This document shows, one piece after another, positions 1 through 64,000 of a stretch of 64,000 nt of DNA. Origin of the DNA: Haloplanus sp. HW8-1 (GTDB lineage Archaea; Halobacteriota; Halobacteria; Halobacteriales; Haloferacaceae); NCBI RefSeq assembly GCF_023703795.1, contig NZ_CP098518.1, positions 744,001-808,000 on the forward strand. The letters run 5' to 3'. Under the pieces are notes generated by a model. The model was given only the letters and a program-made list of their open reading frames with translations, did not search any database and was not told the origin of the DNA. The position numbers were made by a program, and so were the translations under genes. Numbering within the stretch: the first letter of the stretch is position 1; every line of letters starts with the position of its first letter.

Positions 1-2
1 AA

Positions 3-152
3 GATAATAAGTGGACAGCGGGCGAAACGATTTCGTTTCGAATTGCTGTCGGAGGGTGTGACTTCAGAAAGCCTGAGAACTCTGAGTTAGACGTTCTAGT
101 AATACATACACCATCGAATAAAATATTGATTGAAGAACACTTTTCTGTTTGA
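3..152 (+). CDS. C-terminal tail of a type IV pilin-like protein (partial)
   Basis: The frame is open from the window edge to TGA at 150-152 and gives 49 residues. It includes a Trp-Thr-Ala-Gly-Glu turn and a strand ending in Val-Leu-Val-Ile-His-Thr-Pro-Ser. That pattern resembles the C-terminal beta-strands of haloarchaeal type IV pilins and archaellin-like proteins, where a WxAGD turn precedes a V-x-V-x-H-x-P-S strand. The signature N-terminus lies outside the window, so the family call rests on the tail alone. Third-position G+C is lower than in the rest of the window, as in the neighbouring accessory genes. It could instead be the tail of another secreted beta-rich protein. Confidence 0.45.
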   Translation, partial: DNKWTAGETISFRIAVGGCDFRKPENSELDVLVIHTPSNKILIEEHFSV

Positions 153-248
153 TTAACCGAGTTTCTGTATAGGTTCTTTATACTGAGCGACCCGGAGGGA
201 GCGAAGAATGGGTATGTGAACCCTTCTATGACACCCTATGTATGTTTG
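153..248. other. AT-rich spacer
   Basis: No coding frame is convincing here. The stretch is AT-rich and separates the pilin-like tail from the inverted-repeat element that begins at 249. Confidence 0.4.
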
Positions 249-334
249 CTATAGTAGCGATTGAAACTGGTTGCTCAACCGATCGGATGCCGTACTGCGA
301 TCCGCTGTGTAATGATGTTCAATCGCTACTATAG
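249..334. repeat. 86-bp element bounded by perfect 17-bp inverted repeats
   Basis: The left arm (249-265) reads CTATAGTAGCGATTGAA and the right arm (318-334) is its exact reverse complement, with 52 bp between. The interior has no convincing gene. The shape fits a miniature inverted-repeat element (MITE) or the paired ends of a lost insertion sequence. I see no clear flanking target duplication. The right arm overlaps the 3' end of the minus-strand membrane-protein gene and encodes its last codons and stop, so insertion may have reset that terminus. A bidirectional terminator is a weaker alternative, because the loop is long and there is no T-run. Confidence 0.6.
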
Positions 335-771
335 TGAGTTTGATTTCCCTGTTCTTCCATGCTACAGGCGTCACATGAACTCCCTGAACGGCTGTAGAGA
401 AGTCCTGCAAAGAACACGACACTTACGATACCGAAGAGGGGTCGTAACGGGTCGAAATACGTCATCAGTGCGGAGCTGCTGAACAAGGCGAGCAGAAACG
501 CATTACAGATTGGACAGCCGAATGCCAGAAATCCCACCACTGTTCCTGCAGTAGCTGTCTTCTCGTCATTGCGCTGGTTGTTGGTTCGTTGGAAGGTGTA
601 GACTCCCAAGAAGGCCGCAGTAGTGGTGAGAAAGAGATAATCCAGCGGCGTTCGTGGTACCTGCCGAATGTAGAGAGAATTCGGAATCAAGCCCGTGACA
701 ATCCCAAAGAGCACGAACGCACCGGCACTGATGGTTACTGCTTTCAGGTAACGTCTTGATGACGATCGCAT
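319..771 (-). CDS. Four-helix membrane protein with an intramembrane GCPxC motif
   Basis: This 150-residue protein has hydrophobic segments at about 10-30, 43-60, 74-98 and 108-126. A Gly-Cys-Pro-Ile-Cys motif (85-89) sits in the third helix and a C-terminal Cys-x2-Cys is at 133-136. Cysteine pairs placed like this in small membrane proteins suggest metal or thiol chemistry; that is inference, since I cannot name the family. The protein at 28489-29052 has a comparable CCGP motif in a matching helix. The last codons and stop come from the right arm of the inverted-repeat element, so the native C-terminus may be altered. A TATA-like TTTATT lies about 40 bp upstream of the ATG. Confidence 0.65.
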   Translation of the reverse strand: MRSSSRRYLKAVTISAGAFVLFGIVTGLIPNSLYIRQVPRTPLDYLFLTTTAAFLGVYTFQRTNNQRNDEKTATAGTVVGFLAFGCPICNAFLLALFSSSALMTYFDPLRPLFGIVSVVFFAGLLYSRSGSSCDACSMEEQGNQTHYSSD

Positions 772-885
772 TCCTCTCCCTGTTTCGATCTCCGGTCAAT
801 AAAGCAGACCGGCTCTTTGCTCGTTCGTAGAAAAGCTGATTCGGTTTCGTGGGAGCTCCGCGTTGTTGTTCATGGCAACGACACG

Positions 886-900
886 TTTGGTGTGACCAAA
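886..900. promoter_or_regulatory. Palindromic operator candidate TTTGGT-N3-ACCAAA
   Basis: A perfect 6-3-6 inverted repeat lies about 40 bp upstream of the HTH-membrane regulator start at 939. It is well placed for autoregulation near the promoter. Binding is inferred from symmetry and position only. Confidence 0.4.
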
Positions 901-938
901 TCGTCGCTTCTTTGCAGACGAACTCGTAATATGGGCAT

Positions 939-1580
939 ATGACGACGGGGGAAAATAGCCAGTCTGCAGCCCTCTTGGAGTTTTTCGCAGACGACTACTC
1001 TCGGGAAATCTTGCTCGCTGCTGATGAAACCCCCAAGACGGCGAAAGAGCTCAGTCAGCGATGTGATGCGTCGTTGGCGACAATCTACCGTCGTATCTCC
1101 ACCCTACAGGAACACGGTCTCGTCAGGGTCCATTCGACGATCGGTTCTGGTGGCGAACACAAACAACGGTTCGAGACGACAATCGAAACGCTCCACGTCG
1201 CCATTTCCGACGGTGAGCTCGAACTGTCCGTCGAAACACGGGACGAACTCGCCGACAACTTCACCAGACTCTGGAAGAATTTCCGCGAGAATATGATTAG
1301 CATCCCGATTATAGTAATAAAGCTGATCGCGCTCTCGCTGAGTCTCTCTGTTGCGTATCTTGCGTTCTATGCGTATCGCCGGAGTGAAAGCAGTCCGATG
1401 TTCTATGTTTCGATCGGGTTCGTCTTTATCGGAATTGGCGCGGTTTGTGAAGGACTCATTCTCAATACGTTCAACACCTCGCTATTTTCAGCCGCGCTCG
1501 TTCAAGCGGTACTCGTCTCTGTTGGGATGTTGCTGATTCTGCGATCTATTATGCTTGATCCAGAACAACAGAACATCTAG
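939..1580 (+). CDS. Membrane-bound winged-HTH regulator (HTH fused to three-helix domain)
   Basis: This 213-residue protein has a winged-helix domain at about 15-100 of the haloarchaeal ArsR/MarR-like type, with a recognition helix around SLATIYRRISTL. Three hydrophobic helices follow at about 120-145, 150-175 and 180-203. It is likely a one-component regulator tethered to the membrane. The same two modules are separate overlapping genes at 42672-43055 (HTH) and 42400-42675 (three-helix, DUF7521-like), so this is the fused form. A palindrome lies upstream at 886-900. The stop TAG is immediately followed, in the same frame, by a truncated transposase. The ligand is unknown. Confidence 0.75.
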   Translation: MTTGENSQSAALLEFFADDYSREILLAADETPKTAKELSQRCDASLATIYRRISTLQEHGLVRVHSTIGSGGEHKQRFETTIETLHVAISDGELELSVETRDELADNFTRLWKNFRENMISIPIIVIKLIALSLSLSVAYLAFYAYRRSESSPMFYVSIGFVFIGIGAVCEGLILNTFNTSLFSAALVQAVLVSVGMLLILRSIMLDPEQQNI

Positions 1581-2801
1581 CAGAACGCCTACAGTATCAT
1601 CAAAGCCCGGGACGCGGATGTCGCAGTCCCGCGGAACCCAGAACGCCATCTTCCATCTCACGGTGACGAAGAGGACGAATCGGACCCAGACGATCAAGCT
1701 GTCCTCAACGAAGCAGCAACAATTACGGAGCACGTCAGTCGCGTTGTCTTCCCGGCATTCTCACTGGATCGAGGTGAGGGCTGTGAGATTCACGAGAACG
1801 CTTACTGGGACTTACAGACGTATCTCGGACTTCGTGAGCGCCTCGCGGCCAACGAGGGCGCTCGGAGCTTCACCTACGAGTCGACTCGTGAGCGGACACC
1901 GTTAGGTCACTCCCATCGAGAACACATTCGTGACCTCTCAATCGCGAAGATCCGCGAGATGTACCGACAGGCCGTCAACAGGCTCCTGGGCGAAGTCGCG
2001 GAGACTGAGGAGTTCTTCCGAGCCGGAATCATCGCCATCGATATCACCGAAGCAGACCCTTTCACTGGTGATAGAACGGGCCACGAAGACGAAATCATCG
2101 GCACGAAGGAGAAAACTGACGAGTACGCCTACCAGTGGGCCACCGTCCAGTTAGTAGGGAATGCCGTGCCGATTGTGCTAGACGCACGGCCAGTTCGGAA
2201 GGGAGAGTCCCGCTTAGAAATCGTTGAGGACCTCTTGAATTCAGCCGAGGAGCTGGTTCACGTCGATAACGTACTGATGGACCGGGAGTTCGACAGCCAG
2301 CACGTCTTAGAGATGCTCAGCCAGCGTGGCCTGTCGTACGTCGTTCCCAAGCGGATGCAGACCAGCGAGAAAGCGCAGGCCAACCGGTTGCTCCAACGAG
2401 ATCGGGATCGATACGAGACCGACCGGAAGCTCCACCTCGGGAAGAACGAATGGCACGAGACGACGCTGATCTACCGCCGGAAAGAGAACACTGAGCACGA
2501 GGATCACCGGCAGTACTCGGTGTTTATGACGAATCGCAGTAGTGGGTTCCTTACCGAGTACGGCTATCGCTGGGAGATCGAAAGTGGCTACAAATCGATC
2601 AAGCGGTTCATGGCCGCAACGACGTCGAAAGACTTCGGTCTCCGGTTCTTTTACTTCGCGTTCGCGTGTCTGCTGTACTCGATCTGGCGAGCGGTGGACC
2701 TGCTTGTGCAGGTCGAATTGACTGGTGAATACGAACACTCGCCAATTGTGACGGCCGACAACACGCTGACGCTGTTGAAGAAGGAAACCGGAATCGGATA
2801 G
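1581..2801 (+). pseudogene. IS4-type transposase, 5'-truncated
   Basis: The frame is open right after the TAG of the upstream regulator and runs 406 codons, but its first ATG is at 1959, so the N-terminus is missing. DDE features are visible: the segment with Ile-Ala-Ile-Asp-Ile-Thr near 2030 holds the first catalytic Asp, Met-Asp-Arg-Glu-Phe near 2278 fits the second, and Tyr-Arg-Trp-Glu-Ile-Glu-Ser near 2570 fits the Y-x2-R-W-x-I-E signature of IS4-like enzymes. The junction at 1580/1581 looks like a deletion or insertion breakpoint that removed the start of the element. It is probably inactive unless an internal start is used. A second, more degenerate copy lies inverted at 3037-3586. Confidence 0.8.
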
Positions 2802-2950
2802 TGACGGGACTCTCCCCGTGGTAGCGCGGCGTCTGAGTGGCAACGCTACCGGAAGTCGCCGAAATTCGCGTATACGGTTGTCAGTTCAACAAGCATGGCC
2901 GTTTGGAGAGCAATCTGAGTTAGTTTCGGTTCACTGAATCGGCCGATACT

Positions 2951-3036
2951 ACGCATCACAGCCCCGCTAAACCCGCTGTGGTCTCAACTTCCACGGCACC
3001 CGTGGAAGAGACTACGCGAGTGGGGCTGTAATGCGT
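2951..3036. repeat. Palindromic junction between two inverted IS copies
   Basis: The outer arms 2951-2968 and 3019-3036 match as an inverted repeat at 16 of 18 positions (core CAGCCCC/GGGGCTG). An inner perfect 9-bp hairpin is formed by 2988-2996 and 3000-3008, with a 3-base loop. The structure sits between the end of the plus-strand transposase and the minus-strand remnant. It is therefore best read as the right ends of two copies facing each other. Confidence 0.6.
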
Positions 3037-3586
3037 GGGTCCAGCTGAATCGACGAGTGGACACTGCCCACTGGGAGGCGTATCCGTCGGTCTGCTCTTA
3101 CGTCTCGATGCTTTCGGCGTCGTGGCCCGTTCTATCACCGGTGGGCGAATCTACTTCGGTGATATCGATGGCGATGATTCCGGCTCGGACGAACTCTCTA
3201 TCTCCGTGACTTCGCTCAGGAGTCTGATGGCCCGTCGGTACATCTCGTGAATCTCTGATACCGAGGGATCGCGAATATACTCGCGGTGGGCGTGACCCAA
3301 CGGCGTCCGGTTTCGAGTCGATTCGTAGGTGAAGCTACGAGCACCCTGATTAGTGGCTAGGTTCTCACGGATCCCCTCTGCAAGCCCCAGTAGGCCACTC
3401 CGAGACCGTGCGAACGTCCGATTCTATTCCTCCTGTTGATGTCCGATCGTAGAACGGCGTTGAAGCGAACGCTGGCCACTCGATATGCGAGTGTCGGGCG
3501 ATCCGTCGAAAGACGGTTCGGCGCGATCTATGGCTTGAAAACACGTCTGTAACCGAGTGATCAGGACGGCACAAACGATTCGACAT
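3037..3586 (-). pseudogene. Second, inverted and degenerate copy of the same transposase
   Basis: Reverse-complemented, 3037-3350 matches the plus-strand transposase around 1860-2150: both encode a Thr-Tyr-Glu-Ser-Thr-Arg stretch, then Gly-His-x-His-Arg-Glu and a Met-Tyr-Arg-x-Ala segment, followed by a Tyr-Ala-x-Gln-Trp-Ala-like stretch. The copy carries frameshifts, in-frame stops and internal deletions. Its 5' part (ATG at 3586) keeps an N-terminal region of about 50 codons that the first copy lacks. The C-terminal half of the gene is gone. It is a dead element. Together the two copies suggest an inverted double insertion followed by deletions. Confidence 0.7.
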
Positions 3587-3748
3587 TTACCAATACGAAT
3601 GTGCCGGGATGGAACGGGACTACAAGACCACCAGAAGACCCCTATGGCACTTTCCCGCAGAATCTACGGCTGAAATGCTATGGCGAGAACAGCAGCGATC
3701 CCCCACGATCAAAGGCTTTTAGTGACAAACCGAGTATTATCGATTTGT

Positions 3749-3859
3749 ATGACGAGCTCGCTACTCGGGAAGATCACGGATACGCTGTTCGGAACTCAGT
3801 CGGATCCAGACGGCGACTGCTGTGGCGTCGAGATCGAAGAAGTCGACGACGGGGAATAA
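3749..3859 (+). CDS. 36-residue Cys-Cys mini-protein ahead of arsR
   Basis: ATG at 3749 and TAA at 3857-3859 give 36 residues with an Asp-Gly-Asp-Cys-Cys-Gly-Val-Glu-Ile-Glu core and an acidic end. A TATA-like GCTTTTAG lies about 35 bp upstream, and the gene stops 6 bp before the ArsR start, so it is the first gene of the arsR-permease operon. Vicinal cysteines bind As(III) and soft metals in many proteins, so a chaperone or sensor role is plausible but unproven. The small size leaves some chance that it is not translated. Confidence 0.55.
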   Translation: MTSSLLGKITDTLFGTQSDPDGDCCGVEIEEVDDGE

Positions 3860-3865
3860 CGAAAC

Positions 3866-4246
3866 ATGGCTGATTCGGTTCCAGAATCAACACGACAGAC
3901 CCTTGATCGCCTCTACGATGATCCGGAAGACCGTCTCACGTCGCTGTTCGAACTGACACCCGACGACACGGAGATCGAAGCGACGCAAGCGGTCTTCAAA
4001 GCCCTCTCGAACGAGCACCGGATCCGAATCCTCGAAGCGCTCAGAGACGGGGAACTGTGTGCCTGTGAAATCCAGGTCGTTCTCGATGCACCCCAGTCGA
4101 CCGTCGCGAGCCACCTCCGTGAACTCAAAGACGCCGGACTCGTCAACACGCGTCGACAGGGAAAGTGGACGTATTACCGCATCGGTGATACGGCAGTCCT
4201 CCAGTTGCTCGATATCGCGACCGCACTTGCGGAGGAGACAGCGTGA
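3866..4246 (+). CDS. ArsR-family metalloregulator
   Basis: This 126-residue protein has a winged-HTH core at about 40-120. The Glu-Leu-Cys-Ala-Cys-Glu motif at 63-68 matches the ELCxC(D/E)L metalloid site at the start of the recognition region in classical ArsR/SmtB proteins, where As(III) or Sb(III) binding releases DNA. An N-terminal extension of about 35 residues precedes the core. It overlaps the downstream permease by 4 bp (GTGA), which implies coupled translation. It is expected to repress its own operon. Confidence 0.88.
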   Translation: MADSVPESTRQTLDRLYDDPEDRLTSLFELTPDDTEIEATQAVFKALSNEHRIRILEALRDGELCACEIQVVLDAPQSTVASHLRELKDAGLVNTRRQGKWTYYRIGDTAVLQLLDIATALAEETA

Positions 4247-5193
4247 TTCCGTCGGGTATCGAGACGGCGTTGCTCGATTCCTGGAACTACTTCCTCCATC
4301 TGGTGACGATTCTCGCTCCGCTGTTCATCGGGGCCTCGTTCCTCGTTGGGCTCGTCGAGGAGTATCTGCCGCCCGAGAAGGTCGAGGCGATGCTCCGGAA
4401 GCGAAATCGCGGGAGCGGGAACGTCGCAGCGGCGGGGCTGGGTGCCGTGACGCCGTTTTGCTCGTGTTCGACCGTTCCAGTCCTTGCCGGGTTGCTCGGT
4501 GCTGGTGCCCCGCTCGGACTGTCGTTTTCGTTCCTGCTGGCGTCTCCCATCGTCAACGAGATCGCGGCGTTCCTGTTGTTGGGACTGTTCGGTGTGGAAA
4601 TCACGGCGATCTATCTCGTCTCCGCACTGGTCGCCGCGATCGTCGGCGGGGTCGTTATCGACACGTTCGATCTCGGTCACTTGGTCAAGGACGTGCGGAT
4701 CACGACGAACGATCGAACAGTCGCGACGGACGGGGGAATCGCATCGTGTTCGTGCTCAAGTAGTGTCCAGACGACGAAGAGCCACCGCGAACACGTTGAA
4801 ACCGCTGCCGGGGGTGCGTGGTCGTTCTTCAAGGATACGTTCCCGTATCTACTGCTCGGGATGACGCTCGGTGCGCTGATTCACGGAGCAGTTCCTGCTT
4901 CGTGGCTCCAGCAAGTCGCCGGAAACCCGCTGGCGGTCCCGTTGGCCGCACTCGCAGGCGCACCGCTGTACGTCAGTATGGCAGGAATGCTCGGCATCGC
5001 TGCCCCACTCGTCGACCAAGGCGTTCCGATTGGGACCGTCATCGCGTTCGTCGTCGGTGGTGCAGGAGTCAGTATTCCGAACCTGATTCTTCTCAACAAA
5101 CTCTTCGAGCGGAAACTCCTCGTTGTCTATGCCGTGACTGTCGTCACGATCGGGACGGTCCTCGGTTACGGGGTGAACTTCCTCTTCGTCTGA
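4243..5193 (+). CDS. ArsP/DUF318-type permease
   Basis: The GTG start at 4243 overlaps the arsR stop. The 316-residue protein has about eight hydrophobic helices and the family-defining Thr-Pro-Phe-Cys-Ser-Cys-Ser-Thr motif at 70-77. ArsP members of this family export trivalent organoarsenicals such as methylarsenite through such cysteines; other members are uncharacterised permeases. A cytoplasmic loop carries an extra Cys-Ser-Cys (169-171) in a Ser-rich stretch. Position behind arsR and a Cys-Cys peptide supports metalloid efflux. Whether the substrate is methylarsenite, arsenite or another soft metal cannot be told. Confidence 0.85.
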   Translation: MIPSGIETALLDSWNYFLHLVTILAPLFIGASFLVGLVEEYLPPEKVEAMLRKRNRGSGNVAAAGLGAVTPFCSCSTVPVLAGLLGAGAPLGLSFSFLLASPIVNEIAAFLLLGLFGVEITAIYLVSALVAAIVGGVVIDTFDLGHLVKDVRITTNDRTVATDGGIASCSCSSSVQTTKSHREHVETAAGGAWSFFKDTFPYLLLGMTLGALIHGAVPASWLQQVAGNPLAVPLAALAGAPLYVSMAGMLGIAAPLVDQGVPIGTVIAFVVGGAGVSIPNLILLNKLFERKLLVVYAVTVVTIGTVLGYGVNFLFV

Positions 5194-5327
5194 TCGAATG
5201 ACGCGACGGTCGAATTTTCCAACGACTTCAGCAGATAGAACCGTTTGGGGCTTCGTAACGCAACCGACAAAGGAGAGTGTGTGTGTGTCGATGCGAAATC
5301 CTCCAACCCGCGCGACGGCCCACGTAC

Positions 5328-5771
5328 TCAGATCTGGGGTTCAACTCCGTCGAAGAGGTCGGTCACGCGTCGTTCGATCTCGTCGCGGATGCGACCGACC
5401 TCAGCAGCCGACTTCCCGTCCGGGTCGTCAAGGTTCCAGTCGCGGTTCTCGCCCGCCCATCCCGCGGGACAGACGCCGTCGGTCGAACAGCCCATCGTGA
5501 TGACGTAATCGCTTTCCTGTGTCTCCTCGAACGTGATCTCCCGTGGGGTCCGCCCCGAGAGATCGATTCCCACTGCGTGCATCGCCCGGACGACCTGGTC
5601 GTGGACGTGGTCGGCAGGTCGCGTTCCGCCAGTGATGAGTTCGATTGCGTCCTTAAGTCCTCGCTGTTCGACTTCTCGCTGTGCGAACGCGTAGGCCATC
5701 TGCGAGCGGCCTGCGTTCTGCACGCAGACGAAGGCGATTCTCAACGGATCGGATTCTGTGTTCTCAGTCAT
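5328..5771 (-). CDS. arsC: Arsenate reductase, low-molecular-weight phosphatase fold
   Basis: This 147-residue protein opens with the P-loop Cys-Val-Gln-Asn-Ala-Gly-Arg-Ser (catalytic Cys16). Cys95 and Cys101 lie in a Met-Gly-Cys-x5-Cys segment, followed by Asp-Trp-x-Leu-Asp-Asp-Pro, the general-acid loop. The three cysteines match the thioredoxin-coupled ArsC mechanism, in which arsenate is bound by the first Cys and a disulfide relay runs through the other two. It is the last gene of the minus-strand operon and overlaps its paralogue by 4 bp. Arsenite produced here would be exported by the ACR3 pump encoded upstream. Confidence 0.87.
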   Translation of the reverse strand: MTENTESDPLRIAFVCVQNAGRSQMAYAFAQREVEQRGLKDAIELITGGTRPADHVHDQVVRAMHAVGIDLSGRTPREITFEETQESDYVITMGCSTDGVCPAGWAGENRDWNLDDPDGKSAAEVGRIRDEIERRVTDLFDGVEPQI

Positions 5772-6232
5772 ATGTTGTGTAGTGTGCGACGCTCCGCCCG
5801 TGTCGGCAGATCGTCGAAGAGTTCGATCACCTGCTGTTCGATTTCGGTACTGATCGCCCAGACCGACTCCCGATCGGAGCCTACTGGGTCGACGAGCCCC
5901 CAGTCTCGAACGACGACCCCGGGTGGAATGCCCTCAATCGACAGTTCACAGCCCATCAATACGACAAACTCGCACGCCTCAAGCGCATCACGGGTGATCT
6001 TCGTCGGTGACCGGTCGGATAAGTCGTAGCCTTTCTCAGCCATCACCTCTATGACGCTCGGATGGATCGCGTCAGCGGGATCGGTCCCACCAGAAACGAC
6101 CTCGATGTCACTTCGATTCTGAACCTGAACTTGGGTTTCGGCGAGCGCGGCGGCGATCTGACTCCGGCCTGCGTTTTCGACGCAGACGAACCCGAGGCGA
6201 ATCGGATCGGGGATGTCTGTGTGTGGTGCCAT
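5768..6232 (-). CDS. ArsC-like LMW phosphatase lacking the third cysteine
   Basis: This 154-residue paralogue of the downstream ArsC has the P-loop Cys-Val-Glu-Asn-Ala-Gly-Arg-Ser (Cys17), Cys95 in Met-Gly-Cys and the Asp-Trp-Gly-Leu-Val-Asp-Pro loop. The position of the resolving cysteine is Ile/Pro (GIPPG). The standard three-Cys relay is thus incomplete, so the protein may use another thiol or act as a phosphatase, a decoy or a partner of the true ArsC. It begins 15 bp after the acr3 stop and overlaps the next gene. Catalysis is not predicted with confidence. Confidence 0.78.
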   Translation of the reverse strand: MAPHTDIPDPIRLGFVCVENAGRSQIAAALAETQVQVQNRSDIEVVSGGTDPADAIHPSVIEVMAEKGYDLSDRSPTKITRDALEACEFVVLMGCELSIEGIPPGVVVRDWGLVDPVGSDRESVWAISTEIEQQVIELFDDLPTRAERRTLHNI

Positions 6233-6247
6233 CGGTGTGTCCTCTCG

Positions 6248-7414
6248 TCAGTCGTCTTCGGCGGGCGGTGTGGAAGAAGACGTGCCGAGCTGTCCGGTCG
6301 TGGCACCACTCCAGTCGAACTTGTGCTGGAAGTACAGGGCGAGGTTGACCAGCGCCAACAGGACAGGCACCTCGATGAGCGGGCCGACGACGGTCGTGAA
6401 CGCGACACCGGAGCCGACACCGAACACCGCGACGGCGACCGCGATCGCGAGCTCGAAGTTGTTCGAGGCGGCGGTGAACCCGATGGCCGTCGTGGTCGAG
6501 TAGTCCGCGCCGATGCCCTTGCCCATCCCGAAGCTCACGAGGAACATCACCACGAAGTAGATCGTCAGCGGGACGGCGATCAGGAGCACGTCACCGGGCG
6601 AGGCGACGATGTTCTCGCCTTGCGTGGCGAACATCACGATAACCGTAAAGAGGAGCGCGACGAGTGTGAGTGGGTCGATCTTCGGGACCAAGGTCTCGTC
6701 GTACCACTCCTGGCCTTTGGTACGTGTGCCGACGTACCGCGTCAGGAATCCGCCGACGAAGGGGATGCCGAGGAAGATAACGATCGCCTGGAACACCTGG
6801 ATCGGCGTCACGTTGAACGCCTCGATGCCCGCGACGAGCGTCTCCGTCCCGAGCAGTGGCGGGAGGAACAGCCCGAAGAACCAGACGTAGACACCATACG
6901 TGATGATCTGGAAGAGGCTGTTGAACGCCACCAGCCCGGTAACGTACTCGGTCGAGCCCTCTGCGAGTTCGTTCCAAACGAGCACCATCGCGATGCAGCG
7001 GGCCATCCCGATGAACACGAGCCCGAGGAAGAACTCCGGGCGAGCAGGCAGGCCGGGAACCAGTCCGCTGAAGAAGATCACGGCGAGTCCGAACATGAGC
7101 GTCGGGCCGATCAGCCAGTTCTGGACGAGGCTCAACCCGAGGACGCGCCAGTTGCTGAACACTGCGCGAAGTTGCGAGTAATCGGCCTTCGCCAGCGGCG
7201 GATACATCATAGCGATGAGCCCGATTTCGACGAGGTGGAAGTCCTGTATCGGCTGGGTTACCGACGGGGCGACGAATCCGAGTCCCACGCCGACGGCCAT
7301 CGCACCGAGGATCCAGACGGTGAGGTACTTATCGAGGAAGTCCATCGACCGCGGGTCGCCACAGCTCTCACAGTCGCAGTTCGAGCCGTGGTCGTGGGCC
7401 TCGACGTTACTCAT
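6248..7414 (-). CDS. acr3: ACR3-family arsenite efflux permease
   Basis: This 388-residue protein has ten predicted helices, typical of ACR3 (bile acid/arsenite/riboflavin superfamily), which exports As(OH)3 using the membrane potential. The conserved family cysteine lies in the helix reading Gly-Met-Ala-Arg-Cys-Ile-Ala-Met. The first 20 residues are unusual: His-Asp-His-Gly is followed by cysteines at 13, 15 and 18, a soft-metal-binding look absent from most ACR3 proteins. It overlaps arsR by 8 bp upstream, and ArsC-like genes follow, giving a complete arsenate-to-arsenite-to-export operon. Confidence 0.92.
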   Translation of the reverse strand: MSNVEAHDHGSNCDCESCGDPRSMDFLDKYLTVWILGAMAVGVGLGFVAPSVTQPIQDFHLVEIGLIAMMYPPLAKADYSQLRAVFSNWRVLGLSLVQNWLIGPTLMFGLAVIFFSGLVPGLPARPEFFLGLVFIGMARCIAMVLVWNELAEGSTEYVTGLVAFNSLFQIITYGVYVWFFGLFLPPLLGTETLVAGIEAFNVTPIQVFQAIVIFLGIPFVGGFLTRYVGTRTKGQEWYDETLVPKIDPLTLVALLFTVIVMFATQGENIVASPGDVLLIAVPLTIYFVVMFLVSFGMGKGIGADYSTTTAIGFTAASNNFELAIAVAVAVFGVGSGVAFTTVVGPLIEVPVLLALVNLALYFQHKFDWSGATTGQLGTSSSTPPAEDD

Positions 7415-7805
7415 CGCTCACACTCCCCTCGAGGACGGTGACGAGCGCGACAGCCCGGTTAGTAGCACGGTACTTCTTCCACCGGCCATCCTTGCGGCCC
7501 TCGACTAGTCCTGCCTCGACGAGTTTCGAGAGCGCGTGGCTGAGCCCGCTCTCGGTCACGTCGACGACCGCATTCAGTTCACAGACACAGAGTTCTTCTT
7601 GTGCGGCAACGAGCACACGGACCAGGGTGTATCGTGTCTCGTTGGAGAGTGCAGAGAGCACATCGAGTTCAGTGTTCACCTGTGGTGTCCCGAGTGCTGC
7701 TTCGAGGGTGCTGAGTTCGTCGAGGCGGCGCTCGACATCCTCGTTGCGACACTCCCCGAGTTCGTCATCGAGATAGCGTCGAAGTCGTTCTGTAGTTTGC
7801 CCCAT
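7407..7805 (-). CDS. arsR: ArsR-family repressor of the acr3 operon
   Basis: This 132-residue winged-HTH protein has Glu-Leu-Cys-Val-Cys-Glu at 71-76, the metalloid-sensing motif. It is the first gene of the minus-strand operon and overlaps acr3 by 8 bp. A palindrome AATTGA-N8-TCAATT (7814-7833) lies just upstream of the start and over the likely TATA region, as expected for autorepression. It differs from the 3866-4246 ArsR in its N-terminal extension, so the two probably recognise different operators or ligands. Confidence 0.9.
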   Translation of the reverse strand: MGQTTERLRRYLDDELGECRNEDVERRLDELSTLEAALGTPQVNTELDVLSALSNETRYTLVRVLVAAQEELCVCELNAVVDVTESGLSHALSKLVEAGLVEGRKDGRWKKYRATNRAVALVTVLEGSVSDE

Positions 7806-7813
7806 CGATATTG

Positions 7814-7833
7814 AATTGAGTAGATCTTCAATT
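7814..7833. promoter_or_regulatory. Candidate ArsR operator
   Basis: A perfect inverted repeat AATTGA-N8-TCAATT starts 9 bp upstream of the arsR start codon and overlaps the AT-rich promoter (CTATTAAT on the minus strand). Location and symmetry fit an ArsR dimer site. The exact sequence has no known match that I can cite. Confidence 0.55.
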
Positions 7834-8394
7834 AATAGTTGCGGTATGGCAAGATATCACTCACACACGTAGGCCAATATGCGAAAAACGACAGTCGAAA
7901 ATATGCGGAACGAATTCCAGTTGAACAGTATTTAAATCTGAATATGGGGGAGAACTCAGTGACCGAATCACAGCGAAGTCGTGCCAGTGAGAGGCCGCAA
8001 GTAGCGTAACGGAACGGAATTCCTCGGTGGCTACGGCAACAAACGGGAGACGCAGACTCCCTCTTTATCCAGGGACAACCATGAGCTGAATCGAATAACG
8101 GGAGATATCTACCAACGAATTCATCCCGATCAGTCTCCCGCTACACCAATCGAGTCGATCGGAGCCGTATGCATTGAGACAGCCAGTCTCACCAACTGCA
8201 TCACCCGTGCGTGAGACTGCTCGTACGGACACTGACCCGTCGACCGTCCCGGATTCGTTGCGTGTCCGCTCGTCGTGCGTGATGGGTCCTGACGCGACCG
8301 ACCGCGCTCCCCCGCGGATGACTCGAATAATCACAACTCCGAGGAGTGTGAAAATCTCGTCCCTTGATGCAGTCACGGAGCGCATCTGCAACAC
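7834..8394. other. Intergenic region between ars operon and SPFH gene
   Basis: This is about 560 bp between divergently transcribed genes. The first 120 bp are AT-rich and should hold the arsR promoter. The rest contains only short frames with poor codon use, including a minus-strand frame of about 109 codons at 8065-8394 that I do not accept. The promoter of the SPFH gene must lie near the right end. No RNA gene is recognisable. Confidence 0.4.
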
Positions 8395-9489
8395 ATGTAC
8401 GACTCGGTCCCGCTGCAGGTTTCCGCCCTCGGGTTCACGATAGTCGGCCTGTTCGTCTTGGTGTTGGCGATAGTGACCGTCTCGCAGATGGTTCGGTTCG
8501 TCGACGCCTACGACAAGCAGGCGCTCACCGTGTTCGGCGAGTATCGGGGGTTGCTCGAACCGGGCATCAACTTCGTTCCGCCGTTCGTGTCACGCACGTA
8601 CACGTTCGACATGCGCACACAGACGATGGACGTGCCCCGACAGGAGGCGATCACGCGGGACAACTCCCCCGTGACGGCGGACGCCGTCGTCTATCTCCGT
8701 GTGATGGATGCGAAGAAGGCGTTTTTGGAGGTCGACGACTACAAGACGGCGGTTTCGAACCTCGCCCAGACCACGCTCCGGGCGGTCATCGGCGACATGG
8801 AACTCGACGACACGCTGAACAAGCGCCAGGAGATCAACGCGCGCATCCGCAAGGAACTGGACGAACCCACCGACGATTGGGGGATTCGCGTCGAGTCGGT
8901 CGAAGTCCGAGAGGTCAATCCCAGCCCCGAGGTGCAGAACGCGATGGAACAGCAGACCGGTGCAGAGCGGAGACGTCGGGCGACGATCCTCGAGGCACAG
9001 GGCGACCGCCGGAGTGCCGTCGAGAAAGCCGAGGGTGACAAGCAGTCGAACATCATCAGAGCACAGGGCGAAAAGCAAAGCCAGATCCTCGAGGCACAGG
9101 GCGACGCGATCTCGACGGTCTTGCGCGCGAAATCCGCGGAGTCGATGGGTGAGCGTGCGATCATCGACAAGGGGATGGAGACGCTCGAAGCGATCGGTCA
9201 GGGGGAGTCGACGACGTTCGTCCTCCCGCAGGAACTCACCTCGCTGGTGGGTCGCTACGGCAAGCACCTCACCGGGAGCGACGTATCGGGCGACGAACAG
9301 CAGCTAGAGAGTCTCCAGTTCGACGCCGAGACGCGCGAACTCGTCGGACTCGACGACATCAAGGAGATACTCGGCGAAATCGACCGAGCGTCGGAGATGG
9401 ATATCGAAGAGTTAGAACAACAGGCCAAGGCAGTCAAGGACGGGGCTCCGAGCGCCGAGAGCGCCGCCTCCACCGGTGATGGAGCATGA
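8395..9489 (+). CDS. SPFH/band-7 (stomatin-like) membrane protein
   Basis: This 364-residue protein has one N-terminal membrane helix (about 13-35), an SPFH domain to about 200, then a coiled coil rich in repeated Glu-Ala-Gln-Gly-Asp/Glu units (195-265), typical of stomatins and flotillins. Such proteins form ring or cage oligomers that organise membrane microdomains and regulate proteases or channels. Archaeal stomatins are often paired with an NfeD protein; none is adjacent here, and the partner gene overlapping by 4 bp encodes a 91-residue protein instead. The acidic C-terminal tail after 340 is low complexity. Confidence 0.88.
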   Translation: MYDSVPLQVSALGFTIVGLFVLVLAIVTVSQMVRFVDAYDKQALTVFGEYRGLLEPGINFVPPFVSRTYTFDMRTQTMDVPRQEAITRDNSPVTADAVVYLRVMDAKKAFLEVDDYKTAVSNLAQTTLRAVIGDMELDDTLNKRQEINARIRKELDEPTDDWGIRVESVEVREVNPSPEVQNAMEQQTGAERRRRATILEAQGDRRSAVEKAEGDKQSNIIRAQGEKQSQILEAQGDAISTVLRAKSAESMGERAIIDKGMETLEAIGQGESTTFVLPQELTSLVGRYGKHLTGSDVSGDEQQLESLQFDAETRELVGLDDIKEILGEIDRASEMDIEELEQQAKAVKDGAPSAESAASTGDGA

Positions 9490-9761
9490 CTGCCGAACGA
9501 AACCCTCCGAGGGGATGGGAGTTGGAAACGGAGCGGACGACGTACGACGAACTCATGGGCCGGGACTACACCACGGTGCTCTATCGACAGGAAGACACCA
9601 GAAACGCGGTGTACATCCACGAGGTGATCAACGGAGACAACGTCTGGGCGTACGCCGTCCACCGGTCGGGACGGGACGGTAACCTCGGTACCGCCGCCGA
9701 CCTAGAGGCGGCAAAACGGATCGCGTTCGCGTTCATGAACGACCCCGTCGCCAGCGCCTGA
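9486..9761 (+). CDS. Conserved small protein coupled to the SPFH gene
   Basis: The ATG overlaps the SPFH stop by 4 bp (ATGA), indicating a two-gene operon. The 91-residue soluble protein has alternating beta-like stretches (TTVLYR, NAVYIHEV, NVWAYAV) and a C-terminal helix ending in the Asn-Asp-Pro-Val-Ala region. There are no Cys residues and no membrane segment. I do not recognise the family; the fold looks like a small alpha/beta unit. A role as cytosolic partner of the stomatin-like ring is suggested only by the coupling. Confidence 0.7.
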   Translation: MTAERNPPRGWELETERTTYDELMGRDYTTVLYRQEDTRNAVYIHEVINGDNVWAYAVHRSGRDGNLGTAADLEAAKRIAFAFMNDPVASA

Positions 9762-10101
9762 CGGCCGCCACACCGTCGACGGCGCTGGATCACACGCACC
9801 GGGATCCCGATCGGACGACCACCGCCGCGGGATGGCCCCGAGAACCCGGTATTCGGTTCGTTTCGCGGTCGGGTGTCCACGGCCCCGCGTAGCGGGCGGA
9901 CGACCCGTCCGCTCGGCGGCAACACCGGCCGTAGTCTCGGAGAGGCGCCGGATCGGTTGGTCCGGTGCCACGAACGGGGCCCTGTGGAACGAGGGCAAAT
10001 ATTTTAATTAGCCGCATCTAATTCATAAGAATGTGTAATACTAATTCACGTTCGGTAACCGCGTACGACGGTTGGTCGGCCGGGGCCGTGAGGTGGCGTC
10101 G
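9762..10101. other. Intergenic region before the multicopper oxidase operon
   Basis: There is no convincing gene. The first 200 bp are GC-rich. The last 100 bp switch to an AT-rich promoter with TATTTTAATT, a palindrome at 10006-10023 and a further CTAATTCA copy at 10041-10048, 23 bp after the first copy at 10018-10025. Confidence 0.5.
10006..10023. promoter_or_regulatory. Palindromic operator candidate AATTAG-N6-CTAATT
   Basis: A perfect 6-6-6 inverted repeat overlaps the probable TATA box about 80 bp upstream of the multicopper oxidase start. The TTAG...CTAA core resembles sites of DtxR/IdeR/MntR-type metalloregulators, which control iron and manganese genes in archaea and bacteria. Half of the site recurs at 10041-10048. 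Regulation by iron or manganese is inferred from this resemblance. Confidence 0.45.
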
Positions 10102-11364
10102 ATGCCGTCGCTGACCTACCCGGACGCCGCAGCGCTCACGAAGCGCCTGGAGGCCCGACTGGTCGAGGGCCTCCGCTCGGAACTCACGGCTACGCGGCGG
10201 TCGGTCCTCGGCGGCCTCGGCTTGGCGGGCGGGGCGACCCTCGCGGGCGTGGGCCGGGCGGACGACGGCGGTCACGCCGGCGGTCAGGACGGCTCGCACG
10301 GCAACTTCGGCGCCGTGGGCGAGTACCGCGACCTGGAGTTCGACCCACACGAGTACCTGCGGCGGTTCAACACGGGCCGCGGCGAGAGCGAGAACGTCCC
10401 ACAGGACGTCTACGAGGAGGACGGTCGGACCGTCCGCGAGTTCACCCTCACCGCCGTCGACACGACGGTCACCATCGCGCCGGGCGTCGAGTTCTCGGCG
10501 TGGGCCTACAACGGGCAGGTGCCCGGGCCGACGCTCCGGGCCGTCGAGGGCGACCTGATTCGCGTTCACTTCGAGAACCTGGGCCGACACGCCCACACCA
10601 TCCACCCCCACCTCCGCAACCTCGATCCGTCGATGGACGGGGTGCCGACGAACGGTCCCGGCGTCCTCGACACCGGCGAGTCCTACACCTACGAGTGGAT
10701 CGCACAGCCGGCCGGCTGTCACTTCTATCACTGCCACTCGCTCCCGCTGAAAGAGCACATCCACCGGGGCCTGTACGGCGCCATCGTCGTCGATCCCGAT
10801 CCGGAGCGGGTGTCCGAGCGGCCCGCGGAGTACTGTGACGCGCATCCCTCGCAGATCACCCCGGCGCTCAGTGCGGACCTCGTCGCCGAAGCGGAGACCC
10901 GCAACCACGCTCACGACGCCAACGACGCCGTCGACGAACTGGTGATGGTGATGAACGGCTTCGACACGAACTTCGACGGCGACAACGAGGTGTACGCCGT
11001 CAACACCCGCGCGTTCGCCTACGGCGTCGGCGACACCGACGGCGAGGGCCACTGGGAGCCCGGCGAGACGAAACACCCGATCCAGGTGGACCGGACGCGC
11101 CGCCAGCGGGTGTACCTGATCAACGCCATCGAGTTCGACCCCATCAACTCCTTTCACACCCACTCGCAGTTCTTCGACTACTACGATCACGGGACGGGAC
11201 TGCGCCCCACCCACGCGACGGTGGATACGGTCATGCAGTGTCAGGCCCAGCGCGGGATCATCGAACTCGACTACGCGTCACACGATCCGGGACTGTACAT
11301 GTTCCACGCTCACCAGTCCGAGTTCGCCGAACTCGGCTGGATGAGCTTCTTCGAGGTGATCTGA
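10102..11364 (+). CDS. Exported multicopper oxidase
   Basis: I prefer ATG 10102 over an upstream TTG. The 420-residue protein has a Tat-like Thr-Arg-Arg-Ser-Val-Leu followed by a hydrophobic stretch (31-50). Copper motifs are Thr-Ile-His-Pro-His (166-170), His-Phe-Tyr-His-Cys-His (207-212), Ser-Phe-His-Thr-His in the C-terminal half and Met-Phe-His-Ala-His (400-404). These HxH pairs fit the trinuclear cluster, but the last segment lacks the usual HCH type-1 Cys; a Cys lies in the first half instead, as in two-domain-type enzymes. The substrate could be Fe(II), Mn(II), Cu(I) or phenolics. It is first in an operon with a ZIP transporter and a cupredoxin, which favours a metal. Confidence 0.85.
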   Translation: MPSLTYPDAAALTKRLEARLVEGLRSELTATRRSVLGGLGLAGGATLAGVGRADDGGHAGGQDGSHGNFGAVGEYRDLEFDPHEYLRRFNTGRGESENVPQDVYEEDGRTVREFTLTAVDTTVTIAPGVEFSAWAYNGQVPGPTLRAVEGDLIRVHFENLGRHAHTIHPHLRNLDPSMDGVPTNGPGVLDTGESYTYEWIAQPAGCHFYHCHSLPLKEHIHRGLYGAIVVDPDPERVSERPAEYCDAHPSQITPALSADLVAEAETRNHAHDANDAVDELVMVMNGFDTNFDGDNEVYAVNTRAFAYGVGDTDGEGHWEPGETKHPIQVDRTRRQRVYLINAIEFDPINSFHTHSQFFDYYDHGTGLRPTHATVDTVMQCQAQRGIIELDYASHDPGLYMFHAHQSEFAELGWMSFFEVI

Positions 11365-12597
11365 ATGACCGACTCGACCGACGGTGGGACGGCCGCCCCA
11401 CGGATCGACCGACCGCTGGGACTGCCACGCTGGGCCGCGGCCGTCCTCCCACTGCTCCTGCTAGCGCTGCTCGCCGGCGGCTTCTTCGCCGCGACGCCGT
11501 TCGCGTCGCTCGACGCCGGCGGCGAACCTCTCCCCGACGTGACGGTGAGCCACACCACCCTGCCCGACGACGAGACGGTGATCCTTCACGTCACGAACAA
11601 CGGCCCGGACGCGGTGACCATCTCGCAGGTGCTCGTCGACGACGCCTACTGGCACTTCGAGGTGCGCGGCGCTGGCGGGGACGCCACGCTCGCGCCACGG
11701 GAGCGCGCCCGTGTCGTCGTCCCCTACCACTGGACTCCGGGGTGGGATCTCGGGTTCGCCCTCGTGCTCTCGGACGGAGCCACGGTCCACCACACGCTCG
11801 TCGCCCCGAGCGAGTCGCCCGGATTGACCGCGGACCTCCTGCTCACGATGGCCGCCATCGGTCTGTTCGTCGGCGTCGTTCCCGTCGCCCTCGGAATGCT
11901 CTGGTTCCCCTTCCTCCGGACGATGAGCGACCGGTGGCTGCACGCCGTCCTCGCGTTCTCCGCGGGCATCCTCGTCTTCCTCGCGATCGACGCCGGGATC
12001 GAGGCCGTCGAACTCGCCGAACGGGTTCCCGGGGCCTTCGAGGGACAGGCCCTCGTCGCGCTGGGCGTCCTCGGGGCGTTCCTGGCGGTGCAGTCCGTGA
12101 GTGCGTGGCGCGAGGCCCGGGCGGAAGACGGCGACGCCCGTGCGGCGAGCGGTCTCCGGGTCGCCTATCTCGTCGCGCTCGGCATCGGCCTCCACAACCT
12201 CGCGGAGGGGCTCGCCATCGGCAGTTCGTTCGCGCTCGGGCGCGTCTCGCTCGGCGCCTTCCTCGTGGTGGGCTTCATGCTCCACAACGTGACCGAGGGA
12301 CCCGCGGTCGTTGCCCCGGTGGCCCGCGGCGAGCGCCCGCTGATTCGACATTTCGCCGGGATGGGCGTCCTCGCGGGCGCGCCGGTGATCCTCGGGGGAT
12401 GGCTCGGCAGCCTCGCGTACTCGCCGACGCTCGGCGCCCTCTTTCTCGCCGTCGGCGTCGGCGCCATCCTCCAGGTCGTCGGAGAGCTTCGGGCCATGAT
12501 CGGTCGAGGCGGGGCGTCCTCGACGGCGCTCAACCTCCTCACGTTCCTCGTCGGACTGGTCGTGATGTACGCCACCGACCTCTTCGTCGCCCTATGA
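11365..12597 (+). CDS. ZIP-family metal transporter with N-terminal extracellular beta domain
   Basis: The gene starts directly after the oxidase stop. The 410-residue protein has one helix at about 24-44, then a 100-residue beta-rich domain (55-150; strands such as TVILHVTNN) that should face outside, then about eight helices. His-Asn-Leu-Ala-Glu-Gly (277-282) and His-Asn-Val-Thr-Glu-Gly (307-312) are the paired metal-binding motifs of ZIP helices IV and V. ZIP proteins import Zn, Fe or Mn. The added outer domain is unusual and could dock the oxidase or cupredoxin. Its cytoplasmic loop lacks a long His cluster. Confidence 0.87.
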   Translation: MTDSTDGGTAAPRIDRPLGLPRWAAAVLPLLLLALLAGGFFAATPFASLDAGGEPLPDVTVSHTTLPDDETVILHVTNNGPDAVTISQVLVDDAYWHFEVRGAGGDATLAPRERARVVVPYHWTPGWDLGFALVLSDGATVHHTLVAPSESPGLTADLLLTMAAIGLFVGVVPVALGMLWFPFLRTMSDRWLHAVLAFSAGILVFLAIDAGIEAVELAERVPGAFEGQALVALGVLGAFLAVQSVSAWREARAEDGDARAASGLRVAYLVALGIGLHNLAEGLAIGSSFALGRVSLGAFLVVGFMLHNVTEGPAVVAPVARGERPLIRHFAGMGVLAGAPVILGGWLGSLAYSPTLGALFLAVGVGAILQVVGELRAMIGRGGASSTALNLLTFLVGLVVMYATDLFVAL

Positions 12598-13013
12598 ACC
12601 GTCGCACCCTCCTTCGACTCGGCGGCGCCGCACTGCTCGGGAGTCTCGCCGGCTGTTCGGCCGGGAGACGGAACGGCCCCCAGGGCGTGTCGATGACCGA
12701 CGGCTTCGCGTACGATCCAGCACGGATCACCGTCCCCGCCGGATCGACGGTCCGGTGGGTGAACGACGACGACGTACGGCATTCCGTGACGGCCTATGCC
12801 AGGGGCGTCCCGGCGGACGCCTCCTACTTCGCAAGCGGCGGGTTCGAGAGCGAACGCGCCGCGCGCGACGACATCGGGGGCGGGCTGATCGCGGCCGGTG
12901 ACGCCTACGAACACACCTTCGGGACGCCGGGCACCTACGACTACTTCTGTGTCCCTCACGAGGGGTCCGGGATGACCGGCCGCGTCGCCGTCCGGGCCGA
13001 CCGACGCGGCTGA
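12594..13013 (+). CDS. Cupredoxin lipoprotein (halocyanin/plastocyanin-like)
   Basis: ATG 12594 overlaps the ZIP stop by 4 bp. The 139-residue protein has an Arg-Arg N-terminus and a lipobox Leu-Ala-Gly-Cys (Cys21), so it should be a Tat-exported lipid-anchored protein. Type-1 copper ligands are visible: His63, Cys119, His122 and Met127. It is a small blue copper protein that could pass electrons from the multicopper oxidase to the respiratory chain, or deliver copper to it. The three genes have almost no spacing and clearly form one transcript. Confidence 0.88.
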   Translation: MNRRTLLRLGGAALLGSLAGCSAGRRNGPQGVSMTDGFAYDPARITVPAGSTVRWVNDDDVRHSVTAYARGVPADASYFASGGFESERAARDDIGGGLIAAGDAYEHTFGTPGTYDYFCVPHEGSGMTGRVAVRADRRG

Positions 13014-13024
13014 CCCGTCCGCCC

Positions 13025-13549
13025 TCACTCCCGCGCCGGCAGCGACGCCCGCCGGCCCTTGGGGATCACGGACCGCAACTCGTCGTGGACGTAGAGGCCG
13101 ACGCCGATCGGTTCGCGCTCGCCAGCGATCTCGTGGGCGACGATCAGGTAGCCCCAGTCGCCGTCCCACGCCGGGTCGAGGTCCTCACCGGCGAGAAAGC
13201 GTGCGGCCTCGTCGGGCCCGAGTCCGATCACGTTTCGCGTCGCCGCGCCGCCGAACCGCTGGACGGCGTTCGTTGTCGGTTTCCAGTGTTCCTGTCGGGT
13301 CCGCAGGAACGTCATGCCGACGCCCTCGACGTCGACGGGCGTCGGCAGGTCCGCGCCGAAGATCCAGATCTTCCCGGCGCCTTTCTCCCAGAAGGTGTCC
13401 CCGTCGAACGTTTCGGCCGACAGGCCGAAGCGGTCGACCCACCACTCGATCACTTCGGCTCGGGTCGCCCGGCCGGGCACCTCGCGTTCGGCGGCCGTCG
13501 CGGGCAGGCGGTCGAACACCTGGCCGTCGTTCGCGGGGTCGTCGCTCAC
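13025..13549 (-). CDS. PUA-like RNA-binding partner of the RsmB/NOP2 methyltransferase
   Basis: This 174-residue acidic protein has no membrane segment. It is encoded immediately downstream of the rRNA methyltransferase with a 4-bp overlap, an arrangement I recall as common in haloarchaea (DUF7122). NOP2-type enzymes elsewhere often carry a C-terminal PUA-like domain, and this protein may supply that domain as a separate chain. Features include a Phe-Trp-Glu-Lys-Gly-Ala-Gly-Lys loop and a Gly-Val-Gly-Leu-Tyr-Val strand near the C-terminus. Its function is inferred from the coupling. Confidence 0.7.
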   Translation of the reverse strand: MSDDPANDGQVFDRLPATAAEREVPGRATRAEVIEWWVDRFGLSAETFDGDTFWEKGAGKIWIFGADLPTPVDVEGVGMTFLRTRQEHWKPTTNAVQRFGGAATRNVIGLGPDEAARFLAGEDLDPAWDGDWGYLIVAHEIAGEREPIGVGLYVHDELRSVIPKGRRASLPARE

Positions 13550-14481
13550 GCGCCCACCTCCAGTTTCGCACAGAAAAAGCCGCCCGTGTCGTTGTGGTGT
13601 GGGTAGATGCGGAGCGCCTTCTCGACGCTCGGATCGTACGCCTCACCATCCCACTCGGTGACGCCGGACACGCCGTCGAGGGGGGCGTCGACGTCGACGA
13701 GGCGACAGTCCTCCGCGTCGAGGACGTGATCCAGCACTGCCTCGTTCTCCTCCGGCGCGAACGTACAGGTGGAGTAGACGACAGTCCCGCCGGGACGGGT
13801 GGCCTGGACCGCCCGCCGGAGGATCCCCTTCTGGACGCCCGCGACGCTGTGGACGTGATCCAGCGACCAGGTGTCGAAGGCGTCGGGGTTCTTGCGGATG
13901 GTGCCCTCGCAGGAACAGGGCGCGTCGACGAGGACGCGGTCGAAGGCGTCGACGCCGTCGTCGGCGTCCCGGCCGCCACCCCCCAGCGGCTTCAGCGAGA
14001 AGTTGCGCGCGTCCCGGTTGGTGACCACGAGGTTCGTCACGCCGAGGCGCTCGGCGTTGTGGCGGAGCGCCGAGAGCCGACCGAGGTTGTTGTCGTTGCC
14101 GACCAGCAGCCCCGAGTCGTCCATCAGCGCCGCCAGTTGCGTCGTCTTGCTCCCGGGGGCGGCGCAGGCGTCCCACACCCGGTCGTCGGGGTCGGGGTCG
14201 AGGATCACCGCCGGCAGGTTCGACACCTCCTCCTGGCCGTGGATCCAGCCGTGGGCGTGGGGCCAGTTCCGACCGGGCGAGTCCGCGGGCAGGCGGAGCA
14301 CGCCGGGATGCCAGTCGGTCTGCTCGTGGGCGACGCCCGCGGCGTCGAGGGCCGTCCGCACCCGGTCGACGGTCGCCTTGATCGTGTTGACGCGGACGAC
14401 CGACGGGAGCGGCCGGTCACAGGCCGCCCGGAACGCCTCGACGTCGTCGACGAGCGATTCGTACCGCTCCAGCGGAGTCAT
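13546..14481 (-). CDS. RsmB/NOP2-type RNA (cytosine-5) methyltransferase
   Basis: This 311-residue protein has the SAM-binding motif Asp-Ala-Cys-Ala-Ala-Pro-Gly-Ser-Lys-Thr (104-113), motif IV Ala-Pro-Cys-Ser-Cys-Glu-Gly (187-193) and motif VI Tyr-Ser-Thr-Cys-Thr (236-240), giving the two catalytic cysteines of this family. It methylates C5 of cytosine in rRNA or tRNA; the exact site is not evident. No N-terminal NusB-like domain is present, as is usual in archaea. It is followed by the overlapping PUA-like gene. Confidence 0.92.
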   Translation of the reverse strand: MTPLERYESLVDDVEAFRAACDRPLPSVVRVNTIKATVDRVRTALDAAGVAHEQTDWHPGVLRLPADSPGRNWPHAHGWIHGQEEVSNLPAVILDPDPDDRVWDACAAPGSKTTQLAALMDDSGLLVGNDNNLGRLSALRHNAERLGVTNLVVTNRDARNFSLKPLGGGGRDADDGVDAFDRVLVDAPCSCEGTIRKNPDAFDTWSLDHVHSVAGVQKGILRRAVQATRPGGTVVYSTCTFAPEENEAVLDHVLDAEDCRLVDVDAPLDGVSGVTEWDGEAYDPSVEKALRIYPHHNDTGGFFCAKLEVGA

Positions 14482-14631
14482 CGGCCGACCTTCGCGGGGG
14501 TGGGGTTAGTGGGTTTCGACCCGCTCTCGGCGCGGGGCCGGCTGCCGACTCCCTCAGACGGCGGCGCTGGCGGCTCCCGGTGAGGCTGTCGGTGACCGGG
14601 CACGACGGACGCGACACGACCCCCTGACCGT

Positions 14632-15309
14632 TCAGAACGGTTTCACGTCGTCGCGCCGTCCGTCGAGTACGTCGAACCGCTCGTCACGCCGGCGTTCGAG
14701 CCAGGCGAGTAGCCGCTCGGCCCAGGCGAGTTTCTTCCGCTTCGTCGCGTCGACGGTCCGGTCGTCGAAGTCCCACCCCGGGAACGACAGTGTCGCGGCG
14801 CCGACGGCGTCGGCGAGGAAGGCGGCCCGATCACCGTCGGTGAAGCCACCGTAGTTCACGACCGGTCCCCGCGGCTCGGCCTGCGTCGTCGGGAGGACGT
14901 ACTCGCCGTCGAACCGCGGGACCCACTCCTCGACCGCGGGGACGTTGTCGCCGTGGGCGTGGACGGCAACGGGGACGCCCTCGCGGGTCAGATCCCGGGC
15001 CGTGGCCGGCGTCTTGTCGAGGTCGGTGACCATCAGGTCGACGGCGACGCCGGCCTCGCGGAGCGTCTTCGCGGCGGTGGAGGCGGCGACGACGCGGTCC
15101 GCCGCCGCCGCGACGTCGAACTCCTCGGTCAGGGAGGGACCGGCGCCGGCGACGGCGACGGTGGCGCCGGCGATGGGGTCGAGTCGCGACTCGTCGAAGG
15201 TGTCGACGAGGGCCGCGAGCGCGTCGCGTGCCCGTTCGTCGGCGGCGCGGCTGTAGCCGAAGTCGTCGAGGATCCGGTCGTAGACGGGACTCCAGGTGCG
15301 GTAGTTCAT
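14632..15309 (-). CDS. mptE: 6-hydroxymethylpterin diphosphokinase, MptE type
   Basis: I choose the ATG at 15309, which begins Met-Asn-Tyr-Arg-Thr-Trp, over a start 12 codons upstream. The 225-residue protein has the archaeal MptE layout: a Gly-Ala-Gly-Pro-Ser nucleotide-binding loop near residue 54, a Val-Thr-Asp-Leu-Asp acidic motif, and His-Ala-His-Gly-Asn/Asp. It makes 6-hydroxymethyl-7,8-dihydropterin diphosphate for folate or methanopterin-type cofactors. It lies 105 bp downstream of dihydropteroate synthase, the next pathway enzyme, on the same strand. Confidence 0.86.
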   Translation of the reverse strand: MNYRTWSPVYDRILDDFGYSRAADERARDALAALVDTFDESRLDPIAGATVAVAGAGPSLTEEFDVAAAADRVVAASTAAKTLREAGVAVDLMVTDLDKTPATARDLTREGVPVAVHAHGDNVPAVEEWVPRFDGEYVLPTTQAEPRGPVVNYGGFTDGDRAAFLADAVGAATLSFPGWDFDDRTVDATKRKKLAWAERLLAWLERRRDERFDVLDGRRDDVKPF

Positions 15310-15414
15310 CGCGCAATAAGGACACAGTAGCCGGCACGACACCAAGTACCCCTACCCGAGTGTCGCCCCGGCTTCCACGGCCCCATTTTCGAAGCGTCTG
15401 GCATAAGCTTTCTC

Positions 15415-16563
15415 TTAGTCGTCAATCTCGTCGACCGCCGCGAGCGCCCGGTCTAGGGCGTCGGAACGGCCCGTCGCGGCCTCGACGACGGTCGACAGAT
15501 CGGCGGGCGTCCCCGCGAGCAAGCGCCGGTCGTCGTCCGCCGCGCCGGCGACGGTCGCGGGCGTGCCGCGCGTGGCGGCCGCCAGGGCGTCTCGCTCGCT
15601 CGGGGAGAGCCCGCCGAGTTCGAAGACGCGGATCGTCCCCCGACGGTCGGCGGCGTCGTCGCCCCCGAGGCGGTCGAGGTGTCGGCCCATCTCGCGGACG
15701 GTCGTCACGTCGAGTTGTTCGACGGTCACCTCGGCGTCGGTCGCCCGCAGTCGGTCCCGGGCGAAGGCGTCGCCGACGAGGGCGGCGTCCCGCGTCTCGG
15801 CGACGTCGTGAGTGCGGATCACGTGGGCGCCGCGTTCGACGGCCATCGCGGTGGCGGCGAGGCTCACGGGCAGGGCCGCCTCGGTGGAGCGCCCGGCCAG
15901 ATCACGGAGGAAGTTCTTGCGGTTGATTGAGACGAGGATCGGCCGGTCGAGGCCGCGAAACTCCCGGAGTCGGCGAAAGGTCTCGCGGTCGTCGTCGAGG
16001 GTCTTCGCCTCGCTCCAACCGCCGAACGCGGGGTCGACGATGGTCTTGTCGGTGAGTCCCTCCCGCTGTAGTGCCTCGTAGATATCGTCGACCGACTCGA
16101 CGGCGCCGGGACGGGTGAGGTCGGGCGGACTGGCCATCTTTGCGACCGCCACGTCGCGCTCGGCACAGACCCGTGGCATCTCGGGGTCGGCGAACCCGCA
16201 GATGTCGTTTACCATGTCGAAGCCGGCGTCGAGGGCCGCCTCGGCCACCTCGTGATAGCGCGTCTCGATCGAGAAGACGGCGTCGCCGGAGACGCTCTCC
16301 ATCGCCGCGACGGCGGTGTCGAGACGGTCGAGTTCCTCCTCCGCGGAGAGCACCTCGAAGCGCTTGTTCGCGGATTCGAGGCCCACGTCGACGATGTCGG
16401 CACCCTCGCCGATGAGTTCCTCGTCGACGTAGGCGGCGGCCTCTCCGGGGTCGTCGAAGACGCTCGGCTCGTACGGAGACTCCTGGCTCACGTTCAACAC
16501 GCCCATGAGCCGTGGCGGGTAGTCGTCGCCGATGCCGAGGCCCGCGGCGTCCACGTTTCGCAT
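15415..16563 (-). CDS. folP: Dihydropteroate synthase (archaeal long form)
   Basis: I prefer the ATG at 16563 (Met-Arg-Asn-Val-Asp), although another in-frame ATG lies 9 codons upstream at 16590. The 382-residue protein starts the TIM barrel with Leu-Met-Gly-Val-Leu-Asn-Val-Ser, the DHPS signature, and keeps Val-Asn-Asp-Ile and a Ser-Ile-Asn-Arg-Lys segment. The C-terminal 110 residues go beyond the bacterial enzyme length and are typical of haloarchaeal homologues. It joins the pterin diphosphate made by MptE to p-aminobenzoate. Confidence 0.87.
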   Translation of the reverse strand: MRNVDAAGLGIGDDYPPRLMGVLNVSQESPYEPSVFDDPGEAAAYVDEELIGEGADIVDVGLESANKRFEVLSAEEELDRLDTAVAAMESVSGDAVFSIETRYHEVAEAALDAGFDMVNDICGFADPEMPRVCAERDVAVAKMASPPDLTRPGAVESVDDIYEALQREGLTDKTIVDPAFGGWSEAKTLDDDRETFRRLREFRGLDRPILVSINRKNFLRDLAGRSTEAALPVSLAATAMAVERGAHVIRTHDVAETRDAALVGDAFARDRLRATDAEVTVEQLDVTTVREMGRHLDRLGGDDAADRRGTIRVFELGGLSPSERDALAAATRGTPATVAGAADDDRRLLAGTPADLSTVVEAATGRSDALDRALAAVDEIDD

Positions 16564-16653
16564 GGGGACCCCTCGGGACCCGATCACCATATGCGGACCG
16601 GTGGACCGCCCAAGACACGCTCTTTTTGTTCACCCGAGCACTACCACCGGATA

Positions 16654-17241
16654 ATGGCTAAGGTCAGTATCGGGCTTCGCGGCTGGCGCTTCGAGGAATC
16701 CGACGTGTTCACCGACGACGGGGAGTTCAAACCTCTCGACGAGATTCCGCCGGACCCGCGGGATCGGCTCGTTCGACTCACCCGGCTGGTCGACAAACCC
16801 TGTGACGCCTGCTATCTGGTTCACGGCGAGGCGGACGTCGATCGGTGTACGCCCGCGGCGATCGTCTACGGCGAACCCGGCGGGGAGATCCTGTTGTGTG
16901 AGTCCCACGAGGCGGATTTCCTCTACTGGTATCGCGAGGCGGGCGGGGCAGCCCACCGCGGCGAGGAGACCTTCGCCGACGAGTTCCACGAGTGGTTCGA
17001 CGCCGGCGGACGTGCACCGGAGGAGTACGGCGGCCTCGACCACGTCGAGACCGACCGGTCGGAACTCCCCTCGCCGCCCGACCCCCAGGAGATCCACCGC
17101 CGCCTCAACGAGGACTTCGAGGGCCGGCGGATCGATCTGCGCGACGTCGACGACGCGGACGATACGGACGGCGACGGCGCGGCCGACGCGGACCTCGACC
17201 TCGACGAGGTCGACCTCGGCACCGACTATCCGTCCCGATGA
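16654..17241 (+). CDS. Conserved haloarchaeal protein with a Cys/His cluster
   Basis: The ATG at 16654 is the plausible start. The 195-residue acidic protein contains Cys50-x2-Cys53, Cys65 and Cys82-x2-His85, which could form a zinc site around an Ile-Leu-Leu-Cys-Glu-Ser-His core. The last 40 residues are Asp-rich and low complexity. It overlaps the TrmJ-like gene by 4 bp and is likely cotranscribed, so a role near RNA modification or translation is possible. I do not recognise the family. Confidence 0.75.
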   Translation: MAKVSIGLRGWRFEESDVFTDDGEFKPLDEIPPDPRDRLVRLTRLVDKPCDACYLVHGEADVDRCTPAAIVYGEPGGEILLCESHEADFLYWYREAGGAAHRGEETFADEFHEWFDAGGRAPEEYGGLDHVETDRSELPSPPDPQEIHRRLNEDFEGRRIDLRDVDDADDTDGDGAADADLDLDEVDLGTDYPSR

Positions 17242-18005
17242 GCGGGCAGCGACCGGTCGTCGTCGTCGTCGACGCGGAGACGCCGGGCAACGTCGGCACC
17301 ATCGCCCGAGCGATGAAGAATTTCGGGCTGACGGAACTGAAGTTGGTGAATCCGCCACCCCTCGATCCCGACGGGGAGGCCTACGGCTTCGCCGGCCACG
17401 CCCGGGAGGACGTGCTCCCGAACGCCGAGGAGGTGACCTTCGACGAGGTGGTGGCCGACTACCACACCGTCGGCTGTACGGCGATCACCGGCGAGGACAG
17501 CCGCCGCCACGTGCGCTTCCCGTTCAAGACGCCGCGGGAGTTGGCCGAGAGCCTGTCGACCGTCGACGCGCCGACCGCGCTGGTGTTCGGCCGGGAGGGT
17601 CGCGGCCTCGACAACGAGGAACTCGGCCGACTGGACGAGGTGTGTTCGATCCCGGCGAGCGCGGACTACCCCGTCCTCAACCTCGGCCAGGCCGCGACGA
17701 TCCTGCTCTACGAACTCCGCGACCAGACCGTCGAGGAGACACAACTGCCGGACGTGGAGCGCGAACGGGCCGACGAGGCCGACGTCGAACGCTTCCACGA
17801 CTTCGTGGCGGAGTTTCTGGACGCCAGCGGATACCGGGAGGTCAAACGCGACAAGACCCGGCGACTGGTGCGCCGGCTGATCGGCCGTGCCCACCCGACG
17901 GATCGGGAGATCCACACCCTGCTCGGAGTGTTGCGGCGAGCGACTGGACAGTTGGACCACCGACGCGAACTGCTGGCGGAGTACGACGAACCCGACCGGT
18001 GGTGA
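17238..18005 (+). CDS. TrmJ/SpoU-family tRNA 2'-O-methyltransferase
   Basis: ATG 17238 overlaps the previous stop. The 255-residue protein has the SPOUT knot motifs: Pro-Gly-Asn-Val-Gly-Thr-Ile-Ala-Arg-Ala-Met near the start, Leu-Val-Phe-Gly-Arg-Glu-Gly in the middle and Pro-Val-Leu-Asn-Leu-Gly-Gln-Ala-Ala at the SAM-binding knot. This set matches TrmJ, which methylates the ribose of nucleotide 32 in tRNA. A helical C-terminal extension of about 80 residues is also typical. Confidence 0.88.
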   Translation: MSGQRPVVVVVDAETPGNVGTIARAMKNFGLTELKLVNPPPLDPDGEAYGFAGHAREDVLPNAEEVTFDEVVADYHTVGCTAITGEDSRRHVRFPFKTPRELAESLSTVDAPTALVFGREGRGLDNEELGRLDEVCSIPASADYPVLNLGQAATILLYELRDQTVEETQLPDVERERADEADVERFHDFVAEFLDASGYREVKRDKTRRLVRRLIGRAHPTDREIHTLLGVLRRATGQLDHRRELLAEYDEPDRW

Positions 18006-18089
18006 TACTGCCAACAGTACGCCTCGAACCAGTTACGATCGGCCGCCCGAACCGACGTGGCGACCCCGCCCGGACGGCGACTCCCGCCG

Positions 18090-18527
18090 TCACTCCCGTG
18101 CGACCAGTACGAGCGCCTCGATGGCGAGGACCGTCTTCTCGCCGGCAGTCGTCTCGACCCCCCAGCGCACCACGCCGTAGTCGTCGGTGCCGTCCGACTC
18201 GTCGACGCCGTGGATGGTCGAGTGGATCGTCAGTTCGTCGCCGGGAACGACCGGCTTCGGCCAGCGGAGGCGGTCCAGTCCCTTCGCGCCGAGCGTCGCC
18301 GTCTCCGAGAGGAAGCCGTCGACGAACAGCCGCATCGACATTGAGGCGGTGTGCCACCCGCTCGCGATCAGGTCGCCGTAGATGGAGTCGGCCGCGCGGT
18401 CGGGGTCGGTGTGGAACCACTGTGGATCGTACCGCTCGGCGAACGACACGATCTCGTCCTCGGTGACCGCGTAGGTTCCGTACGACTCGTCGTCCCACCG
18501 CTCGACCTCGTCGAGAAAGACCGTCAT
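18090..18527 (-). CDS. MaoC-like hot-dog dehydratase
   Basis: This 145-residue single hot-dog domain has an Asp-Pro-Gln-Trp-Phe-His-Thr-Asp segment, corresponding to the Asp/His catalytic pair of (R)-specific enoyl-CoA hydratases, followed by Ala-Ser-Gly-Trp-His-Thr. It acts on acyl-CoA or related thioesters. The gene stands alone between the TrmJ operon and the sensory cluster, so its pathway is unknown. Confidence 0.83.
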   Translation of the reverse strand: MTVFLDEVERWDDESYGTYAVTEDEIVSFAERYDPQWFHTDPDRAADSIYGDLIASGWHTASMSMRLFVDGFLSETATLGAKGLDRLRWPKPVVPGDELTIHSTIHGVDESDGTDDYGVVRWGVETTAGEKTVLAIEALVLVARE

Positions 18528-18639
18528 CGGACCGGTCGACGGCGGCCGGGATCAAGTACGTTCTCCCTCGGGGCCGTCTCCCGACCTGTCGACGACTCGA
18601 TGTCGGGAACTTATGATGGGTGCCGGCCAGATGTAGGCC

Positions 18640-19524
18640 ATGAGGGTTCTCTGTGTCGATCCAGCCTCGGACGAGGGGCACGCCACGCAGTCAGCACTCA
18701 GTCGTGTCGGTATCGACGCGACGGTCTGTGGCTCCCTGCACGAGGCTCGCGAGACACTCGACGAGTCGGTCGTGGGCGTGGTCACCGAGTACGACCTCCC
18801 CGACGGGACCGGACTCGAACTCGTCGACGAGGTCCGGACGGTCGTCCCGGACGCGACCTGCGTGCTCTTTACCGACGCGGGGTTCGACGAACTGGAGACG
18901 GCCGCCCTCGGGACGACGGTCGCCGAGTACGTCGACAAGGGCCTACCGGACGCTCGCGAGGAACTCGTCGACCTGCTGTCGTTCGGCATCGACAACCGGA
19001 GCCAGACCGCCTATCCCCTCCCGCGGGACGAGGTGGCCCGCCTCGACGCCGTCGAGGAGTACGTCGACGACCCGAGCGCCCTCGACACGTCGCTCGACCG
19101 TCTCACGACCGTCGCCGCGGCGCTTTTCGACGTCGACTCGGCTACGGTCGGCTTCCTCGAAGCTCACGAGGAGCGGTTCGTCGCCTGCCACGGCACCGAC
19201 GTCGACAGCCTGGCGCGTGAGGATACGATCTGTACGTACACGGTCCTCGACGACGGGGTGACCGTCGTCCCCGACACCCGAGAGGACCCGCGGTTCGAGA
19301 CGAACGACGAACTCGTCGCGGCCGACATTCGTTTCTACGCCGGGGCGCCGATCCGGACCGACGAGGGGGACGCCATCGGCGTGTTCTGTCTGTTCGACGC
19401 CGAACCGCGCGCCTTCGGCGACGAGGACCGAACCCTGTTGTCGACGCTCGCCGACGACGTGATGGATCGACTCGATCTTCGGAGACGACTCCGGGAGGCG
19501 ACGGCGGGTGATCGCGATGAGTAA
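18640..19524 (+). CDS. Degenerate receiver domain fused to a GAF sensor
   Basis: This 294-residue protein has an N-terminal receiver-like domain (1-120) and a GAF domain (about 140-285, with a Gly-Val-Phe-Cys-Leu-Phe strand). In the receiver the phosphoacceptor position is Glu (Val-Thr-Glu-Tyr-Asp-Leu-Pro-Asp-Gly-Thr-Gly) and the acidic pocket reads Cys-Val-Asp-Pro, so normal phosphorylation is unlikely. Conserved Thr and Lys positions remain. There is no output domain; it probably works by protein contact with the gene product encoded 8 bp inside its 3' end. A TATA-like ACTTATGA lies about 30 bp upstream. Confidence 0.82.
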   Translation: MRVLCVDPASDEGHATQSALSRVGIDATVCGSLHEARETLDESVVGVVTEYDLPDGTGLELVDEVRTVVPDATCVLFTDAGFDELETAALGTTVAEYVDKGLPDAREELVDLLSFGIDNRSQTAYPLPRDEVARLDAVEEYVDDPSALDTSLDRLTTVAAALFDVDSATVGFLEAHEERFVACHGTDVDSLAREDTICTYTVLDDGVTVVPDTREDPRFETNDELVAADIRFYAGAPIRTDEGDAIGVFCLFDAEPRAFGDEDRTLLSTLADDVMDRLDLRRRLREATAGDRDE

Positions 19525-20173
19525 TCGAACCTACTCCTTCGAGAGTCTCCCGCTCGATCCCGTCACGGGCGGGACGAGCGTTCTCGTCGCCGGGCCGTCA
19601 CACATCGGCACCAAGGAACTCGCCTATCGGATGCTCGCCGGCGGCGACGAGGAAGGCGTCATCATCCTGACGACGAACGCGACGGCGGCCGACATCGCGA
19701 TCGAGTGTGAGACGGTCGGCATCGAGGCGACGCCGGATCGAATGGGTATCGTCGACTGTCTGGATAGCGACGACAGCGGCGTTCCGGCCCGCGTGTTGAC
19801 CGTCTCGAGCGCGCAGGATCTGACGGGGATCGGGATGCGGTACTCCAAACTCTATCGGGAGTTCCACCGCGAGGGTGTCGAGGCAGTCCGGACCGGCCTG
19901 TTCTCGATCTCGACCGTCCTCTCGCTGACGGAACTACGAACCGTCTCCCGGTTCGTCCACACCCTCGTCGGGCGAGTGAGCAAGGTCGAGGGACTCGGCG
20001 TCTTCCTCGTCGATCCGGCGATGCACGACGAGCGCGAACTCCGCACTCTCTCGCAGTTCTGTGACGGTCGGATCGACGTGCGTGAGGGTCCGGAACTCCG
20101 CTCACAGGGCTTTCTCGGCGGGGACTCGGGGTGGATCCCCTTCGATCCGCTCCCGACGGACACCCGCGAGTGA
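19517..20173 (+). CDS. RecA/KaiC-like signalling protein (DUF7504-type)
   Basis: I choose ATG 19517, which overlaps the preceding gene by 8 bp. The 218-residue protein has a P-loop-like position (Val-Ala-Gly-Pro-Ser-His-Ile-Gly-Thr-Lys-Glu) early on and Ile-Ile-Leu-Thr-Thr-Asn after it, like HTR-type or KaiC-like proteins of haloarchaeal sensory clusters. The loop is not a perfect Walker A. Related proteins sit beside histidine kinases and receivers in haloarchaea, but their activity is unknown. Tight coupling suggests a complex with the receiver-GAF protein. Confidence 0.75.
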   Translation: MSNRTYSFESLPLDPVTGGTSVLVAGPSHIGTKELAYRMLAGGDEEGVIILTTNATAADIAIECETVGIEATPDRMGIVDCLDSDDSGVPARVLTVSSAQDLTGIGMRYSKLYREFHREGVEAVRTGLFSISTVLSLTELRTVSRFVHTLVGRVSKVEGLGVFLVDPAMHDERELRTLSQFCDGRIDVREGPELRSQGFLGGDSGWIPFDPLPTDTRE

Positions 20174-20244
20174 CTCGCCGCACGCGTCCGGAGGAACGGA
20201 ACGCGTACGAAAGTGATTAGTTTCGTCAGTATGAGGTCCCCCCG

Positions 20245-21510
20245 ATGCCGGACTCGGACAGCGGCGACATCCGGGTGCTGTACGTCGACGACGCGGAGAC
20301 GGTCGATCCGACGGCGAGACGTCTCGAACGCGAGGACGGACGGTTCGCCGTCGAGACGGCGACCGACCTTTCCGACGGACTCGCCCGTCTCGACGGCGGC
20401 GTCGACTGTGTGGTCTCGGAGTACGAGATGCCGGGTGGAACCGGGATCGGATTCCTGCGGGCGGTTCGCGAGCGTTTCCCGGAGGTGCCCTTGCTCCTGT
20501 ATACGGACACGGGAAGCGAAGCGGTCGCCAGCGAGGCGATCTCGGCGGGCGTCACCGACTACCTCCGGAAGGGGACCCACGCCGACGACCACGCGACCCT
20601 GGCGAACCGCGTCCGGGACGCGACCGACTGCCACGAGCGCGAACGCCGGTTCGAAGCCGCCTTCGAGAACACGTACACCTTCAGCGGCCTCCTCGACCCG
20701 GACGGGACGGTGGTGGAGGTCAACGAGACGGCCCTCGATTTTGCCGGGGTCGACCGGGAGTCGGTCGTCGGGACGCCGCTCTGGGAGGCACCGTGGTTCC
20801 AGTCGAGAGTCGCGGCTCGGCAGACGGCACGCGAGGCGGTGTCCCGGGCCCGTACCGGCGAACTCTACCGGGACGAGGTCCGCGTGCAAGGGGCGGACCG
20901 CGAGGCCGTGGTCGACTTCTCGGTTCGGTCGGTCACCGACGAACGGGGGACGGTGACCGCGCTGGTGCCCGAGGGACGGGATATCACCGAGCGCAAGCGG
21001 TGGGAACGTGACCTCCGGCGGAGCGAACGCCGACTCGACGACGTCTTCGAGGATCCGGAGATGCTCGTGGGCGTGCTCTCCCCGGACGGTCGGCTGCGCG
21101 ACGCCAACCGGACGGCGATGCAGTTCGTCGACGCGGACCTCGAGGACCTGGTCGGCGAACCCTTCTGGGCGACGCCCTGGTGGACCGACGAGAACCGGAC
21201 GCGTGTCCGGCAGTGGGTCGAGCGCGCCGCCGAGGGCGAGTACGTCGAGTACGAGGCCGACCACGCCACGGCGGACGGCAGTATGCGGACCGTGAGCGGG
21301 ACCGTCCGGCCGGTCACCGACGACTCGGGAACCGTCGTCTCGCTCATCGCGTCGGCGAGGGACATCACCGAACGCCGCGAGCACGAACGGGAACTCCAGC
21401 GGCGGAACGAGCGACTCGACGAGTTCACGAGCGTCGTCTCCCACGACCTCCGGAACCCGCTGAACGTGGCGACCGTTCACGCCGCTTTCCGTTTCGAATC
21501 CTATGTGTGA
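20245..21510 (+). pseudogene. Receiver-PAS-PAS-HisKA protein truncated before the ATPase domain
   Basis: The 421 residues comprise a receiver (8-130), two PAS domains (about 140-260 and 270-385) and the start of a HisKA dimerisation domain with the phospho-His motif Val-Val-Ser-His-Asp-Leu-Arg-Asn-Pro-Leu near 406. Thirteen foreign-looking residues follow and then a stop; the whole HATPase_c domain is missing and gatE ends 36 bp further on. The receiver has Glu (Val-Ser-Glu-Tyr-Glu-Met-Pro) at the phosphoacceptor. It cannot autophosphorylate alone. It is either a recent deletion product or a domain-only sensor that depends on another kinase. Confidence 0.82.
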
Positions 21511-21545
21511 TCGAACGGCTGTATTGGAATCGAAACCGATGCGAC

Positions 21546-23414
21546 TCAGGTTCGCTCGCCGATCTCCTCGCGGAGCGCGTCGCTGACGACTTCGCCGTCG
21601 GCCTTGCCGCGGAGGGCGCCCATGCACTCGCCCATGAGCGCGGAGAACGCGCCCATCCCCTCGCGTTCGACCTGTTCGGCGTTGCGGTCGACGGCCTCGG
21701 CGACGGCATCGCGCACCTCGCGCTCGGAGACACCGGAGAGGCCGGCCTCCTCGACGGCCGCCTCGGGGTCGAGGGACGGATCCTCGGCGAGCGTCGTCAG
21801 GACCTCCTCGACGCCCTCCTTCGCCAGGTCGCCGTCCTCGACCAGGCGGAGGACGCCGAGTAGGTGATCGTCGCTGAGTCGGTCGATCGACACGTCGTCG
21901 CGACGGAGTTCGGTCAGCGTCCCTTCGAGCACTCCGGCGGCGAACGTGGCGTCGACGCCCGCGTCGACCGCCGCCTCGAACAGGGGCATCCGTCGTCCGT
22001 AGGCCACCTGTTCGGCCAGCCCGGCGTCGAGGCCCAGATCCGTCCGGTACCGCTCGACTTTCTCCGTCAGCAGTTCCGGCCGTTCCACGTCGCTCGGGTC
22101 GAGTTCGACTGGCGGCACGTCCGTCTCGGGATACATCCGCGCCGCGCCGGGGAGGGGACGGAGATAGCGTGTCGTCCCCTCCTGGGTGGCGTCGCGTGTC
22201 TCCTCGGGGACGCCCTCGATGCCCGTCCGGGCGCGGTCGGCGACGGCCTCGATGGCCAGTTCGGCCGTCTCGGGGGCGTCGGCGACGATGGCGACGGCGT
22301 CCTCGGGGCCGGCGTCCACGGCGTCGCGAAGCGCAGCCACCTCGCGCTCGGTGACGCCGTATGCCGGAAGTTCGTCCGTGTGGAAGATGCCGCCGGCGCC
22401 GTGGCGCTTGGCGTGATCGGAGAGTTCGGTTCCGAAGCGACGGTCGGGCTGGATCTCGCGGCCGACGAGGGCGTCGAACCCGTAGAGCGGGACGGCCTGG
22501 ACCGCTCCGCCGGCCTCCAGGGCCCCCCGGATCACGCCGCTGTCGGTGTCGGCGAACACGTCGGTCACGTCGCGAGGGTCGCCGACGGCGGCGTCGCGGT
22601 CGGCGAGTTCCTCGGCGATCCCGAGGAGTTCGACCTGTCGCTGCACTTCGAGCTTGACGATCTCGTCGATCTGGTCGAGCGCTTGGACGCCCTTGATCTC
22701 GACGCGGGCGCCCTCGGCGATGGAGACGTTGACGTCCTGTCGGATGGTGCCGAGGCCGCGCTTGACCGCGCCGGTCGACCGGAGGAGCATGCCGATGCGC
22801 TCGGCCGCCTCGCGGGCCTGTGCCGGCGTTCCGATGTCCGGACGAGTGCCGATCTCGACCAGCGGGATGCCGAGTCGGTCGAGGCTGTAGCGGACGCCGT
22901 CGTCCGTCTCCTCGACGCGGCCGGCGCTCTCCTCTTCGAGCAGGAGGTCCTCGACGCCGACGGGGCCCTCGCTCGTCTCGATCCGCCCGTCCTGCCCGAC
23001 GAGCGCGCTACGCTGGAACCCGGAGGTGTTCGACCCGTCGACGACGATCTTTCGCATCACGTGGGCCTGGTCGACGGCGGTCATATCGAGGAGGTCCGCG
23101 ATCTGGAGGGCCACGTCCAGGGCCTCGTCGTCGATTCGGCCCGGCGGTTCGTCGTCCTCCTCGACGAGACAGGTGGTGTCGAAGGCCAGATACTCGAACT
23201 CGCGGTCGACGCGACTCTCCTCGACTGCGGCCTCGTCAAGTTCGCCGAGTTCGCTCTTCGTCGGGTGGAGATACCGGGAGAACGCCCGACTCGCCTCCTC
23301 GGGGTCCCGACGCTCGGTCGGGCACGCACAGAACAGTTTCGTCGCGGTGTCGAGTTGCTGGTGGATCTCCAGCCCCGCGACCAGCCCGAGCGTCTCGTAA
23401 TCGTACTCGCTCAT
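21546..23414 (-). CDS. gatE: Glu-tRNA(Gln) amidotransferase subunit E
   Basis: This 622-residue protein belongs to the GatB/GatE family and has the archaeal GatE layout: Gly-Leu-Glu-Ile-His-Gln-Gln-Leu near the start, two Zn-type cysteines in Phe-Cys-Ala-Cys, an AspRS-like insertion in the middle and a C-terminal YqeY-like helical domain. With GatD it converts Glu-tRNA(Gln) to Gln-tRNA(Gln). gatD is not in the window. It is convergent with the truncated kinase gene. Confidence 0.94.
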   Translation of the reverse strand: MSEYDYETLGLVAGLEIHQQLDTATKLFCACPTERRDPEEASRAFSRYLHPTKSELGELDEAAVEESRVDREFEYLAFDTTCLVEEDDEPPGRIDDEALDVALQIADLLDMTAVDQAHVMRKIVVDGSNTSGFQRSALVGQDGRIETSEGPVGVEDLLLEEESAGRVEETDDGVRYSLDRLGIPLVEIGTRPDIGTPAQAREAAERIGMLLRSTGAVKRGLGTIRQDVNVSIAEGARVEIKGVQALDQIDEIVKLEVQRQVELLGIAEELADRDAAVGDPRDVTDVFADTDSGVIRGALEAGGAVQAVPLYGFDALVGREIQPDRRFGTELSDHAKRHGAGGIFHTDELPAYGVTEREVAALRDAVDAGPEDAVAIVADAPETAELAIEAVADRARTGIEGVPEETRDATQEGTTRYLRPLPGAARMYPETDVPPVELDPSDVERPELLTEKVERYRTDLGLDAGLAEQVAYGRRMPLFEAAVDAGVDATFAAGVLEGTLTELRRDDVSIDRLSDDHLLGVLRLVEDGDLAKEGVEEVLTTLAEDPSLDPEAAVEEAGLSGVSEREVRDAVAEAVDRNAEQVEREGMGAFSALMGECMGALRGKADGEVVSDALREEIGERT

Positions 23415-23867
23415 CGTCGGTATCTCGATCCGGCGAGCCTAAAAGCGTTCAGTCTCCCCCGCGTCGACTGACCCCCCGTCTTCGAAACACGACGGTCTCA
23501 TCGGATATGCGGCCGACATCCACACAGGGTGGCGACGTGCGGTCCTCCTCGTCGTGCTGACGGTGCCGTCGTCGACGAGTCGGCGTTGGTCACGCCCGTC
23601 TCCGGACGTGTGCCGGTCGGTTGCCGTGGGGTCCCGTCCCACGAAACGCTTAATAACACCGTCGCCCACTTTTCGTTCATGGCCTCGAAGCGTTCCATCG
23701 CCACGCGCACTGCCGCTCGGACGAGTTCCAGCGAGGACTCCGGCATCTCCTTTACAGCGCGGGCAAACTTCAAACGCTTCGGGACCGACGGAAACGTCAC
23801 CGGCCACGTGGATCGGTCGAGGGCGTTACACCACCGGTCGGCCGATGGCCACGGCCGCTAGCGTGGC
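23415..23867. other. Intergenic region with weak frames only
   Basis: This is 453 bp between the gatE start and the DUF5794-like gene. A minus-strand frame near 23640-23800 encodes a helical-looking stretch (Phe-Glu-Ala-Met-Asn-Glu-Lys-Trp-Ala) of about 50 residues but then loses good codon use. A plus-strand ATG at 23680 follows a CTTAATA box but encodes a Ser/Arg-rich sequence. I cannot decide between a small gene, a pseudogene remnant and noncoding DNA. Confidence 0.35.
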
Positions 23868-24767
23868 ATGAGCGTCTCCCAACATCCGGTCGCACTCCGC
23901 CTCGAGCGACAGGTCGGCAGTGCGACCAAGCTTCTGGCCACGGTGATGATGCTCCCGCTGATCGACGGGATCTTCCCCGCGCTGATCCTGGCGGGCGCGC
24001 TCACCTACCCCTTCGGCATCCTCGAGACGGGGCTGCTGATCTTCGGCGGGTCGGCCACCGTGGCCGTCGTCCTCGCCGAGATGGACGGCTCGCCCCGCGA
24101 GCGGATGCGCGCAATCGCGCTGCTGGGGGCCGTCCTCCTCCCCGCGGCGGCCGTCGAGGCGGCTCTGGCGCCGACCGTTCAGAGCCTCCTCGATATGGCC
24201 GTCTTCCAGCGCTTCGCCGGCCTGGTCATCCTGACCGTCGCGGCCAAGACGGCGAGCGCCCGGGTCGGCGAGTACCTCCCCCGTCCGGCGGTCATCATCG
24301 GTCTGGGACTGATCGCCAGCCTCCAGCCCGCAGGCGCGGCCGTCACCTTCGTGGCCGACCCCGGCCTCGTCGCCCGGGGCGTCGCCGCCGCTGGCGTCGG
24401 CGTCGGCTTCGCCATGCTGGTCGCGGCCCTCGGACCCGTCCTGCAGGAGTCGGTCGACCTCGACCTGTTCCGCTTCGGGAGCGCCGTCGCCCTCGGGATG
24501 CTCGCACTCTCGGTGCTGGGCCTGATGCCGACCGAGGCACCCGTGGCCCTCGGCGTCCTCTGTGTGACTGCCGTGTTCTCGTTCGACCCCGACGGTTCCC
24601 CCCTCGACGACGAGGCGGACACCGACCCGGACGCGGACGTGGATGCGGCCGACGACGAGGCGGACGCCGACTCGGACGCGGCCGACGCGCCGACCGCGCC
24701 GGCCGACGACGAGGGCCGGTCCTCGCCGTTCCCAGTCGAAGAGGAGTCCCGCGCGCCGTGGCTGTGA
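23868..24767 (+). CDS. Multi-helix membrane protein with acidic tail (DUF5794-like)
   Basis: This 299-residue protein has about seven membrane helices between 20 and 235, then an Asp/Ala-rich acidic tail of about 60 residues that is probably cytoplasmic. The start Met-Ser-Val-Ser-x-His-Pro-Val-Ala-Leu-Arg and the Leu-Pro-Leu-Ile-Asp-Gly-Ile-Phe-Pro-Ala-Leu motif are what I recall of the haloarchaeal DUF5794 family. No transporter motif is recognisable and the function is unknown. Confidence 0.75.
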   Translation: MSVSQHPVALRLERQVGSATKLLATVMMLPLIDGIFPALILAGALTYPFGILETGLLIFGGSATVAVVLAEMDGSPRERMRAIALLGAVLLPAAAVEAALAPTVQSLLDMAVFQRFAGLVILTVAAKTASARVGEYLPRPAVIIGLGLIASLQPAGAAVTFVADPGLVARGVAAAGVGVGFAMLVAALGPVLQESVDLDLFRFGSAVALGMLALSVLGLMPTEAPVALGVLCVTAVFSFDPDGSPLDDEADTDPDADVDAADDEADADSDAADAPTAPADDEGRSSPFPVEEESRAPWL

Positions 24768-24912
24768 GCCCGGTGCGGTCGCCCTCCGCCGTCGGCACGG
24801 GGAGGCCGGGCGAGCCCCGGTGATGTCCTCGTGGCGGTCGGTTCCCGGAGGACCGGAGTGACGTCGTCGTCGACGCTCCGGATTTTTATCGGTGGATCAC
24901 CAACTGGCTCCC

Positions 24913-25191
24913 ATGAGCGAGCGAGTGCGGGCCCGCGTCTTCGTCTCCGGGCGGGTCCAGGGGGTCTACTACCGGGCGAACACCCGGGACGCGGCGCGGG
25001 CAAGGGACGTGGACGGCTGGGTGCGCAACCTGCCGGACGGTCGTGTCGAAGCCGTCTTCGAGGGCACCGAGGACGCCGTCGAGTCGATGGTCGAGTGGTG
25101 TCGGACGGGAAGTCCGGCCGCCGACGTCCGCGACGTCGACGTGACCACCGAGCAACCGGAGGGCGAGTCGGGGTTCGTCGTCCGCCGATGA
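24913..25191 (+). CDS. acyP: Acylphosphatase
   Basis: ATG 24913 gives 92 residues, the family length. The signature Gly-Arg-Val-Gln-Gly-Val-Tyr-Tyr-Arg (13-21) supplies the phosphate-binding Arg21, and Gly-Trp-Val-Arg-Asn-Leu-Pro-Asp-Gly (35-43) supplies catalytic Asn39. It hydrolyses acyl phosphates such as carbamoyl phosphate. A TATA-like TTTTTATC lies about 30 bp upstream of the start, so transcription is probably leaderless and independent. Confidence 0.92.
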   Translation: MSERVRARVFVSGRVQGVYYRANTRDAARARDVDGWVRNLPDGRVEAVFEGTEDAVESMVEWCRTGSPAADVRDVDVTTEQPEGESGFVVRR

Positions 25192-25234
25192 ACCGGTACC
25201 CTCGTCCCCCCGGCGTCAGATCGGAGCGAGTACG

Positions 25235-25438
25235 GTGACGTCGGTCGTTGGACGCGCCGCCGCCGTCGTCGGCGTCGTGGGCCTCGTCGTGGCGCTCGGC
25301 ACGGGCTATCTCGTCGTTCGCGGCCCCTTCCTCGGCGGCGCGACGCTCTCGCCGCGACCCCTACTCGCGACGCTCGGCGCGTTCGTCGTCGGCGTTACTG
25401 TCGCAGCGTGGGGGATGACGCGCTACGCCCGCCTGTAG
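25235..25438 (+). CDS. Small two-helix membrane protein
   Basis: A GTG start gives 67 residues with hydrophobic helices at about 6-28 and 43-62, separated by a short Gly/Pro/Arg loop. No motif is recognised. It lies 43 bp after acyP on the same strand. Codon use is typical of the window, which supports it being real. Confidence 0.6.
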   Translation: MTSVVGRAAAVVGVVGLVVALGTGYLVVRGPFLGGATLSPRPLLATLGAFVVGVTVAAWGMTRYARL

Positions 25439-25494
25439 CGTGCGCCCCGCCTCGGGGGTAGTTTTATGATGGCCCCGAACCCCCATCGTCGTAC

Positions 25495-25782
25495 ATGAAG
25501 GACTATCTCATCCTCCGTGATCTCGACGACCCGATCGGCCGTGACGACCTCGACGCCGCCGCGGAGAAGTCGGGCGAAACGCTCGAAGAACTACGGTCGG
25601 AGGGGGTCGACATCCGGTGGGTCGAGTCGGAGGTGCTGACGAACGACGACGGAGACGTGACGGGAACGTTCTGTCACTATCAGGCCGAAAGCGAGGACGC
25701 GGTGCGGGAACACGCCGACCGTGCGGGCCTCCCGGCGACACGAATCGACCGCCAGGGCGAACCCCTCGGGGGCGAGGACTAG
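25495..25782 (+). CDS. DUF4242-like small protein
   Basis: This 95-residue soluble protein has a ferredoxin-like alpha/beta pattern. It keeps the Glu-Ser-Glu-Val segment and the Cys-His-Tyr-Gln-Ala strand seen in DUF4242 proteins, some of which bind nickel. The end (Arg-Ile-Asp-Arg-Gln-Gly-Glu) is also typical. The role is unknown. A TTTTATGA box about 30 bp upstream of the ATG suggests its own leaderless transcript. Confidence 0.65.
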   Translation: MKDYLILRDLDDPIGRDDLDAAAEKSGETLEELRSEGVDIRWVESEVLTNDDGDVTGTFCHYQAESEDAVREHADRAGLPATRIDRQGEPLGGED

Positions 25783-25835
25783 CGGCGTCGAAAGGCATCC
25801 TTCAAGTCCCCCCGCGACCTACCAACGGTCGAACT

Positions 25836-26000
25836 ATGCCCGAGTGCGTCGAATGCGGGGCCGACGTGACCCTGCACGAGGATCTGGAAGTCGGAGAGAT
25901 CGTCGACTGTGGAACCTGCGGTGCCGAACTCGAAGTCGTCGGCCTCGATCCCGTCGAACTGGACGCCGCCCCGGAACTCGAAGAGGACTGGGGCGAGTAA
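25836..26000 (+). CDS. lysW: LysW/ArgW-type amino-group carrier protein
   Basis: ATG 25836 gives 54 residues: a zinc-ribbon Cys-Val-Glu-Cys near the N-terminus, Cys-Gly-Thr-Cys in the middle, and the diagnostic C-terminal Glu-Asp-Trp-Gly-Glu. The gamma-carboxyl of that last Glu carries the substrate amino group during lysine or arginine synthesis in the LysW pathway. The partner ligase and kinase genes normally cluster with it; none is visible here, so it is detached from its operon or a second copy. Confidence 0.88.
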   Translation: MPECVECGADVTLHEDLEVGEIVDCGTCGAELEVVGLDPVELDAAPELEEDWGE

Positions 26001-26424
26001 CGACCGTCGGTCTCCGTCCGCGTTCCGCGTCGCAACCGAGACGTAGCCTCTCCTCTCCGTCGAGGGCGGATCCCGTCGGCATCGGTGGTCACGTCGGGTC
26101 CCGTCTGCCGCCCACCCGCCACGGCGGACGGTCCGGCGTCTGTCGACGTAGTGTCGATAAAAGACCACCCGCAGGATCCGGGGACCGAAAGTACCCCTAC
26201 CAACTGTCCCCGTCTTCCTGCGTCTCGTTAGGTAGCGGGGACCGAACCGATATATATCTTGTGTCAGACGAGAGTCGGACACGACCGTTCAGCGGCATGA
26301 GAGTCCGCCACACGGCCGAACTGTCGTCGCGGTCGTGTACCAGTCGCTCGGCTCCGTTGCCGGGACTCCCCGGGCCCGACGGCGTGGGAGAAGAGTTTTG
26401 CCGCGGTCCGGCGTACGGCGGCCC
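26001..26424. other. Intergenic region upstream of the ferredoxin gene
   Basis: This is 424 bp. A strong TATA-like GATATATATC lies at about 26249-26258, and a short frame of about 43 codons begins at 26297, but its sequence (Arg/Ser/Pro/Gly-rich) is not convincing as a protein. An untranslated leader or a small RNA from that promoter is possible. No RNA structure is recognised. Confidence 0.4.
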
Positions 26425-26748
26425 ATGACCGAGTACACCGTCGAGTTCGTCGGTACGGGCGAGACGATTCAGGTGTCGGAGAAACGGACCATCCTGCAGG
26501 CGTGCCTCGACGCCGGCATCGCACAGGAATATTCCTGTCGCGTCGGCATGTGCCTGGCCTGCTCCGCGGAGATAATCGAGGGGGAGGTGACCCAGCCGGC
26601 GGCCCGGGCACTGACCGACGCGGAGGCGGAGACGTACGCGCTGACCTGTATGGCACGCCCGCAGAGCGACCTGGTGCTCGATCGCGGGCAGTACCCACCG
26701 AGCATCGATGACGCCGCGACCGACGCGGCGGCCGCCGCCGACGACTGA
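26425..26748 (+). CDS. Plant-type 2Fe-2S ferredoxin
   Basis: ATG 26425 gives 107 residues. Cluster ligands are Cys38, Cys43, Cys46 and Cys75 (C-x4-C-x2-C-x28-C), the classical [2Fe-2S] pattern. An acidic Ala/Asp tail follows. It is shorter than the major haloarchaeal ferredoxin, which has an N-terminal acidic insertion, so this is a second-type ferredoxin. It is encoded 8 bp before a rubrerythrin-like gene, suggesting that the two work as a redox pair. Confidence 0.9.
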   Translation: MTEYTVEFVGTGETIQVSEKRTILQACLDAGIAQEYSCRVGMCLACSAEIIEGEVTQPAARALTDAEAETYALTCMARPQSDLVLDRGQYPPSIDDAATDAAAAADD

Positions 26749-26756
26749 CGCCACCC

Positions 26757-27359
26757 ATGGACGCCGACGCCCTCCGCGCCCGGGTCGAAGCCGACGCCGC
26801 CGCGGATCTCGACTTGCTCGGCTCGCGGGAGTTGCTGGTTGCACTCTCGGGTGGCGACCCACGGCCCGCGGCGCTCATCGCCGCCGCCGCCCAAAGCGAA
26901 CGCGCCGCCCGCCGGACGTTCCGCGAGTGGGCCGAGACGGCCGCCGACACCGCCCTCCGGGAGACGTACGCGGCCGTCGCGGACCAGGAGGACGACCACT
27001 TCCGTCGGGTACGGTCCCTCGACGACGCGCCCGCGGCGTCCGCTCCCGACGGAGCGGGACCGATGCACGCCTACCTCCGCGGTCGCGACGACCCCATCCA
27101 CCGGGTCGCGGGCGGGATGGTCGGGCGGACGCTCGTCAGTCTCCGGACCCACGGCGCCCTGATCGATTTCTTCGAGGGACGTGACGCCGCGGCCGAGGGA
27201 CTGTTCCGGGAGCTACGGGCCGAGACCGCCGACTGCCTCGACGACGGACTCGAGGTGCTCGACGCACGCACTGACGACGACTGGGATGCCGCCGTGGCGG
27301 TCGCGGAGTACACCGTCCGTCTGGCGGCCGACGACCTCCGGGACGCCCCCCGGTCGTAG
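26757..27359 (+). CDS. Rubrerythrin/ferritin-like helical protein
   Basis: This 200-residue all-helical protein has possible di-iron ligands: Glu in Gln-Ser-Glu-Arg-Ala, the Glu-x2-His pattern in Gln-Glu-Asp-Asp-His, and a later Val-Ala-Glu-Tyr. No C-terminal rubredoxin domain is present, so an external electron donor is needed; the adjacent ferredoxin would suit. It may reduce peroxide or store iron. The ligand set is incomplete by eye, so activity is uncertain. Confidence 0.68.
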   Translation: MDADALRARVEADAAADLDLLGSRELLVALSGGDPRPAALIAAAAQSERAARRTFREWAETAADTALRETYAAVADQEDDHFRRVRSLDDAPAASAPDGAGPMHAYLRGRDDPIHRVAGGMVGRTLVSLRTHGALIDFFEGRDAAAEGLFRELRAETADCLDDGLEVLDARTDDDWDAAVAVAEYTVRLAADDLRDAPRS

Positions 27360-27422
27360 CTCCTGTGTGACCCCCGTGCACTGCCGTGGTACGCTTTTCG
27401 GCGCCCGGATCCTTCTCGTGGT

Positions 27423-28496
27423 ATGAGTCACCACGTCACACGACGGAGGACGATGGCGCTCGCCGCCGGCACGGCCCTGGCGGGCTGTCTCGGTGAGACG
27501 TCGGATGCGCCCCCGGCCGCATCCGCCACCGAGACGTCCGTCCGCGGTCCGCCGCCGGCCGATCGAGGCCTTCCACTCGCCTACGACCGCGACCGACTCC
27601 GAGAGGCCGTCGTCTCCGGTGGGGTTGCCGTGGACGGCATCCCCTCGATCGACGACCCCTCGTTCGTCGACGCGTCGGCTGCCGCGCTTCCGGCCGATGG
27701 GGACGTCGTCTTCGGCGTCGTCCGCGGCGGGACGCCGACGGCGTACCCCCGGCAGATCCTCGTCCACCACGAGATCGTCAACGATCGACTGGACGGCGTC
27801 CCAGTGAGCGTCACCTACTGCCCGCTCACCGGGACGACGATGGGTTTCGAACGCGGCGCCACCACTTTCGGCGTCTCCGGAGACCTAGTCAACAGCAACC
27901 TCGTCATGTACGACCGTGGGACCGACAGCCGGTGGCCACAGATGCTCGCGACCGCCATCGCGGGGCCGCTCTCGGGGCAGTCGCTCCGTGAGTTCGACCT
28001 GCACTGGACCACCTGGGGGCGGTGGCGCGCCCGCTACCCCGACACCCGCGTGTTGTCCCGTGACACCGGGTACGTCCGGAACTACGGCGTCGACCCGTAC
28101 GGCTCGTACGGGCCGAAACGGGGCTACTACGCACAGGAGTACACCGTGTTCCAACCGCTCACGGACGACGGTCGTCTCCCGACCAAGGCAGTGGTCGTCG
28201 GCGTCCGAACCCCACAGGGTGCCGCGGCGGTCTCCCGGTCGCGGCTCCGGCGGCGTGGAGTCGCCGACCTTTCGATCGCCGACGACCGCGTCCTGATCGT
28301 CGCGGACGACGCCCTCGACGCGGCGTATGGCTACCGGGTACCCGGCGAGACGGCGGTGACGGCCGACTCCGACGGGGTACTCGTCGACGGGACTCGCCAC
28401 GCCCCGGCCGCGCTCCCGTTCGAGCGGCGGCCGGCGGTCGAAGCGATGTGGTTCGCGTGGTCGGGCTTCTATCCCGGGACGGCGCTCCATGCGTGA
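27423..28496 (+). CDS. DUF3179 lipoprotein
   Basis: This 357-residue protein has an Arg-Arg-Arg Tat-like start and a Leu-Ala-Gly-Cys lipobox (Cys22). It carries the DUF3179 landmark Val-Thr-Tyr-Cys-Pro-Leu-Thr-Gly-Thr (about 133-141) and later a Trp-Arg-Ala-Arg-Tyr-Pro-Asp-Thr stretch. The conserved Cys and the surrounding pattern suggest a surface metal or thiol site, but the family has no known activity. It overlaps the next membrane gene by 8 bp, so the two probably act together. Confidence 0.83.
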   Translation: MSHHVTRRRTMALAAGTALAGCLGETSDAPPAASATETSVRGPPPADRGLPLAYDRDRLREAVVSGGVAVDGIPSIDDPSFVDASAAALPADGDVVFGVVRGGTPTAYPRQILVHHEIVNDRLDGVPVSVTYCPLTGTTMGFERGATTFGVSGDLVNSNLVMYDRGTDSRWPQMLATAIAGPLSGQSLREFDLHWTTWGRWRARYPDTRVLSRDTGYVRNYGVDPYGSYGPKRGYYAQEYTVFQPLTDDGRLPTKAVVVGVRTPQGAAAVSRSRLRRRGVADLSIADDRVLIVADDALDAAYGYRVPGETAVTADSDGVLVDGTRHAPAALPFERRPAVEAMWFAWSGFYPGTALHA

Positions 28497-29052
28497 TCGC
28501 GTATGCGGGACCCCGCGCGGCGTCGCCGCTGCCCTCCGCCGGTCCGACGGCCGAGCGGCGTTCCTCCTCGCGGTGGTCGGCTACCCACCGCTGTATCTCG
28601 CGTCGATCGGCCACCTCGTCCTCGGCGCTCGGGGGTACTCGATCCGCGTGGTATCGGCGCCGCTCGCGCGGGCCCTGCAGTCGACTCGGTCCTTCTCGTT
28701 CGAGCCGATCGCACGGATCACGGTCGATCCCGTGGCGCTGCTAGTGTCGCCGCTCGACGTCGGTATCGCTCTCCTTCTGGCCATCCTCGTCGGCTGCAAC
28801 CTCGCCGTCGGCGTCGTCGCGTGGCGTGCGCCGGCGGTGTGTGGCGTCGGCGTCGGGAAGTCGGCCGGCGTCCTCGCCGGTCTGCCGGCGTTGCTGACCG
28901 GGGCGACCTGCTGTGGCCCTGCCGTCCTCTTCGTCGTCGGCGTCGGCACCACCGGCACACTCGTTTCGGCGGTGCAGTACGCGACGCCGGTGGCGGGACT
29001 CCTCCTCGTGGGAAGTCTCCTCGTCGTCGCCGGACGCCGCACTCAGGACTGA
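28489..29052 (+). CDS. Membrane protein with CCGP motif, coupled to DUF3179
   Basis: This 187-residue protein has hydrophobic segments at about 22-46, 88-115, 125-152 and 158-182. The motif Thr-Cys-Cys-Gly-Pro-Ala (140-145) starts a helix, recalling vicinal-Cys sites in mercury or copper membrane proteins. The small membrane protein at 319-771 has a similarly placed GCPxC. It overlaps the DUF3179 gene by 8 bp and converges with an HTH gene, with a 10-bp overlap at its 3' end. Function unknown; metal or disulfide handling is inference. Confidence 0.72.
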   Translation: MRDRVCGTPRGVAAALRRSDGRAAFLLAVVGYPPLYLASIGHLVLGARGYSIRVVSAPLARALQSTRSFSFEPIARITVDPVALLVSPLDVGIALLLAILVGCNLAVGVVAWRAPAVCGVGVGKSAGVLAGLPALLTGATCCGPAVLFVVGVGTTGTLVSAVQYATPVAGLLLVGSLLVVAGRRTQD

Positions 29053-29654
29053 CGCGACACCTCGGGCGGCTCGACGGTTCCGGTGTCGTCGGTGGCGGTC
29101 GACCGGTAGCTGTGGACGGCCGCCGAGACGCCGAACACGACGACGACGACGGCCATCCAGACGAGCGGTGGGAGTGCACCGAACGGTGGAACCCCGAGCC
29201 AGACGGCGACGGCGACGACGGCGGACACCGCCGAGAGGGCGAGATAATACCGGTCCCACGAGAGCCGTTCGTCGCCGATCTCCTCGAGGTAGATGTCCAG
29301 TTCCTCGATAGCCTCGGTGAGTTCGACGTGGCCGCTGTCGTCGTCGAAACGAACGAGTCCCGTCCGCACAAGTTTCGGCAGGTGGGACTGCTGGAGGGCG
29401 GTGTAGACGCGCTTGCGCTCCGCCGCCGTCACCTCGCTGATCGAGCAGTCGTTCTCCCAGGCGGCGACCTGGTCGGCCAGCGAGCCGATAGTCACCGTGT
29501 CTTCCTGCAGGAGCGCGTACAGCGCGTACCGGCGGCGGCGGTTCGACAGCACGTCGAACACCTCCTGTTCCGTCGGCGTCTCCCCTCCGTGTGTGACCGC
29601 CGTCGCCACGTCCTCGGATGTCTCCGGTCTGACTGCCCCCCCCTGTTCACTCAT
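29043..29654 (-). CDS. Membrane-anchored winged-HTH protein (DUF7344-type)
   Basis: This 203-residue protein has an N-terminal winged helix (about 28-120) with Val-Leu-Ser-Asn-Arg-Arg-Arg-Arg-Tyr-Ala-Leu-Tyr, the start common to haloarchaeal DUF7344 domains, followed by two membrane helices (133-152 and 157-176). It is probably a membrane-tethered regulator. It converges with the CCGP protein gene. A GTATTAAA box lies upstream on the minus strand. Confidence 0.8.
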   Translation of the reverse strand: MSEQGGAVRPETSEDVATAVTHGGETPTEQEVFDVLSNRRRRYALYALLQEDTVTIGSLADQVAAWENDCSISEVTAAERKRVYTALQQSHLPKLVRTGLVRFDDDSGHVELTEAIEELDIYLEEIGDERLSWDRYYLALSAVSAVVAVAVWLGVPPFGALPPLVWMAVVVVVFGVSAAVHSYRSTATDDTGTVEPPEVSRQS

Positions 29655-29793
29655 CCGTGGTCCGGTTGGTGGATGGTGGCTACCTCTGTATTAAAGTTCG
29701 TACTGCGATCTCAGGTTCGATAACACGGGGAGGGCCGAACTCGCACTGGGCGCAAACCACAAGACACGAGGTACTCCACGGCGTGTCGAACGT

Positions 29794-30150
29794 ATGAGCA
29801 ACTATCTCGTCGCGATGGAGGCTGCCTGGCTGGTCAGGGACGTCGAAGACGTCGACGACGCCATCGGCGTCGCGGTCAGTGAAGCGGGAAAACGCCTGAA
29901 CGAACAGGACAAGGAGTACGTCGAGGTCGAAGTGGGTGTCACGCCCTGTCCCGCCTGTGGGGAGCCGTTCGACTCGGCGTTCATCGCCGCCGACACCGCG
30001 CTGGTCGGCCTCCTCCTCGAAATCGAGGTGTTCAATGCCGACGGCGAGAACCACGCCACTCGCATCGCGAAAAGCGAAGTCGGGGGCGCCCTCCGCGACG
30101 TACCGCTGTCGGTGATCGAAGTCATGAAAACCGAAGACGACGAGGACTGA
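29794..30150 (+). CDS. DUF555 (UPF0212) protein
   Basis: This 118-residue protein is conserved in euryarchaea. Cys52-x2-Cys55 (Thr-Pro-Cys-Pro-Ala-Cys-Gly) marks half of a zinc site, and the beginning Met-Ser-Asn-Tyr-Leu-Val-Ala-Met-Glu-Ala-Ala-Trp is characteristic. The function is unknown in any organism I can name. It appears monocistronic. Confidence 0.85.
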   Translation: MSNYLVAMEAAWLVRDVEDVDDAIGVAVSEAGKRLNEQDKEYVEVEVGVTPCPACGEPFDSAFIAADTALVGLLLEIEVFNADGENHATRIAKSEVGGALRDVPLSVIEVMKTEDDED

Positions 30151-30262
30151 CTCCGGAGTTCGGACGAAGCCGCCCTCGACCGCTCGACACACGCGTGGCT
30201 CGGCATCGGCGCGCCCGAAGAGCGGCGCCGACGTCCCCCGACTTACGGTCCGTCCACGGTCC

Positions 30263-30427
30263 TCACTCGTCGCGTGTCTTCAGCCACTCGTCGAGGAGGG
30301 TCCGGATCGCCGCCGGCCGGTTGTCCCGGTGGTCGCTGAAGGCGATCTCGTCCACGGCATCGAGTGTCTCCTCCTCCAGTTCGACGGTGACCGTCTCCAT
30401 CTCCGCGAGTCCGTCTCCCTCGGTCAT
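30263..30427 (-). CDS. Ribbon-helix-helix mini-protein
   Basis: ATG at 30427 and TGA at 30263-30265 encode 54 residues: a beta strand Glu-Thr-Val-Thr-Val-Glu-Leu, then two helices around Leu-Asp-Ala-Val-Asp-Glu-Ile-Ala and Pro-Ala-Ala-Ile-Arg-Thr-Leu-Leu-Asp-Glu-Trp. This is the CopG/MetJ ribbon-helix-helix plan and it would bind DNA as a dimer. No toxin gene is adjacent, so an antitoxin role has no support. Its target is unknown. Confidence 0.75.
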   Translation of the reverse strand: MTEGDGLAEMETVTVELEEETLDAVDEIAFSDHRDNRPAAIRTLLDEWLKTRDE

Positions 30428-30465
30428 GTGCTAATCGCCACGCGGCAAGCCCACAAATAGCTCCG

Positions 30466-30852
30466 TCAGACGGCCGTCCGGCGTCCGTGTGACTTTCCGC
30501 CCGGGGCGGCGTTCAACGGTAGAAGTCGGACTTCTCTGTCCGGTGTGGAGAGGCCTCGGCGACGCGCCGGACCTTCGAGGGTTCCCGACGCCGCGTGCCG
30601 CCCGACGGTTTCGTAGCGAAACTCCGTGTCCGGGGCGAGGCTCGTCACCGCCTCGTGGAGTCGGCCGACGAGGGTCCCGCGGTCGTACGGTTCGCCGGCA
30701 TCGAGCCAGTCTCGCTCCCGTGCGTAGCCGTCGTTCCCCGACGGAATGACGCTCACCACCACCCGCTCGTCGAGGACGCCTCCGAACGCCACGGCACGGA
30801 CCATCGCCGCCTCGGCGAGATCCGATCCGTCGAACGGCACGACGAACGACAT
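30466..30852 (-). pseudogene. Universal stress protein with internal deletion and frameshift
   Basis: The first 90 residues (from Met-Ser-Phe-Val-Val-Pro-Phe-Asp-Gly-Ser) read as an intact UspA N-terminal half. After Ala-Ala-Ser-Gly-Thr the frame becomes Arg/Pro-rich. Shifting by one base gives Ser-Lys-Val-Arg-Arg-Val-Ala-Glu, then Ala-Ser-Pro-His-Arg-Thr-Glu-Lys-Ser-Asp-Phe-Tyr and a stop, the natural ending I recall for this haloarchaeal family. About 50 residues between, including the ATP-binding Gly-x2-Gly segment, are missing. The gene is therefore a decayed copy; an intact Usp gene lies at 33885-34322. Confidence 0.65.
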
Positions 30853-30942
30853 GGGCTGTACGGGCCAGGGGGTGTGAGTGATTCGGGTCGCTGACTCCCC
30901 CGGACCGAAGCCGCTTTGTCGCCGGCTGCCCGCTCCGATGAC

Positions 30943-31362
30943 GTGACCCGACCCGTTGCCCACCACTTCGGCGTGACCGTGGCCGACCTCGATCGGGCGG
31001 TCGAGTTCTACCGTGACACCCTCGGTCTCGGCCCCTGCGAGCGATTCAGTGTCTCCGGCGAAGCCTTCGCCGACGTCGTCGGCGTCGACGGCGCCACCGG
31101 CCGTTTCGCCCACTTCGACGCCGACGGCGCCCGGATCGAACTCGTCGAGTACGATCCCGAGGGGGCGGCGACCACCGGAGACGCGATCAACCAGCCGGGC
31201 GTGAAACACCTCGGCCTCACCGTCGAGGACCTCGACGCCTTCTACGCCGACCTCGATCCCACCGTTCCCACCACGAGTCCACCCCGGACGACCGAGACCG
31301 GGACGCGGATCTGCTTCGTTCAGGATCCGGAGGGAAACCTCATCGAGATTCTGGAGGCGTGA
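30943..31362 (+). CDS. VOC-family (glyoxalase-like) protein
   Basis: I choose GTG 30943 (Val-Thr-Arg-Pro-Val-Ala-His-His-Phe) over an upstream TTG, giving 139 residues. Two beta-alpha-beta repeats are visible: His-His-Phe-Gly-Val-Thr-Val-Ala-Asp-Leu at the start and His-Leu-Gly-Leu-Thr-Val-Glu-Asp-Leu at about 88, ending Asp-Pro-Glu-Gly-Asn-Leu-Ile-Glu-Ile. Metal ligands are a His and a Glu in each repeat. It could be a glyoxalase, epimerase or dioxygenase relative; the substrate cannot be inferred. Confidence 0.83.
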   Translation: MTRPVAHHFGVTVADLDRAVEFYRDTLGLGPCERFSVSGEAFADVVGVDGATGRFAHFDADGARIELVEYDPEGAATTGDAINQPGVKHLGLTVEDLDAFYADLDPTVPTTSPPRTTETGTRICFVQDPEGNLIEILEA

Positions 31363-31433
31363 GACGGAACCCAAAAGACGTATTCCGTGGTACGGGCTAC
31401 CCTCGTTTTGAAGAGTCGACTCAGTCACACAGC

Positions 31434-31556
31434 ATGCCCAACTCCAGTCGCAGTCCGTCACGTCGGATCGCCGCTCTTCCCGCACCGCCCGTACCGCTCG
31501 ACACCGATCGGAACGATCACCCCTCGTCAACGGGGGTGACCTCGGGCGCCGCATGA
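31434..31556 (+). CDS. Possible 40-residue leader of the HalOD1 gene
   Basis: A short frame of Ser/Arg/Pro-rich sequence ends with TGA overlapping the ATG of the HalOD1 gene by 4 bp. The overlap hints at translational coupling, but composition is not protein-like and no homologue is recognised. It is offered as a weak candidate only. Confidence 0.2.
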   Translation: MPNSSRSPSRRIAALPAPPVPLDTDRNDHPSSTGVTSGAA

Positions 31557-31831
31557 CCGAGAGCGATCCCTCGGGCACCCGCTGGGACGAGGATCACGGC
31601 GCTTACGTGAGCCGGTTCGACGAGGCGCGCCGGTCGCCGAGCGTCGCCGTCGCCGAGGCGCTGGCGGCGACGGTCGACGTGGCCGACCGACCACTGTTCG
31701 ATTACGTCGACCCCGACGCCTTGGACGCCCTCGTCGTCGGGTCGCCCGCCTCGACCGCCGTCACGTTCGACGTCGAGGGTGCGGCCGTCACCGTCCGTGG
31801 CGACGGCCGGATCCTCGTCCGGCCGCCGTGA
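31553..31831 (+). CDS. HalOD1 output-domain protein
   Basis: This 92-residue protein consists of one HalOD1-type domain: Pro-Ser-Val-Ala-Val-Ala-Glu-Ala-Leu-Ala, then Asp-x2-Pro-Leu-Phe-Asp-Tyr-Val-Asp-Pro-Asp-Ala-Leu-Asp-Ala-Leu, and a C-terminal beta hairpin ending in Val-Thr-Val-Arg-Gly-Asp-Gly. Such domains are found in haloarchaeal signalling proteins or stand alone, as here. The biochemical role is unknown. Confidence 0.82.
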   Translation: MTESDPSGTRWDEDHGAYVSRFDEARRSPSVAVAEALAATVDVADRPLFDYVDPDALDALVVGSPASTAVTFDVEGAAVTVRGDGRILVRPP

Positions 31832-31860
31832 CCGGATCGACGACGCGTCGCCACGCTCGT

Positions 31861-32211
31861 CTACGCCTTCGGTTCGATCCGTCCCGCGAACGTCTGTCGG
31901 TGGATCGTTCCGTCCCGAACGACGAACGTGTCGGTACAGAACTCGTAGTCGTTGTCCGGGGTCTCCCCGTTCCAGACGATGTAGGCGTACTCCCCCTCGA
32001 CGGTCTTCTGATCGAGTTCGATCCGCGAGCCCTCCTGGGCGAACTCCTCGAACAGGCCCGCGAAGAGGTCCTCGATCTCGTCGAGGCCCCGGAACGTCCC
32101 CATGTTCGTGATGATCACGGAGTCGTCGGTGTAGTCGTCGAGCGTCGCGTCGAGATCCTGTGTCGTGAACGCGTCCAGGTGATGGTCAAGCACGTCTTCG
32201 GTCGTCGTCAT
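31861..32211 (-). CDS. SnoaL/NTF2-like protein
   Basis: I choose ATG 32211 (Met-Thr-Thr-Thr-Glu-Asp), giving 116 residues. The NTF2-like cone fold is suggested by an N-terminal helix with His-His-Leu-Asp-Ala-Phe, Leu-Asp-Asp-Tyr-Thr-Asp-Asp-Ser-Val, a helix with Gly-Leu-Asp-Glu-Ile and four C-terminal strands. It may bind or isomerise a small hydrophobic molecule. The gene stands alone. Confidence 0.8.
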   Translation of the reverse strand: MTTTEDVLDHHLDAFTTQDLDATLDDYTDDSVIITNMGTFRGLDEIEDLFAGLFEEFAQEGSRIELDQKTVEGEYAYIVWNGETPDNDYEFCTDTFVVRDGTIHRQTFAGRIEPKA

Positions 32212-32305
32212 GAGTGTGTCACCGATCGTCCGTTTCGGGCACACTGTGATGAACGTTACCCGCACAGACGCCGGTGGCGCTCGGCCGCGTCGGGTCCGGT
32301 CGAAC

Positions 32306-32410
32306 TCACCCGAAATAGAGGATGGCGAACCCGAGCGCCGCCGCGAGGAGCAGAAAGACCATCAGATAGTCGAATATCCCTTCGGGTGTCGTCGGCGATG
32401 GGACGTTCAT
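32306..32410 (-). CDS. 34-residue single-helix membrane peptide
   Basis: ATG at 32410 and TGA at 32306-32308 encode 34 residues: a polar start Met-Asn-Val-Pro-Ser-Pro, then one hydrophobic helix (about 14-33) with Met-Val-Phe-Leu-Leu-Leu-Ala-Ala-Ala. The gene is short, but codon choice and a well-formed helix favour translation. Small single-helix proteins are common in haloarchaea; function unknown. Confidence 0.5.
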   Translation of the reverse strand: MNVPSPTTPEGIFDYLMVFLLLAAALGFAILYFG

Positions 32411-32504
32411 ACACCCCGCTACGACACCCCGGTTCAAGACGCTAACGCTCGGTCGCGGCGTCGGCCACCAGAGCTAATTGCTCACCGCGCGTTCCACCCA
32501 CCGA

Positions 32505-33815
32505 ATGTCCCTTACGCGACGGAGGGTCCTCGCGGCGGTTGCCCTCACACAGTCGAGTCTCCTCGGTGGCTGCTTCGGCGACGACGGCGAGTCGACACCC
32601 GACGGCGGCGGGACCGGTGACGGTGGAGCGGCGGCGACGGCCACGGACACGGCGACGCCGGCGCCGACCACCGCCGAGCCGACGGCGACGGCCACGGCGA
32701 CGCCCGTCGCTCACGCCGACCTCGCGGCCGCGACGACGAACGTCCTCTCGGAGTTCGAGTGGTTTCGCACCGAGTACGACGCGGCGATTCGGGGCCTCGT
32801 GACGCGCGCCAACCGCGTCCTGGGGGTCGTCGACGACCTCGAATCCGCCGAGCAGTTGACGGAGAGCGACGTGACTGCGCTGCGGTCGGCGACCACGAAC
32901 GTGGCCGACTACGTGACGTCGACCCTGACCGATCACTTCGCGGTCGTCGACGCCCTCCGGATCGGCGACAACGTCTACGTCCGCGACTTCGAGCGCGGCG
33001 TCGTCCGCGGCGACGAGGGACTACAGACCGCCGCGCTCTCCCGCACGCGGGGATTCTATCGGTCGGTCGTCTCCCGCTCGTATCTCGAGAATGCGTTCTC
33101 GCGCCGCCCGGTCTACGGGCCGCTGTACGACATGCTGATTCCCGGCGGATCGGCGGATCGGATCGTCGCGCTCGCGAGCGCCGAGGACGACTTCGTCACC
33201 TGGGCCCACCCCGACCGCACCGAGTCGACGGCCACCGACGGCATCGACCGACACACCCACGAGTTTCCTAGCGGCCACCGGACGTACACGCACGCCCACA
33301 GCCACGGCACAACCCACCCGCTCAACGACCACACGAACGAACCGCAGTACAACGAGCTGTACGCCCACGGCGACGACGGAGTGGCCCTCCTCGAGGACAC
33401 CACGTCCTATCGGGAGCGCCTCGACGACTACGAACCGGTCCTCACCGACCTCTTCGGACCGGTCCGGTCCGCCGACCGCGAGTACGGCGTCACTCTCATG
33501 ATCGGGACCGTCGACGCGGGGTTCACCGCGGAACCGGTCTACCTCGAACGGTTCGCCGATCCCGAGACGGCACGGGCGGCCGTCGCTCCCTCGGACGACG
33601 ATCCGGTGACCGCCTCGAAGACCGCCGTCTTCGCCGACCGCCGGTGGGATCGCGTGTTCTACGAGCGGGACGGCACCACCGTCTACGCCTACCGGTTCCG
33701 CGCCGGCTCGGCGGTCGTCACCGCACTCCCCTCGGACATCCCGTGGGAGCGACGTCCGCAGTGGTCCTCGGGCCTGGAGCCGACCTGGCTGGCCTCGCCC
33801 CCGGGGGACGGATAG
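32505..33815 (+). CDS. His-rich surface lipoprotein
   Basis: This 436-residue protein has Arg-Arg-Arg followed by a hydrophobic stretch and a Leu-Leu-Gly-Gly-Cys lipobox (Cys23), then a Thr/Ala/Gly linker to about 68. A helical region follows, and a cluster of nine histidines falls in residues 250-288 with His-Thr-His and His-Ala-His-Ser-His motifs, typical of Zn or Cu capture loops in metal-binding lipoproteins. The rest is not recognised. It could feed a metal transporter, but none is adjacent. Confidence 0.75.
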   Translation: MSLTRRRVLAAVALTQSSLLGGCFGDDGESTPDGGGTGDGGAAATATDTATPAPTTAEPTATATATPVAHADLAAATTNVLSEFEWFRTEYDAAIRGLVTRANRVLGVVDDLESAEQLTESDVTALRSATTNVADYVTSTLTDHFAVVDALRIGDNVYVRDFERGVVRGDEGLQTAALSRTRGFYRSVVSRSYLENAFSRRPVYGPLYDMLIPGGSADRIVALASAEDDFVTWAHPDRTESTATDGIDRHTHEFPSGHRTYTHAHSHGTTHPLNDHTNEPQYNELYAHGDDGVALLEDTTSYRERLDDYEPVLTDLFGPVRSADREYGVTLMIGTVDAGFTAEPVYLERFADPETARAAVAPSDDDPVTASKTAVFADRRWDRVFYERDGTTVYAYRFRAGSAVVTALPSDIPWERRPQWSSGLEPTWLASPPGDG

Positions 33816-33884
33816 CCGCCGCAACCGCCTCGTATCGCGCAACGACCACCGGTCACGACGCCCGGGAGTCCGACGGCGGGGTGG

Positions 33885-34322
33885 TCAGTCGTCCGCGCCG
33901 ATGTCGACGACGAGCACCGGCACCGTCGCGTTCTCGACGACGCGGTCGGTGACGCTACCCAAGTGAGCGAGGCGATCCCGTCCCGTCCGGCCGTGGGTGC
34001 CCATCACGACGGCGTCGACGTCCGTCTCCTCGGCGTAGCCCAGAATGGCCTTGTAGGGGATGCCCTCGCGGATCTCGGTCACGGCGTCGAGGTCGGCGTC
34101 CGCCGCGCGCTCGGCGACGGCGGCGACGGCGTTCTCGCCGCGGTCGGTCAGCCGGTCGATCAGGGCCTCGCGGTCCTCGTCGGCCGCGAGTTCGAACCGC
34201 CGGTCGACGACGTAGAGGGCGTGGACCGTCGCGTCGTGGTTCCGTGCCATCTCGAGGGCGTGGTCGAGCGTCCGGTCGACGCCGTCGCTCCCGTCCGTGG
34301 GGACGAGTATCGCGTCGTACAT
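33885..34322 (-). CDS. Universal stress protein (UspA family)
   Basis: I choose ATG 34322 (Met-Tyr-Asp-Ala-Ile-Leu-Val-Pro-Thr-Asp-Gly-Ser). The 145-residue protein has the ATP-binding pattern Gly-Thr-His-Gly-Arg-Thr-Gly-Arg-Asp-Arg followed by Gly-Ser-Val-Thr near 115-130, and ends in Pro-Val-Leu-Val-Val. It is a typical nucleotide-binding Usp dimer subunit. Expression conditions cannot be inferred. Confidence 0.92.
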   Translation of the reverse strand: MYDAILVPTDGSDGVDRTLDHALEMARNHDATVHALYVVDRRFELAADEDREALIDRLTDRGENAVAAVAERAADADLDAVTEIREGIPYKAILGYAEETDVDAVVMGTHGRTGRDRLAHLGSVTDRVVENATVPVLVVDIGADD

Positions 34323-34428
34323 GACGGCTCGTTCGACCCCGGAGCACTTGAATGGGGGCGCCGGCACCGTTTCTGCGACTGTGAGTGGCCGTAACGTACA
34401 TGATGGTCCCCGCCACTCATGCGAACGT

Positions 34429-34584
34429 ATGCCGAGCTGTCAGAACTGTGGTTCCTTCGTCACCGACGACTACGTCCGGGTGTTCGCCCCGTCCGGCATG
34501 ACCGAACCGCGCGTCTGTCCGAACTGTGAGGATCTGGTCCGCGACGGCGCGGACGTACGACAGGCACGAGCGAGACGTACCTAA
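34429..34584 (+). CDS. Small zinc-ribbon protein (DUF7563-like)
   Basis: ATG 34429 gives 51 residues with Cys4-x2-Cys7 and Cys30-x2-Cys33, a complete zinc-ribbon set. The core Asn-Cys-Gly-Ser-Phe-Val-Thr-x2-Tyr-x-Arg-Val-Phe is what I recall of a haloarchaeal family with no known role. It could be a small nucleic-acid- or protein-binding zinc finger. It lies 32 bp before the diphthine synthase gene. Confidence 0.8.
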   Translation: MPSCQNCGSFVTDDYVRVFAPSGMTEPRVCPNCEDLVRDGADVRQARARRT

Positions 34585-34616
34585 CCGTTTAACCCTCCCG
34601 GCGTCCCACGGCCCGT

Positions 34617-35411
34617 ATGCTCACCTTCGTCGGCCTCGGCCTCTACGACGAGCGGTCGATAACGGTCGAGGGACGCGACGCCCTCCGTGCGGCCGACCGT
34701 GCGTTTGCCGAGTTCTACACCAGTCGCCTCGTCGGCACCAGCGTCGAGGCCCTCGAAGCCCACCACGGTGTCGACATCGAGGTGCGCGACCGGGCGGGTG
34801 TCGAGCAGGAGCCGGGTCCCATCCTCGACGCCGCCGAGGCGGGCGACGCCGTCTTCCTGACCGCCGGCGACGCCATGATCTCGACGACCCACGTCGACCT
34901 CCGACTGCGCGCCGTCGACCGGGGAATCGACACGCGGGTCGTCCACGGCGTCACGGCTCAATCGGCCGCCAGCGGGCTCACTGGCCTTCAGAACTACCGC
35001 TTCGGCAAGGCCGTCACTCTCCCCTTTCCCCGGGCTCACGGCGGGGGAGACGTGCCGGCGTCGGTCGTCGACTCCGTCGCGGCCAACCGGGAGCGGGGCC
35101 TCCACACCCTCGTCTATCTCGACATCAAGGTCGACGACGGCCGAGGGCCCGACGCGGGCGAGCGGTTCATGACCGCCGACGTGGCCGCCGGACTGCTGGC
35201 GACGGAGTGGCCCGACCGTCTCGGCGTCGTCGTAGCACGGGCGGGGAGTCCCGACCCCGTCGTCGCCGCGGATCGCCTCGAAAGGCTCGCCGGCCGCGAC
35301 TTCGGCGCCCCCCTTCACCTGCTGGTGTTGCCGGACGACGTCCACCACCTCGAGGCGGACGCGCTCCGGACGCTCGCGGGCGCGCCGGACGACTCGCTCC
35401 CCGACGAATAG
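34617..35411 (+). CDS. dph5: Diphthine synthase
   Basis: This 264-residue protein begins Met-Leu-Thr-Phe-Val-Gly-Leu-Gly-Leu-Tyr-Asp, the DphB/Dph5 signature of the tetrapyrrole-methylase fold, and has the Gly-Asp-Ala-Met SAM loop near 87. It methylates the modified histidine of elongation factor 2 during diphthamide synthesis. A hairpin with a T-run follows directly. A TTTAACC box about 25 bp upstream suggests a leaderless transcript. Confidence 0.94.
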   Translation: MLTFVGLGLYDERSITVEGRDALRAADRAFAEFYTSRLVGTSVEALEAHHGVDIEVRDRAGVEQEPGPILDAAEAGDAVFLTAGDAMISTTHVDLRLRAVDRGIDTRVVHGVTAQSAASGLTGLQNYRFGKAVTLPFPRAHGGGDVPASVVDSVAANRERGLHTLVYLDIKVDDGRGPDAGERFMTADVAAGLLATEWPDRLGVVVARAGSPDPVVAADRLERLAGRDFGAPLHLLVLPDDVHHLEADALRTLAGAPDDSLPDE

Positions 35412-35416
35412 TCGAC

Positions 35417-35438
35417 GCATGGCACACCATGCCTTTTT
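35417..35438 (+). terminator. Hairpin plus T-run after dph5
   Basis: A perfect 6-bp stem (GCATGG / CCATGC) with a 4-base loop is followed by C and five Ts, 6 bp after the dph5 stop. A second GGGGC-TAA-GCCCC hairpin lies at 35448-35460. Archaea terminate mainly at T-runs, so this is a good candidate. Confidence 0.6.
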
Positions 35439-35460
35439 GAGGACCGTGGGGCTAAGCCCC

Positions 35461-35710
35461 CGCCGAGGAGAGAAATTTCAATATATTGTCGAATCTACTC
35501 CGGAACGTAGGTTTCGTCCAAAAATTTAACCGACCCTCTCACCATCTACCGGTGGGAGGCGGACGGGGTCGGCAGGCTCTGTGGTCGGGTGATGCCCGCC
35601 AGTGCGACATGCCAACTCGCGATCAGGAACAACACACCCTGCCCACGAAAGCATTGTGGCCGTCTCCCGCCGTTTCGACGGGTCGGGCGTCGACGAACCG
35701 TGACGTCGGC
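35461..35710. other. AT-rich intergenic stretch
   Basis: There is no convincing gene. It contains an AT-rich block (about 35470-35530, with AATATATTG and AAAATTTAA) unlike its surroundings, then GC-rich sequence up to the artA stop. It could be a promoter with no recognisable gene behind it or a scar. Confidence 0.4.
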
Positions 35711-36655
35711 TCAGTCCGCACCCGGACCCAGTTCGCCGGAGTCCGGTAGATCCAGTGCTTCCCGGAGGTCGTACTCCTCCCGGGTGACGACATAGAGGAC
35801 GTCCTCGACGACCGTCAGCAGTTCGGGGAGTTCACGCACGACGAGGTAGGTGACGCCGACGAGAGCGACCACCGCGAGCACCTGGCTGATGACGCGATCC
35901 GAGAGGTAAAACGAGACCTTGTAGGGGTCGGTCCCGCCGAACAGGAAGAGCACTTCTTCGACGAACCACTGCATGTACTGTTTGCCGAACATCAGGCCGA
36001 TGAAGGTCGTTCGGGCGATGTTGAGGACGTAGATGATCGGCACCGCGATCGCGAGCGCACGGAGTTTCCGTGCCAGCGGCGCGTCGACGGCGGCGATCAG
36101 GCCGACGAAGATGGCGATGCTTCCCAGTCCCGTACAGGCGAGAATGATCGAGAACAGGATGACGTGCCCACCGTCGGTGACGAACTTGAACGTGTTGAGA
36201 TATCCCTGATCGCCCTCGACGAGGGTCGGATCGTAGCCGAGCAGTTGCATCGCCCACTCGGTCTGTGCCGTGGTGTGCGAGATGAGGACGTGACGGGGCG
36301 AGGGGAGCGCGAGACCGCCCATCGTGAGCGCCGGAATCGTCTCGAAGGGGAGATAGGCCACGCCCATGACGGCGATGGCCTTCGAGAGGACGAACAGCGA
36401 GTCCCGGCCGTCGTAGAGGAGCCACCCGACGTACAGCGACGCGGGGACCGCGATCAGGGAGAGTACGCCCTCGACGAAACTCTTCTGTTCGAACGCGAAG
36501 TGGGGGACGAGCGCGGCCCAGAAGGCCGCGAAGACTGCCCACGCGGCGACCGTCACGGCTCGAGCGCTCGCCCGCTCCCGGCCCCGGAGGACGGCACCGG
36601 CCAGAAAGAGGCCGATGACGACCCACGCCAGGACGTCGGTGAACGGGCCTGCCAT
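35711..36655 (-). CDS. artA: Archaeosortase A
   Basis: This 314-residue protein has about eight membrane helices and the exosortase/archaeosortase catalytic triad: Cys174 (Leu-Ala-Cys-Thr-Gly-Leu-Gly-Ser), Arg215 (Asn-Ile-Ala-Arg-Thr-Thr) and Arg254 (Ser-Asp-Arg-Val). ArtA removes the C-terminal PGF-CTERM helix of surface proteins such as the S-layer glycoprotein and enables lipid attachment. No PGF-CTERM protein is visible in the window. The length and triad spacing match characterised haloarchaeal ArtA. Confidence 0.94.
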   Translation of the reverse strand: MAGPFTDVLAWVVIGLFLAGAVLRGRERASARAVTVAAWAVFAAFWAALVPHFAFEQKSFVEGVLSLIAVPASLYVGWLLYDGRDSLFVLSKAIAVMGVAYLPFETIPALTMGGLALPSPRHVLISHTTAQTEWAMQLLGYDPTLVEGDQGYLNTFKFVTDGGHVILFSIILACTGLGSIAIFVGLIAAVDAPLARKLRALAIAVPIIYVLNIARTTFIGLMFGKQYMQWFVEEVLFLFGGTDPYKVSFYLSDRVISQVLAVVALVGVTYLVVRELPELLTVVEDVLYVVTREEYDLREALDLPDSGELGPGAD

Positions 36656-36694
36656 GGCTGGGACAACGACGTCGACAGATAAATCCCTTGTCGT

Positions 36695-37777
36695 TCAGGG
36701 AACGCGCACGGTCACGTCCGGCATGTCGCCCATGAGGCCACCGAAGGCCGTCTCGTACCCCTCGTGGCGCGCCGTCTGAGGCTGGACGGTGACCGACAGG
36801 GTGAGGTCGTCGCCGGACGCCACGCCGTCGACGACCGCGCCGTAGTGATAGCCGAGTTCCGGATCGAGCGTCCGCTCGAACGCACCCTCGTAGATGGTTC
36901 GACCGTCGCGTTCGAGACGGCCGGACAGCCCCATCGCCGGGATCACCATCCGGTTGTAGCGGGTTCGCGCCGAGACGACGAGATAGGTCCCGTCGGCGCT
37001 CCCGTCGATTCCCTCCGGCAAGGCGTCGAGTGCGGTCACGACCAGGCGGGCGTCGTTGCTCGTCCCCGACCCGAGGACTCGGCCGGGTAGCTCCGATTCG
37101 AGCGGCGCGAACGAGGCGGGGAGTCCGTCCATCCGCATCGGCTCGACCGCCCCCGGCGTGGCGACCTTCTCCTCCAAGGTGCGAAACTCGATCCCCTCTT
37201 TGGCCGACTGGCTGTACTCGAACGGGATCGTCACGGTCGCCGGGTCGGTAAAGCGCCCCGCGAACGCCCCCGTCCGCCGGGTGGCCATCGCTCCGATGCT
37301 CAACCGGACCTCGTAGGTTCCGTCGCCCTCAAGTCCGAAGTTCGCCCCGTAATGGAAGCCCATGGGCTGGGAGAGCATGGGGTAGATGGCCTCTTGGGAC
37401 ACCAGCGAGCCGTCGCGATAGATCTCCGCGGACAGGCCGGTGTCGGGCAGTATTGTCCTCGTCTTGGGGTCCCAGATGCTCGCCATAAGGTGGACGGCGT
37501 CGTCGCTCTCGATGTCGGTGAGCGAGACGCTCTCACCGGTGACGTTCCAGAATCGGTGTGGGTAGCTGTACATGAGTCCCGCCGCGTAGTCGCCGCTCGT
37601 CGCCCTGCCTGCCATCGACATACCTTCGACGTGGCTCGGGTAGTAGACGCCGTCGGGGCGGTCCTCGGGGACCGGCGGCACCCCGACGGCCCGCGTCTCG
37701 ACCAGGCTGGAACAGCCCGCGAGCGCCAGCGCTCCCGACAGGGCGACTCCCGTCCGGAGCAGTTCGCGGCGCTTCAT
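36695..37777 (-). CDS. P19-like surface lipoprotein (DUF7350-type)
   Basis: This 360-residue protein has an Arg-Arg signal and Leu-Ala-Gly-Cys lipobox (Cys22). Two beta-sandwich repeats each carry a Gly-x-His-Tyr-Gly motif (Met-Gly-Phe-His-Tyr-Gly and Leu-Gly-Tyr-His-Tyr-Gly), with Met-Ser-Met-Ala-Gly near 53. His/Met sites of this kind bind Cu and Fe in P19/FetP proteins of bacterial iron uptake. It is encoded 55 bp after the DyP-like gene on the same strand. Iron acquisition is inferred from that pairing; copper is also possible. Confidence 0.72.
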   Translation of the reverse strand: MKRRELLRTGVALSGALALAGCSSLVETRAVGVPPVPEDRPDGVYYPSHVEGMSMAGRATSGDYAAGLMYSYPHRFWNVTGESVSLTDIESDDAVHLMASIWDPKTRTILPDTGLSAEIYRDGSLVSQEAIYPMLSQPMGFHYGANFGLEGDGTYEVRLSIGAMATRRTGAFAGRFTDPATVTIPFEYSQSAKEGIEFRTLEEKVATPGAVEPMRMDGLPASFAPLESELPGRVLGSGTSNDARLVVTALDALPEGIDGSADGTYLVVSARTRYNRMVIPAMGLSGRLERDGRTIYEGAFERTLDPELGYHYGAVVDGVASGDDLTLSVTVQPQTARHEGYETAFGGLMGDMPDVTVRVP

Positions 37778-37832
37778 ACGCCCCCTGGGGACTCGTCGGG
37801 AAAACCGGTTCTGGTCCGGTCGTCGAACGCCG

Positions 37833-39128
37833 TCACGATCCGGTGGGGCTGGGCGTCGGCAACGCCCGATGGTGGCGCGGCGGGACGAGGAAGTAGCCCC
37901 GTCGGCGGACGAAGATGTATTCGAGGATGCCGTTGTTGACCCGCTGGCGGACCGCCGGCGTCAGTTCGGTCAGGTCCGTCCCGTTCATCGCCCGTCGCAC
38001 CTCCTCGAACGCCGCGACGTGCCGCTGGAGCGACGGGAAATGCAGGCTCGCGACCGGTTGGTCCGAGCCGATGTCGTCGGTCGACTCGAAGTGTCGGCGG
38101 AGGAGACGGACGTTTCCCGCCGCGTCGCGGTTTGCCCCCGCCGCCTTCTGGGCGTGACCCACCCGGCCGTACTCGTCGGCATCGGCGGCGACGTCGTCGA
38201 CGAACCGATCGATCCCGCTCGACGAACCCAGGTTGCTTCCGATCCCCTCGACGAGATTCTCCTCGGCGTGGCCCGGGCTGAACATCTCCATCACGCGTTC
38301 CTCGTATGACTGCTCCTCGTACCAGTCGTCGAGGCGCTGTCGGAGGTTGGCGATCACCTTCGTCGTCCCGCCGGCGAAGGGTCCCGAGTCGATGGCGACG
38401 TAGTCCTCGGTCGCCTGGTTTCCGCGGAAGCCCGCCTCGAACCCCATGAACAGTGGCGACGCCTCGGGGACGGGCTGCGAGTCCGGAATCCCCGCCGCGT
38501 CCTGGTGGTTCGCGGGCAGGCCGGCGCCGACGAATCCGGTCCGCCGGGAGACCACCGTGGCTACGTCGGTCAGCGGGGGCACCTCCTCCCCGTTGGCCGT
38601 CGTCCGCTCGCCCCGAAGGGCGCGGTCGGCCGCCAGCACGGCGTCGGCACGGTCGCTCGTGAGGTGGAGCACCGCGTCCTGCAGGTCGAAGGTCGGCGAC
38701 TCGAACGGCGACAGCGCCCGCGGTTCGGGGAGGGACACGCCCTCCGGAAGCGACTCGTCGAACCGGTCGAAGTAAGCCGGCGAGTAGGCAATGGAGTGGA
38801 GCAGTCCCTCGTGGCTCCACGCGTAGGCCCGGTCGAGTGCGTCGAGCGCGTCGGCGAGGGCCCGCCGGTCGGCGTCGGTGGGTCGACCGTCTACCCGGAA
38901 ATCGAGATAGAGGAGGATCTGGTGGGCCGGGAGCTGCGTGTTGCCGTGCTCGTCGTGGCGGACGTACGCCCGCCAAGCGTGCTGGCGCGGCGGCTTGGCC
39001 GCGGGGTCGCCGGTCGGCACGGGGTCGTCGTCGACGCGGTCGAGACAGGCGCTCAGCGCGCTCGCGCCGCCGAGTGCGACGGCCGTCTTCAGGACGGCAC
39101 GCCGCGAGCGGTTTCCTTCGGGGGACAT
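37833..39128 (-). CDS. DyP-type peroxidase-like lipoprotein (EfeB-like)
   Basis: This 431-residue protein has a Tat-like Ser-Arg-Arg start and Leu-Ser-Ala-Cys (Cys28). The middle segment Met-Gly-Phe-Glu-Ala-Gly-Phe-Arg-Gly-Asn-Gln and the helix after it align with DyP/EfeB proteins. The canonical Gly-x2-Asp-Gly distal Asp is replaced (Gly-Phe-Glu-Ala-Gly), so peroxidase activity may be weak or altered. EfeB partners of iron importers extract or oxidise iron. It precedes the P19-like gene, and both probably face the outside. Confidence 0.68.
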   Translation of the reverse strand: MSPEGNRSRRAVLKTAVALGGASALSACLDRVDDDPVPTGDPAAKPPRQHAWRAYVRHDEHGNTQLPAHQILLYLDFRVDGRPTDADRRALADALDALDRAYAWSHEGLLHSIAYSPAYFDRFDESLPEGVSLPEPRALSPFESPTFDLQDAVLHLTSDRADAVLAADRALRGERTTANGEEVPPLTDVATVVSRRTGFVGAGLPANHQDAAGIPDSQPVPEASPLFMGFEAGFRGNQATEDYVAIDSGPFAGGTTKVIANLRQRLDDWYEEQSYEERVMEMFSPGHAEENLVEGIGSNLGSSSGIDRFVDDVAADADEYGRVGHAQKAAGANRDAAGNVRLLRRHFESTDDIGSDQPVASLHFPSLQRHVAAFEEVRRAMNGTDLTELTPAVRQRVNNGILEYIFVRRRGYFLVPPRHHRALPTPSPTGS

Positions 39129-39186
39129 CCGTCGTCGGCCCCTTCGGTCCTCGGGGGCAAGCGGATTGTGGTTCGGCTCTCGAACG

Positions 39187-39702
39187 CTACGTCTCCGGGA
39201 CCACCCCGTCGACCGGTCGGGTGAACCGGTCGACGAGTCGCTCCGGGAGGGAAGAGTCGACCACCCGGAGCGCCCGAGCGGTCGCCGCCGGTCGCGACGG
39301 GGCGAGGGTCACGCGACCACGGTCGTCGCGTCGTTTCTCGACGAGGTCCTGTTCGAGCAAGTGCTCCAGGTGCCACTCCAGCGTGCTGCGGGCGATTCCG
39401 AGTTGCTCGGCGACCGTTTCCGGTGGACTCGGTCCCCCGTCGATCAGGGAGAGCACCACGTCCCGTGCCGTCTCGCGGCGCAGGACGGCGATGGCGCCGC
39501 GCTCCGCGGCGTCGTACTCCGGCGTGTAGTAGTGTGTGCGGCCGTACAGCGATTCCGCGATCACGTCGTTCGACTCCTGGAGTTTCTTGAGGTGGTACTG
39601 TGCCTGCCCGGTCGCCAGGTCAAGGTCGCGGGCGAGTTCGCTGAAGTGGACCCCCGGATTGGCGGCGACGTGGCGTCGGATGCGGTCACGTGGCTGCGTC
39701 AC
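39187..39702 (-). CDS. Double winged-HTH regulator
   Basis: I choose GTG 39702 (Val-Thr-Gln-Pro-Arg-Asp-Arg-Ile-Arg). The 171-residue protein carries two winged-helix units: one around Phe-Ser-Glu-Leu-Ala-Arg-Asp-Leu-Asp-Leu with Gln-Tyr-His-Leu-Lys-Lys-Leu, the second around Val-Ala-Glu-Gln-Leu-Gly-Ile-Ala-Arg-Ser-Thr-Leu-Glu-Trp-His-Leu. No sensor domain is apparent. It lies 58 bp upstream of the DyP/P19 genes on the same strand and may regulate them. Confidence 0.8.
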   Translation of the reverse strand: MTQPRDRIRRHVAANPGVHFSELARDLDLATGQAQYHLKKLQESNDVIAESLYGRTHYYTPEYDAAERGAIAVLRRETARDVVLSLIDGGPSPPETVAEQLGIARSTLEWHLEHLLEQDLVEKRRDDRGRVTLAPSRPAATARALRVVDSSLPERLVDRFTRPVDGVVPET

Positions 39703-40032
39703 GAGGTCGACACCCCTCGGCGACGGAGCGGGCGTCGTCGACAGCCACCACAAGCCCCACCAGCACTACGTCGAAGCCGTGGTGGTTCGCCGGCGAGAGG
39801 GCTCCGGACACGCTCGCACCCACTACGGCCGACCGGCGCGACGGCGTGCAGTGGGAGCGCCGTTTCCATACGGCCCGTTCGGGTCGTGCGTACCTGAACG
39901 CTTCGGCGCCGTCGCTCGCGACCGTGCGTCGGGAGAAGTTGTGCGTGGGTGATGTCCCGGATGGGAATCACCTGCATCGCCACGTCGGCGTGGGCCTCCG
40001 TGGGCGGCGGGTCGAGCGACCCACCTGTGCGA

Positions 40033-40117
40033 TGCGTGGGACCGGATTCGAACCGGCGGACCCCTATGGGACAGCGCCCTCAACGCTGCGCCGTTGGCCT
40101 GGCTTGGCTACCCACGC
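40033..40117 (-). tRNA. tRNA-Leu (GAG)
   Basis: This is an 85-nt type II tRNA with a long variable arm. The acceptor stem pairs 5' GCGTGGG with 3' CCCACGC and the discriminator is A. The anticodon stem CAGCG/CGCTG encloses loop TTGAGGG with anticodon GAG, reading CUC and CUU Leu codons. The T-arm GGTTCGAATCC is intact. CCA is not encoded. A TATA-like TTTCAAATAC lies upstream of the 5' end on the minus strand. Confidence 0.95.
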
Positions 40118-40283
40118 TCGCATGAGTTCTGCGCTTCGTCGGTACGCATACCACCGTTGTCGGGGGTATTTGAAATGGCTTTCCTTTTCCCCGCCGCCGA
40201 TCCGCTTCGTCCCCGTCGTGGTCGGCCGCCGTACTCGGCCGGAACCCGCCGTCGTTTTGTGGATCGCCGGCCCAGTATCGGCC

Positions 40284-40844
40284 ATGGCGCTTCGAGCACG
40301 GAACCGCGTGCCGGAACTGACCGCACTCCTCACTCTCGCGTCGCTCGCTCTCGTGTTCGGCGCGGTCCTCGGCGCGATCCCGCGGGGTGCGATCCCGCGC
40401 GCCCCCGAGACGGTCGTCGCCCTCATCCCCCACGCCAACGCGGTCGTCAGCACGGTCGCCGTGCTGACGATCCTCGCTGGCGTCGTCTTCGCCCGTCGGC
40501 GCGAGTTCGCGAAACACCGGGCCACGATGCTGCTCTCGGCCGGCCTCTTTGCGCTCTTTCTCGTCCTCTATCTCTACAAGGTGGCCCTCGACGGGCCGAC
40601 GGAGTTTCCCGGCCCCGAGGCCGTCTACACGTGGCTGTACCTCCCCTTGCTGGCCGTCCACATCCTCCTCGCCATCGTCTGCATCCCGCTCCTGTACTAC
40701 GTCCTCCTCCTCGCGACGACCCGCCCCGTCTCGGCGCTCGCCGACACCGCCCACGCCCGCGTCGGGCGGGTGGCTGCGACCCTCTGGCTCGTCTCGTTCG
40801 TCCTCGGAAACGCCGTCTACGCCCTCCTGTACGTGGTCTACTGA
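40284..40844 (+). CDS. DUF420 membrane protein
   Basis: ATG 40284 gives 186 residues with five or six helices and conserved histidines in the second (Leu-Ile-Pro-His-Ala-Asn-Ala-Val), third (Phe-Ala-Lys-His-Arg) and fourth helices (Leu-Ala-Val-His-Ile-Leu-Leu), as in DUF420 proteins related to heme-copper oxidase assembly or subunit families. The histidines could bind heme or copper. Its partner oxidase is not adjacent. Confidence 0.83.
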   Translation: MALRARNRVPELTALLTLASLALVFGAVLGAIPRGAIPRAPETVVALIPHANAVVSTVAVLTILAGVVFARRREFAKHRATMLLSAGLFALFLVLYLYKVALDGPTEFPGPEAVYTWLYLPLLAVHILLAIVCIPLLYYVLLLATTRPVSALADTAHARVGRVAATLWLVSFVLGNAVYALLYVVY

Positions 40845-40886
40845 GCGGCGTGGCAACTAAGACGGCGGTGGCGCAATCGGCCGACG

Positions 40887-42389
40887 ATGCCACCCGAGGA
40901 CAGCGACCCCGACCCCGACCCCGACCCGAGTCGGGCGCCCGCACTCGTCGAGCGACTCGCCGCCCCGGAGCCCTCGGTCCGGCGCGACGCGATCGAGCGC
41001 CTCGCGTCGCTGGCCGAGACGCATCCGGCCCGCGTCGCCCGGGGGGCGTCGGCGATCCGCGACCGCCTCGACGACCCCGACCCTGCCGTCCGCGCGATTG
41101 CGTGTCGACTCGTCGGCACGCTCGGCCTCGTCGACGCCGAGTCACGGCTTCGGGAGCGGCGCCTCGACGACGACCCGGCGGTGAGCGAGGCCGCACGCGA
41201 CGCACTCGACCGCCTCGACGGCGCCGAACCGGTCGTTCCCGCCGACGGAACGGAACCGATCACTCCCGAGGACGGGGGCCGGAGCGCGCGCGACGATCCG
41301 GCGGCGACGCGGACGGCCGGGACCGCCTCACCTGCCGCCGACGCGTGGCCGGCGGTCCGGTTCGACGCGTCCAACACCGGACACGCCCCGTCCGGAACGG
41401 GACCGACCGCGAGCGTCGCCGGTCGGTGGCTCGTCTCGCTGTCGGATCGGAACCCGAAGGGACACACACCCCCGACGGTGGCCGACGGGCGCGTCTACGT
41501 CGGCGACGACGGGGAACTCGTCGCCCTCTCGGCGGCCGACGGCTCCGTTCGGTGGACCACCGACGCCGGTGGCCACGACGACCCGGCGCCGCCAGTCACC
41601 GACGGGACCGTCTACGTCCCGGACGCCGAGAGCCTGCGGGCACTGGACGCCGCCGACGGCGACGAACGGTGGGTCGGTCGGACGCCCGGCGACGTGCGTG
41701 GGCCGCCGGCGGTGGCGGACGGCGTCGTCTACGCCGGCACCGACGAGGGGACCGTCGTCGCCCTCTCGGCGGCCGACGGGACCGAGTACTGGCGCGCCGA
41801 TGCCGGCACCGCGGTGTACGGGCCGCCGGCGGTGACCGAGCGGCGCGTCCTGGTCGTGGCCGAGCAGGGGACGGTCGTGGCGCTGGACACCGCCGACGGG
41901 AGCGAACGGTGGCGGTTCGAGACCGACCACCGGTCGTCGTTCTCGCCGACGGTCCACGACGGAACTGTCTACGCGTCGAGTATGGGCGCCGTCCACGCGC
42001 TCTCGGCGACCGACGGGCGCGAGTCGTGGACGGTCACCACGGAGCGGGGCGTGACCGGCGAGCCGGCGGTGGCCGACGGCCGCGTCTACGTCGGGATGCG
42101 GGAACGGCTGTGTGCGCTGGATGCCACCGACGGGAGCGAGCGCTGGGTCTTCGGTATCGAACACCTCGCGCACGCAGCGCCCGCTGTCGTCGGCGGGACC
42201 GTCTACGTCGGCGCCGCCGGCGCGATGCACCCGACGTTCGGAAGCGTCCACGCGCTCGACGCTGCCGACGGGACGGAGCGGTGGCGGTTCGAGAGCGAGG
42301 AGACGGGGTTCGGCGCTCCGGCGGTGGCCGGCGGGTGTGTCTACGTGATCGGCGGCGACGGCCTCTACGCGCTGGCCGCTTCCGGGTGA
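40887..42389 (+). CDS. HEAT-repeat plus PQQ-like beta-propeller protein
   Basis: This 500-residue protein has no signal peptide. Residues 17-115 form HEAT-like helical repeats (Asp-Pro-Asp-Pro-Ala-Val-Arg). After an acidic linker, residues 145-500 form about eight propeller blades with the repeated Val-Tyr-Val-Gly and Leu-Asp-Ala-Ala-Asp-Gly-x-Glu-Arg-Trp units of PQQ-like repeats. Haloarchaeal PQQ-like proteins are usually exported; this one appears cytoplasmic and carries a helical scaffold, so it is more likely an assembly or interaction platform than a quinoprotein enzyme. Confidence 0.82.
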   Translation: MPPEDSDPDPDPDPSRAPALVERLAAPEPSVRRDAIERLASLAETHPARVARGASAIRDRLDDPDPAVRAIACRLVGTLGLVDAESRLRERRLDDDPAVSEAARDALDRLDGAEPVVPADGTEPITPEDGGRSARDDPAATRTAGTASPAADAWPAVRFDASNTGHAPSGTGPTASVAGRWLVSLSDRNPKGHTPPTVADGRVYVGDDGELVALSAADGSVRWTTDAGGHDDPAPPVTDGTVYVPDAESLRALDAADGDERWVGRTPGDVRGPPAVADGVVYAGTDEGTVVALSAADGTEYWRADAGTAVYGPPAVTERRVLVVAEQGTVVALDTADGSERWRFETDHRSSFSPTVHDGTVYASSMGAVHALSATDGRESWTVTTERGVTGEPAVADGRVYVGMRERLCALDATDGSERWVFGIEHLAHAAPAVVGGTVYVGAAGAMHPTFGSVHALDAADGTERWRFESEETGFGAPAVAGGCVYVIGGDGLYALAASG

Positions 42390-42399
42390 TCCGAACGGC

Positions 42400-42675
42400 T
42401 CACTCGGCGTACAGCGAGTAGACGATGACCGCGAACCCGACGAGCGTGAGGCTGCTCTCGATGACGACCGACTGGGAGAGCGAGAGCGCGGTGAACTGAT
42501 GGCCGACGCCCGCCAGGAGAGCCCCGGTGGTGATCAGCCCGAAGCCGATACCGAGCGCACGGAGCGCCGGCGTCCCGGTTCGTCGGTAGGCCTTGAGCGA
42601 GAGGAACGTGATGAGACTGCCGAGCAGGAGCGTGCCGGTCTTGACCGCGATGAGTACGATGCCGAGGTGACTCAT
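42400..42675 (-). CDS. Three-helix membrane protein (DUF7521-like)
   Basis: I choose ATG 42675, which overlaps the upstream HTH stop (ATGA). The 91-residue protein has three hydrophobic helices (about 4-27, 33-55 and 65-89). It corresponds to the C-terminal half of the fused protein at 939-1580. With the HTH it probably forms a two-chain membrane-associated regulator. Confidence 0.75.
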   Translation of the reverse strand: MSHLGIVLIAVKTGTLLLGSLITFLSLKAYRRTGTPALRALGIGFGLITTGALLAGVGHQFTALSLSQSVVIESSLTLVGFAVIVYSLYAE

Positions 42676-43055
42676 GTCTCCTTTCGCACCTCTCCCCACA
42701 GCGACGCCAGTCGTTCGTCGGCGGTACGGGACGGGCGGTCGATGGTCACATCGAGGGTCCGGTCCTCTGTCAGTCCGATGGCGACGGCGTCGAAGTCGAC
42801 TTCGTAGCGGGTTGCGTGGTGGCCGTCGGGCCTGATCTCCGTCCCCTCGGCGAGCAACGACGCCTCCGTCAGAAGGTCGAGCTTTCTGTAAGTCGTAGAC
42901 ATGGGAATATCACACTCCTCGGACACCTCGGTTGCCGTCATCGGCTCGTCGAGGTGCTCGATGATGGTCCGGCAGTCGGCGTCGTCGAGCGCGTCCAGCA
43001 CCGACTGCAGGTCGAGCGGATCGTCGCCCGACAACGGGTCGCGCACCATGTCCAC
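42672..43055 (-). CDS. Winged-HTH regulator paired with the three-helix protein
   Basis: This 127-residue protein has a winged helix with Thr-Ala-Thr-Glu-Val-Ser-Glu-Glu-Cys and Met-Ser-Thr-Thr-Tyr-Arg-Lys-Leu-Asp-Leu-Leu, the same recognition-helix plan as the fused regulator at 939-1580. A Met two codons downstream is an alternative start. It is divergent from the beta-grasp/nirK genes and shares a 130-bp control region with a 12-bp palindrome, so it could regulate them. Confidence 0.82.
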   Translation of the reverse strand: MDMVRDPLSGDDPLDLQSVLDALDDADCRTIIEHLDEPMTATEVSEECDIPMSTTYRKLDLLTEASLLAEGTEIRPDGHHATRYEVDFDAVAIGLTEDRTLDVTIDRPSRTADERLASLWGEVRKET

Positions 43056-43132
43056 TCCTCGCCGGGGAGGTCACTTAGGCCCGCCGCTTCGGCCACCAGC
43101 CCGACGGGTTCCGTGCCGTTCGTCTCCGAGAA

Positions 43133-43144
43133 CGAACATGTTCG
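43133..43144. promoter_or_regulatory. Palindrome CGAACATGTTCG in the divergent promoter
   Basis: This perfect 12-bp palindrome lies just before a TATA-like GCATATCTTTT, 41 bp upstream of the beta-grasp gene. The same half-sites with a different centre occur upstream of nirK (43676-43687), so the two promoters probably share a regulator. Confidence 0.55.
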
Positions 43145-43185
43145 GGCATATCTTTTCACCGGATACTCGCGTACTAGAAGTCACT

Positions 43186-43590
43186 ATGAGCGCGACCACT
43201 GACGCCGAGGGCGGGGCGGAACCGACGGGAACGACGGTGGCACTCCACGCGACGGGCCACGTCCGCGACGCGATGACGAAACCCCACCAAAAGTTCACGT
43301 TCGAGGGGGACACTCTCCGCGATCTGCTGGAGACGCTGTTCGACGAGCAACCGGATCTCGCGGAGATGCTGATCGCCGAGACGGAGGCCGAAGCGACGAC
43401 CGAGGGGTGGGCGAAACCCCCGGAGAACCTCCCGGGAACGTGGCACAAGAATCCCGAGGGCGAACAGACGAAACCCTACGCCCGGGTGCTGGTCAACGGG
43501 AAGTTCAACGAAGTCCTCGATGGCTTCGACACGAAAATCGAGGATCAGGACCGCGTGAGTCTGGTCTATCCGTTCATCTTCTGCTGTTGA
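43186..43590 (+). CDS. Beta-grasp (MoaD/ThiS-like) protein ending in Cys-Cys
   Basis: This 134-residue protein has an Ala-Leu-His-Ala-Thr-Gly-His-Val-Arg start, a helix with Leu-Arg-Asp-Leu-Leu-Glu-Thr-Leu and a C-terminal Val-Ser-Leu-Val-Tyr-Pro-Phe-Ile-Phe strand, the order of MoaD/ThiS/SAMP proteins. Instead of the Gly-Gly tail needed for E1-type activation it ends Phe-Cys-Cys. It could be a sulfur- or metal-related carrier, or a non-conjugating relative. It lies 176 bp before nirK, with matching palindromes in both upstream regions. Confidence 0.62.
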   Translation: MSATTDAEGGAEPTGTTVALHATGHVRDAMTKPHQKFTFEGDTLRDLLETLFDEQPDLAEMLIAETEAEATTEGWAKPPENLPGTWHKNPEGEQTKPYARVLVNGKFNEVLDGFDTKIEDQDRVSLVYPFIFCC

Positions 43591-43675
43591 GTCCGCCGCG
43601 GGGTTCTCGTCGGCTCGACACGGGGACAGATCGGTCCGCCCGCGCTTCCCGGCTGCGGCCCTTTTATGTGCGACC

Positions 43676-43687
43676 CGAACCGGTTCG
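43676..43687. promoter_or_regulatory. Palindrome CGAACCGGTTCG upstream of nirK
   Basis: This 12-bp palindrome sits 79 bp upstream of the nirK ATG, next to a TATA-like CTTTTATG. Its CGAAC/GTTCG halves match those at 43133-43144. I recall a CGAAC-type inverted repeat in haloarchaeal denitrification promoters controlled by NarO, but with longer spacing, so identity is unproven. Confidence 0.55.
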
Positions 43688-43766
43688 CCCCGTCGCCCAC
43701 CCGACAGGAATCGACTCGCCGGTTGATAGGTCTCCCCCGCAAGGATCCAGGTAGAGGTGACACCCA

Positions 43767-44882
43767 ATGTTCGAAACTACTCGGCGGCGGGCGCTACAGG
43801 CGCTCGGTATCGGCGGTGCAGCCACGGTGGCAGGGTGCAGCGCGGAGGCACCGACGGCTGCTGAGACGGAAACACAGCGCCAACAGGTCGAGGGGACGCC
43901 GACGACGACGACGGATCAGGTGGCGGCCGATCCGACCGACATCCCCGGCCCGATCGATCGGGACCAGCCGGAAACCCACGAAATAACGCTGGCGATGGAG
44001 GAGGTGACCGCCGAGATCGAGCCCGGCGTCACCTTCGATTACATGACTTTCGACGGCCAGGTACCCGGCCCGATGATCCGCGTCCGACAGGGTGATACGG
44101 TCGACCTGACCGTCGAGAACCCGTCCGAGAACGCGCTTCCACACAACGTCGACCTCCACGCCGTCTACGGGACTGGGGGTGGCTCGGTGGCGACGACCGC
44201 CGCACCGGGACAGGAAAACGCCATGAGGTTCAAGGCGACTTACCCCGGCGCGTTCATCTACCACTGTGCCGTGCCGAACCTCGATATGCACATCAGCGCC
44301 GGCATGTTCGGCATGATCCTCGTCGAGCCGGCGGGTGGCCTGCCCGAGGTGGATCGGGAACTCTACTTCGGCCAGCACGAGGTCTACACCGATGGCGAGG
44401 TCGGCCAGCAGGGCAAACATAGCTTCGACATCGAGTCGATGAAAAACGAGAATCCGACGTACGTCCTGCTGAACGGCGAGAAGTACGCGTGGGCGGCCGC
44501 AAACCGCGGCCCGATCGAAGTCAACCAGGGCGAGCGCGTCCGGGTGTTCATGGTCGACGGCGGCCCCAACTACTCCAGTAACTTCCACCCCATCGGGAAC
44601 GTCTGGAAGCGGGCCTACCGGGACGGCGGCGTCCCCGAAAACGGGGATTTCGAGGCCTACGCCGACAAGAACATCCAGACGATGAAGGTGCCGCCGGGAA
44701 GTTGTATGATCGGCGAGATGGACACGCCGGTCCCCGAGCGGATCAAACTCGTCGACCACGCCCTCAGCCGGGTCGCGCGCCGCGGCATGCTGGCCGAAGT
44801 CGACGTCCTTGGCGACGAGCGCGAGGAGCTATACGATCCCGACGCCCACGGAACCAGCCAGGAAGGCCCCCAGTACGCCTGA
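43767..44882 (+). CDS. nirK: Copper-containing nitrite reductase
   Basis: This 371-residue protein has a Tat-like Thr-Arg-Arg-Arg and a Val-Ala-Gly-Cys lipobox (Cys24). Type-1 Cu ligands are His126, Cys167, His175 and Met180; type-2 ligands are His131, His166 and His331. Catalytic Asp129 and His274 (Asn-Phe-His-Pro-Ile-Gly) are in place. The enzyme reduces nitrite to NO outside the membrane as a trimer. Halocyanin encoded nearby is the probable electron donor. A Thr-rich linker at 40-55 follows the lipid anchor. Confidence 0.95.
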   Translation: MFETTRRRALQALGIGGAATVAGCSAEAPTAAETETQRQQVEGTPTTTTDQVAADPTDIPGPIDRDQPETHEITLAMEEVTAEIEPGVTFDYMTFDGQVPGPMIRVRQGDTVDLTVENPSENALPHNVDLHAVYGTGGGSVATTAAPGQENAMRFKATYPGAFIYHCAVPNLDMHISAGMFGMILVEPAGGLPEVDRELYFGQHEVYTDGEVGQQGKHSFDIESMKNENPTYVLLNGEKYAWAAANRGPIEVNQGERVRVFMVDGGPNYSSNFHPIGNVWKRAYRDGGVPENGDFEAYADKNIQTMKVPPGSCMIGEMDTPVPERIKLVDHALSRVARRGMLAEVDVLGDEREELYDPDAHGTSQEGPQYA

Positions 44883-44984
44883 TCGGTTCCTCCGCCCGCG
44901 GACGGCTGGATAGTCTTCCCGTGCACGCCACTCCCTTCTCGCAGTCCTGAGCCACTTATGTACGCGGCGGACTACGGTGGAGAT

Positions 44985-45632
44985 ATGCCAACGGCTCGAC
45001 TCGCGGTGACCCTCCCCGCGGATACCTGGATCGCCGACCTCTCCTTGCGATATCCCGACGCGACCTTCCGGGTGCTCGCGGCGCTTCCCGACGACGAGAC
45101 GGGCGTCGGCCTGGTCGAGATCACGGCACCGGACCTCGAGACCGTCCTCTCGCGACTCGACGAGACGCCGGACGTCCGGGTGTTCGAGGTGCTCCACCGA
45201 GGTGACGACCGAGCGCTGGTCCAGTTCGAGACGGACGAACCGCTCTTGCTCCTCTCGATCCGCAACTCGCGGGCGCCGTTCGAACCCCCCGTCACCATCG
45301 TCGACGGCGTCGCTGACCTTGAAATCACGGCCTCCCGGGATCGACTGTCGTCGCTTGCCGACCAGTTCCGCACTTTCGGACTCGAGTTCGACGTCCGGTC
45401 GGTCCGCACCTCGGTGGACCCCGAATCGGTCGTGAGCGACCGACAGCACGAACTGATCGAGACGGCGATCGATCTGGGATATTACGATACGCCCAGGACG
45501 TGTACGCTGACGGCGATCGCGGACCATCTCGACATCGCGAAGTCGACGGCCAGCGAACGCCTTCACCGGGCCGAGAGCGCGATCATCCGGGCGTTCGTCG
45601 CCGACGCGGGCGTCGTCGACGAACGGTCCTGA
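44985..45632 (+). CDS. Bat-type HTH-10 transcription regulator
   Basis: I choose ATG 44985 (Met-Pro-Thr-Ala-Arg-Leu-Ala-Val). The 215-residue protein has an N-terminal domain of the bacterioopsin-activator sensor type and a C-terminal HTH-10 with Glu-Thr-Ala-Ile-Asp-Leu-Gly-Tyr-Tyr-Asp and Lys-Ser-Thr-Ala-Ser-Glu-Arg-Leu-His-Arg-Ala-Glu. No cysteine-rich redox motif is present, unlike NarO. Its place between nirK and halocyanin makes it a likely regulator of denitrification or copper proteins. Its stop abuts the halocyanin stop. Confidence 0.85.
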   Translation: MPTARLAVTLPADTWIADLSLRYPDATFRVLAALPDDETGVGLVEITAPDLETVLSRLDETPDVRVFEVLHRGDDRALVQFETDEPLLLLSIRNSRAPFEPPVTIVDGVADLEITASRDRLSSLADQFRTFGLEFDVRSVRTSVDPESVVSDRQHELIETAIDLGYYDTPRTCTLTAIADHLDIAKSTASERLHRAESAIIRAFVADAGVVDERS

Positions 45633-46430
45633 TCAGTCCTCGTGGCTCGGCTCGCCGTGTTCGACGCTCGGTTCGCCGGACGGGGAACGGCTCCCGTCTC
45701 CGCCACGCAACAGCAACAGGACCCCGAAGACGATGGGTGAGAGGAAGGCGGCGACGAGGGCCCCGCCGACCGTCAGGGACATTAGGGTTCCGCCCTGATC
45801 GAGGCCGAGGCCACCGGAGTCGCCCTCACCGGACCCACCGCCGCCGGTACCACCGTCGCCTCCGGACCCACCGGCGCCGTCACCGGTACCGCCGTCACCG
45901 GACCCACCGCCACCGCCGGATCCACCGGGGCTCCCGCTGATGACTTCGGCCCCCTCGGGGACGGCGTCGCCGACGACGACGACCGCTTTCATGCCCAGTG
46001 CCTTGTGTGGTTGGCAGAAGTACTCGACGACGCCCTCGGATTCGAAGGTGTGTTCGAAGGTGAAGCCGGCCTCCTGTGTCAACTCGCTGGAGAAACTCGC
46101 ACCGCTCTCGGCGACGACGTTGTGCATGCCGCCCTCGCCCGTCCACTCCCAGACGACGGTCGTTCCGGGGTCGACCTGGACGGCGGCCGGCCCGAAGCCG
46201 TACGCGGCGTTGTTCGCCTCGACACCGACGTCGACGGCCACCTCGCTCGATCCCGTCATGTCGACGACGCCGTCGTAGTTGCTCACGTCGCTCATCCACC
46301 CGCCGAACGGCCCGGACTGAGCCGCCGCGGTTCCGGTCGCTCCCGCACCGACCAGCCCGGCTCCGACGGCTCCGGCGCCCGCCCGCAACAGCCGTCGCCG
46401 TCCCAGCCGAGCGTCGCGTTCCTCGCTCAT
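45633..46430 (-). CDS. Halocyanin with Gly-rich linker and C-terminal membrane helix
   Basis: This 265-residue protein has a Tat signal (Arg-Arg-Arg near 11-13). The halocyanin domain has type-1 Cu ligands His103, Cys139, His142 and Met147. Residues about 166-205 are a Gly/Ser/Asp linker, then one membrane helix (213-236) and a charged tail, so the domain is tethered at the C-terminus instead of by a lipid. It carries electrons between the respiratory chain and copper enzymes such as NirK. Confidence 0.92.
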   Translation of the reverse strand: MSEERDARLGRRRLLRAGAGAVGAGLVGAGATGTAAAQSGPFGGWMSDVSNYDGVVDMTGSSEVAVDVGVEANNAAYGFGPAAVQVDPGTTVVWEWTGEGGMHNVVAESGASFSSELTQEAGFTFEHTFESEGVVEYFCQPHKALGMKAVVVVGDAVPEGAEVISGSPGGSGGGGGSGDGGTGDGAGGSGGDGGTGGGGSGEGDSGGLGLDQGGTLMSLTVGGALVAAFLSPIVFGVLLLLRGGDGSRSPSGEPSVEHGEPSHED

Positions 46431-46519
46431 GGTCGGCTGAACCTACACACGACCCATTGAAAAATATTGCCGGTTCGGCGTCCGAATTCGGGGTTTTCGG
46501 TCAGTTCGGTGATCGGAAC

Positions 46520-47962
46520 TCAGTCGTCGGCCGGCGCGGACTCGCTCCCGACGGCGGGTCGGGACACGTCGCGGTCGGTCCGTTCACCCTCGATGTCGTA
46601 GGGGTACTCGCCGGTCACGCAGCCGAGACAGAGATCAGTCTTCGTCCGGCCGAGGACGTCCGCGATGGCGTCGATGGAGAGATACGAGAGGCTGTCGGCG
46701 CCGATGGTCTCCCGGATGTCCTCGACGCTCCGGTCGGCGGCGATGAGTTCGTCCCGGCTGGCCATGTCGATGCCCATGTAACAGGGAGCGACGATGGGCG
46801 GGGCGCCGATCCGGACGTGGACCTCCTCGGCGCCGGCGTCGCGGATCAGATCGACCAGTTGAGTCGACGTGGTGCCCCGGACGATGCTGTCGTCGATGAT
46901 CGTGACGGTTTTTCCCTCGACCGTGCTCCGAATCGGGTTGAGCTTCAGCCTGACCGCGCGTTCGCGTTCGTCTTGGGTCGGCATGATGAACGTGCGGCCG
47001 ACATAGCGGTTCTTCATGAGTCCCTCGGCGAACTCGACGTCGGCGCCGTCGTCGTTCGCGGCCTCGGCGTAGCCGGAGGCAAAGGAGCGTCCGGAGTCGG
47101 GCACGGGCATCACCACGTCCGTCTCGATGCCACTCTCGGCCCAGAGTTGACGCCCGAGGTTCCGGCGCGCGTCGTAGACGAGTTCGTCGTCGATGATCGA
47201 GTCCGGGCGAGCGAAGTAGACGTGTTCGAAAAAGCAGTGGGCCGTGGCGTCGCGGTCGACGAGCTGATAGGAGTCGAAGCCGGACCCGTCGGGTTCGAGG
47301 ACGATCAACTCGCCCGGCGCCACGTCGCGGACGAGTTCGCCGTCGAGCGTGTCGATGGCCGCCGATTCGGAGGCGAGGACGTAGCCATCGTCGAGTTTCC
47401 CGATGCAGAGCGGCCGGTTTCCCTCGGGGTCGCGCACCCCGAGGACGGCCTCGTCGTGCATGATCGTCAGCGCGTAGGAGCCGTGGATCCGGCCCATGGT
47501 TCGTTTCACCGCCCGTACGAGATCCTCCTCCAGCAGGTTTCGCGCGAGGTCGTGGGCGATCACCTCCGTATCGCCGTTGGAGGTGAAGGCGTGGCCGAGC
47601 GACTCCAGTTCCGAGCGGATCTCCGCGGCGTTGACGAGGTTGCCGTTGTGTGCGAGGCCGAGCGACCCGGATTTGAACGAGACCGAGAACGGCTGGGCAC
47701 AGCACGCGTTGACGCCCCCGGAGGTGGGATAGCGGACGTGCCCGATCCCCGCTGCCCCGTTCAGCTGGCCGAGGTCGTCGGCGTCGAACACGTCCCCAAC
47801 CAGTCCCATCTCCACGTGGCTGTGCTGCTGGAACCCATCGTGGGTTACGATGCCGGCCGACTCCTGTCCCCGGTGCTGGAGCGCGTACAACGAATAGTAG
47901 AGGGGACGAGCGGCGTCGCGATCGGCTAGCGACACGCCGACGACGCCACACTTCTCGGTCAT
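46520..47962 (-). CDS. purF: Amidophosphoribosyltransferase
   Basis: I choose ATG 47962 because Met-Thr-Glu-Lys-Cys-Gly-Val-Val-Gly puts the nucleophile Cys5 near the start, to be exposed by propeptide removal; an upstream ATG would add 12 residues. The 480-residue protein has the class-II glutaminase motifs (Leu-Gln-His-Arg-Gly-Gln-Glu-Ser-Ala-Gly) and the PRPP loop Ile-Ile-Asp-Asp-Ser-Ile-Val-Arg-Gly-Thr-Thr. It catalyses the first step of purine synthesis. Confidence 0.95.
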   Translation of the reverse strand: MTEKCGVVGVSLADRDAARPLYYSLYALQHRGQESAGIVTHDGFQQHSHVEMGLVGDVFDADDLGQLNGAAGIGHVRYPTSGGVNACCAQPFSVSFKSGSLGLAHNGNLVNAAEIRSELESLGHAFTSNGDTEVIAHDLARNLLEEDLVRAVKRTMGRIHGSYALTIMHDEAVLGVRDPEGNRPLCIGKLDDGYVLASESAAIDTLDGELVRDVAPGELIVLEPDGSGFDSYQLVDRDATAHCFFEHVYFARPDSIIDDELVYDARRNLGRQLWAESGIETDVVMPVPDSGRSFASGYAEAANDDGADVEFAEGLMKNRYVGRTFIMPTQDERERAVRLKLNPIRSTVEGKTVTIIDDSIVRGTTSTQLVDLIRDAGAEEVHVRIGAPPIVAPCYMGIDMASRDELIAADRSVEDIRETIGADSLSYLSIDAIADVLGRTKTDLCLGCVTGEYPYDIEGERTDRDVSRPAVGSESAPADD

Positions 47963-48155
47963 CCCGTTCGGGGTACGGTGATCCCGCCCGTGTGCCATGG
48001 GGGTCTCTACTGTGTCGCGGGGTAAAAAGCCACGCTATTGCACCCGGTCGACACCGATTCGTCGGAGCCGTAACCCGCCGTTAGTCGGCGTCTGACGGCC
48101 ACTGGCGGAGAGTACAGCCGAGAGGACGGTAGAAAGAATCCGGTCGGAGTCGGAG

Positions 48156-48329
48156 TTACTCGCCGGCCTTGTTCTGCCACTCGTAGTCGCGGCGCTTGGC
48201 GGACTTGCCGAAGCCACACGACGAGCAGACCTTCTTCCGGACGTGGTAGGATTTCTCACCGCAGCGTCGACATTTGACGTGGGTCGTCTTGTTCTTCTTG
48301 CCCTGACTCGGCGTTCCTGCTCCGGTCAT
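48156..48329 (-). CDS. rpl37e: Ribosomal protein L37e
   Basis: The 57-residue protein [11 protein letters not shown] has a zinc ribbon Cys-Arg-Arg-Cys-Gly and Cys-Ser-Ser-Cys-Gly-Phe-Gly. It binds 23S rRNA near the exit tunnel. Its start overlaps the LSm stop by 4 bp; this pair is conserved in haloarchaea. Confidence 0.95.
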
Positions 48330-48559
48330 GTACTTATCGTCACGACGTTATCGCCGCGTATAATGGTTGTGTTGTCGACCTGCTCGACGTCCAGATCGCC
48401 GAGGGCGTCCTCGGCGATTTCGTCGCCAGGTTCCAGCACGACGTTCATATGCTGGTCGTAGCCGCCAAGGACTCCGTGGAACGCACGGCCGTCCTTGAGA
48501 TACACCGTCACGTCCTCGTCAAGCGAGGCCTCCAGCACGTCGAGGGGTCGTCCGCCCAT
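48326..48559 (-). CDS. Sm-like archaeal protein (LSm)
   Basis: This 77-residue protein has Sm motif 1 ([10 protein letters not shown]ough [10 protein letters not shown]) and Sm motif 2 (Ile-Ile-Arg-Gly-Asp-Asn-Val). It forms a heptameric ring that binds U-rich RNA and small RNAs. It is translationally coupled to L37e. Confidence 0.94.
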
Positions 48560-48709
48560 GCCAACAAAGGCTGGGAGTCGGAATAATAAACGTACCGAAG
48601 GTCACCCTGCCGGCGACATCCCGACGCCCGAAGACGCTGAACACGTAGCGTAAACGGGAATCACACGCTCAATCGCTCTCACTCCACGCTTCCGAACGTC
48701 GGCGTGCTT

Positions 48710-49279
48710 TCAGGCCGCACACGACCAGACGCCCCGCCGCTCCTCGCGGGCCGACCGTTCGAGTGCGGCGTACCGGTCCCGTTCCCCGAACGCCGAGTCG
48801 TAGAGTCTGGCGTGGCCGCGTTCCAGCAGTGCGGCGTTGAACGACTCCCCGTCGACCAGCACGTAGGCGAGCAGCCGGTCGTATCCGCCGCGTCGTCCCG
48901 CGGCCGGGTCGAAGCGGAGGGTCACCCGCCGGTCCGCGAGGCGGCCGGCCGCGAAGGCACTCGCGGCCTCGCCGCCCCGTCGGAGGCAAGCCCGCCCCGC
49001 CTCGGTGTCGGGGACGCCCTCGAACTCCGCGGGATCGGTCTCGACGTGGACTTCCGGGGTGTCGACGCCGAGGAGCCGAACGGTGTCGGTCCGCCCGTCC
49101 GGGAACCGAACGTCGACCGTGTCGCCGTCGACCACGTCGACCACGCGGACGGTCGTACCGCTCGCGGGCGTCGCCGTCGCCGCCCCCGCCTCGGGCGTCG
49201 GCTCCGGCGTCAGGCCGACACAGCCGGCACTCACGAGAAGGAGCGCGGCGGCGACGGCGACGAGTGAGCGTCTGTACAC
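48710..49279 (-). CDS. Thermonuclease-family surface lipoprotein
   Basis: GTG 49279 gives 189 residues with a lipobox Val-Ser-Ala-Gly-Cys (Cys20). The SNase domain shows Val-Asp-Gly-Asp-Thr-Val, Arg-Leu-Leu-Gly-Val-Asp-Thr-Pro-Glu and a later Tyr-Asp-Arg-Leu-Leu-Ala-Tyr-Val, covering the Ca2+ and phosphate-binding residues. It would degrade extracellular nucleic acids at the cell surface. The C-terminus ends in the typical helix with Arg-Arg-Gly-Val-Trp. Confidence 0.9.
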   Translation of the reverse strand: MYRRSLVAVAAALLLVSAGCVGLTPEPTPEAGAATATPASGTTVRVVDVVDGDTVDVRFPDGRTDTVRLLGVDTPEVHVETDPAEFEGVPDTEAGRACLRRGGEAASAFAAGRLADRRVTLRFDPAAGRRGGYDRLLAYVLVDGESFNAALLERGHARLYDSAFGERDRYAALERSAREERRGVWSCAA

Positions 49280-49317
49280 GGTTCGGGGTCGGCGTCGGGA
49301 GGCAAAAACGCCGCGGC

Positions 49318-51216
49318 CTACATCTCGGCGAGCGTGTCGATGCCGAGCAGTCCGAGTCCGTTCTCGAACACCTGCGCGGTGGCGTCGGTCAGGACGAGGC
49401 GTTCCTCGGCCGCCGACTCCGCGTCGAGCACCCGGTTCTTGTGATAGAACGAGTTGAAGACGTGCGCCAGATCGAGCAGATAGCGAGCGAGCGGCGCGGC
49501 GTCGTATCGCTCCTCGCACCGTTCGAGGACGAGTGGGTAGCGCCCGAGGTGATAGAGCAGGTTGTAGTCGGTGTCGTTGAACGCCGCGGGATCGATTCCG
49601 TCGACGGCGGGGACCGCCGGCGCCGAATCGAGGATGCTGTACGCACGAGTGGTGGCGTACTGGACGTAGGGGCCGGTGTCGCCCTCCAGGGACACCGCTT
49701 CGTCGATGTCGAAGGTGACGTCCTTGCCGCGATTCGAGGCGACCATCCCGTATTTCACCGTCGCGAGCGCGATCTTGCGGGCGATGGCGTCCACCTCGTC
49801 GCCCTCGACGTTGCGACCCTTCTCCGCGACGATGTCGCGGGCGCGCTCTCGGGCCGCATCGAGCACCTCGCGAACCGTGACGATCTGGCCGCCCCGCGTC
49901 GACATGCTCCCCTCGGGCAGGCTGATCATCCCGTAGTCGATATGTTCGAGGTGGATATCGGAGTAGCCCATCTTCCGGGCGGCCACGAACAACTGCTGGA
50001 AGTAGCGGTTCTGCTCGCTGGCGACCACGTACACGGACTGGTCGGCGTCGAACTCGCTGACGCGGTACTCGATGGTCGCCAGGTCCCGGGTACCGTAGAC
50101 CGTCGAGCCATCCGACTTGACGATGTAGAAGGCGTCGAAGGCGGCATCCTCGACGCTGCCGGCCTCGTCGAGCGCCTCGCGGGCGCGGTCGAGCGACGGG
50201 TCGACCCCGTCGGAGTCGGGGGCACCGCCGTCGTCGTAGTCGTCCGGATAGATGGGGATGAACGCCGACCCGTCCGGGCCCCGCATCGCCACGTCGTCTT
50301 CGAGAGCCCGGTCGACGACCCGGTCGTTCCACCCCTCGCGGGCGTAGAAGCTCTCGCCGAGCCAGCAGTCGAACTCGACGCCCAGTTCCGCGTAGATGGC
50401 CTCGAAGCGCTCGATGCTCGACTCCCGGAACTGCTCCCAGCGCTCGACGGCCGCCTCGTCGCCGCGTTCGAGGCGGGCGAACCACTCCTTGCCGTCGTCG
50501 ACGTGGTACGCTCGCTCCTCGGCGACGGCCGTCTCGAACCCGTCGGTCAGCGCGCCGAACTCCGCGACGTCCTCCAACAGCCCGTCGCGCCGTTCGAACT
50601 GCTGGTACAGTTCGAGCAGGTGGGCGATCGGGTCCGCCTCGAATGCCTCGGCGTCGCCGAACTCGACGTACTCGTGGAGGAGATTACCGAACTGGGTCCC
50701 CCAGTCCCCGAGGTGGTTGTCGCGGGTCACGTCGTGCCCCCGCTCCTCGAGGACGTTCATGAGCGCGTCGCTCAGGATGGTGTTTCGCAGGTGCCCCACG
50801 TGGAGGGGTTTGGCGATGTTCGGGGAGGAGACGTCGGCGACGATCCGGTCTGGGTCCTCCCGCTCCCGGGCGCCGTACGCGGAGCCCTCGGCGTCGATGG
50901 TCGAGAGGGTGCGGCGGGCCATCCGCTCCACGTCGAGGTGGTAGTTGATGTGGCCGTTCACGACGGTGACGGAGGCCACGCCGCTCGGCAGTCCGCGCTC
51001 GCGGTGGCTCGCCGCGAGTTCGTCGGCGACGGCCATCGGGTTCTTGCCGGCGTCGGCAGCGATGGCGAACGAGATCGCAGACGAAAACTCCCCCTTCTCC
51101 TCGTCGTCGAACGCCTCCAGTTCGACGGCCGAAGGGTCGACGTCGTGGCCGTAGCCCGCATCGGCGACTGCGGCGCGTATACCCTCGAAAAGCTCGCGCT
51201 TGATGGCTCCAAGCAT
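49318..51216 (-). CDS. argS: Arginyl-tRNA synthetase
   Basis: This 632-residue class-I synthetase has Ser-Pro-Asn-Ile-Ala-Lys-Pro-Leu-His-Val-Gly-His-Leu-Arg (HIGH-type motif), an N-terminal additional domain and a C-terminal DALR anticodon-binding domain with His-Val-Phe-Asn-Ser-Phe-Tyr-His-Lys-Asn. It charges tRNA-Arg. A tRNA-Arg gene lies about 700 bp away, with no sign of a functional link. Confidence 0.95.
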   Translation of the reverse strand: MLGAIKRELFEGIRAAVADAGYGHDVDPSAVELEAFDDEEKGEFSSAISFAIAADAGKNPMAVADELAASHRERGLPSGVASVTVVNGHINYHLDVERMARRTLSTIDAEGSAYGAREREDPDRIVADVSSPNIAKPLHVGHLRNTILSDALMNVLEERGHDVTRDNHLGDWGTQFGNLLHEYVEFGDAEAFEADPIAHLLELYQQFERRDGLLEDVAEFGALTDGFETAVAEERAYHVDDGKEWFARLERGDEAAVERWEQFRESSIERFEAIYAELGVEFDCWLGESFYAREGWNDRVVDRALEDDVAMRGPDGSAFIPIYPDDYDDGGAPDSDGVDPSLDRAREALDEAGSVEDAAFDAFYIVKSDGSTVYGTRDLATIEYRVSEFDADQSVYVVASEQNRYFQQLFVAARKMGYSDIHLEHIDYGMISLPEGSMSTRGGQIVTVREVLDAARERARDIVAEKGRNVEGDEVDAIARKIALATVKYGMVASNRGKDVTFDIDEAVSLEGDTGPYVQYATTRAYSILDSAPAVPAVDGIDPAAFNDTDYNLLYHLGRYPLVLERCEERYDAAPLARYLLDLAHVFNSFYHKNRVLDAESAAEERLVLTDATAQVFENGLGLLGIDTLAEM

Positions 51217-51322
51217 TCTTCGGAAATCCTCGCCCCTACTCCCGGATAAATCTCACTACATCGTGGGCGTCGGCCCGTCAACCGCCGCCGTACGCCCGCG
51301 AGACGACCGACGCCGGCGTCGC

Positions 51323-51586
51323 TCACTCGTCCCGTTCGACGGCGTAGTCGGCCAGCAACTCGCGTGCCCGTTCGAGATGCCGGGCCCGCCCTTCGTGGCT
51401 CGCGTCGGCGATGACCCGCAGTTTGTGTCGCACTCGACAGAGGGAGCCGGGGTCCAAGCCTTCTCCGCTCCGTGTACGATCCCAGAGCGCGGCGGCGAGT
51501 CGGTCCAGTCGCTGTTCCTCACCGGTGTCCGGTGGCTCCTCGATGGCGTCGAGCAGCCGCCTGTTCACCTCCCGGAGCGTGCGCAT
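51323..51586 (-). CDS. Small helical conserved protein
   Basis: I choose ATG 51586 (Met-Arg-Thr-Leu-Arg-Glu-Val-Asn), giving 87 residues; the frame stays open further upstream, but into repeat DNA near the tRNA. The protein is entirely helical, with Arg-Leu-Asp-Arg-Leu-Ala-Ala-Ala-Leu-Trp and Leu-Arg-Val-Ile-Ala-Asp-Ala-Ser. No family is recognised. Confidence 0.6.
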   Translation of the reverse strand: MRTLREVNRRLLDAIEEPPDTGEEQRLDRLAAALWDRTRSGEGLDPGSLCRVRHKLRVIADASHEGRARHLERARELLADYAVERDE

Positions 51587-51682
51587 GGGCTCCCTTGGGA
51601 CCGAACTCCGAAATACCTTCAGCAGCGCACGGCCGAGCACCGTCTCGACCACGTGCGTCGCGACGCCGACCGTATCGATACC

Positions 51683-51917
51683 TCGCTGTCGTTCGGTCTC
51701 GGGAGTTCGCGAGAAACGCCCCGGCGGCGTCCCCACGCGAACGTGGGGGCTGGTCGGGACCGAACGAAGTGAGCGTCCCGGCGGCGATTTGAACTCGCTC
51801 ACTTCGCTTCGCTCGTTCGCTGCTCAAATCGCTACGTCGTCCGTTTCTGCCGACCGGGACGCCTCGCTGTCGCTCGGCGTCGTAGGTCGGCAGAAACGTC
51901 CCGGCGGCGATTTGAAC
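51683..51917. repeat. Degenerate repeats of the tRNA-Arg 3' end
   Basis: The 21-bp tRNA 3' segment at 51897-51917 (CGTCCCGGCGGCGATTTGA plus AC) recurs exactly at 51774-51794. A third, shorter copy (16 of 17 bases) lies at 51713-51729. The sequence just before the first and last copies (CCTCGCTGTCG and a partly matching stretch) is also repeated. This is the usual trace of integration at a tRNA 3' end. No integrase gene is present between the copies, so only scars remain. Confidence 0.65.
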
Positions 51918-51969
51918 GCCGGTCCCTGGCTCCGGAAGCCAAGAGGATAGTCCACTACCCTACCGGGAC
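51897..51969 (-). tRNA. tRNA-Arg (CCG)
   Basis: This is a 73-nt type I tRNA. Acceptor 5' GTCCCGG pairs with 3' CCGGGAC, discriminator G. The anticodon arm TTGGC/GCCAG encloses loop TTCCGGA with anticodon CCG, reading the CGG codon. The T-loop reads GTTCAAATC. CCA is not encoded. A strong TATATA at 51999-52004 sits about 30-35 bp upstream, as expected for an archaeal tRNA promoter. Confidence 0.94.
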
Positions 51970-52139
51970 ACGTCGGGCCAATCTTGCCCGGAATCACGTA
52001 TATACCTATTGATCGTGCGCCGGCCGCCCCGAGTCGAGGATCGGCGGACGGCACTCACCGGTCCGGACGTTCGGTCGACGGTCTCAGTCGGTGAAGATCC
52101 AGTGGTACATATTTACGGATTGCGTCGACCGGTCACGAC

Positions 52140-53564
52140 ATGGGTCCCCGAAACTCCCTCTCCCGCCGACGAGTCGTTGCGCTGACCGGTGCGCTCGCAA
52201 CCGGGTCGCTCGCCGGCTGTGCGGGCGGCGAGACGGCCGATCCCTCCTCCGCGACGCCGACGGACGAGTCACGAACCACCACCGCGGGGACGCCGGCACG
52301 GACCGCCACGGAGACGGCACACGGTACCGGGCTCGTCGACGCCATCGAACGCGAAGCGGTGTCGTTCGATCCGGCCCCGGCCTCCGATGGGTTGGACGCC
52401 GTCGCCGCACGCCTCTCGGAGTCACCCCTCGTCGGCATCGGCGAGAACTCCCACGGTGTCGCCGAGTTCAAAACTCTCGTCGAACAAATCGTCCGCCGGC
52501 TCGTCGCCGACCACGGCTATCGACTGGTCGCCATCGAGGGGACGCTCGGCGATTTCGCCGCCGTCAACGACTACATCACCGGTGGCGGCGTCGACCTCGA
52601 TTCGGCGATGGCCGGACTCGACTTCTACTTCTGGCGGACGGCGGCGATCCGCGGACTGTTCGAGTGGCTGCGGGAGTTCAACGCCGGGCGTCCGCCCGCG
52701 GACCGAGCCGTCGTCCGGGGGTACGACGCCCAGTTTTTCGACGTGAACGCGACGGCCGTTCGCTCCTATCTGGATCGGGTCGATCCGGCGTATCTGGCGG
52801 CGATCGACGACGACTTGCGGCCGCTCACGGAGCCGCTCTACGAGCGACACGACGTCGAGTTCGTCACCGAGTCACGGACGTCGCTGTTCGGCGCGCTCCG
52901 CGACCGGCTCCGGGAACGCCGGGACGCGTACGTCGCCGCGAGTTCGGTCTCGGAGTGGCGGCTGATCCGTCGTCACCTCTGGACGCTCGAACGGGGGCTG
53001 CGATTCCAGGCGCACCTGAGCGCCGAGGCGTACACGCGGGGCAAACGCATCCGCGACGAGGCGATGGCGAAAAACGTCGCTTGGCTCCGCGACTGGACCG
53101 GCGCGGAGCGGGCCGTCGTCTTGGGAAGCTCGAACCACACCATGCGCAACGACGGGCTGGGCGACGACGAGGCCGCCCGGATGGGTCACCACCTGACTCG
53201 AACGTTCGGCGACGACTACTACTCTCTCGGCTGTCTGTTCGGAACCGGGCGCTTCACCGCGCCGACCGATTCCGACCGGTCCGCGTTCGCGACACACGAC
53301 CTCGACGGGCCGGTTCCGGGCACCCTCGCCGCGACGCTGGTCGACGCGGCTCGCTCGCCGCTCTTCCTCGATTTCGAGTCGGCCCGCGACCGGCCACCCG
53401 TCGACGCCTTGCTCGACGACACCGACAGGGTGCAGTTCTCGGTCCCCCGGGCCGCGAAACGGGGTGCGCTCCCGCTGTCGATGGCCGCCGACGCAGTGTA
53501 CGACGGCGTCGTCTTCGTCCGGACCGCCTCGCCGGCGTCGTTCTCGGCGGCGGACGGATCGTGA
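52140..53564 (+). CDS. Erythromycin esterase-like lipoprotein
   Basis: This 474-residue protein has an Arg-Arg-Arg Tat-like start and Leu-Ala-Gly-Cys (Cys27). The EreA-type domain shows Gly-Ile-Gly-Glu-Asn-Ser-His-Gly and Ser-Ser-Asn-His-Thr-Met, which carry the catalytic histidines and a Glu of the family. Members hydrolyse macrolide lactones or have unknown substrates; in an archaeon the substrate is uncertain. Surface location is predicted from the lipobox. Confidence 0.87.
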   Translation: MGPRNSLSRRRVVALTGALATGSLAGCAGGETADPSSATPTDESRTTTAGTPARTATETAHGTGLVDAIEREAVSFDPAPASDGLDAVAARLSESPLVGIGENSHGVAEFKTLVEQIVRRLVADHGYRLVAIEGTLGDFAAVNDYITGGGVDLDSAMAGLDFYFWRTAAIRGLFEWLREFNAGRPPADRAVVRGYDAQFFDVNATAVRSYLDRVDPAYLAAIDDDLRPLTEPLYERHDVEFVTESRTSLFGALRDRLRERRDAYVAASSVSEWRLIRRHLWTLERGLRFQAHLSAEAYTRGKRIRDEAMAKNVAWLRDWTGAERAVVLGSSNHTMRNDGLGDDEAARMGHHLTRTFGDDYYSLGCLFGTGRFTAPTDSDRSAFATHDLDGPVPGTLAATLVDAARSPLFLDFESARDRPPVDALLDDTDRVQFSVPRAAKRGALPLSMAADAVYDGVVFVRTASPASFSAADGS

Positions 53565-53631
53565 CCGTTCCGTCCCGGACCGCGGGGCGGAACGCACGGT
53601 CGTCGACGGACGCGGCGGGAACGAAATCGTG

Positions 53632-54936
53632 ATGCGCGTGGAGCCGAAACCGGCAGACGCGATGAGCGTGCTGGATCTGGACCGCCGCGTGTTCGCGCTG
53701 GGCCTGGCGCGGATGGCCGATGCCATCGGGAACTCCTTTCTGATCGTCGTCCTGCCGCTGTATCTGGCGAGCGGACGAATCCCCATCGAGGCGTTGGTCG
53801 GGACGGAACTGTCGATTCTCGGCGCCTCGCTGACGGTCACGGAGTACCTCCTCGTCGGCCTCGTCCTCTCGCTCTTTGGCTTCCTGAACAGTTTCGCCCA
53901 GCCGTTCACGGGGCGGCTCTCCGATCGGACGGGGCGCCGCCGCGCGTTCATTCTCTTTGGCCTCCTGCTTCTTGGCGCCGCGAGCGGGGCGTACGCCCTC
54001 GTTTCGTCGTACTGGCTCGTGGTCGCCCTGCGGATCCTCCAGGGGATCGGTGCCGCCTTCACTATCCCCAGTACCGTGGCGCTCGTGAACGAACTCGCCA
54101 CCGCGACCGACCGCGGCAGCAACTTCGGCGTGTTCAACACCTTCCGCCTGATCGGCTTCGGCTTCGGACCCATCGTCGCCGGAATCGTCGTCGAGGCCCG
54201 CGGCTTCGACGCCGCCTTCGCCGTCGCCGTCGCGGGCGCGACGGTCAGCTTTCTGACCGTCTGGGCGTTCGTCTCGGATCCCGACCGACCCGCCGCGGAG
54301 GCGAGCGACGACCTCTCCGTGACCGTTCGCGGCGACGGTCGCCTCCTCGATCCGGTGTTCGCGCTCGGCCTCGGCACCGTCGCCATGGGAATCTGCATCG
54401 CCATGTTCGCCACGCTGGAGGGTCGGATCAACGAACGCCTGAGCCAGGGCACCCTCTGGTTCGGGGTGCAGTTCGGCGCCGTCACCCTCGCCAACGTGGC
54501 CTTCCAGATCCCAGTCGGGCGGGCCGCCGACCGCTACGGACGCCGACCGTTCCTGCTCGTCGGGTTCGGCCTGCTCGTGCCGGCGACGGTCGCCCAGGGA
54601 TACGTCCTCACGCCCGCGCTGATGGTGGTGAACCGCTTTCTCCTGGGCGTCGCGGTGGCGCTCGTGTTCGCTCCCTCGCTGGCCGTCGCCGGTGATCTCG
54701 CCCGAGAGGGGGAGTCGGGTACCACGCTCTCGGTGCTGACGATGGCGTTCGGCCTCGGTGTCGCCGTCGGTCCCCTCGCCTCGGGCTATCTGGAGCGGTT
54801 CGGGTTTGCCGTCCCCTTCCTCGCGGCCGGGGCGCTGGCGACGCTCGCGTTGGTGCTCGTCGGGACGCAAGTGACGGAGACCGGGGAGCCCGAACGGCGC
54901 GTCGAGTGGCCGTGGTCGCGGTCGTCGGGCGACTGA
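53632..54936 (+). CDS. MFS transporter
   Basis: I choose ATG 53632; a second ATG lies ten codons later. The 434-residue protein has twelve helices with MFS motif A (Gly-Arg-Leu-Ser-Asp-Arg-Thr-Gly-Arg-Arg) between helices 2 and 3 and a related Gly-Arg-Ala-Ala-Asp-Arg-Tyr-Gly-Arg-Arg in the second half. It is a probable proton-driven exporter. The substrate is not evident, and the gene 67 bp upstream (erythromycin esterase-like) gives only weak support for drug or macrolide export. Confidence 0.87.
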   Translation: MRVEPKPADAMSVLDLDRRVFALGLARMADAIGNSFLIVVLPLYLASGRIPIEALVGTELSILGASLTVTEYLLVGLVLSLFGFLNSFAQPFTGRLSDRTGRRRAFILFGLLLLGAASGAYALVSSYWLVVALRILQGIGAAFTIPSTVALVNELATATDRGSNFGVFNTFRLIGFGFGPIVAGIVVEARGFDAAFAVAVAGATVSFLTVWAFVSDPDRPAAEASDDLSVTVRGDGRLLDPVFALGLGTVAMGICIAMFATLEGRINERLSQGTLWFGVQFGAVTLANVAFQIPVGRAADRYGRRPFLLVGFGLLVPATVAQGYVLTPALMVVNRFLLGVAVALVFAPSLAVAGDLAREGESGTTLSVLTMAFGLGVAVGPLASGYLERFGFAVPFLAAGALATLALVLVGTQVTETGEPERRVEWPWSRSSGD

Positions 54937-54946
54937 CGGCGCGGGC

Positions 54947-55720
54947 CTACTCGAACTCGGGGTCGCGCTTCTCGACGAACGCGTCCATCCCCTCGCGCTG
55001 GTCGTGGGTCCCGAACAGGCCACTCCAGGCCCGCCGCTCCACGGTGAGTCCCCCCTCGCCCCCCGTCTCGTGGTAGGCGTTCAGCGCCTCCTTCGCGGCG
55101 TAGAGGGCGTGACGGGGTTTGGCGGCGAGTTCCGACGCCATCTCGTCGACGTGGTCGTAGAGGTCGTCGTGGGCGACCACGTCTCCGACGAGCCCCCGTT
55201 CGTAGGCGTCCTGTGCGTCGAGGCGGTCGCCGAAGAAGATCAGCCGGCGTGCCGTCTCGTCGGGCACGAGTCGCTGGAGAAGCTGTGTGCCACCCCATCC
55301 GGGGATGATGCCGAGGTCGATTTCGGTCTGGCCGACGGCGGCGCGCTCGCTCGCCACACGCAGATCACAGGCGAGGGCGAACTCGCAGCCGCCGCCGAAG
55401 GCGTAGCCGTTGATGGCGGCGATGGTGACGCCGGGAAACTCGATCAGGTCGCGGACGACCGCCTGGCCGCGTTCGGCGTAGGCGAGCGCCTCGGGCGTCG
55501 AGAACTCCTTCATGTAGTCGATGTCGGCGCCGGCGATGAACGCGTCCTCGCCCGCACCCGTGAGTACCAACACGCGGGCCGCCTCGTCCTCGGCCTCGGC
55601 GATGGCGTCCCCAATCTCGTCGAGCGTCTCGCTGTTCATCGCGTTCAACGCGTCGGGGCGGTCGACCGTGAGACGAGCGATGCCGTCCGTGACGTCGAGC
55701 GTAACGGTGTTCCAGGACAC
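54947..55720 (-). CDS. Enoyl-CoA hydratase/isomerase
   Basis: I choose GTG 55720 (Val-Ser-Trp-Asn-Thr-Val-Thr-Leu). The 257-residue crotonase has the oxyanion-hole segment Ala-Gly-Ala-Asp-Ile and the two catalytic glutamates in Gly-Gly-Gly-Cys-Glu-Phe-Ala and Gln-Thr-Glu-Ile-Asp-Leu-Gly-Ile-Ile-Pro-Gly. Both glutamates support true enoyl-CoA hydration in fatty-acid or amino-acid catabolism. Confidence 0.9.
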   Translation of the reverse strand: MSWNTVTLDVTDGIARLTVDRPDALNAMNSETLDEIGDAIAEAEDEAARVLVLTGAGEDAFIAGADIDYMKEFSTPEALAYAERGQAVVRDLIEFPGVTIAAINGYAFGGGCEFALACDLRVASERAAVGQTEIDLGIIPGWGGTQLLQRLVPDETARRLIFFGDRLDAQDAYERGLVGDVVAHDDLYDHVDEMASELAAKPRHALYAAKEALNAYHETGGEGGLTVERRAWSGLFGTHDQREGMDAFVEKRDPEFE

Positions 55721-55946
55721 GCCTCTCCGGAGGACTGCCAAGACGTTAATCGTTCGGGGTCCGCTCACGGGTGTGGTGATGCGGGTTAGCGAGGCACCGC
55801 CGCCGTGGCCGGTCCGAGAGCGGGGGCCGCCTCGATCGGTCGGCTACGCGCTCCCGAGTTGGGCGGTCGAGATGGCCTCACGCATCGGCAGGCGTCCCGG
55901 CACGTACCGTATTGAACCGCAAACCGAGCGTCCGACGATCGACGAG

Positions 55947-56318
55947 TTACGACAGCAGAACGGCGTTGACCTGTCCGGTCTGTCCGGGTCGCGAGGTGAC
56001 GCGGGCGCGCCCCGCGCTCGTCTCGATGATCGCGCCCTTCGTGATGATGTTTCGGCGAGCGTAGTTCGTGTTCGACGGGTTCTCGGTCACGTTCTCAATC
56101 TCGGCCTCGACAGTCTCGCCGCCGTCGGCGACGTGCGCGACGTTCGTGGCGAGCGCGCGGGTCTTGGTCCCGGTGCCGCGCGCGTCGATGGTCTGGAAGC
56201 GGGGCTCGCCGACCGTCGTCTCGGCTGGCTGGCGGCCGAGCTGGTATCGCTTCTTGTTTCGGAACGGCCGGAGGCGGCCGCCCGTCCGCTTGCGTGTCGA
56301 GCGTCCCTGGTCTTTCAT
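55947..56318 (-). CDS. rps8e: Ribosomal protein S8e
   Basis: This 123-residue protein begins Met-Lys-Asp-Gln-Gly-Arg-Ser-Thr-Arg-Lys-Arg-Thr-Gly-Gly-Arg, the archaeal S8e signature, and ends in Gly-Gln-Val-Asn-Ala-Val-Leu-Leu. It is part of the small subunit. Archaeal length is normal. Confidence 0.96.
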   Translation of the reverse strand: MKDQGRSTRKRTGGRLRPFRNKKRYQLGRQPAETTVGEPRFQTIDARGTGTKTRALATNVAHVADGGETVEAEIENVTENPSNTNYARRNIITKGAIIETSAGRARVTSRPGQTGQVNAVLLS

Positions 56319-56410
56319 ACCGCTATCCAGTTCCAGCAGCTACTTGAATCGCTCGGAACGCGGAGCCGGAACGGATAGGGTTTAGTGATCCGCGATACCC
56401 TCTGTGGGTC

Positions 56411-56878
56411 ATGAGCCTCGAAGCCGCGGTGGCGGCACCGTTCCGCGACCGGGGCCGATCCCGTCTCGGGGAAGGAGAGTTCGTGGTCGCGCTCTCGCTG
56501 GACCGTGACTGGTTCACACCCGATCAGGCCAAGCGACTCGTCGATGTCGCGGCCGGCCGAGGCCTCGTCTCCCGCGAGGAGGACGACTTGGTCGCGGAGT
56601 TCGACCCCGCGTCGGTCACCATCCCCGACGGCTTCGTCCCCGACGAGTCGATCCTCCGCGAACAGTCCGCGTTCGAGCGCGTGCTCGCGGCCCTCGTCGA
56701 CGCCGGCATCGAGAAACAGGAGGCCGTCGCGGCCATCAACGAGCGACAGCGCGAACTCGGCGTCACCATCGAGGCCGCGGCCGTCCTCTATGCCCGCCGC
56801 CGGGGGGTCGACGTCGACGACGCTGCCGACCGAGCCCTCGCCGATCTCCGGGCGGGTGCGGGGACGGACGATCCGTGA
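56411..56878 (+). CDS. DUF2240 protein
   Basis: This 155-residue protein has a winged-helix-like N-terminal half (Trp-Phe-Thr-Pro-Asp-Gln-Ala-Lys-Arg-Leu-Val-Asp-Val-Ala) and a helical C-terminal half (Ile-Asn-Glu-Arg-Gln-Arg-Glu-Leu-Gly-Val). DUF2240 is archaeal and of unknown function, possibly nucleic-acid-binding. It is divergent from S8e. Confidence 0.83.
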   Translation: MSLEAAVAAPFRDRGRSRLGEGEFVVALSLDRDWFTPDQAKRLVDVAAGRGLVSREEDDLVAEFDPASVTIPDGFVPDESILREQSAFERVLAALVDAGIEKQEAVAAINERQRELGVTIEAAAVLYARRRGVDVDDAADRALADLRAGAGTDDP

Positions 56879-56961
56879 CTCAGACAGACTGCTGTACGTC
56901 GGTTCCGGCGGTCACCGAACACGGAGCAGCGACCGCCGGCAAACCGCTACGGTAAGCCGTA

Positions 56962-58062
56962 TCAGTCGTCGCTGTCGGCGACTTCGAGGTCGGGGCCGCC
57001 GCTCGCCTCGCTCTCTACGCTGACGCCCTCCCAGTCGTGATCCACGTGGTACCCCTCCCGTTCTCTCGCGCTTCGGGCGACGCGAACGAACTCGGCGTTG
57101 TCCCGTGCCCGTGGGATGGTGTGTCCACCGCAGTAGGAGAGACCCGAACGGATCCCGGCACAGAAGTCGGCCGCGACGTCCGCCACGGGCCCCTTGTACG
57201 GGGTCAGTGCCTCGACCCCTTCGTCGGCGTCGACGTCGGCTCCCTTGTCGTCGCGCTCCTCCGCGGCGGCGGTGGTCGCCATTCCCCGCGACCGCTTGTA
57301 CCGCGTACCGTCGACCTCGACGATCGCACCCGGCGCCTCGTCGGTCCCGGCAAAGAGACTGCCGAGCATCACGGTGTCGGCTCCGGCCATCAGTGCCTTC
57401 ACCGCGTCGCCGGAGGTGCGGATCCCGCCGTCCGCACAGATCCGGACGTCCAGATCCGCCGCCACCCGGGCACAGTCGTCGACCGCGGTCAACTGGGGGA
57501 CGCCGGCGCCGGCGACCTTTCGCGTCGTGCAGTGTGATCCCGGGCCGATCCCGACTTTCACGCAGTCGGCGCCCGCCGCCGCCAGATCCTCGACCCCCGC
57601 CGGCGTCGCGACGTTGCCGGCGACGAGGTCGGTCCCCGGGAACGCGCCGGCGATATCCTCGACGGCGGTGAGCGCGCGTTCGAGGTGACCGTGGGCGACG
57701 TCGACGACGAGGGCGTCGACGCCAGCCTCGACCAGCGCGGCGCTCCGGGCGACGTAGTCCTCGTCGATGCCGACCGCGGCGCCGACCTGCTCGCCCGCGG
57801 CCACCACTCGCTCGACCTGTCTGGCCTGTTCGTCCGGCGAGAGAAACCGGTGCAACACGCCGAACCCCCCCGCGCGACCGAGACCGATCGCCATCTCCGC
57901 TTCGGTCACCGTATCCATCGCCGCGGAGACGAGCGGCGTCTCTAGGTCGACGGTCGGCGTGAACGTCGTCGTGAGATCGACGTCGTCACGGCTGTCGACC
58001 GGCGACCGCTTCGGCACGAGGAGCACGTCACCATAGCTCAGGCCGGTTCGAAGGTCATCCAT
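56962..58062 (-). CDS. IMP dehydrogenase/GMP reductase family enzyme without CBS domains
   Basis: This 366-residue protein is an uninterrupted TIM barrel with the active-site loop [11 protein letters not shown] (catalytic Cys) and the Asp-Gly-Gly-Ile-Arg segment. Bacterial IMP dehydrogenases are about 490 residues with a CBS pair; here the CBS region is absent, as in GMP reductases and some archaeal enzymes. It converts IMP to XMP or, if a GMP reductase, GMP to IMP. The two cannot be separated with certainty by eye. Confidence 0.85.
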
Positions 58063-58241
58063 ACCCCTCCTGAGAAAGTGATCCGAACTGTTAAACCCCG
58101 CGACTCGCCGGGCTGACCGGAGCGGGAGACGGCCGATCAGGCCCCAGTACGGGCCGTGTGATCCGCCGTCGACCCCAACCCCGAGTGTCGGTTCGCGGCC
58201 CTCCGGCCGGGAAGCCGTCGGGGTCCCCGTGCCGGCACCGG

Positions 58242-59414
58242 TCAGTCGAGGGCCGCGGCGAGATTCGCGGCGATTTCGGCACCGAGCCCGGCCTTCGATC
58301 CCGCGTATCGGTCGACGGCGTCCGGACGAACGACGAGCGCGTTCGTCTCCGCCCCGCCCATCACCGAGGCGTCGTTGGCGACGACGAACGCGAGGTCGAC
58401 TCGGTCGCGTAGCGCGGTCGCCCGCTCGACCATGGCGTCCTCGTCCCCGCTCGTCTCAACTTTGAAGCCGACCATCGTGAGGTCGGGATGCTCGGCCCGG
58501 ACCGAGTCCAGGAGCTTCGGTGTCGGCTCCAGATCGAGGGTGATCGCCTCGCCGGAGCGGATCTTCTCGTCCGCCGACCCGACGGTGAAATCGGAGATAG
58601 CGGCGGCGGAGACGAGGGCGTCCGCCCGGGTCGTTCCCGACTCGCCGCCGACCGCCGCACGGACGGCGTCGAGCATCTCGGCGGCGCTCTCGACGGCGCA
58701 CACGTCGGCGTAGTGGACGTCGGGGCCGTCGTGGACGAGGGTCACCGACGCGCCCCGAACGTGACAGGCGCGGGCGACCGCGCGGCCGGTTCGTCCGGAG
58801 GCGCGATTCGAGAGCGTCCGGACGGGGTCGATCGACTCCGTGGTCGCCCCGCTCGTGACGACGACGTGCCGACCTTCGAGCGTGTGTGGTGTCGTCGCGC
58901 GCGCCGCGGCGGTGACGATGGCGTCCTCGCTCGCGATCTTGGCCTTGCCCTCCTCGATGCGCGGGTCGACGAAGTCGACGCCCCACGATTCGACGCGCTC
59001 GATGGCGTCCAGTACGCCGGGGTGGTCGTACATGGGTTCGTGCATCGCGGGCGCGACGACGACCGGCACGTCCGCGCCGAGTGCCGTCGTCGCACAGGTC
59101 GTCACGGGCGTGTCGTCGACGGCCGCGGCCACCTTGCCGACGGTGTTCGCGGTGGCCGGAGCGATCAACAGCACGTCGGCCCACCCCTCCCGACCGCAGA
59201 GGTCGACGTGTTCGACCGCGCCCGTGAGTTCCGTGACCGGCGTGGCGTCGGTGGCGAACTGAAGTGCCCAAGGATGGAGGATACCGCGGGCAGCGTCGGT
59301 CATCACGGGTCTGACGCGCGCGCCGTGTCGCCGGAGTTCGTGGGCGAGTTCCACCGTCGTCACCGCCGCGATGCTCCCCGTGACGCCGAGTGCGACGTGA
59401 GTCCCCTCGAGCAT
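58242..59414 (-). CDS. coaBC: Bifunctional CoaBC (phosphopantothenoylcysteine synthetase/decarboxylase)
   Basis: ATG 59414 gives 390 residues. The N-terminal flavin domain has Leu-Gly-Val-Thr-Gly-Ser-Ile-Ala-Ala, the decarboxylase signature Pro-Ala-Met-His-Glu-Pro-Met-Tyr and Ala-Pro-Ala-Thr-Ala-Asn-Thr; the C-terminal synthetase domain has Thr-Ser-Gly-Ala-Thr-Thr-Glu-Ser-Ile-Asp. It makes 4'-phosphopantetheine for coenzyme A. The start fits a leaderless message. Confidence 0.95.
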   Translation of the reverse strand: MLEGTHVALGVTGSIAAVTTVELAHELRRHGARVRPVMTDAARGILHPWALQFATDATPVTELTGAVEHVDLCGREGWADVLLIAPATANTVGKVAAAVDDTPVTTCATTALGADVPVVVAPAMHEPMYDHPGVLDAIERVESWGVDFVDPRIEEGKAKIASEDAIVTAAARATTPHTLEGRHVVVTSGATTESIDPVRTLSNRASGRTGRAVARACHVRGASVTLVHDGPDVHYADVCAVESAAEMLDAVRAAVGGESGTTRADALVSAAAISDFTVGSADEKIRSGEAITLDLEPTPKLLDSVRAEHPDLTMVGFKVETSGDEDAMVERATALRDRVDLAFVVANDASVMGGAETNALVVRPDAVDRYAGSKAGLGAEIAANLAAALD

Positions 59415-59565
59415 TCGTTCTACCTTTCGTGGCGAGGGTCTTAAGCGTCGGTCGTCGGGCGTCGACCGCCCGCAGTCGGCCGGCGACGGGCCGGCGGTAA
59501 TCGTAGGTGAACGGCGCCCTTTCCCCACCGAAACGGGTTTTTCACCGGCCGATGTACGGTGGTCC

Positions 59566-59817
59566 GTGACCCGCGAATCGGAACTCATGCTCTCCGTCCT
59601 GCTCGGCGTCCCCGCGGCAGTCGTCGGTCTCTTCCTCCTCACGATCGGTCCGGTCGGCTGGTTCGTCGCTGCCTTCCTGGGCATCGCCGTCATCGGTGCG
59701 TCTGCCGTGTTCGGCGACTCGGGGGGCGGTGGCGACCCGGATCGGACGAACTGCCCGCACTGTGGGTCGCGGACGGCCGCGGGCGAGGCCTGCGAGTACT
59801 GTGGTGATCCTCTCTAG
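59566..59817 (+). CDS. Small membrane protein with C-terminal zinc ribbon
   Basis: GTG 59566 gives 83 residues: two hydrophobic helices (about 8-27 and 30-49), a Gly/Asp linker and a zinc ribbon Cys63-Pro-His-Cys66 with Cys76-Glu-Tyr-Cys79. The ribbon would be cytoplasmic. Such proteins are frequent in haloarchaea and have no known function. Lies 102 bp before the START-like gene. Confidence 0.75.
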   Translation: MTRESELMLSVLLGVPAAVVGLFLLTIGPVGWFVAAFLGIAVIGASAVFGDSGGGGDPDRTNCPHCGSRTAAGEACEYCGDPL

Positions 59818-59919
59818 GTGGACCGGAGCCTCCGGCGGTAGCCGGCGTCGACGGTGACGGAAGGGAGCGTCCTCGGGTGGCGCGAAAACCCTTACCACGA
59901 CGCAGGCCGAGGGTCCCAC

Positions 59920-60477
59920 GTGGACCGTATCCACGTCAGCACCGTCGTCCACCTGTCGGCCGATGAGGTGTACGACTTCCTCGTCGACTTCCCGCGGTAC
60001 GCCCGGTACTCGGAGTACCTGACGGACGTACACGCCGACGGAGACGGCTCGCCGGGGACCCGGTATCGGCTTCGGTTCGCGTGGTGGAAACTCTCCTACA
60101 CCGCCCACACCGAGGTGACCGAGGCCGACCCGCCGGCACGGCTCGGCTGGCGAGTAATCCGTGATCTCGACGCCCGGGGCCGGTGGCGGGTCGACCGTCT
60201 CGATACCGTGCCCGCGAGTCTGCCGGACGAGGAGGGACCGGCCTGCCGCGTCCATCTCGAAGTCGAGTTCGACGCCGACTCCGTGGCCGGGGGAATCATC
60301 GACCTCCCGCGGTTCGTCTCCTTCGACTGGGTGGTCGAGAAGGTAAAACCGATCCTGGTCGAGGAGGCCGAGCGCGTGGTCGAACGGATCGTCGCCGACG
60401 TCGAGGGGCGCCAGCGGGAGGTGGAACTCGTCGTACACGAGGAACCGAGCGACGGGGGACGAGAAGCGAAATCGTGA
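59920..60477 (+). CDS. SRPBCC/START-like protein
   Basis: I choose GTG 59920, which lies about 30 bp after an AAAACCCTTACC promoter and suits a leaderless start. The 185-residue protein has the SRPBCC pattern: His-Val-Ser-Thr-Val-Val-His-Leu-Ser-Ala, then Tyr-Asp-Phe-Leu-Val-Asp-Phe-Pro-Arg-Tyr, strands through Trp-Arg-Val-Asp-Arg-Leu and a long C-terminal helix. It binds a hydrophobic ligand; coenzyme Q-binding COQ10-type is one option. It precedes trkA by 49 bp. Confidence 0.8.
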   Translation: MDRIHVSTVVHLSADEVYDFLVDFPRYARYSEYLTDVHADGDGSPGTRYRLRFAWWKLSYTAHTEVTEADPPARLGWRVIRDLDARGRWRVDRLDTVPASLPDEEGPACRVHLEVEFDADSVAGGIIDLPRFVSFDWVVEKVKPILVEEAERVVERIVADVEGRQREVELVVHEEPSDGGREAKS

Positions 60478-60526
60478 AACCGCGTGCGCGTCGATAGCGC
60501 CGTATGCACTCCGGGAGCGATCGACC

Positions 60527-61864
60527 GTGCGTATAATCGTCGTCGGTGCCGGCCAGGTCGGATCGAGCATCGCCGCCGACCTCGCCGGCGCGCACGACAT
60601 CGTCGTCGTGGACCGGGACGGCGACCGAGTCGAGGAGTTGACCTACTCGCTCGACGTGTTGCCCGTCGAGGGGGACGGAACGTCGCTGTCGACGTTGGAG
60701 GAGGCGGGCATCGACGAGGCCGACATGGTCATCGCCAGCACCGACGACGACGAAACCAACATCGTCATCTGCGGGACGGCCCGCGCGGTGAGCGACGCCT
60801 TCACCGTCGCCCGCGTGAAGAACACGGAGTACCTGCGGACGTGGGAGCGGTCCGAACGGGCGTTCGGCATCGACTTCATCGTGTGTACGAACCTGCTCGC
60901 CGCGGAGGCTATCGTCCGCGTGGTCGGGATTCCAGCCGCCCGCGACGTGGACTCCTTTGCGGACGGCCGCGTCCAGATGGCCGAGTTCGAAGTACCGCCG
61001 GGGAGTTCCGTCACCGATCACACGGTCGCGGAAGCCGACCGGTTCGACGACCTCACCTTCGCCGCCTTCCTCCGCGACGGCGAGGTGGAAATCGCCCGCG
61101 GCGACTCCGTGTTTCGGGAACACGACCGGGTGGTGGTGATCGGCAACCCCGAGGCGGTACAGGAGTTCGCGACGATCATGGCGCCCCAGGAACGTCCCGG
61201 GACAGCCGAGGAGGTGGTCGTCGTCGGGGGCAGCGAGATCGGCTACCACGTGGCCCGTCTGCTCGGAGAACAAGGGTTCAAGCCTCGACTGATCGAACGG
61301 GACCCCGAACGCGCCCGCCGCCTCGCCGAAGAACTCCCCGACGCGGTGGTACTGGAGAGCGATGCAACCGACGCCGACTTCCTGGAGCGCGAACACGTCG
61401 GCGACGCCGACTTGCTGGTCGCGGCGCTCGACTCCGACGAAAAGAACCTGCTGGTGTCGCTGTTGGCGCGCCGACTGGGCGTCGACCGGACCGTCGCGAT
61501 CATCGATACGTCGGAGTACGTCGACCTGTTCGAGACCGTCGGCGTCGACGTGGGTGTCAATCCCCGCGAGGTGGTCGCCGAGGAGATCACGCGGTTCACC
61601 CGCGACGGCGGTGCCGAGAACGTCGCGATCATCGAGAGCGACCGCGCCGAGGTGCTCGAAGTCGAGGTCGACGATGAGAGCGTCCTCGCGGACAGGCCGA
61701 TCCACGAGTCGGTGGGCGAGTTGCCCGACGGGGTCGTCATCGGCGCCATCACCCGTGAGACGGACCTGATCACCCCGCGCGGGGAGACGGTGATCCGCCC
61801 CGGCGACCACGTCGTCGCCTTCCTCGATGCCTGTGTCGCCGACGACGTGACTCCGATGCTGTGA
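60527..61864 (+). CDS. trkA: TrkA potassium-uptake regulator
   Basis: GTG 60527 gives 445 residues with two RCK_N (Rossmann) and two RCK_C units: Val-Gly-Ala-Gly-Gln-Val-Gly-Ser near the start and Val-Gly-Gly-Ser-Glu-Ile-Gly-Tyr near 238. It binds NAD(H)/ATP and gates the TrkH K+ channel. The matching trkH gene should follow, and only a fragment of it does. Potassium is the main cytoplasmic osmolyte of haloarchaea, so a second trkH elsewhere is expected. Confidence 0.93.
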   Translation: MRIIVVGAGQVGSSIAADLAGAHDIVVVDRDGDRVEELTYSLDVLPVEGDGTSLSTLEEAGIDEADMVIASTDDDETNIVICGTARAVSDAFTVARVKNTEYLRTWERSERAFGIDFIVCTNLLAAEAIVRVVGIPAARDVDSFADGRVQMAEFEVPPGSSVTDHTVAEADRFDDLTFAAFLRDGEVEIARGDSVFREHDRVVVIGNPEAVQEFATIMAPQERPGTAEEVVVVGGSEIGYHVARLLGEQGFKPRLIERDPERARRLAEELPDAVVLESDATDADFLEREHVGDADLLVAALDSDEKNLLVSLLARRLGVDRTVAIIDTSEYVDLFETVGVDVGVNPREVVAEEITRFTRDGGAENVAIIESDRAEVLEVEVDDESVLADRPIHESVGELPDGVVIGAITRETDLITPRGETVIRPGDHVVAFLDACVADDVTPML

Positions 61865-61921
61865 GCGCGGCGCTGTCAGTAGCTTGAACCTCCCTCGCTG
61901 GTTAGAACCCGACGAATCTCG

Positions 61922-62155
61922 ATGGGCTCCCGTGTCGAGTACCGGGCGAGTCTGACCCTCGTCGGGAGCGTTCTCGCGTATCTGGCCGTGCCGGTGACGG
62001 TCGCAACTGCGCCGGCGGGTCCATCGGGCCGTTTCTCGATGGCGGTGACCGCGGGGTCGGCAGGGGGGCCGAACGACTGGAGGTCCTGCCGGTGTGGGTC
62101 CCGCCGCCGCCGGAGTGCTGGCGACAGAGCGGCGGCGCCCAAACATCACCGTTGA
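61922..62155 (+). pseudogene. Probable trkH remnant
   Basis: After trkA, an ATG at 61922 starts Arg-Val-Glu-Tyr-Arg-Ala-Ser-Leu-Thr-Leu-Val-Gly-Ser-Val-Leu-Ala-Tyr-Leu-Ala-Val-Pro, which looks like the N-terminus of haloarchaeal TrkH. After about 30 residues the hydrophobic pattern breaks down into an Arg/Ser-rich frame. A frameshift near 62065 might prolong the match for a few codons. The remaining 450 residues of a channel are absent. The call rests on a short segment plus the trkA neighbour. Confidence 0.5.
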
Positions 62156-62401
62156 AAATCGGACGCGCAATTTTTTATGTCGGCTCGCGGTAGCGGCAGG
62201 TGCGACGACCGGTTGCAACGGCGGCTCCCACCGCCGGCGACGAGTTCGCCGCACCGCGCGAACGCGTACGTACACGACATCCGAACCGCTCCCTATGTGT
62301 GTTGTGGTTTACATATTCACACCTGCGGCTCCACTATTTATTTCTATCAACATATCCGTAATACAAACGGGTTTTACCGAGCCGATCGACGACTCAATCG
62401 C
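62156..62401. promoter_or_regulatory. AT-rich region upstream of the PhoX-type gene
   Basis: There is no gene. It contains AATTTTTTATG near 62168 and an AT-rich stretch 62310-62375 with CTATTTATTT and repeated short A/T motifs that should hold the promoter. Phosphate control would be expected for a PhoX gene, but I recognise no specific box. Confidence 0.4.
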
Positions 62402-64000
62402 ATGGTCGATTTGACTCGACGAACCCTGATGGCGACGTCTACAGCCGCCGCTCTCGGTGCCAGCGTGGTGGGCTCCGGTGTGGCGAGTGCGGACGTCGAG
62501 GAATCGGACACGCCCGGCGCGCCGAGTGTCAAGGGCGAACTCAAGCGGTTCTCGACGACGGCGTTCGGGGCCGAAGTGACCGGGCCGTTCGTCTTCGAGG
62601 ACGGCTCGCTCCTGTACAGTCTCCAGCATCCCAACGGGACGAATCCGGGGAAGTTCGGCCGCGCGGCGGTCGGCTACTTCGGCGGCTTCACCTTCGAGTT
62701 CGACGGCAACAACGACGACTTCCCGGAAGTCGGTATCCCCGACACGGAAGAGAAACAGCGGCAGGTGCGATCCGAAGCCGGCGATTACGAGATTCTGATC
62801 CAGGGTCGCGAGCCGATCCAGGGTGGCTCCGAGCGTCTCGGCGTCCCGCAGACGCCGGATGGGGATGGTCTCACGGAGTTCGCGGGATCGTCCGGCGGCT
62901 ACGGTGGAAATCCGGACTGCAACCAGTTCGTCTCGACGGACGAGGACGGGACCGAGGGCTTCCTGTTCACCAACTGGGAGAACTACCCCGGCTGCATCTC
63001 GCGGGTTCCGATCAGCCAGGACGAGAACGGCGAGTGGAGCGCCGACGTCGACTCCGACATGACGCTCAACCTGCCGAACACGGAGGCCTTTCGCGACATC
63101 GGGGGCACATGGGTCAACTGTTACGGTGACCTCAGCCCGTGGGAGACGATGATCTCCGCCGAGGAGAACTACAGTCATCCGCGTGTCTCCTATACGTACA
63201 CGGTAAGCGACATCGTGGAGTCGGGTACCGGCGTCGGCAAGATCGGCGGCTGTCAGTTCTGGAACCGGCCGAACCCGACGGGGATCGGCCCCGCGATCGA
63301 GGAGTACGCCGCGAACGGCGATATCGAGGAGGCCTTCACCGCGCAGGGCTACTGGTCCCAGGGCGGCATCGAGAAGGGGGCCTACTACCTCGGTGCGGAA
63401 CCGGTCGACCAGACCGACGACGGCGGCAACGACCTGACGCCGATCGGCGACGGCTACCCGAATCCGTACCGCTACGGCTACTTCGTGGACATTCGGGATC
63501 CGGCCGCTGACGAGCCGAGCCCGATCAAGTACTGGGTGATGGGTCGGGCCGCCTGGGAGGCGCCCGACATCCAGGGCGACCGCAAGACGGTCTACGGCTG
63601 CTCGGACGGCGACAGCAAGGGCATCTACAAGTTCGTCGCCGACGAGCCGATCGACAGCTACGCGAATACGGACGACATCGCGGGGACGCTCTACGCCCCG
63701 AAGATCACGAACGACGCCGCCAGCGTCGCCGACTCCGGGACCCGGAACTCGCCGGCCCAGACGCCGCTCGAGATCGAGTGGATCGAGATGGGTCACGCCA
63801 CGAACGGCGAGGTCGCGTCCTGGATCGCCGACTACGACGACGTCACGCAGATCGACTACATCACGGCCCACACCGACTACACCGAGGACGACCTCGGCAC
63901 GAACGTCGCGTACAGCGACGCCGTCAAGGAGGCCGACCTCACCGTCCTCAAGAGCGCCAGCGGCAACCAGAACTACATCACGAACGAGGAAATCGTCCGC
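62402..64000 (+). CDS. PhoX-type (DUF839) alkaline phosphatase, 3' end outside window
   Basis: The ATG at 62402 opens a frame with no stop to the window edge (533 codons). Residues 1-30 are a Tat signal (Leu-Thr-Arg-Arg-Thr-Leu-Met-Ala, then Ala-rich helix ending Val-Ala-Ser-Ala). The mature part has DUF839 features: Leu-Ser-Pro-Trp-Glu-Thr-Met-Ile-Ser-Ala-Glu-Glu near 240 and Lys-Thr-Val-Tyr-Gly-Cys-Ser-Asp-Gly-Asp later. Characterised PhoX uses Ca2+ and Fe3+ to hydrolyse phosphate esters outside the cell, and Tat export fits a folded metalloenzyme. Full length and the C-terminal anchor cannot be seen. Confidence 0.83.
   Translation, partial: MVDLTRRTLMATSTAAALGASVVGSGVASADVEESDTPGAPSVKGELKRFSTTAFGAEVTGPFVFEDGSLLYSLQHPNGTNPGKFGRAAVGYFGGFTFEFDGNNDDFPEVGIPDTEEKQRQVRSEAGDYEILIQGREPIQGGSERLGVPQTPDGDGLTEFAGSSGGYGGNPDCNQFVSTDEDGTEGFLFTNWENYPGCISRVPISQDENGEWSADVDSDMTLNLPNTEAFRDIGGTWVNCYGDLSPWETMISAEENYSHPRVSYTYTVSDIVESGTGVGKIGGCQFWNRPNPTGIGPAIEEYAANGDIEEAFTAQGYWSQGGIEKGAYYLGAEPVDQTDDGGNDLTPIGDGYPNPYRYGYFVDIRDPAADEPSPIKYWVMGRAAWEAPDIQGDRKTVYGCSDGDSKGIYKFVADEPIDSYANTDDIAGTLYAPKITNDAASVADSGTRNSPAQTPLEIEWIEMGHATNGEVASWIADYDDVTQIDYITAHTDYTEDDLGTNVAYSDAVKEADLTVLKSASGNQNYITNEEIVR

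Follow-up and report, generated by a model that had tools for sequence, protein, structure and literature searches.

Oxidase–carrier coupling is known mainly from Fet3/Ftr1 iron uptake. Multicopper oxidases (MCOs) are classic ferroxidases, and the yeast Fet3p/Ftr1p system, which serves iron and is not MntR-controlled, combines an exported three-domain MCO with a plasma-membrane metal carrier. Ftr1 belongs to a carrier family other than the ZIPs, which normally carry divalent ions. Known MntR regulons comprise importers repressed by manganese.

Closer in architecture are the MCO1–ZIP gene pairs of ammonia-oxidising archaea (NVIE_000600/NVIE_000590 and NVIE_026950/NVIE_026940), for which the analogy to Fet3/Ftr1 has been published, there for copper (PMC7785015). 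Going by published adjacency, the locus described here resembles these thaumarchaeal pairs in its two-domain MCO, in the Leu reported at the type-1 axial position and in the adjoining zinc/iron permease gene; it differs in the metal proposed (PMC7785015). In the passages considered, neither DtxR/MntR control nor a third redox gene is described for the thaumarchaeal pairs (PMC7785015).

Organization of the locus

We analysed a window of 64 kb, meaning the whole stretch of DNA under study, and located a promoter palindrome followed by three genes:

10006..10023, no strand: operator palindrome AATTAG-CCGCAT-CTAATT, an exact match, predicted to be of DtxR/MntR type
10102..11364, + strand: two-domain, type C MCO (Pfam domains, PDB matches, invariant ligands)
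11365..12597, + strand: divergent ZIP-family carrier (ZIP-fold model, two metal motifs)
11428..11826, + strand: N-terminal part of the ZIP (aa 22-154), made up of TM0 and an extracytoplasmic beta-sandwich domain (AlphaFold2 model, strands 59-145)
12594..13013, + strand: plastocyanin/azurin-like cupredoxin lipoprotein (PF00127, lipobox, four ligands)

The preliminary description had reported touching or overlapping genes, and this is what we find: the MCO stop codon (11362-11364) and the ZIP ATG (11365) are separated by 0 bp, and the ZIP stop, which ends at 12597, overlaps the cupredoxin ATG at 12594 by 4 bp. The MCO start is probably the ATG at 10102, whereas the mechanical open reading frame begins at TTG 10072. 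All metal-site motifs named at the outset are present, namely the four HxH motifs of the MCO (H168-P-H170, H210-C-H212, H352-T-H354 and H402-A-H404), HNLAEG and HNVTEG in the ZIP, and the cupredoxin ligands H63, C119, H122 and M127. Judged from sequence, the three genes are probably one version, that of haloarchaea, of a metal-acquisition cassette which is widespread and moves horizontally.

Components of the cassette

The MCO contains the Cu-oxidase_3 and Cu-oxidase_2 domains (Pfam PF07732 and PF07731, both above cut-off) and a Tat signal with RR at aa 32-33. Among 28 aligned MCOs, H165, H168, H170, H210, C211, H212, H219, H352, H354, H402 and H404 are invariant, including all eight His of the four HxH motifs for the trinuclear site. 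Type-1 copper is confined to domain 1 (C211, H165 and H219); the domain-2 motif, HAHQ, lacks Cys. The axial residue is L224, with Leu or Met in relatives. The best PDB matches are 7rab (E=3.5e-110), for which we found no paper in the literature searched, and 3gdc (E=1.9e-73). The latter is identical residue-for-residue over 288 aa to the MCO of a plasmid cassette in Arthrobacter sp. FB24, where a divergent DtxR-family gene is followed by MCO and N-domain ZIP, arranged as they are here, and no cupredoxin lies 3'. The literature searched held no published function for this cassette.

Sequence profiles alone place the carrier at the margin of its family. The Pfam PF02535 score is 23.4 against a cut-off of 35.1 (residues 254-353), the NCBIfam ZupT score is 49 bits against 252, and by sequence the protein is therefore a divergent ZIP member at most. 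The AlphaFold2 model (pLDDT 85) consists of TM0, a beta domain and eight further transmembrane helices, and Foldseek aligns it to BbZIP (E=3.3e-6, TMt 0.67). As in BbZIP/ZupT, the fold has eight helices, and TM4 and TM5 each carry an HNxxEG-type motif; H277, N278, E281, H307, N308 and E311 are invariant in 38 aligned sequences. Unlike BbZIP/ZupT, the cassette ZIP carries the additional TM0 and beta domain and has V341 at the position of the M2 bridging Glu E240, a column in which no Glu occurs among the aligned ZIP relatives. The carrier is thus ZIP-fold and not of the Ftr1 family, but it may still work similarly. The "distinct design" suggested in the preliminary description had been anticipated in part: MCO–ZIP pairs and the Fet3/Ftr1 analogy had already been published, for copper (PMC7785015).

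The extra outer beta domain of the ZIP, noted from the start, tracks perfectly with the oxidase in haloarchaeal genomes. Across 292 such genomes, it is present in 39/39 MCO-linked ZIPs, and all 39 ZIPs with this N-terminal domain lie 3-131 bp after an MCO. Another 37 genomes have only a ZIP paralogue; their best ZIP lacks the domain, and none of them encodes such an MCO. The domain resembles those of the archaellum stator proteins FlaG/FlaF (6pbk, E=6.7e-4, TMt 0.64), and PCuAC copper chaperones are among the folds closest to it. We rejected metal binding by the domain because it has no conserved His/Met/Cys set, and a docking role is therefore preferred, with the domain as a candidate docking site for the oxidase.

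The third gene encodes a cupredoxin with four type-1 ligands, a Tat signal and a LAGC lipobox. It scores 62.9 bits for PF00127 (cut-off 21.2) and is not an NCBIfam halocyanin (46.4 versus 93.8). An orthologue lies directly 3' in about 28/39 haloarchaeal genomes, and one further genome has a divergent form; these counts leave out a simple text motif, which missed Pfam-positive cases. Since about 10/39 haloarchaea have no cupredoxin, it is not obligatory. The preliminary description had seen a three-gene unit with cupredoxin. What recurs is a third redox slot immediately 3' of the pair, occupied by a Rieske protein instead in Rhodococcus, Nocardia and cyanobacteria.

Linkage of oxidase and carrier

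A scan of 84,980 species, with one genome per species, yielded 80 loci, in nearly all of which MCO and ZIP adjoin; the exceptions lie near contig ends. The MCO–ZIP pair occurs in about 11 bacterial phyla besides haloarchaea, and MCO and ZIP distances correlate with r=0.87, compared to a permutation maximum of 0.24. The conserved co-occurrence on which the preliminary description had staked its proposal is therefore borne out, the three families co-occurring far beyond chance, and by these sequence comparisons MCO and ZIP have been inseparable during evolution. Chance neighbourhood, or co-transcription without joint function, would be in line with the patchy distribution of the cassette (40/292 haloarchaeal genomes), but it conflicts with the spread over phyla, the correlated divergence and the linkage in 39 of 39 haloarchaeal cases. 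On this last count we rejected chance neighbourhood, and either version of this explanation is extremely improbable.

Operator and regulator class

The palindrome AATTAG-N6-CTAATT had been proposed to be a DtxR-like element of metal control. It lies exactly at 10006-10023 and is the single such site in the window when up to two mismatches are allowed (0.10 expected). Its placement over the TATA box, also proposed, is plausible, but this promoter has a weak TATA box whose position is not unique. The core kept across relatives is TTAG-N6-CTAA (10008-10021). A whole-genome pattern search with the core TTAGNCNNNTCTAA returned two sites in 3.84 Mb: (i) the cassette promoter and (ii) that of a DtxR-family gene at C1:523038, which heads an operon containing a GDT1-type transporter. 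The palindrome is thus a putative DtxR-family operator with a matching regulator encoded in trans, in agreement with the original proposal. The regulator gene lies elsewhere in this genome and adjoins the cassette in many others.

Of 47 haloarchaeal cassettes, 37 have the operator upstream, where 0.16 would be expected; of 26 bacterial cassettes, 16 have it, against an expectation of 0.02. In haloarchaea it also precedes the regulator–GDT1 operon and a ZnuA-type binding protein gene. In most operons headed by the regulator gene it stands 18-27 bp 5' of the start codon, and in bacteria it covers the -10 element, spacer or start of TTGAC promoters. This placement over promoters argues for repression at plentiful metal. 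MntR-type regulators and operators, with one operator common to the regulator's own promoter and its target, are likewise what MntR regulons display; neither an MCO with ZIP as MntR target nor the MntR-controlled cassette itself was found in the literature searched.

The regulator carries the manganese-type ligands D8, D/E at 99, E102 and H103, conserved in 40/41 (ungapped), 42/43, 43/43 and 42/43 sequences, respectively. The Met10/Cys102 iron pattern is absent from the cassette regulators in a residue alignment of up to 43 sequences. All ten cassette-side regulators examined score best with MntR models; a planctomycete regulator exceeds the model cut-off (156.2 versus 153), whereas the haloarchaeal regulators stay under the curated MntR cut-off (212 versus 350 bits). 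By metal-site residues and family models, the regulators are thus predicted to group with the manganese sensors. The metal control suggested earlier holds as regards the DtxR family and is refined to the MntR type, and manganese is likelier than iron since the class is of manganese and not iron type. Iron-type DtxR control is not favoured on the same grounds.

These data bear directly on oxidase-coupled iron uptake, in which the MCO would act as ferroxidase and the carrier import the product, as a ZIP-based analogue of Fet3/Ftr1. The established ferroxidase activity of MCOs and the DtxR-type operator fit such a role, as do a gene for a VIT1/CCC1-family transporter close to the Arthrobacter cassette, a Fur-family gene 3' of the Microvirga cassette, and FeoB with a second DtxR gene near one cassette (L188), the last of which also counts against manganese. 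The MntR-type ligands and model scores oppose it, and a divalent-ion carrier differs from Ftr1, which takes Fe(III). We consider iron uptake unlikely.

For copper, the MCO would turn Cu(I) to Cu(II) for import by the ZIP, as proposed for Nitrososphaera viennensis MCO1 and the permease encoded beside it. The linked thaumarchaeal genes are modestly induced under copper limitation (log2 0.81 and 1.33; PMC7785015), which also counts against the manganese reading, and PCuAC, SCO and P-type ATPase genes lie near several plasmid cassettes. Against this stand the MntR-type regulators and the operator shared with the GDT1 operon; moreover, a copper-dependent enzyme is a poor tool during copper starvation. 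This makes copper uptake improbable, more so than iron uptake.

The manganese reading has difficulties of its own. GDT1 proteins are usually exporters, and to find one in an operon repressed by manganese is unexpected. Nor is the cassette associated with the Nramp manganese carrier in haloarchaeal genomes (24/40 versus 160/252, p=0.73), a result that counts against manganese and led us to reject the cassette as a replacement for Nramp.

Proposed mechanism

We propose that the cassette is a Mn-repressed module for oxidase-assisted uptake of Mn(II), or possibly iron, a reading of the sequence data that we hold to be somewhat better than even. An MntR-type DtxR-family regulator with matching predicted operators in the cassette promoter and its own promoter would, at sufficient cellular Mn(II), be loaded and block the promoter, so that the cassette would be made under manganese (or iron) shortage. 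The cassette is predicted to encode a Tat-exported two-domain MCO, a beta-domain ZIP and an outer-surface redox protein. The oxidase would be seated on the ZIP beta domain and condition metal at the carrier entrance, the ZIP would import it, most likely as divalent manganese, and the cupredoxin (Rieske elsewhere) may shuttle electrons between oxidase and membrane. Two versions can be distinguished: either (i) competing Fe(II) or Cu(I) would be oxidised, leaving clean Mn(II) for import, or (ii) the oxidase would oxidise the imported metal itself, as Fet3 does. Filtering suits a divalent ZIP better than oxidation of the cargo, with no more than about one chance in three of being right.

If correct, this would provide a testable function for many proteins whose present annotation goes no further than "multicopper oxidase domain-containing protein" or "metal transporter", and why manganese uptake should require an oxygen-using copper enzyme could be tested directly in genetically tractable hosts.

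Mobility and relation to metal resistance

The ZIP is present in 150 plasmid records, 74 of these predicted conjugative, and many plasmid copies lie inside copper/cadmium/heavy-metal islands, which counts against the manganese reading. This mobility, and the location of cassettes among P-type ATPase, CDF and CadC genes, would suit metal resistance. The MCO would then render Mn(II) or Cu(I) harmless on the outside of the cell, by forming oxide or by oxidising Cu(I), or the cassette would restore a manganese supply blocked by Cd, Zn or Cu. Gene families resembling heavy-metal P-type ATPases (8 loci) and CDF proteins (3 loci), named from sequence only, are likewise found near haloarchaeal copies. 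However, where the operators lie, metal should repress the cassette, contrary to what is expected of a detoxification gene, and an import-type carrier is always present. Resistance thus seems doubtful, its probability falling between those of copper and iron uptake.

Returning to Mn-repressed uptake, we tentatively extend it, at slightly less than even chance, to a manganese importer distributed throughout prokaryotes and mobile on plasmids: an MCO would dock on the ZIP outer domain, a small redox protein (cupredoxin or Rieske) would complete the circuit, and MntR would exert control through operators that vary with MntR subfamily. Oxidase-assisted manganese uptake of this kind would add a new principle to metal acquisition, and the many two-domain laccases, among them the solved structure 3GDC, would gain a role. 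This would be a second, independent oxidase–carrier coupling, ZIP-based and MntR-controlled, spread by plasmids through haloarchaea and about 11 bacterial phyla. On three proteobacterial plasmids the cassette neighbour bears the RefSeq name mntR, and the promoter palindrome is of another type, TAGC-N4-GCTA.

Gene organization and protein features

The window (C1:744001–808000; C1 is contig NZ_CP098518.1) belongs to a haloarchaeal genome of 3.84 Mb. The three genes and the palindrome lie where the preliminary description had placed them, with the 0 bp gap and the 4 bp overlap confirmed:

10006–10023, palindrome AATTAG-CCGCAT-CTAATT, ahead of the oxidase gene
10102–11364, + strand, multicopper oxidase (MCO) gene, directly before the ZIP gene (gap 0 bp)
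11365–12597, + strand, ZIP carrier gene, overlapping the cupredoxin gene by 4 bp
12594–13013, + strand, cupredoxin gene, third of the run

The MCO is a two-domain oxidase with both Pfam domains above cut-off and with 7rab (E=3.5e-110) and 3gdc (E=1.9e-73) as nearest structures. An alignment of 28 sequences shows no change at any of the eight trinuclear-site histidines or at the type-1 ligands of domain 1 (H165, C211 and H219), and the type-1 cysteine is absent from domain 2. The ZIP protein is divergent by sequence and scores under the Pfam and NCBIfam cut-offs; a ZIP fold is indicated by a predicted model and Foldseek, and H277, N278, E281, H307, N308 and E311 are invariant (n=38 aligned sequences). 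Residues 1–155 are predicted to form one additional membrane helix and a beta-sandwich, for which Foldseek finds the closest likeness in the archaellum stator FlaG/FlaF domains. The cupredoxin (PF00127, 62.9 bits) carries a Tat lipoprotein-type signal (RR and LAGC) and the ligands H63, C119, H122 and M127.

An ACR3-type arsenite efflux gene and an ArsR/SmtB-family regulator gene overlapping it upstream form a pair close to the cassette (6248–7805, − strand). G+C is 51–63% at positions 1–10000 versus about 68–70% over the remaining window; this low-G+C part may be an acquired stretch extending to the cassette edge.

Oxidase and carrier are linked across genomes

Among 292 haloarchaeal genomes, 40 encode the MCO and 39 a full-length ZIP, that is, one with the N-terminal domain. 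In all 39, MCO and ZIP genes lie on the same strand, 3–131 bp apart. A further 37 haloarchaeal genomes have a best ZIP without this domain, and the MCO is missing from every one (0/37); the Fisher p of about 1e-22 for domain versus MCO overstates the association, since related genomes are not independent. The extra domain thus goes with the oxidase, an association that supports, short of proof, the idea of oxidase docking on this domain.

A scan of one genome per species (84,980 species) yielded 80 loci. Of these, 49 are haloarchaeal; the remaining 31 belong to Acidobacteria, Gemmatimonadota, Planctomycetota, Actinomycetota, Deinococcota, Chloroflexota, Verrucomicrobiota, Nitrospinota and further groups. 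MCO adjoins ZIP in nearly all 80, the exceptions lying close to contig ends. Plasmid records, with ZIP in 150 and MCO in 127 (E<=1e-40), extend the range to Alphaproteobacteria, Cyanobacteria and Bacillota. Pairwise distances of MCO and ZIP correlate with r=0.87 (permutation maximum 0.24).

Three planctomycete loci (L169, L170, L174) have one gene inserted between MCO and ZIP; in L169, the only one of the three scanned, it encodes a member of the Phenol_MetA_deg family that may be an outer-membrane component. At locus L075 (genome G278), where ZIP was not found, MCO homology is limited to residues 1–235 of a 684-aa ORF beside an intact DtxR gene, and this MCO looks like a decayed copy.

At the third position, a cupredoxin gene lies directly 3′ of ZIP in about 28 of the 39 haloarchaeal genomes (with a divergent version in one further case) and directly downstream in cassettes of Planctomycetota and Verrucomicrobia; the slot is occupied by a Rieske [2Fe-2S] protein in Rhodococcus, Nocardia, Chroococcidiopsis and Gloeocapsa, and by a TatA gene in Bacillaceae. 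Because outer redox proteins swap at one position, we suggest that an electron carrier belongs to the cassette function, though not everywhere.

A shared operator and a matching regulator

The palindrome core TTAG-N6-CTAA lies upstream of 37/47 haloarchaeal cassettes (after shuffling, 0.16 on average and at most 2) and 16/26 bacterial cassettes (0.02 on average and at most 1), and in many loci a DtxR-family gene immediately precedes MCO. In the home genome, TTAGNCNNNTCTAA occurs at two sites, (i) before the cassette operon and (ii) upstream of a DtxR-family gene (231 aa), 12 bp from its start codon; the longer palindrome with <=2 mismatches occurs in three places, versus 0 for the reversed control. 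This home regulator gene opens an operon that also encodes a GDT1-type cation transporter and a LysE protein; the regulator has an orthologue in 60/60 genomes of the family. Elsewhere in the family, the perfect palindrome precedes the same regulator–GDT1 operon or a ZnuA-type binding protein gene, or adjoins a gene for a PF11449 putative metal exporter.

The regulator–GDT1–LysE operon with the operator before the regulator, as at L107:4885–7025 (− strand), is conserved in most family genomes; if GDT1 is an exporter, its place in an apparently Mn-repressed operon is puzzling. At two loci (L192, L195), the haloarchaeal operator palindrome adjoins PF11449 genes, which are named arsenic efflux and fall in a 10TM putative heavy-metal exporter family; this suggests that the PF11449 genes are part of the same metal regulon. 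TTAG-N6-CTAA is absent upstream of MCO in three Rieske-containing Rhodococcus/Nocardia cassettes (L231, L237, L239), where TTCGGCATG-type inverted repeats are found, perhaps the operator for a different regulator.

Manganese as the probable signal

Alignment of the regulator set shows D8, D/E at position 99, E102 and H103, at the established DtxR/MntR metal-site positions; the Met/Cys pattern of iron DtxR/IdeR is never present in this set. The Mn regulators SloR and ScaR are among the solved relatives of the home regulator, and MntR models give the best score for 10/10 cassette-side regulators tested. Of these ten, the planctomycete regulator belongs to a different MntR subfamily and scores above the curated cut-off. 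RefSeq annotates the cassette neighbour as mntR on Pseudosulfitobacter, Sinorhizobium and Shinella plasmids; these three plasmids and two Planctomycetota carry another palindrome, TAGC-N4-GCTA, in the cassette promoter. The presence of two regulator subfamilies and two operator types at one cassette lends manganese control independent support.

The operator lies 18–27 bp ahead of the start codon in most regulator-led haloarchaeal operons, and in bacteria it covers TTGAC promoters at their spacer, −10 or start. Because these are repressor positions, we infer the sign of control: the cassette would be expressed under metal shortage, which makes an uptake role likelier.

Relation to known systems and proposed mechanism

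The 3GDC oxidase is exactly the MCO of the Arthrobacter FB24 plasmid cassette, which has a DtxR neighbour. PMC7785015 describes linked MCO–ZIP genes in Nitrososphaera viennensis and related archaea and attaches to them a Fet3-like hypothesis for copper. Titles, abstracts and term counts in the open-licence literature, a weak basis for a negative, returned no paper describing a multicopper oxidase + ZIP + DtxR/MntR module. Since archaeal MCO–ZIP genes are known and this regulator-linked module was not found, we regard the cassette as a new form of oxidase-coupled metal transport rather than a category of its own.

We favour a Mn-repressed uptake module in which the oxidase would be seated on the outer ZIP domain. 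The MCO could either (i) oxidise away competing Fe(II) or Cu(I), to the benefit of a divalent-ion ZIP, or (ii) hand M(III) to the ZIP in a Fet3-like transfer, for which the carrier would have to differ from known ZIPs; the BbZIP E240 position is lost in the cassette ZIP, which may permit such a transfer. Plasmid copies of the cassette sit among heavy-metal resistance genes, which suggests that the selected benefit of the Mn-repressed module may be restored Mn supply under toxic metals.
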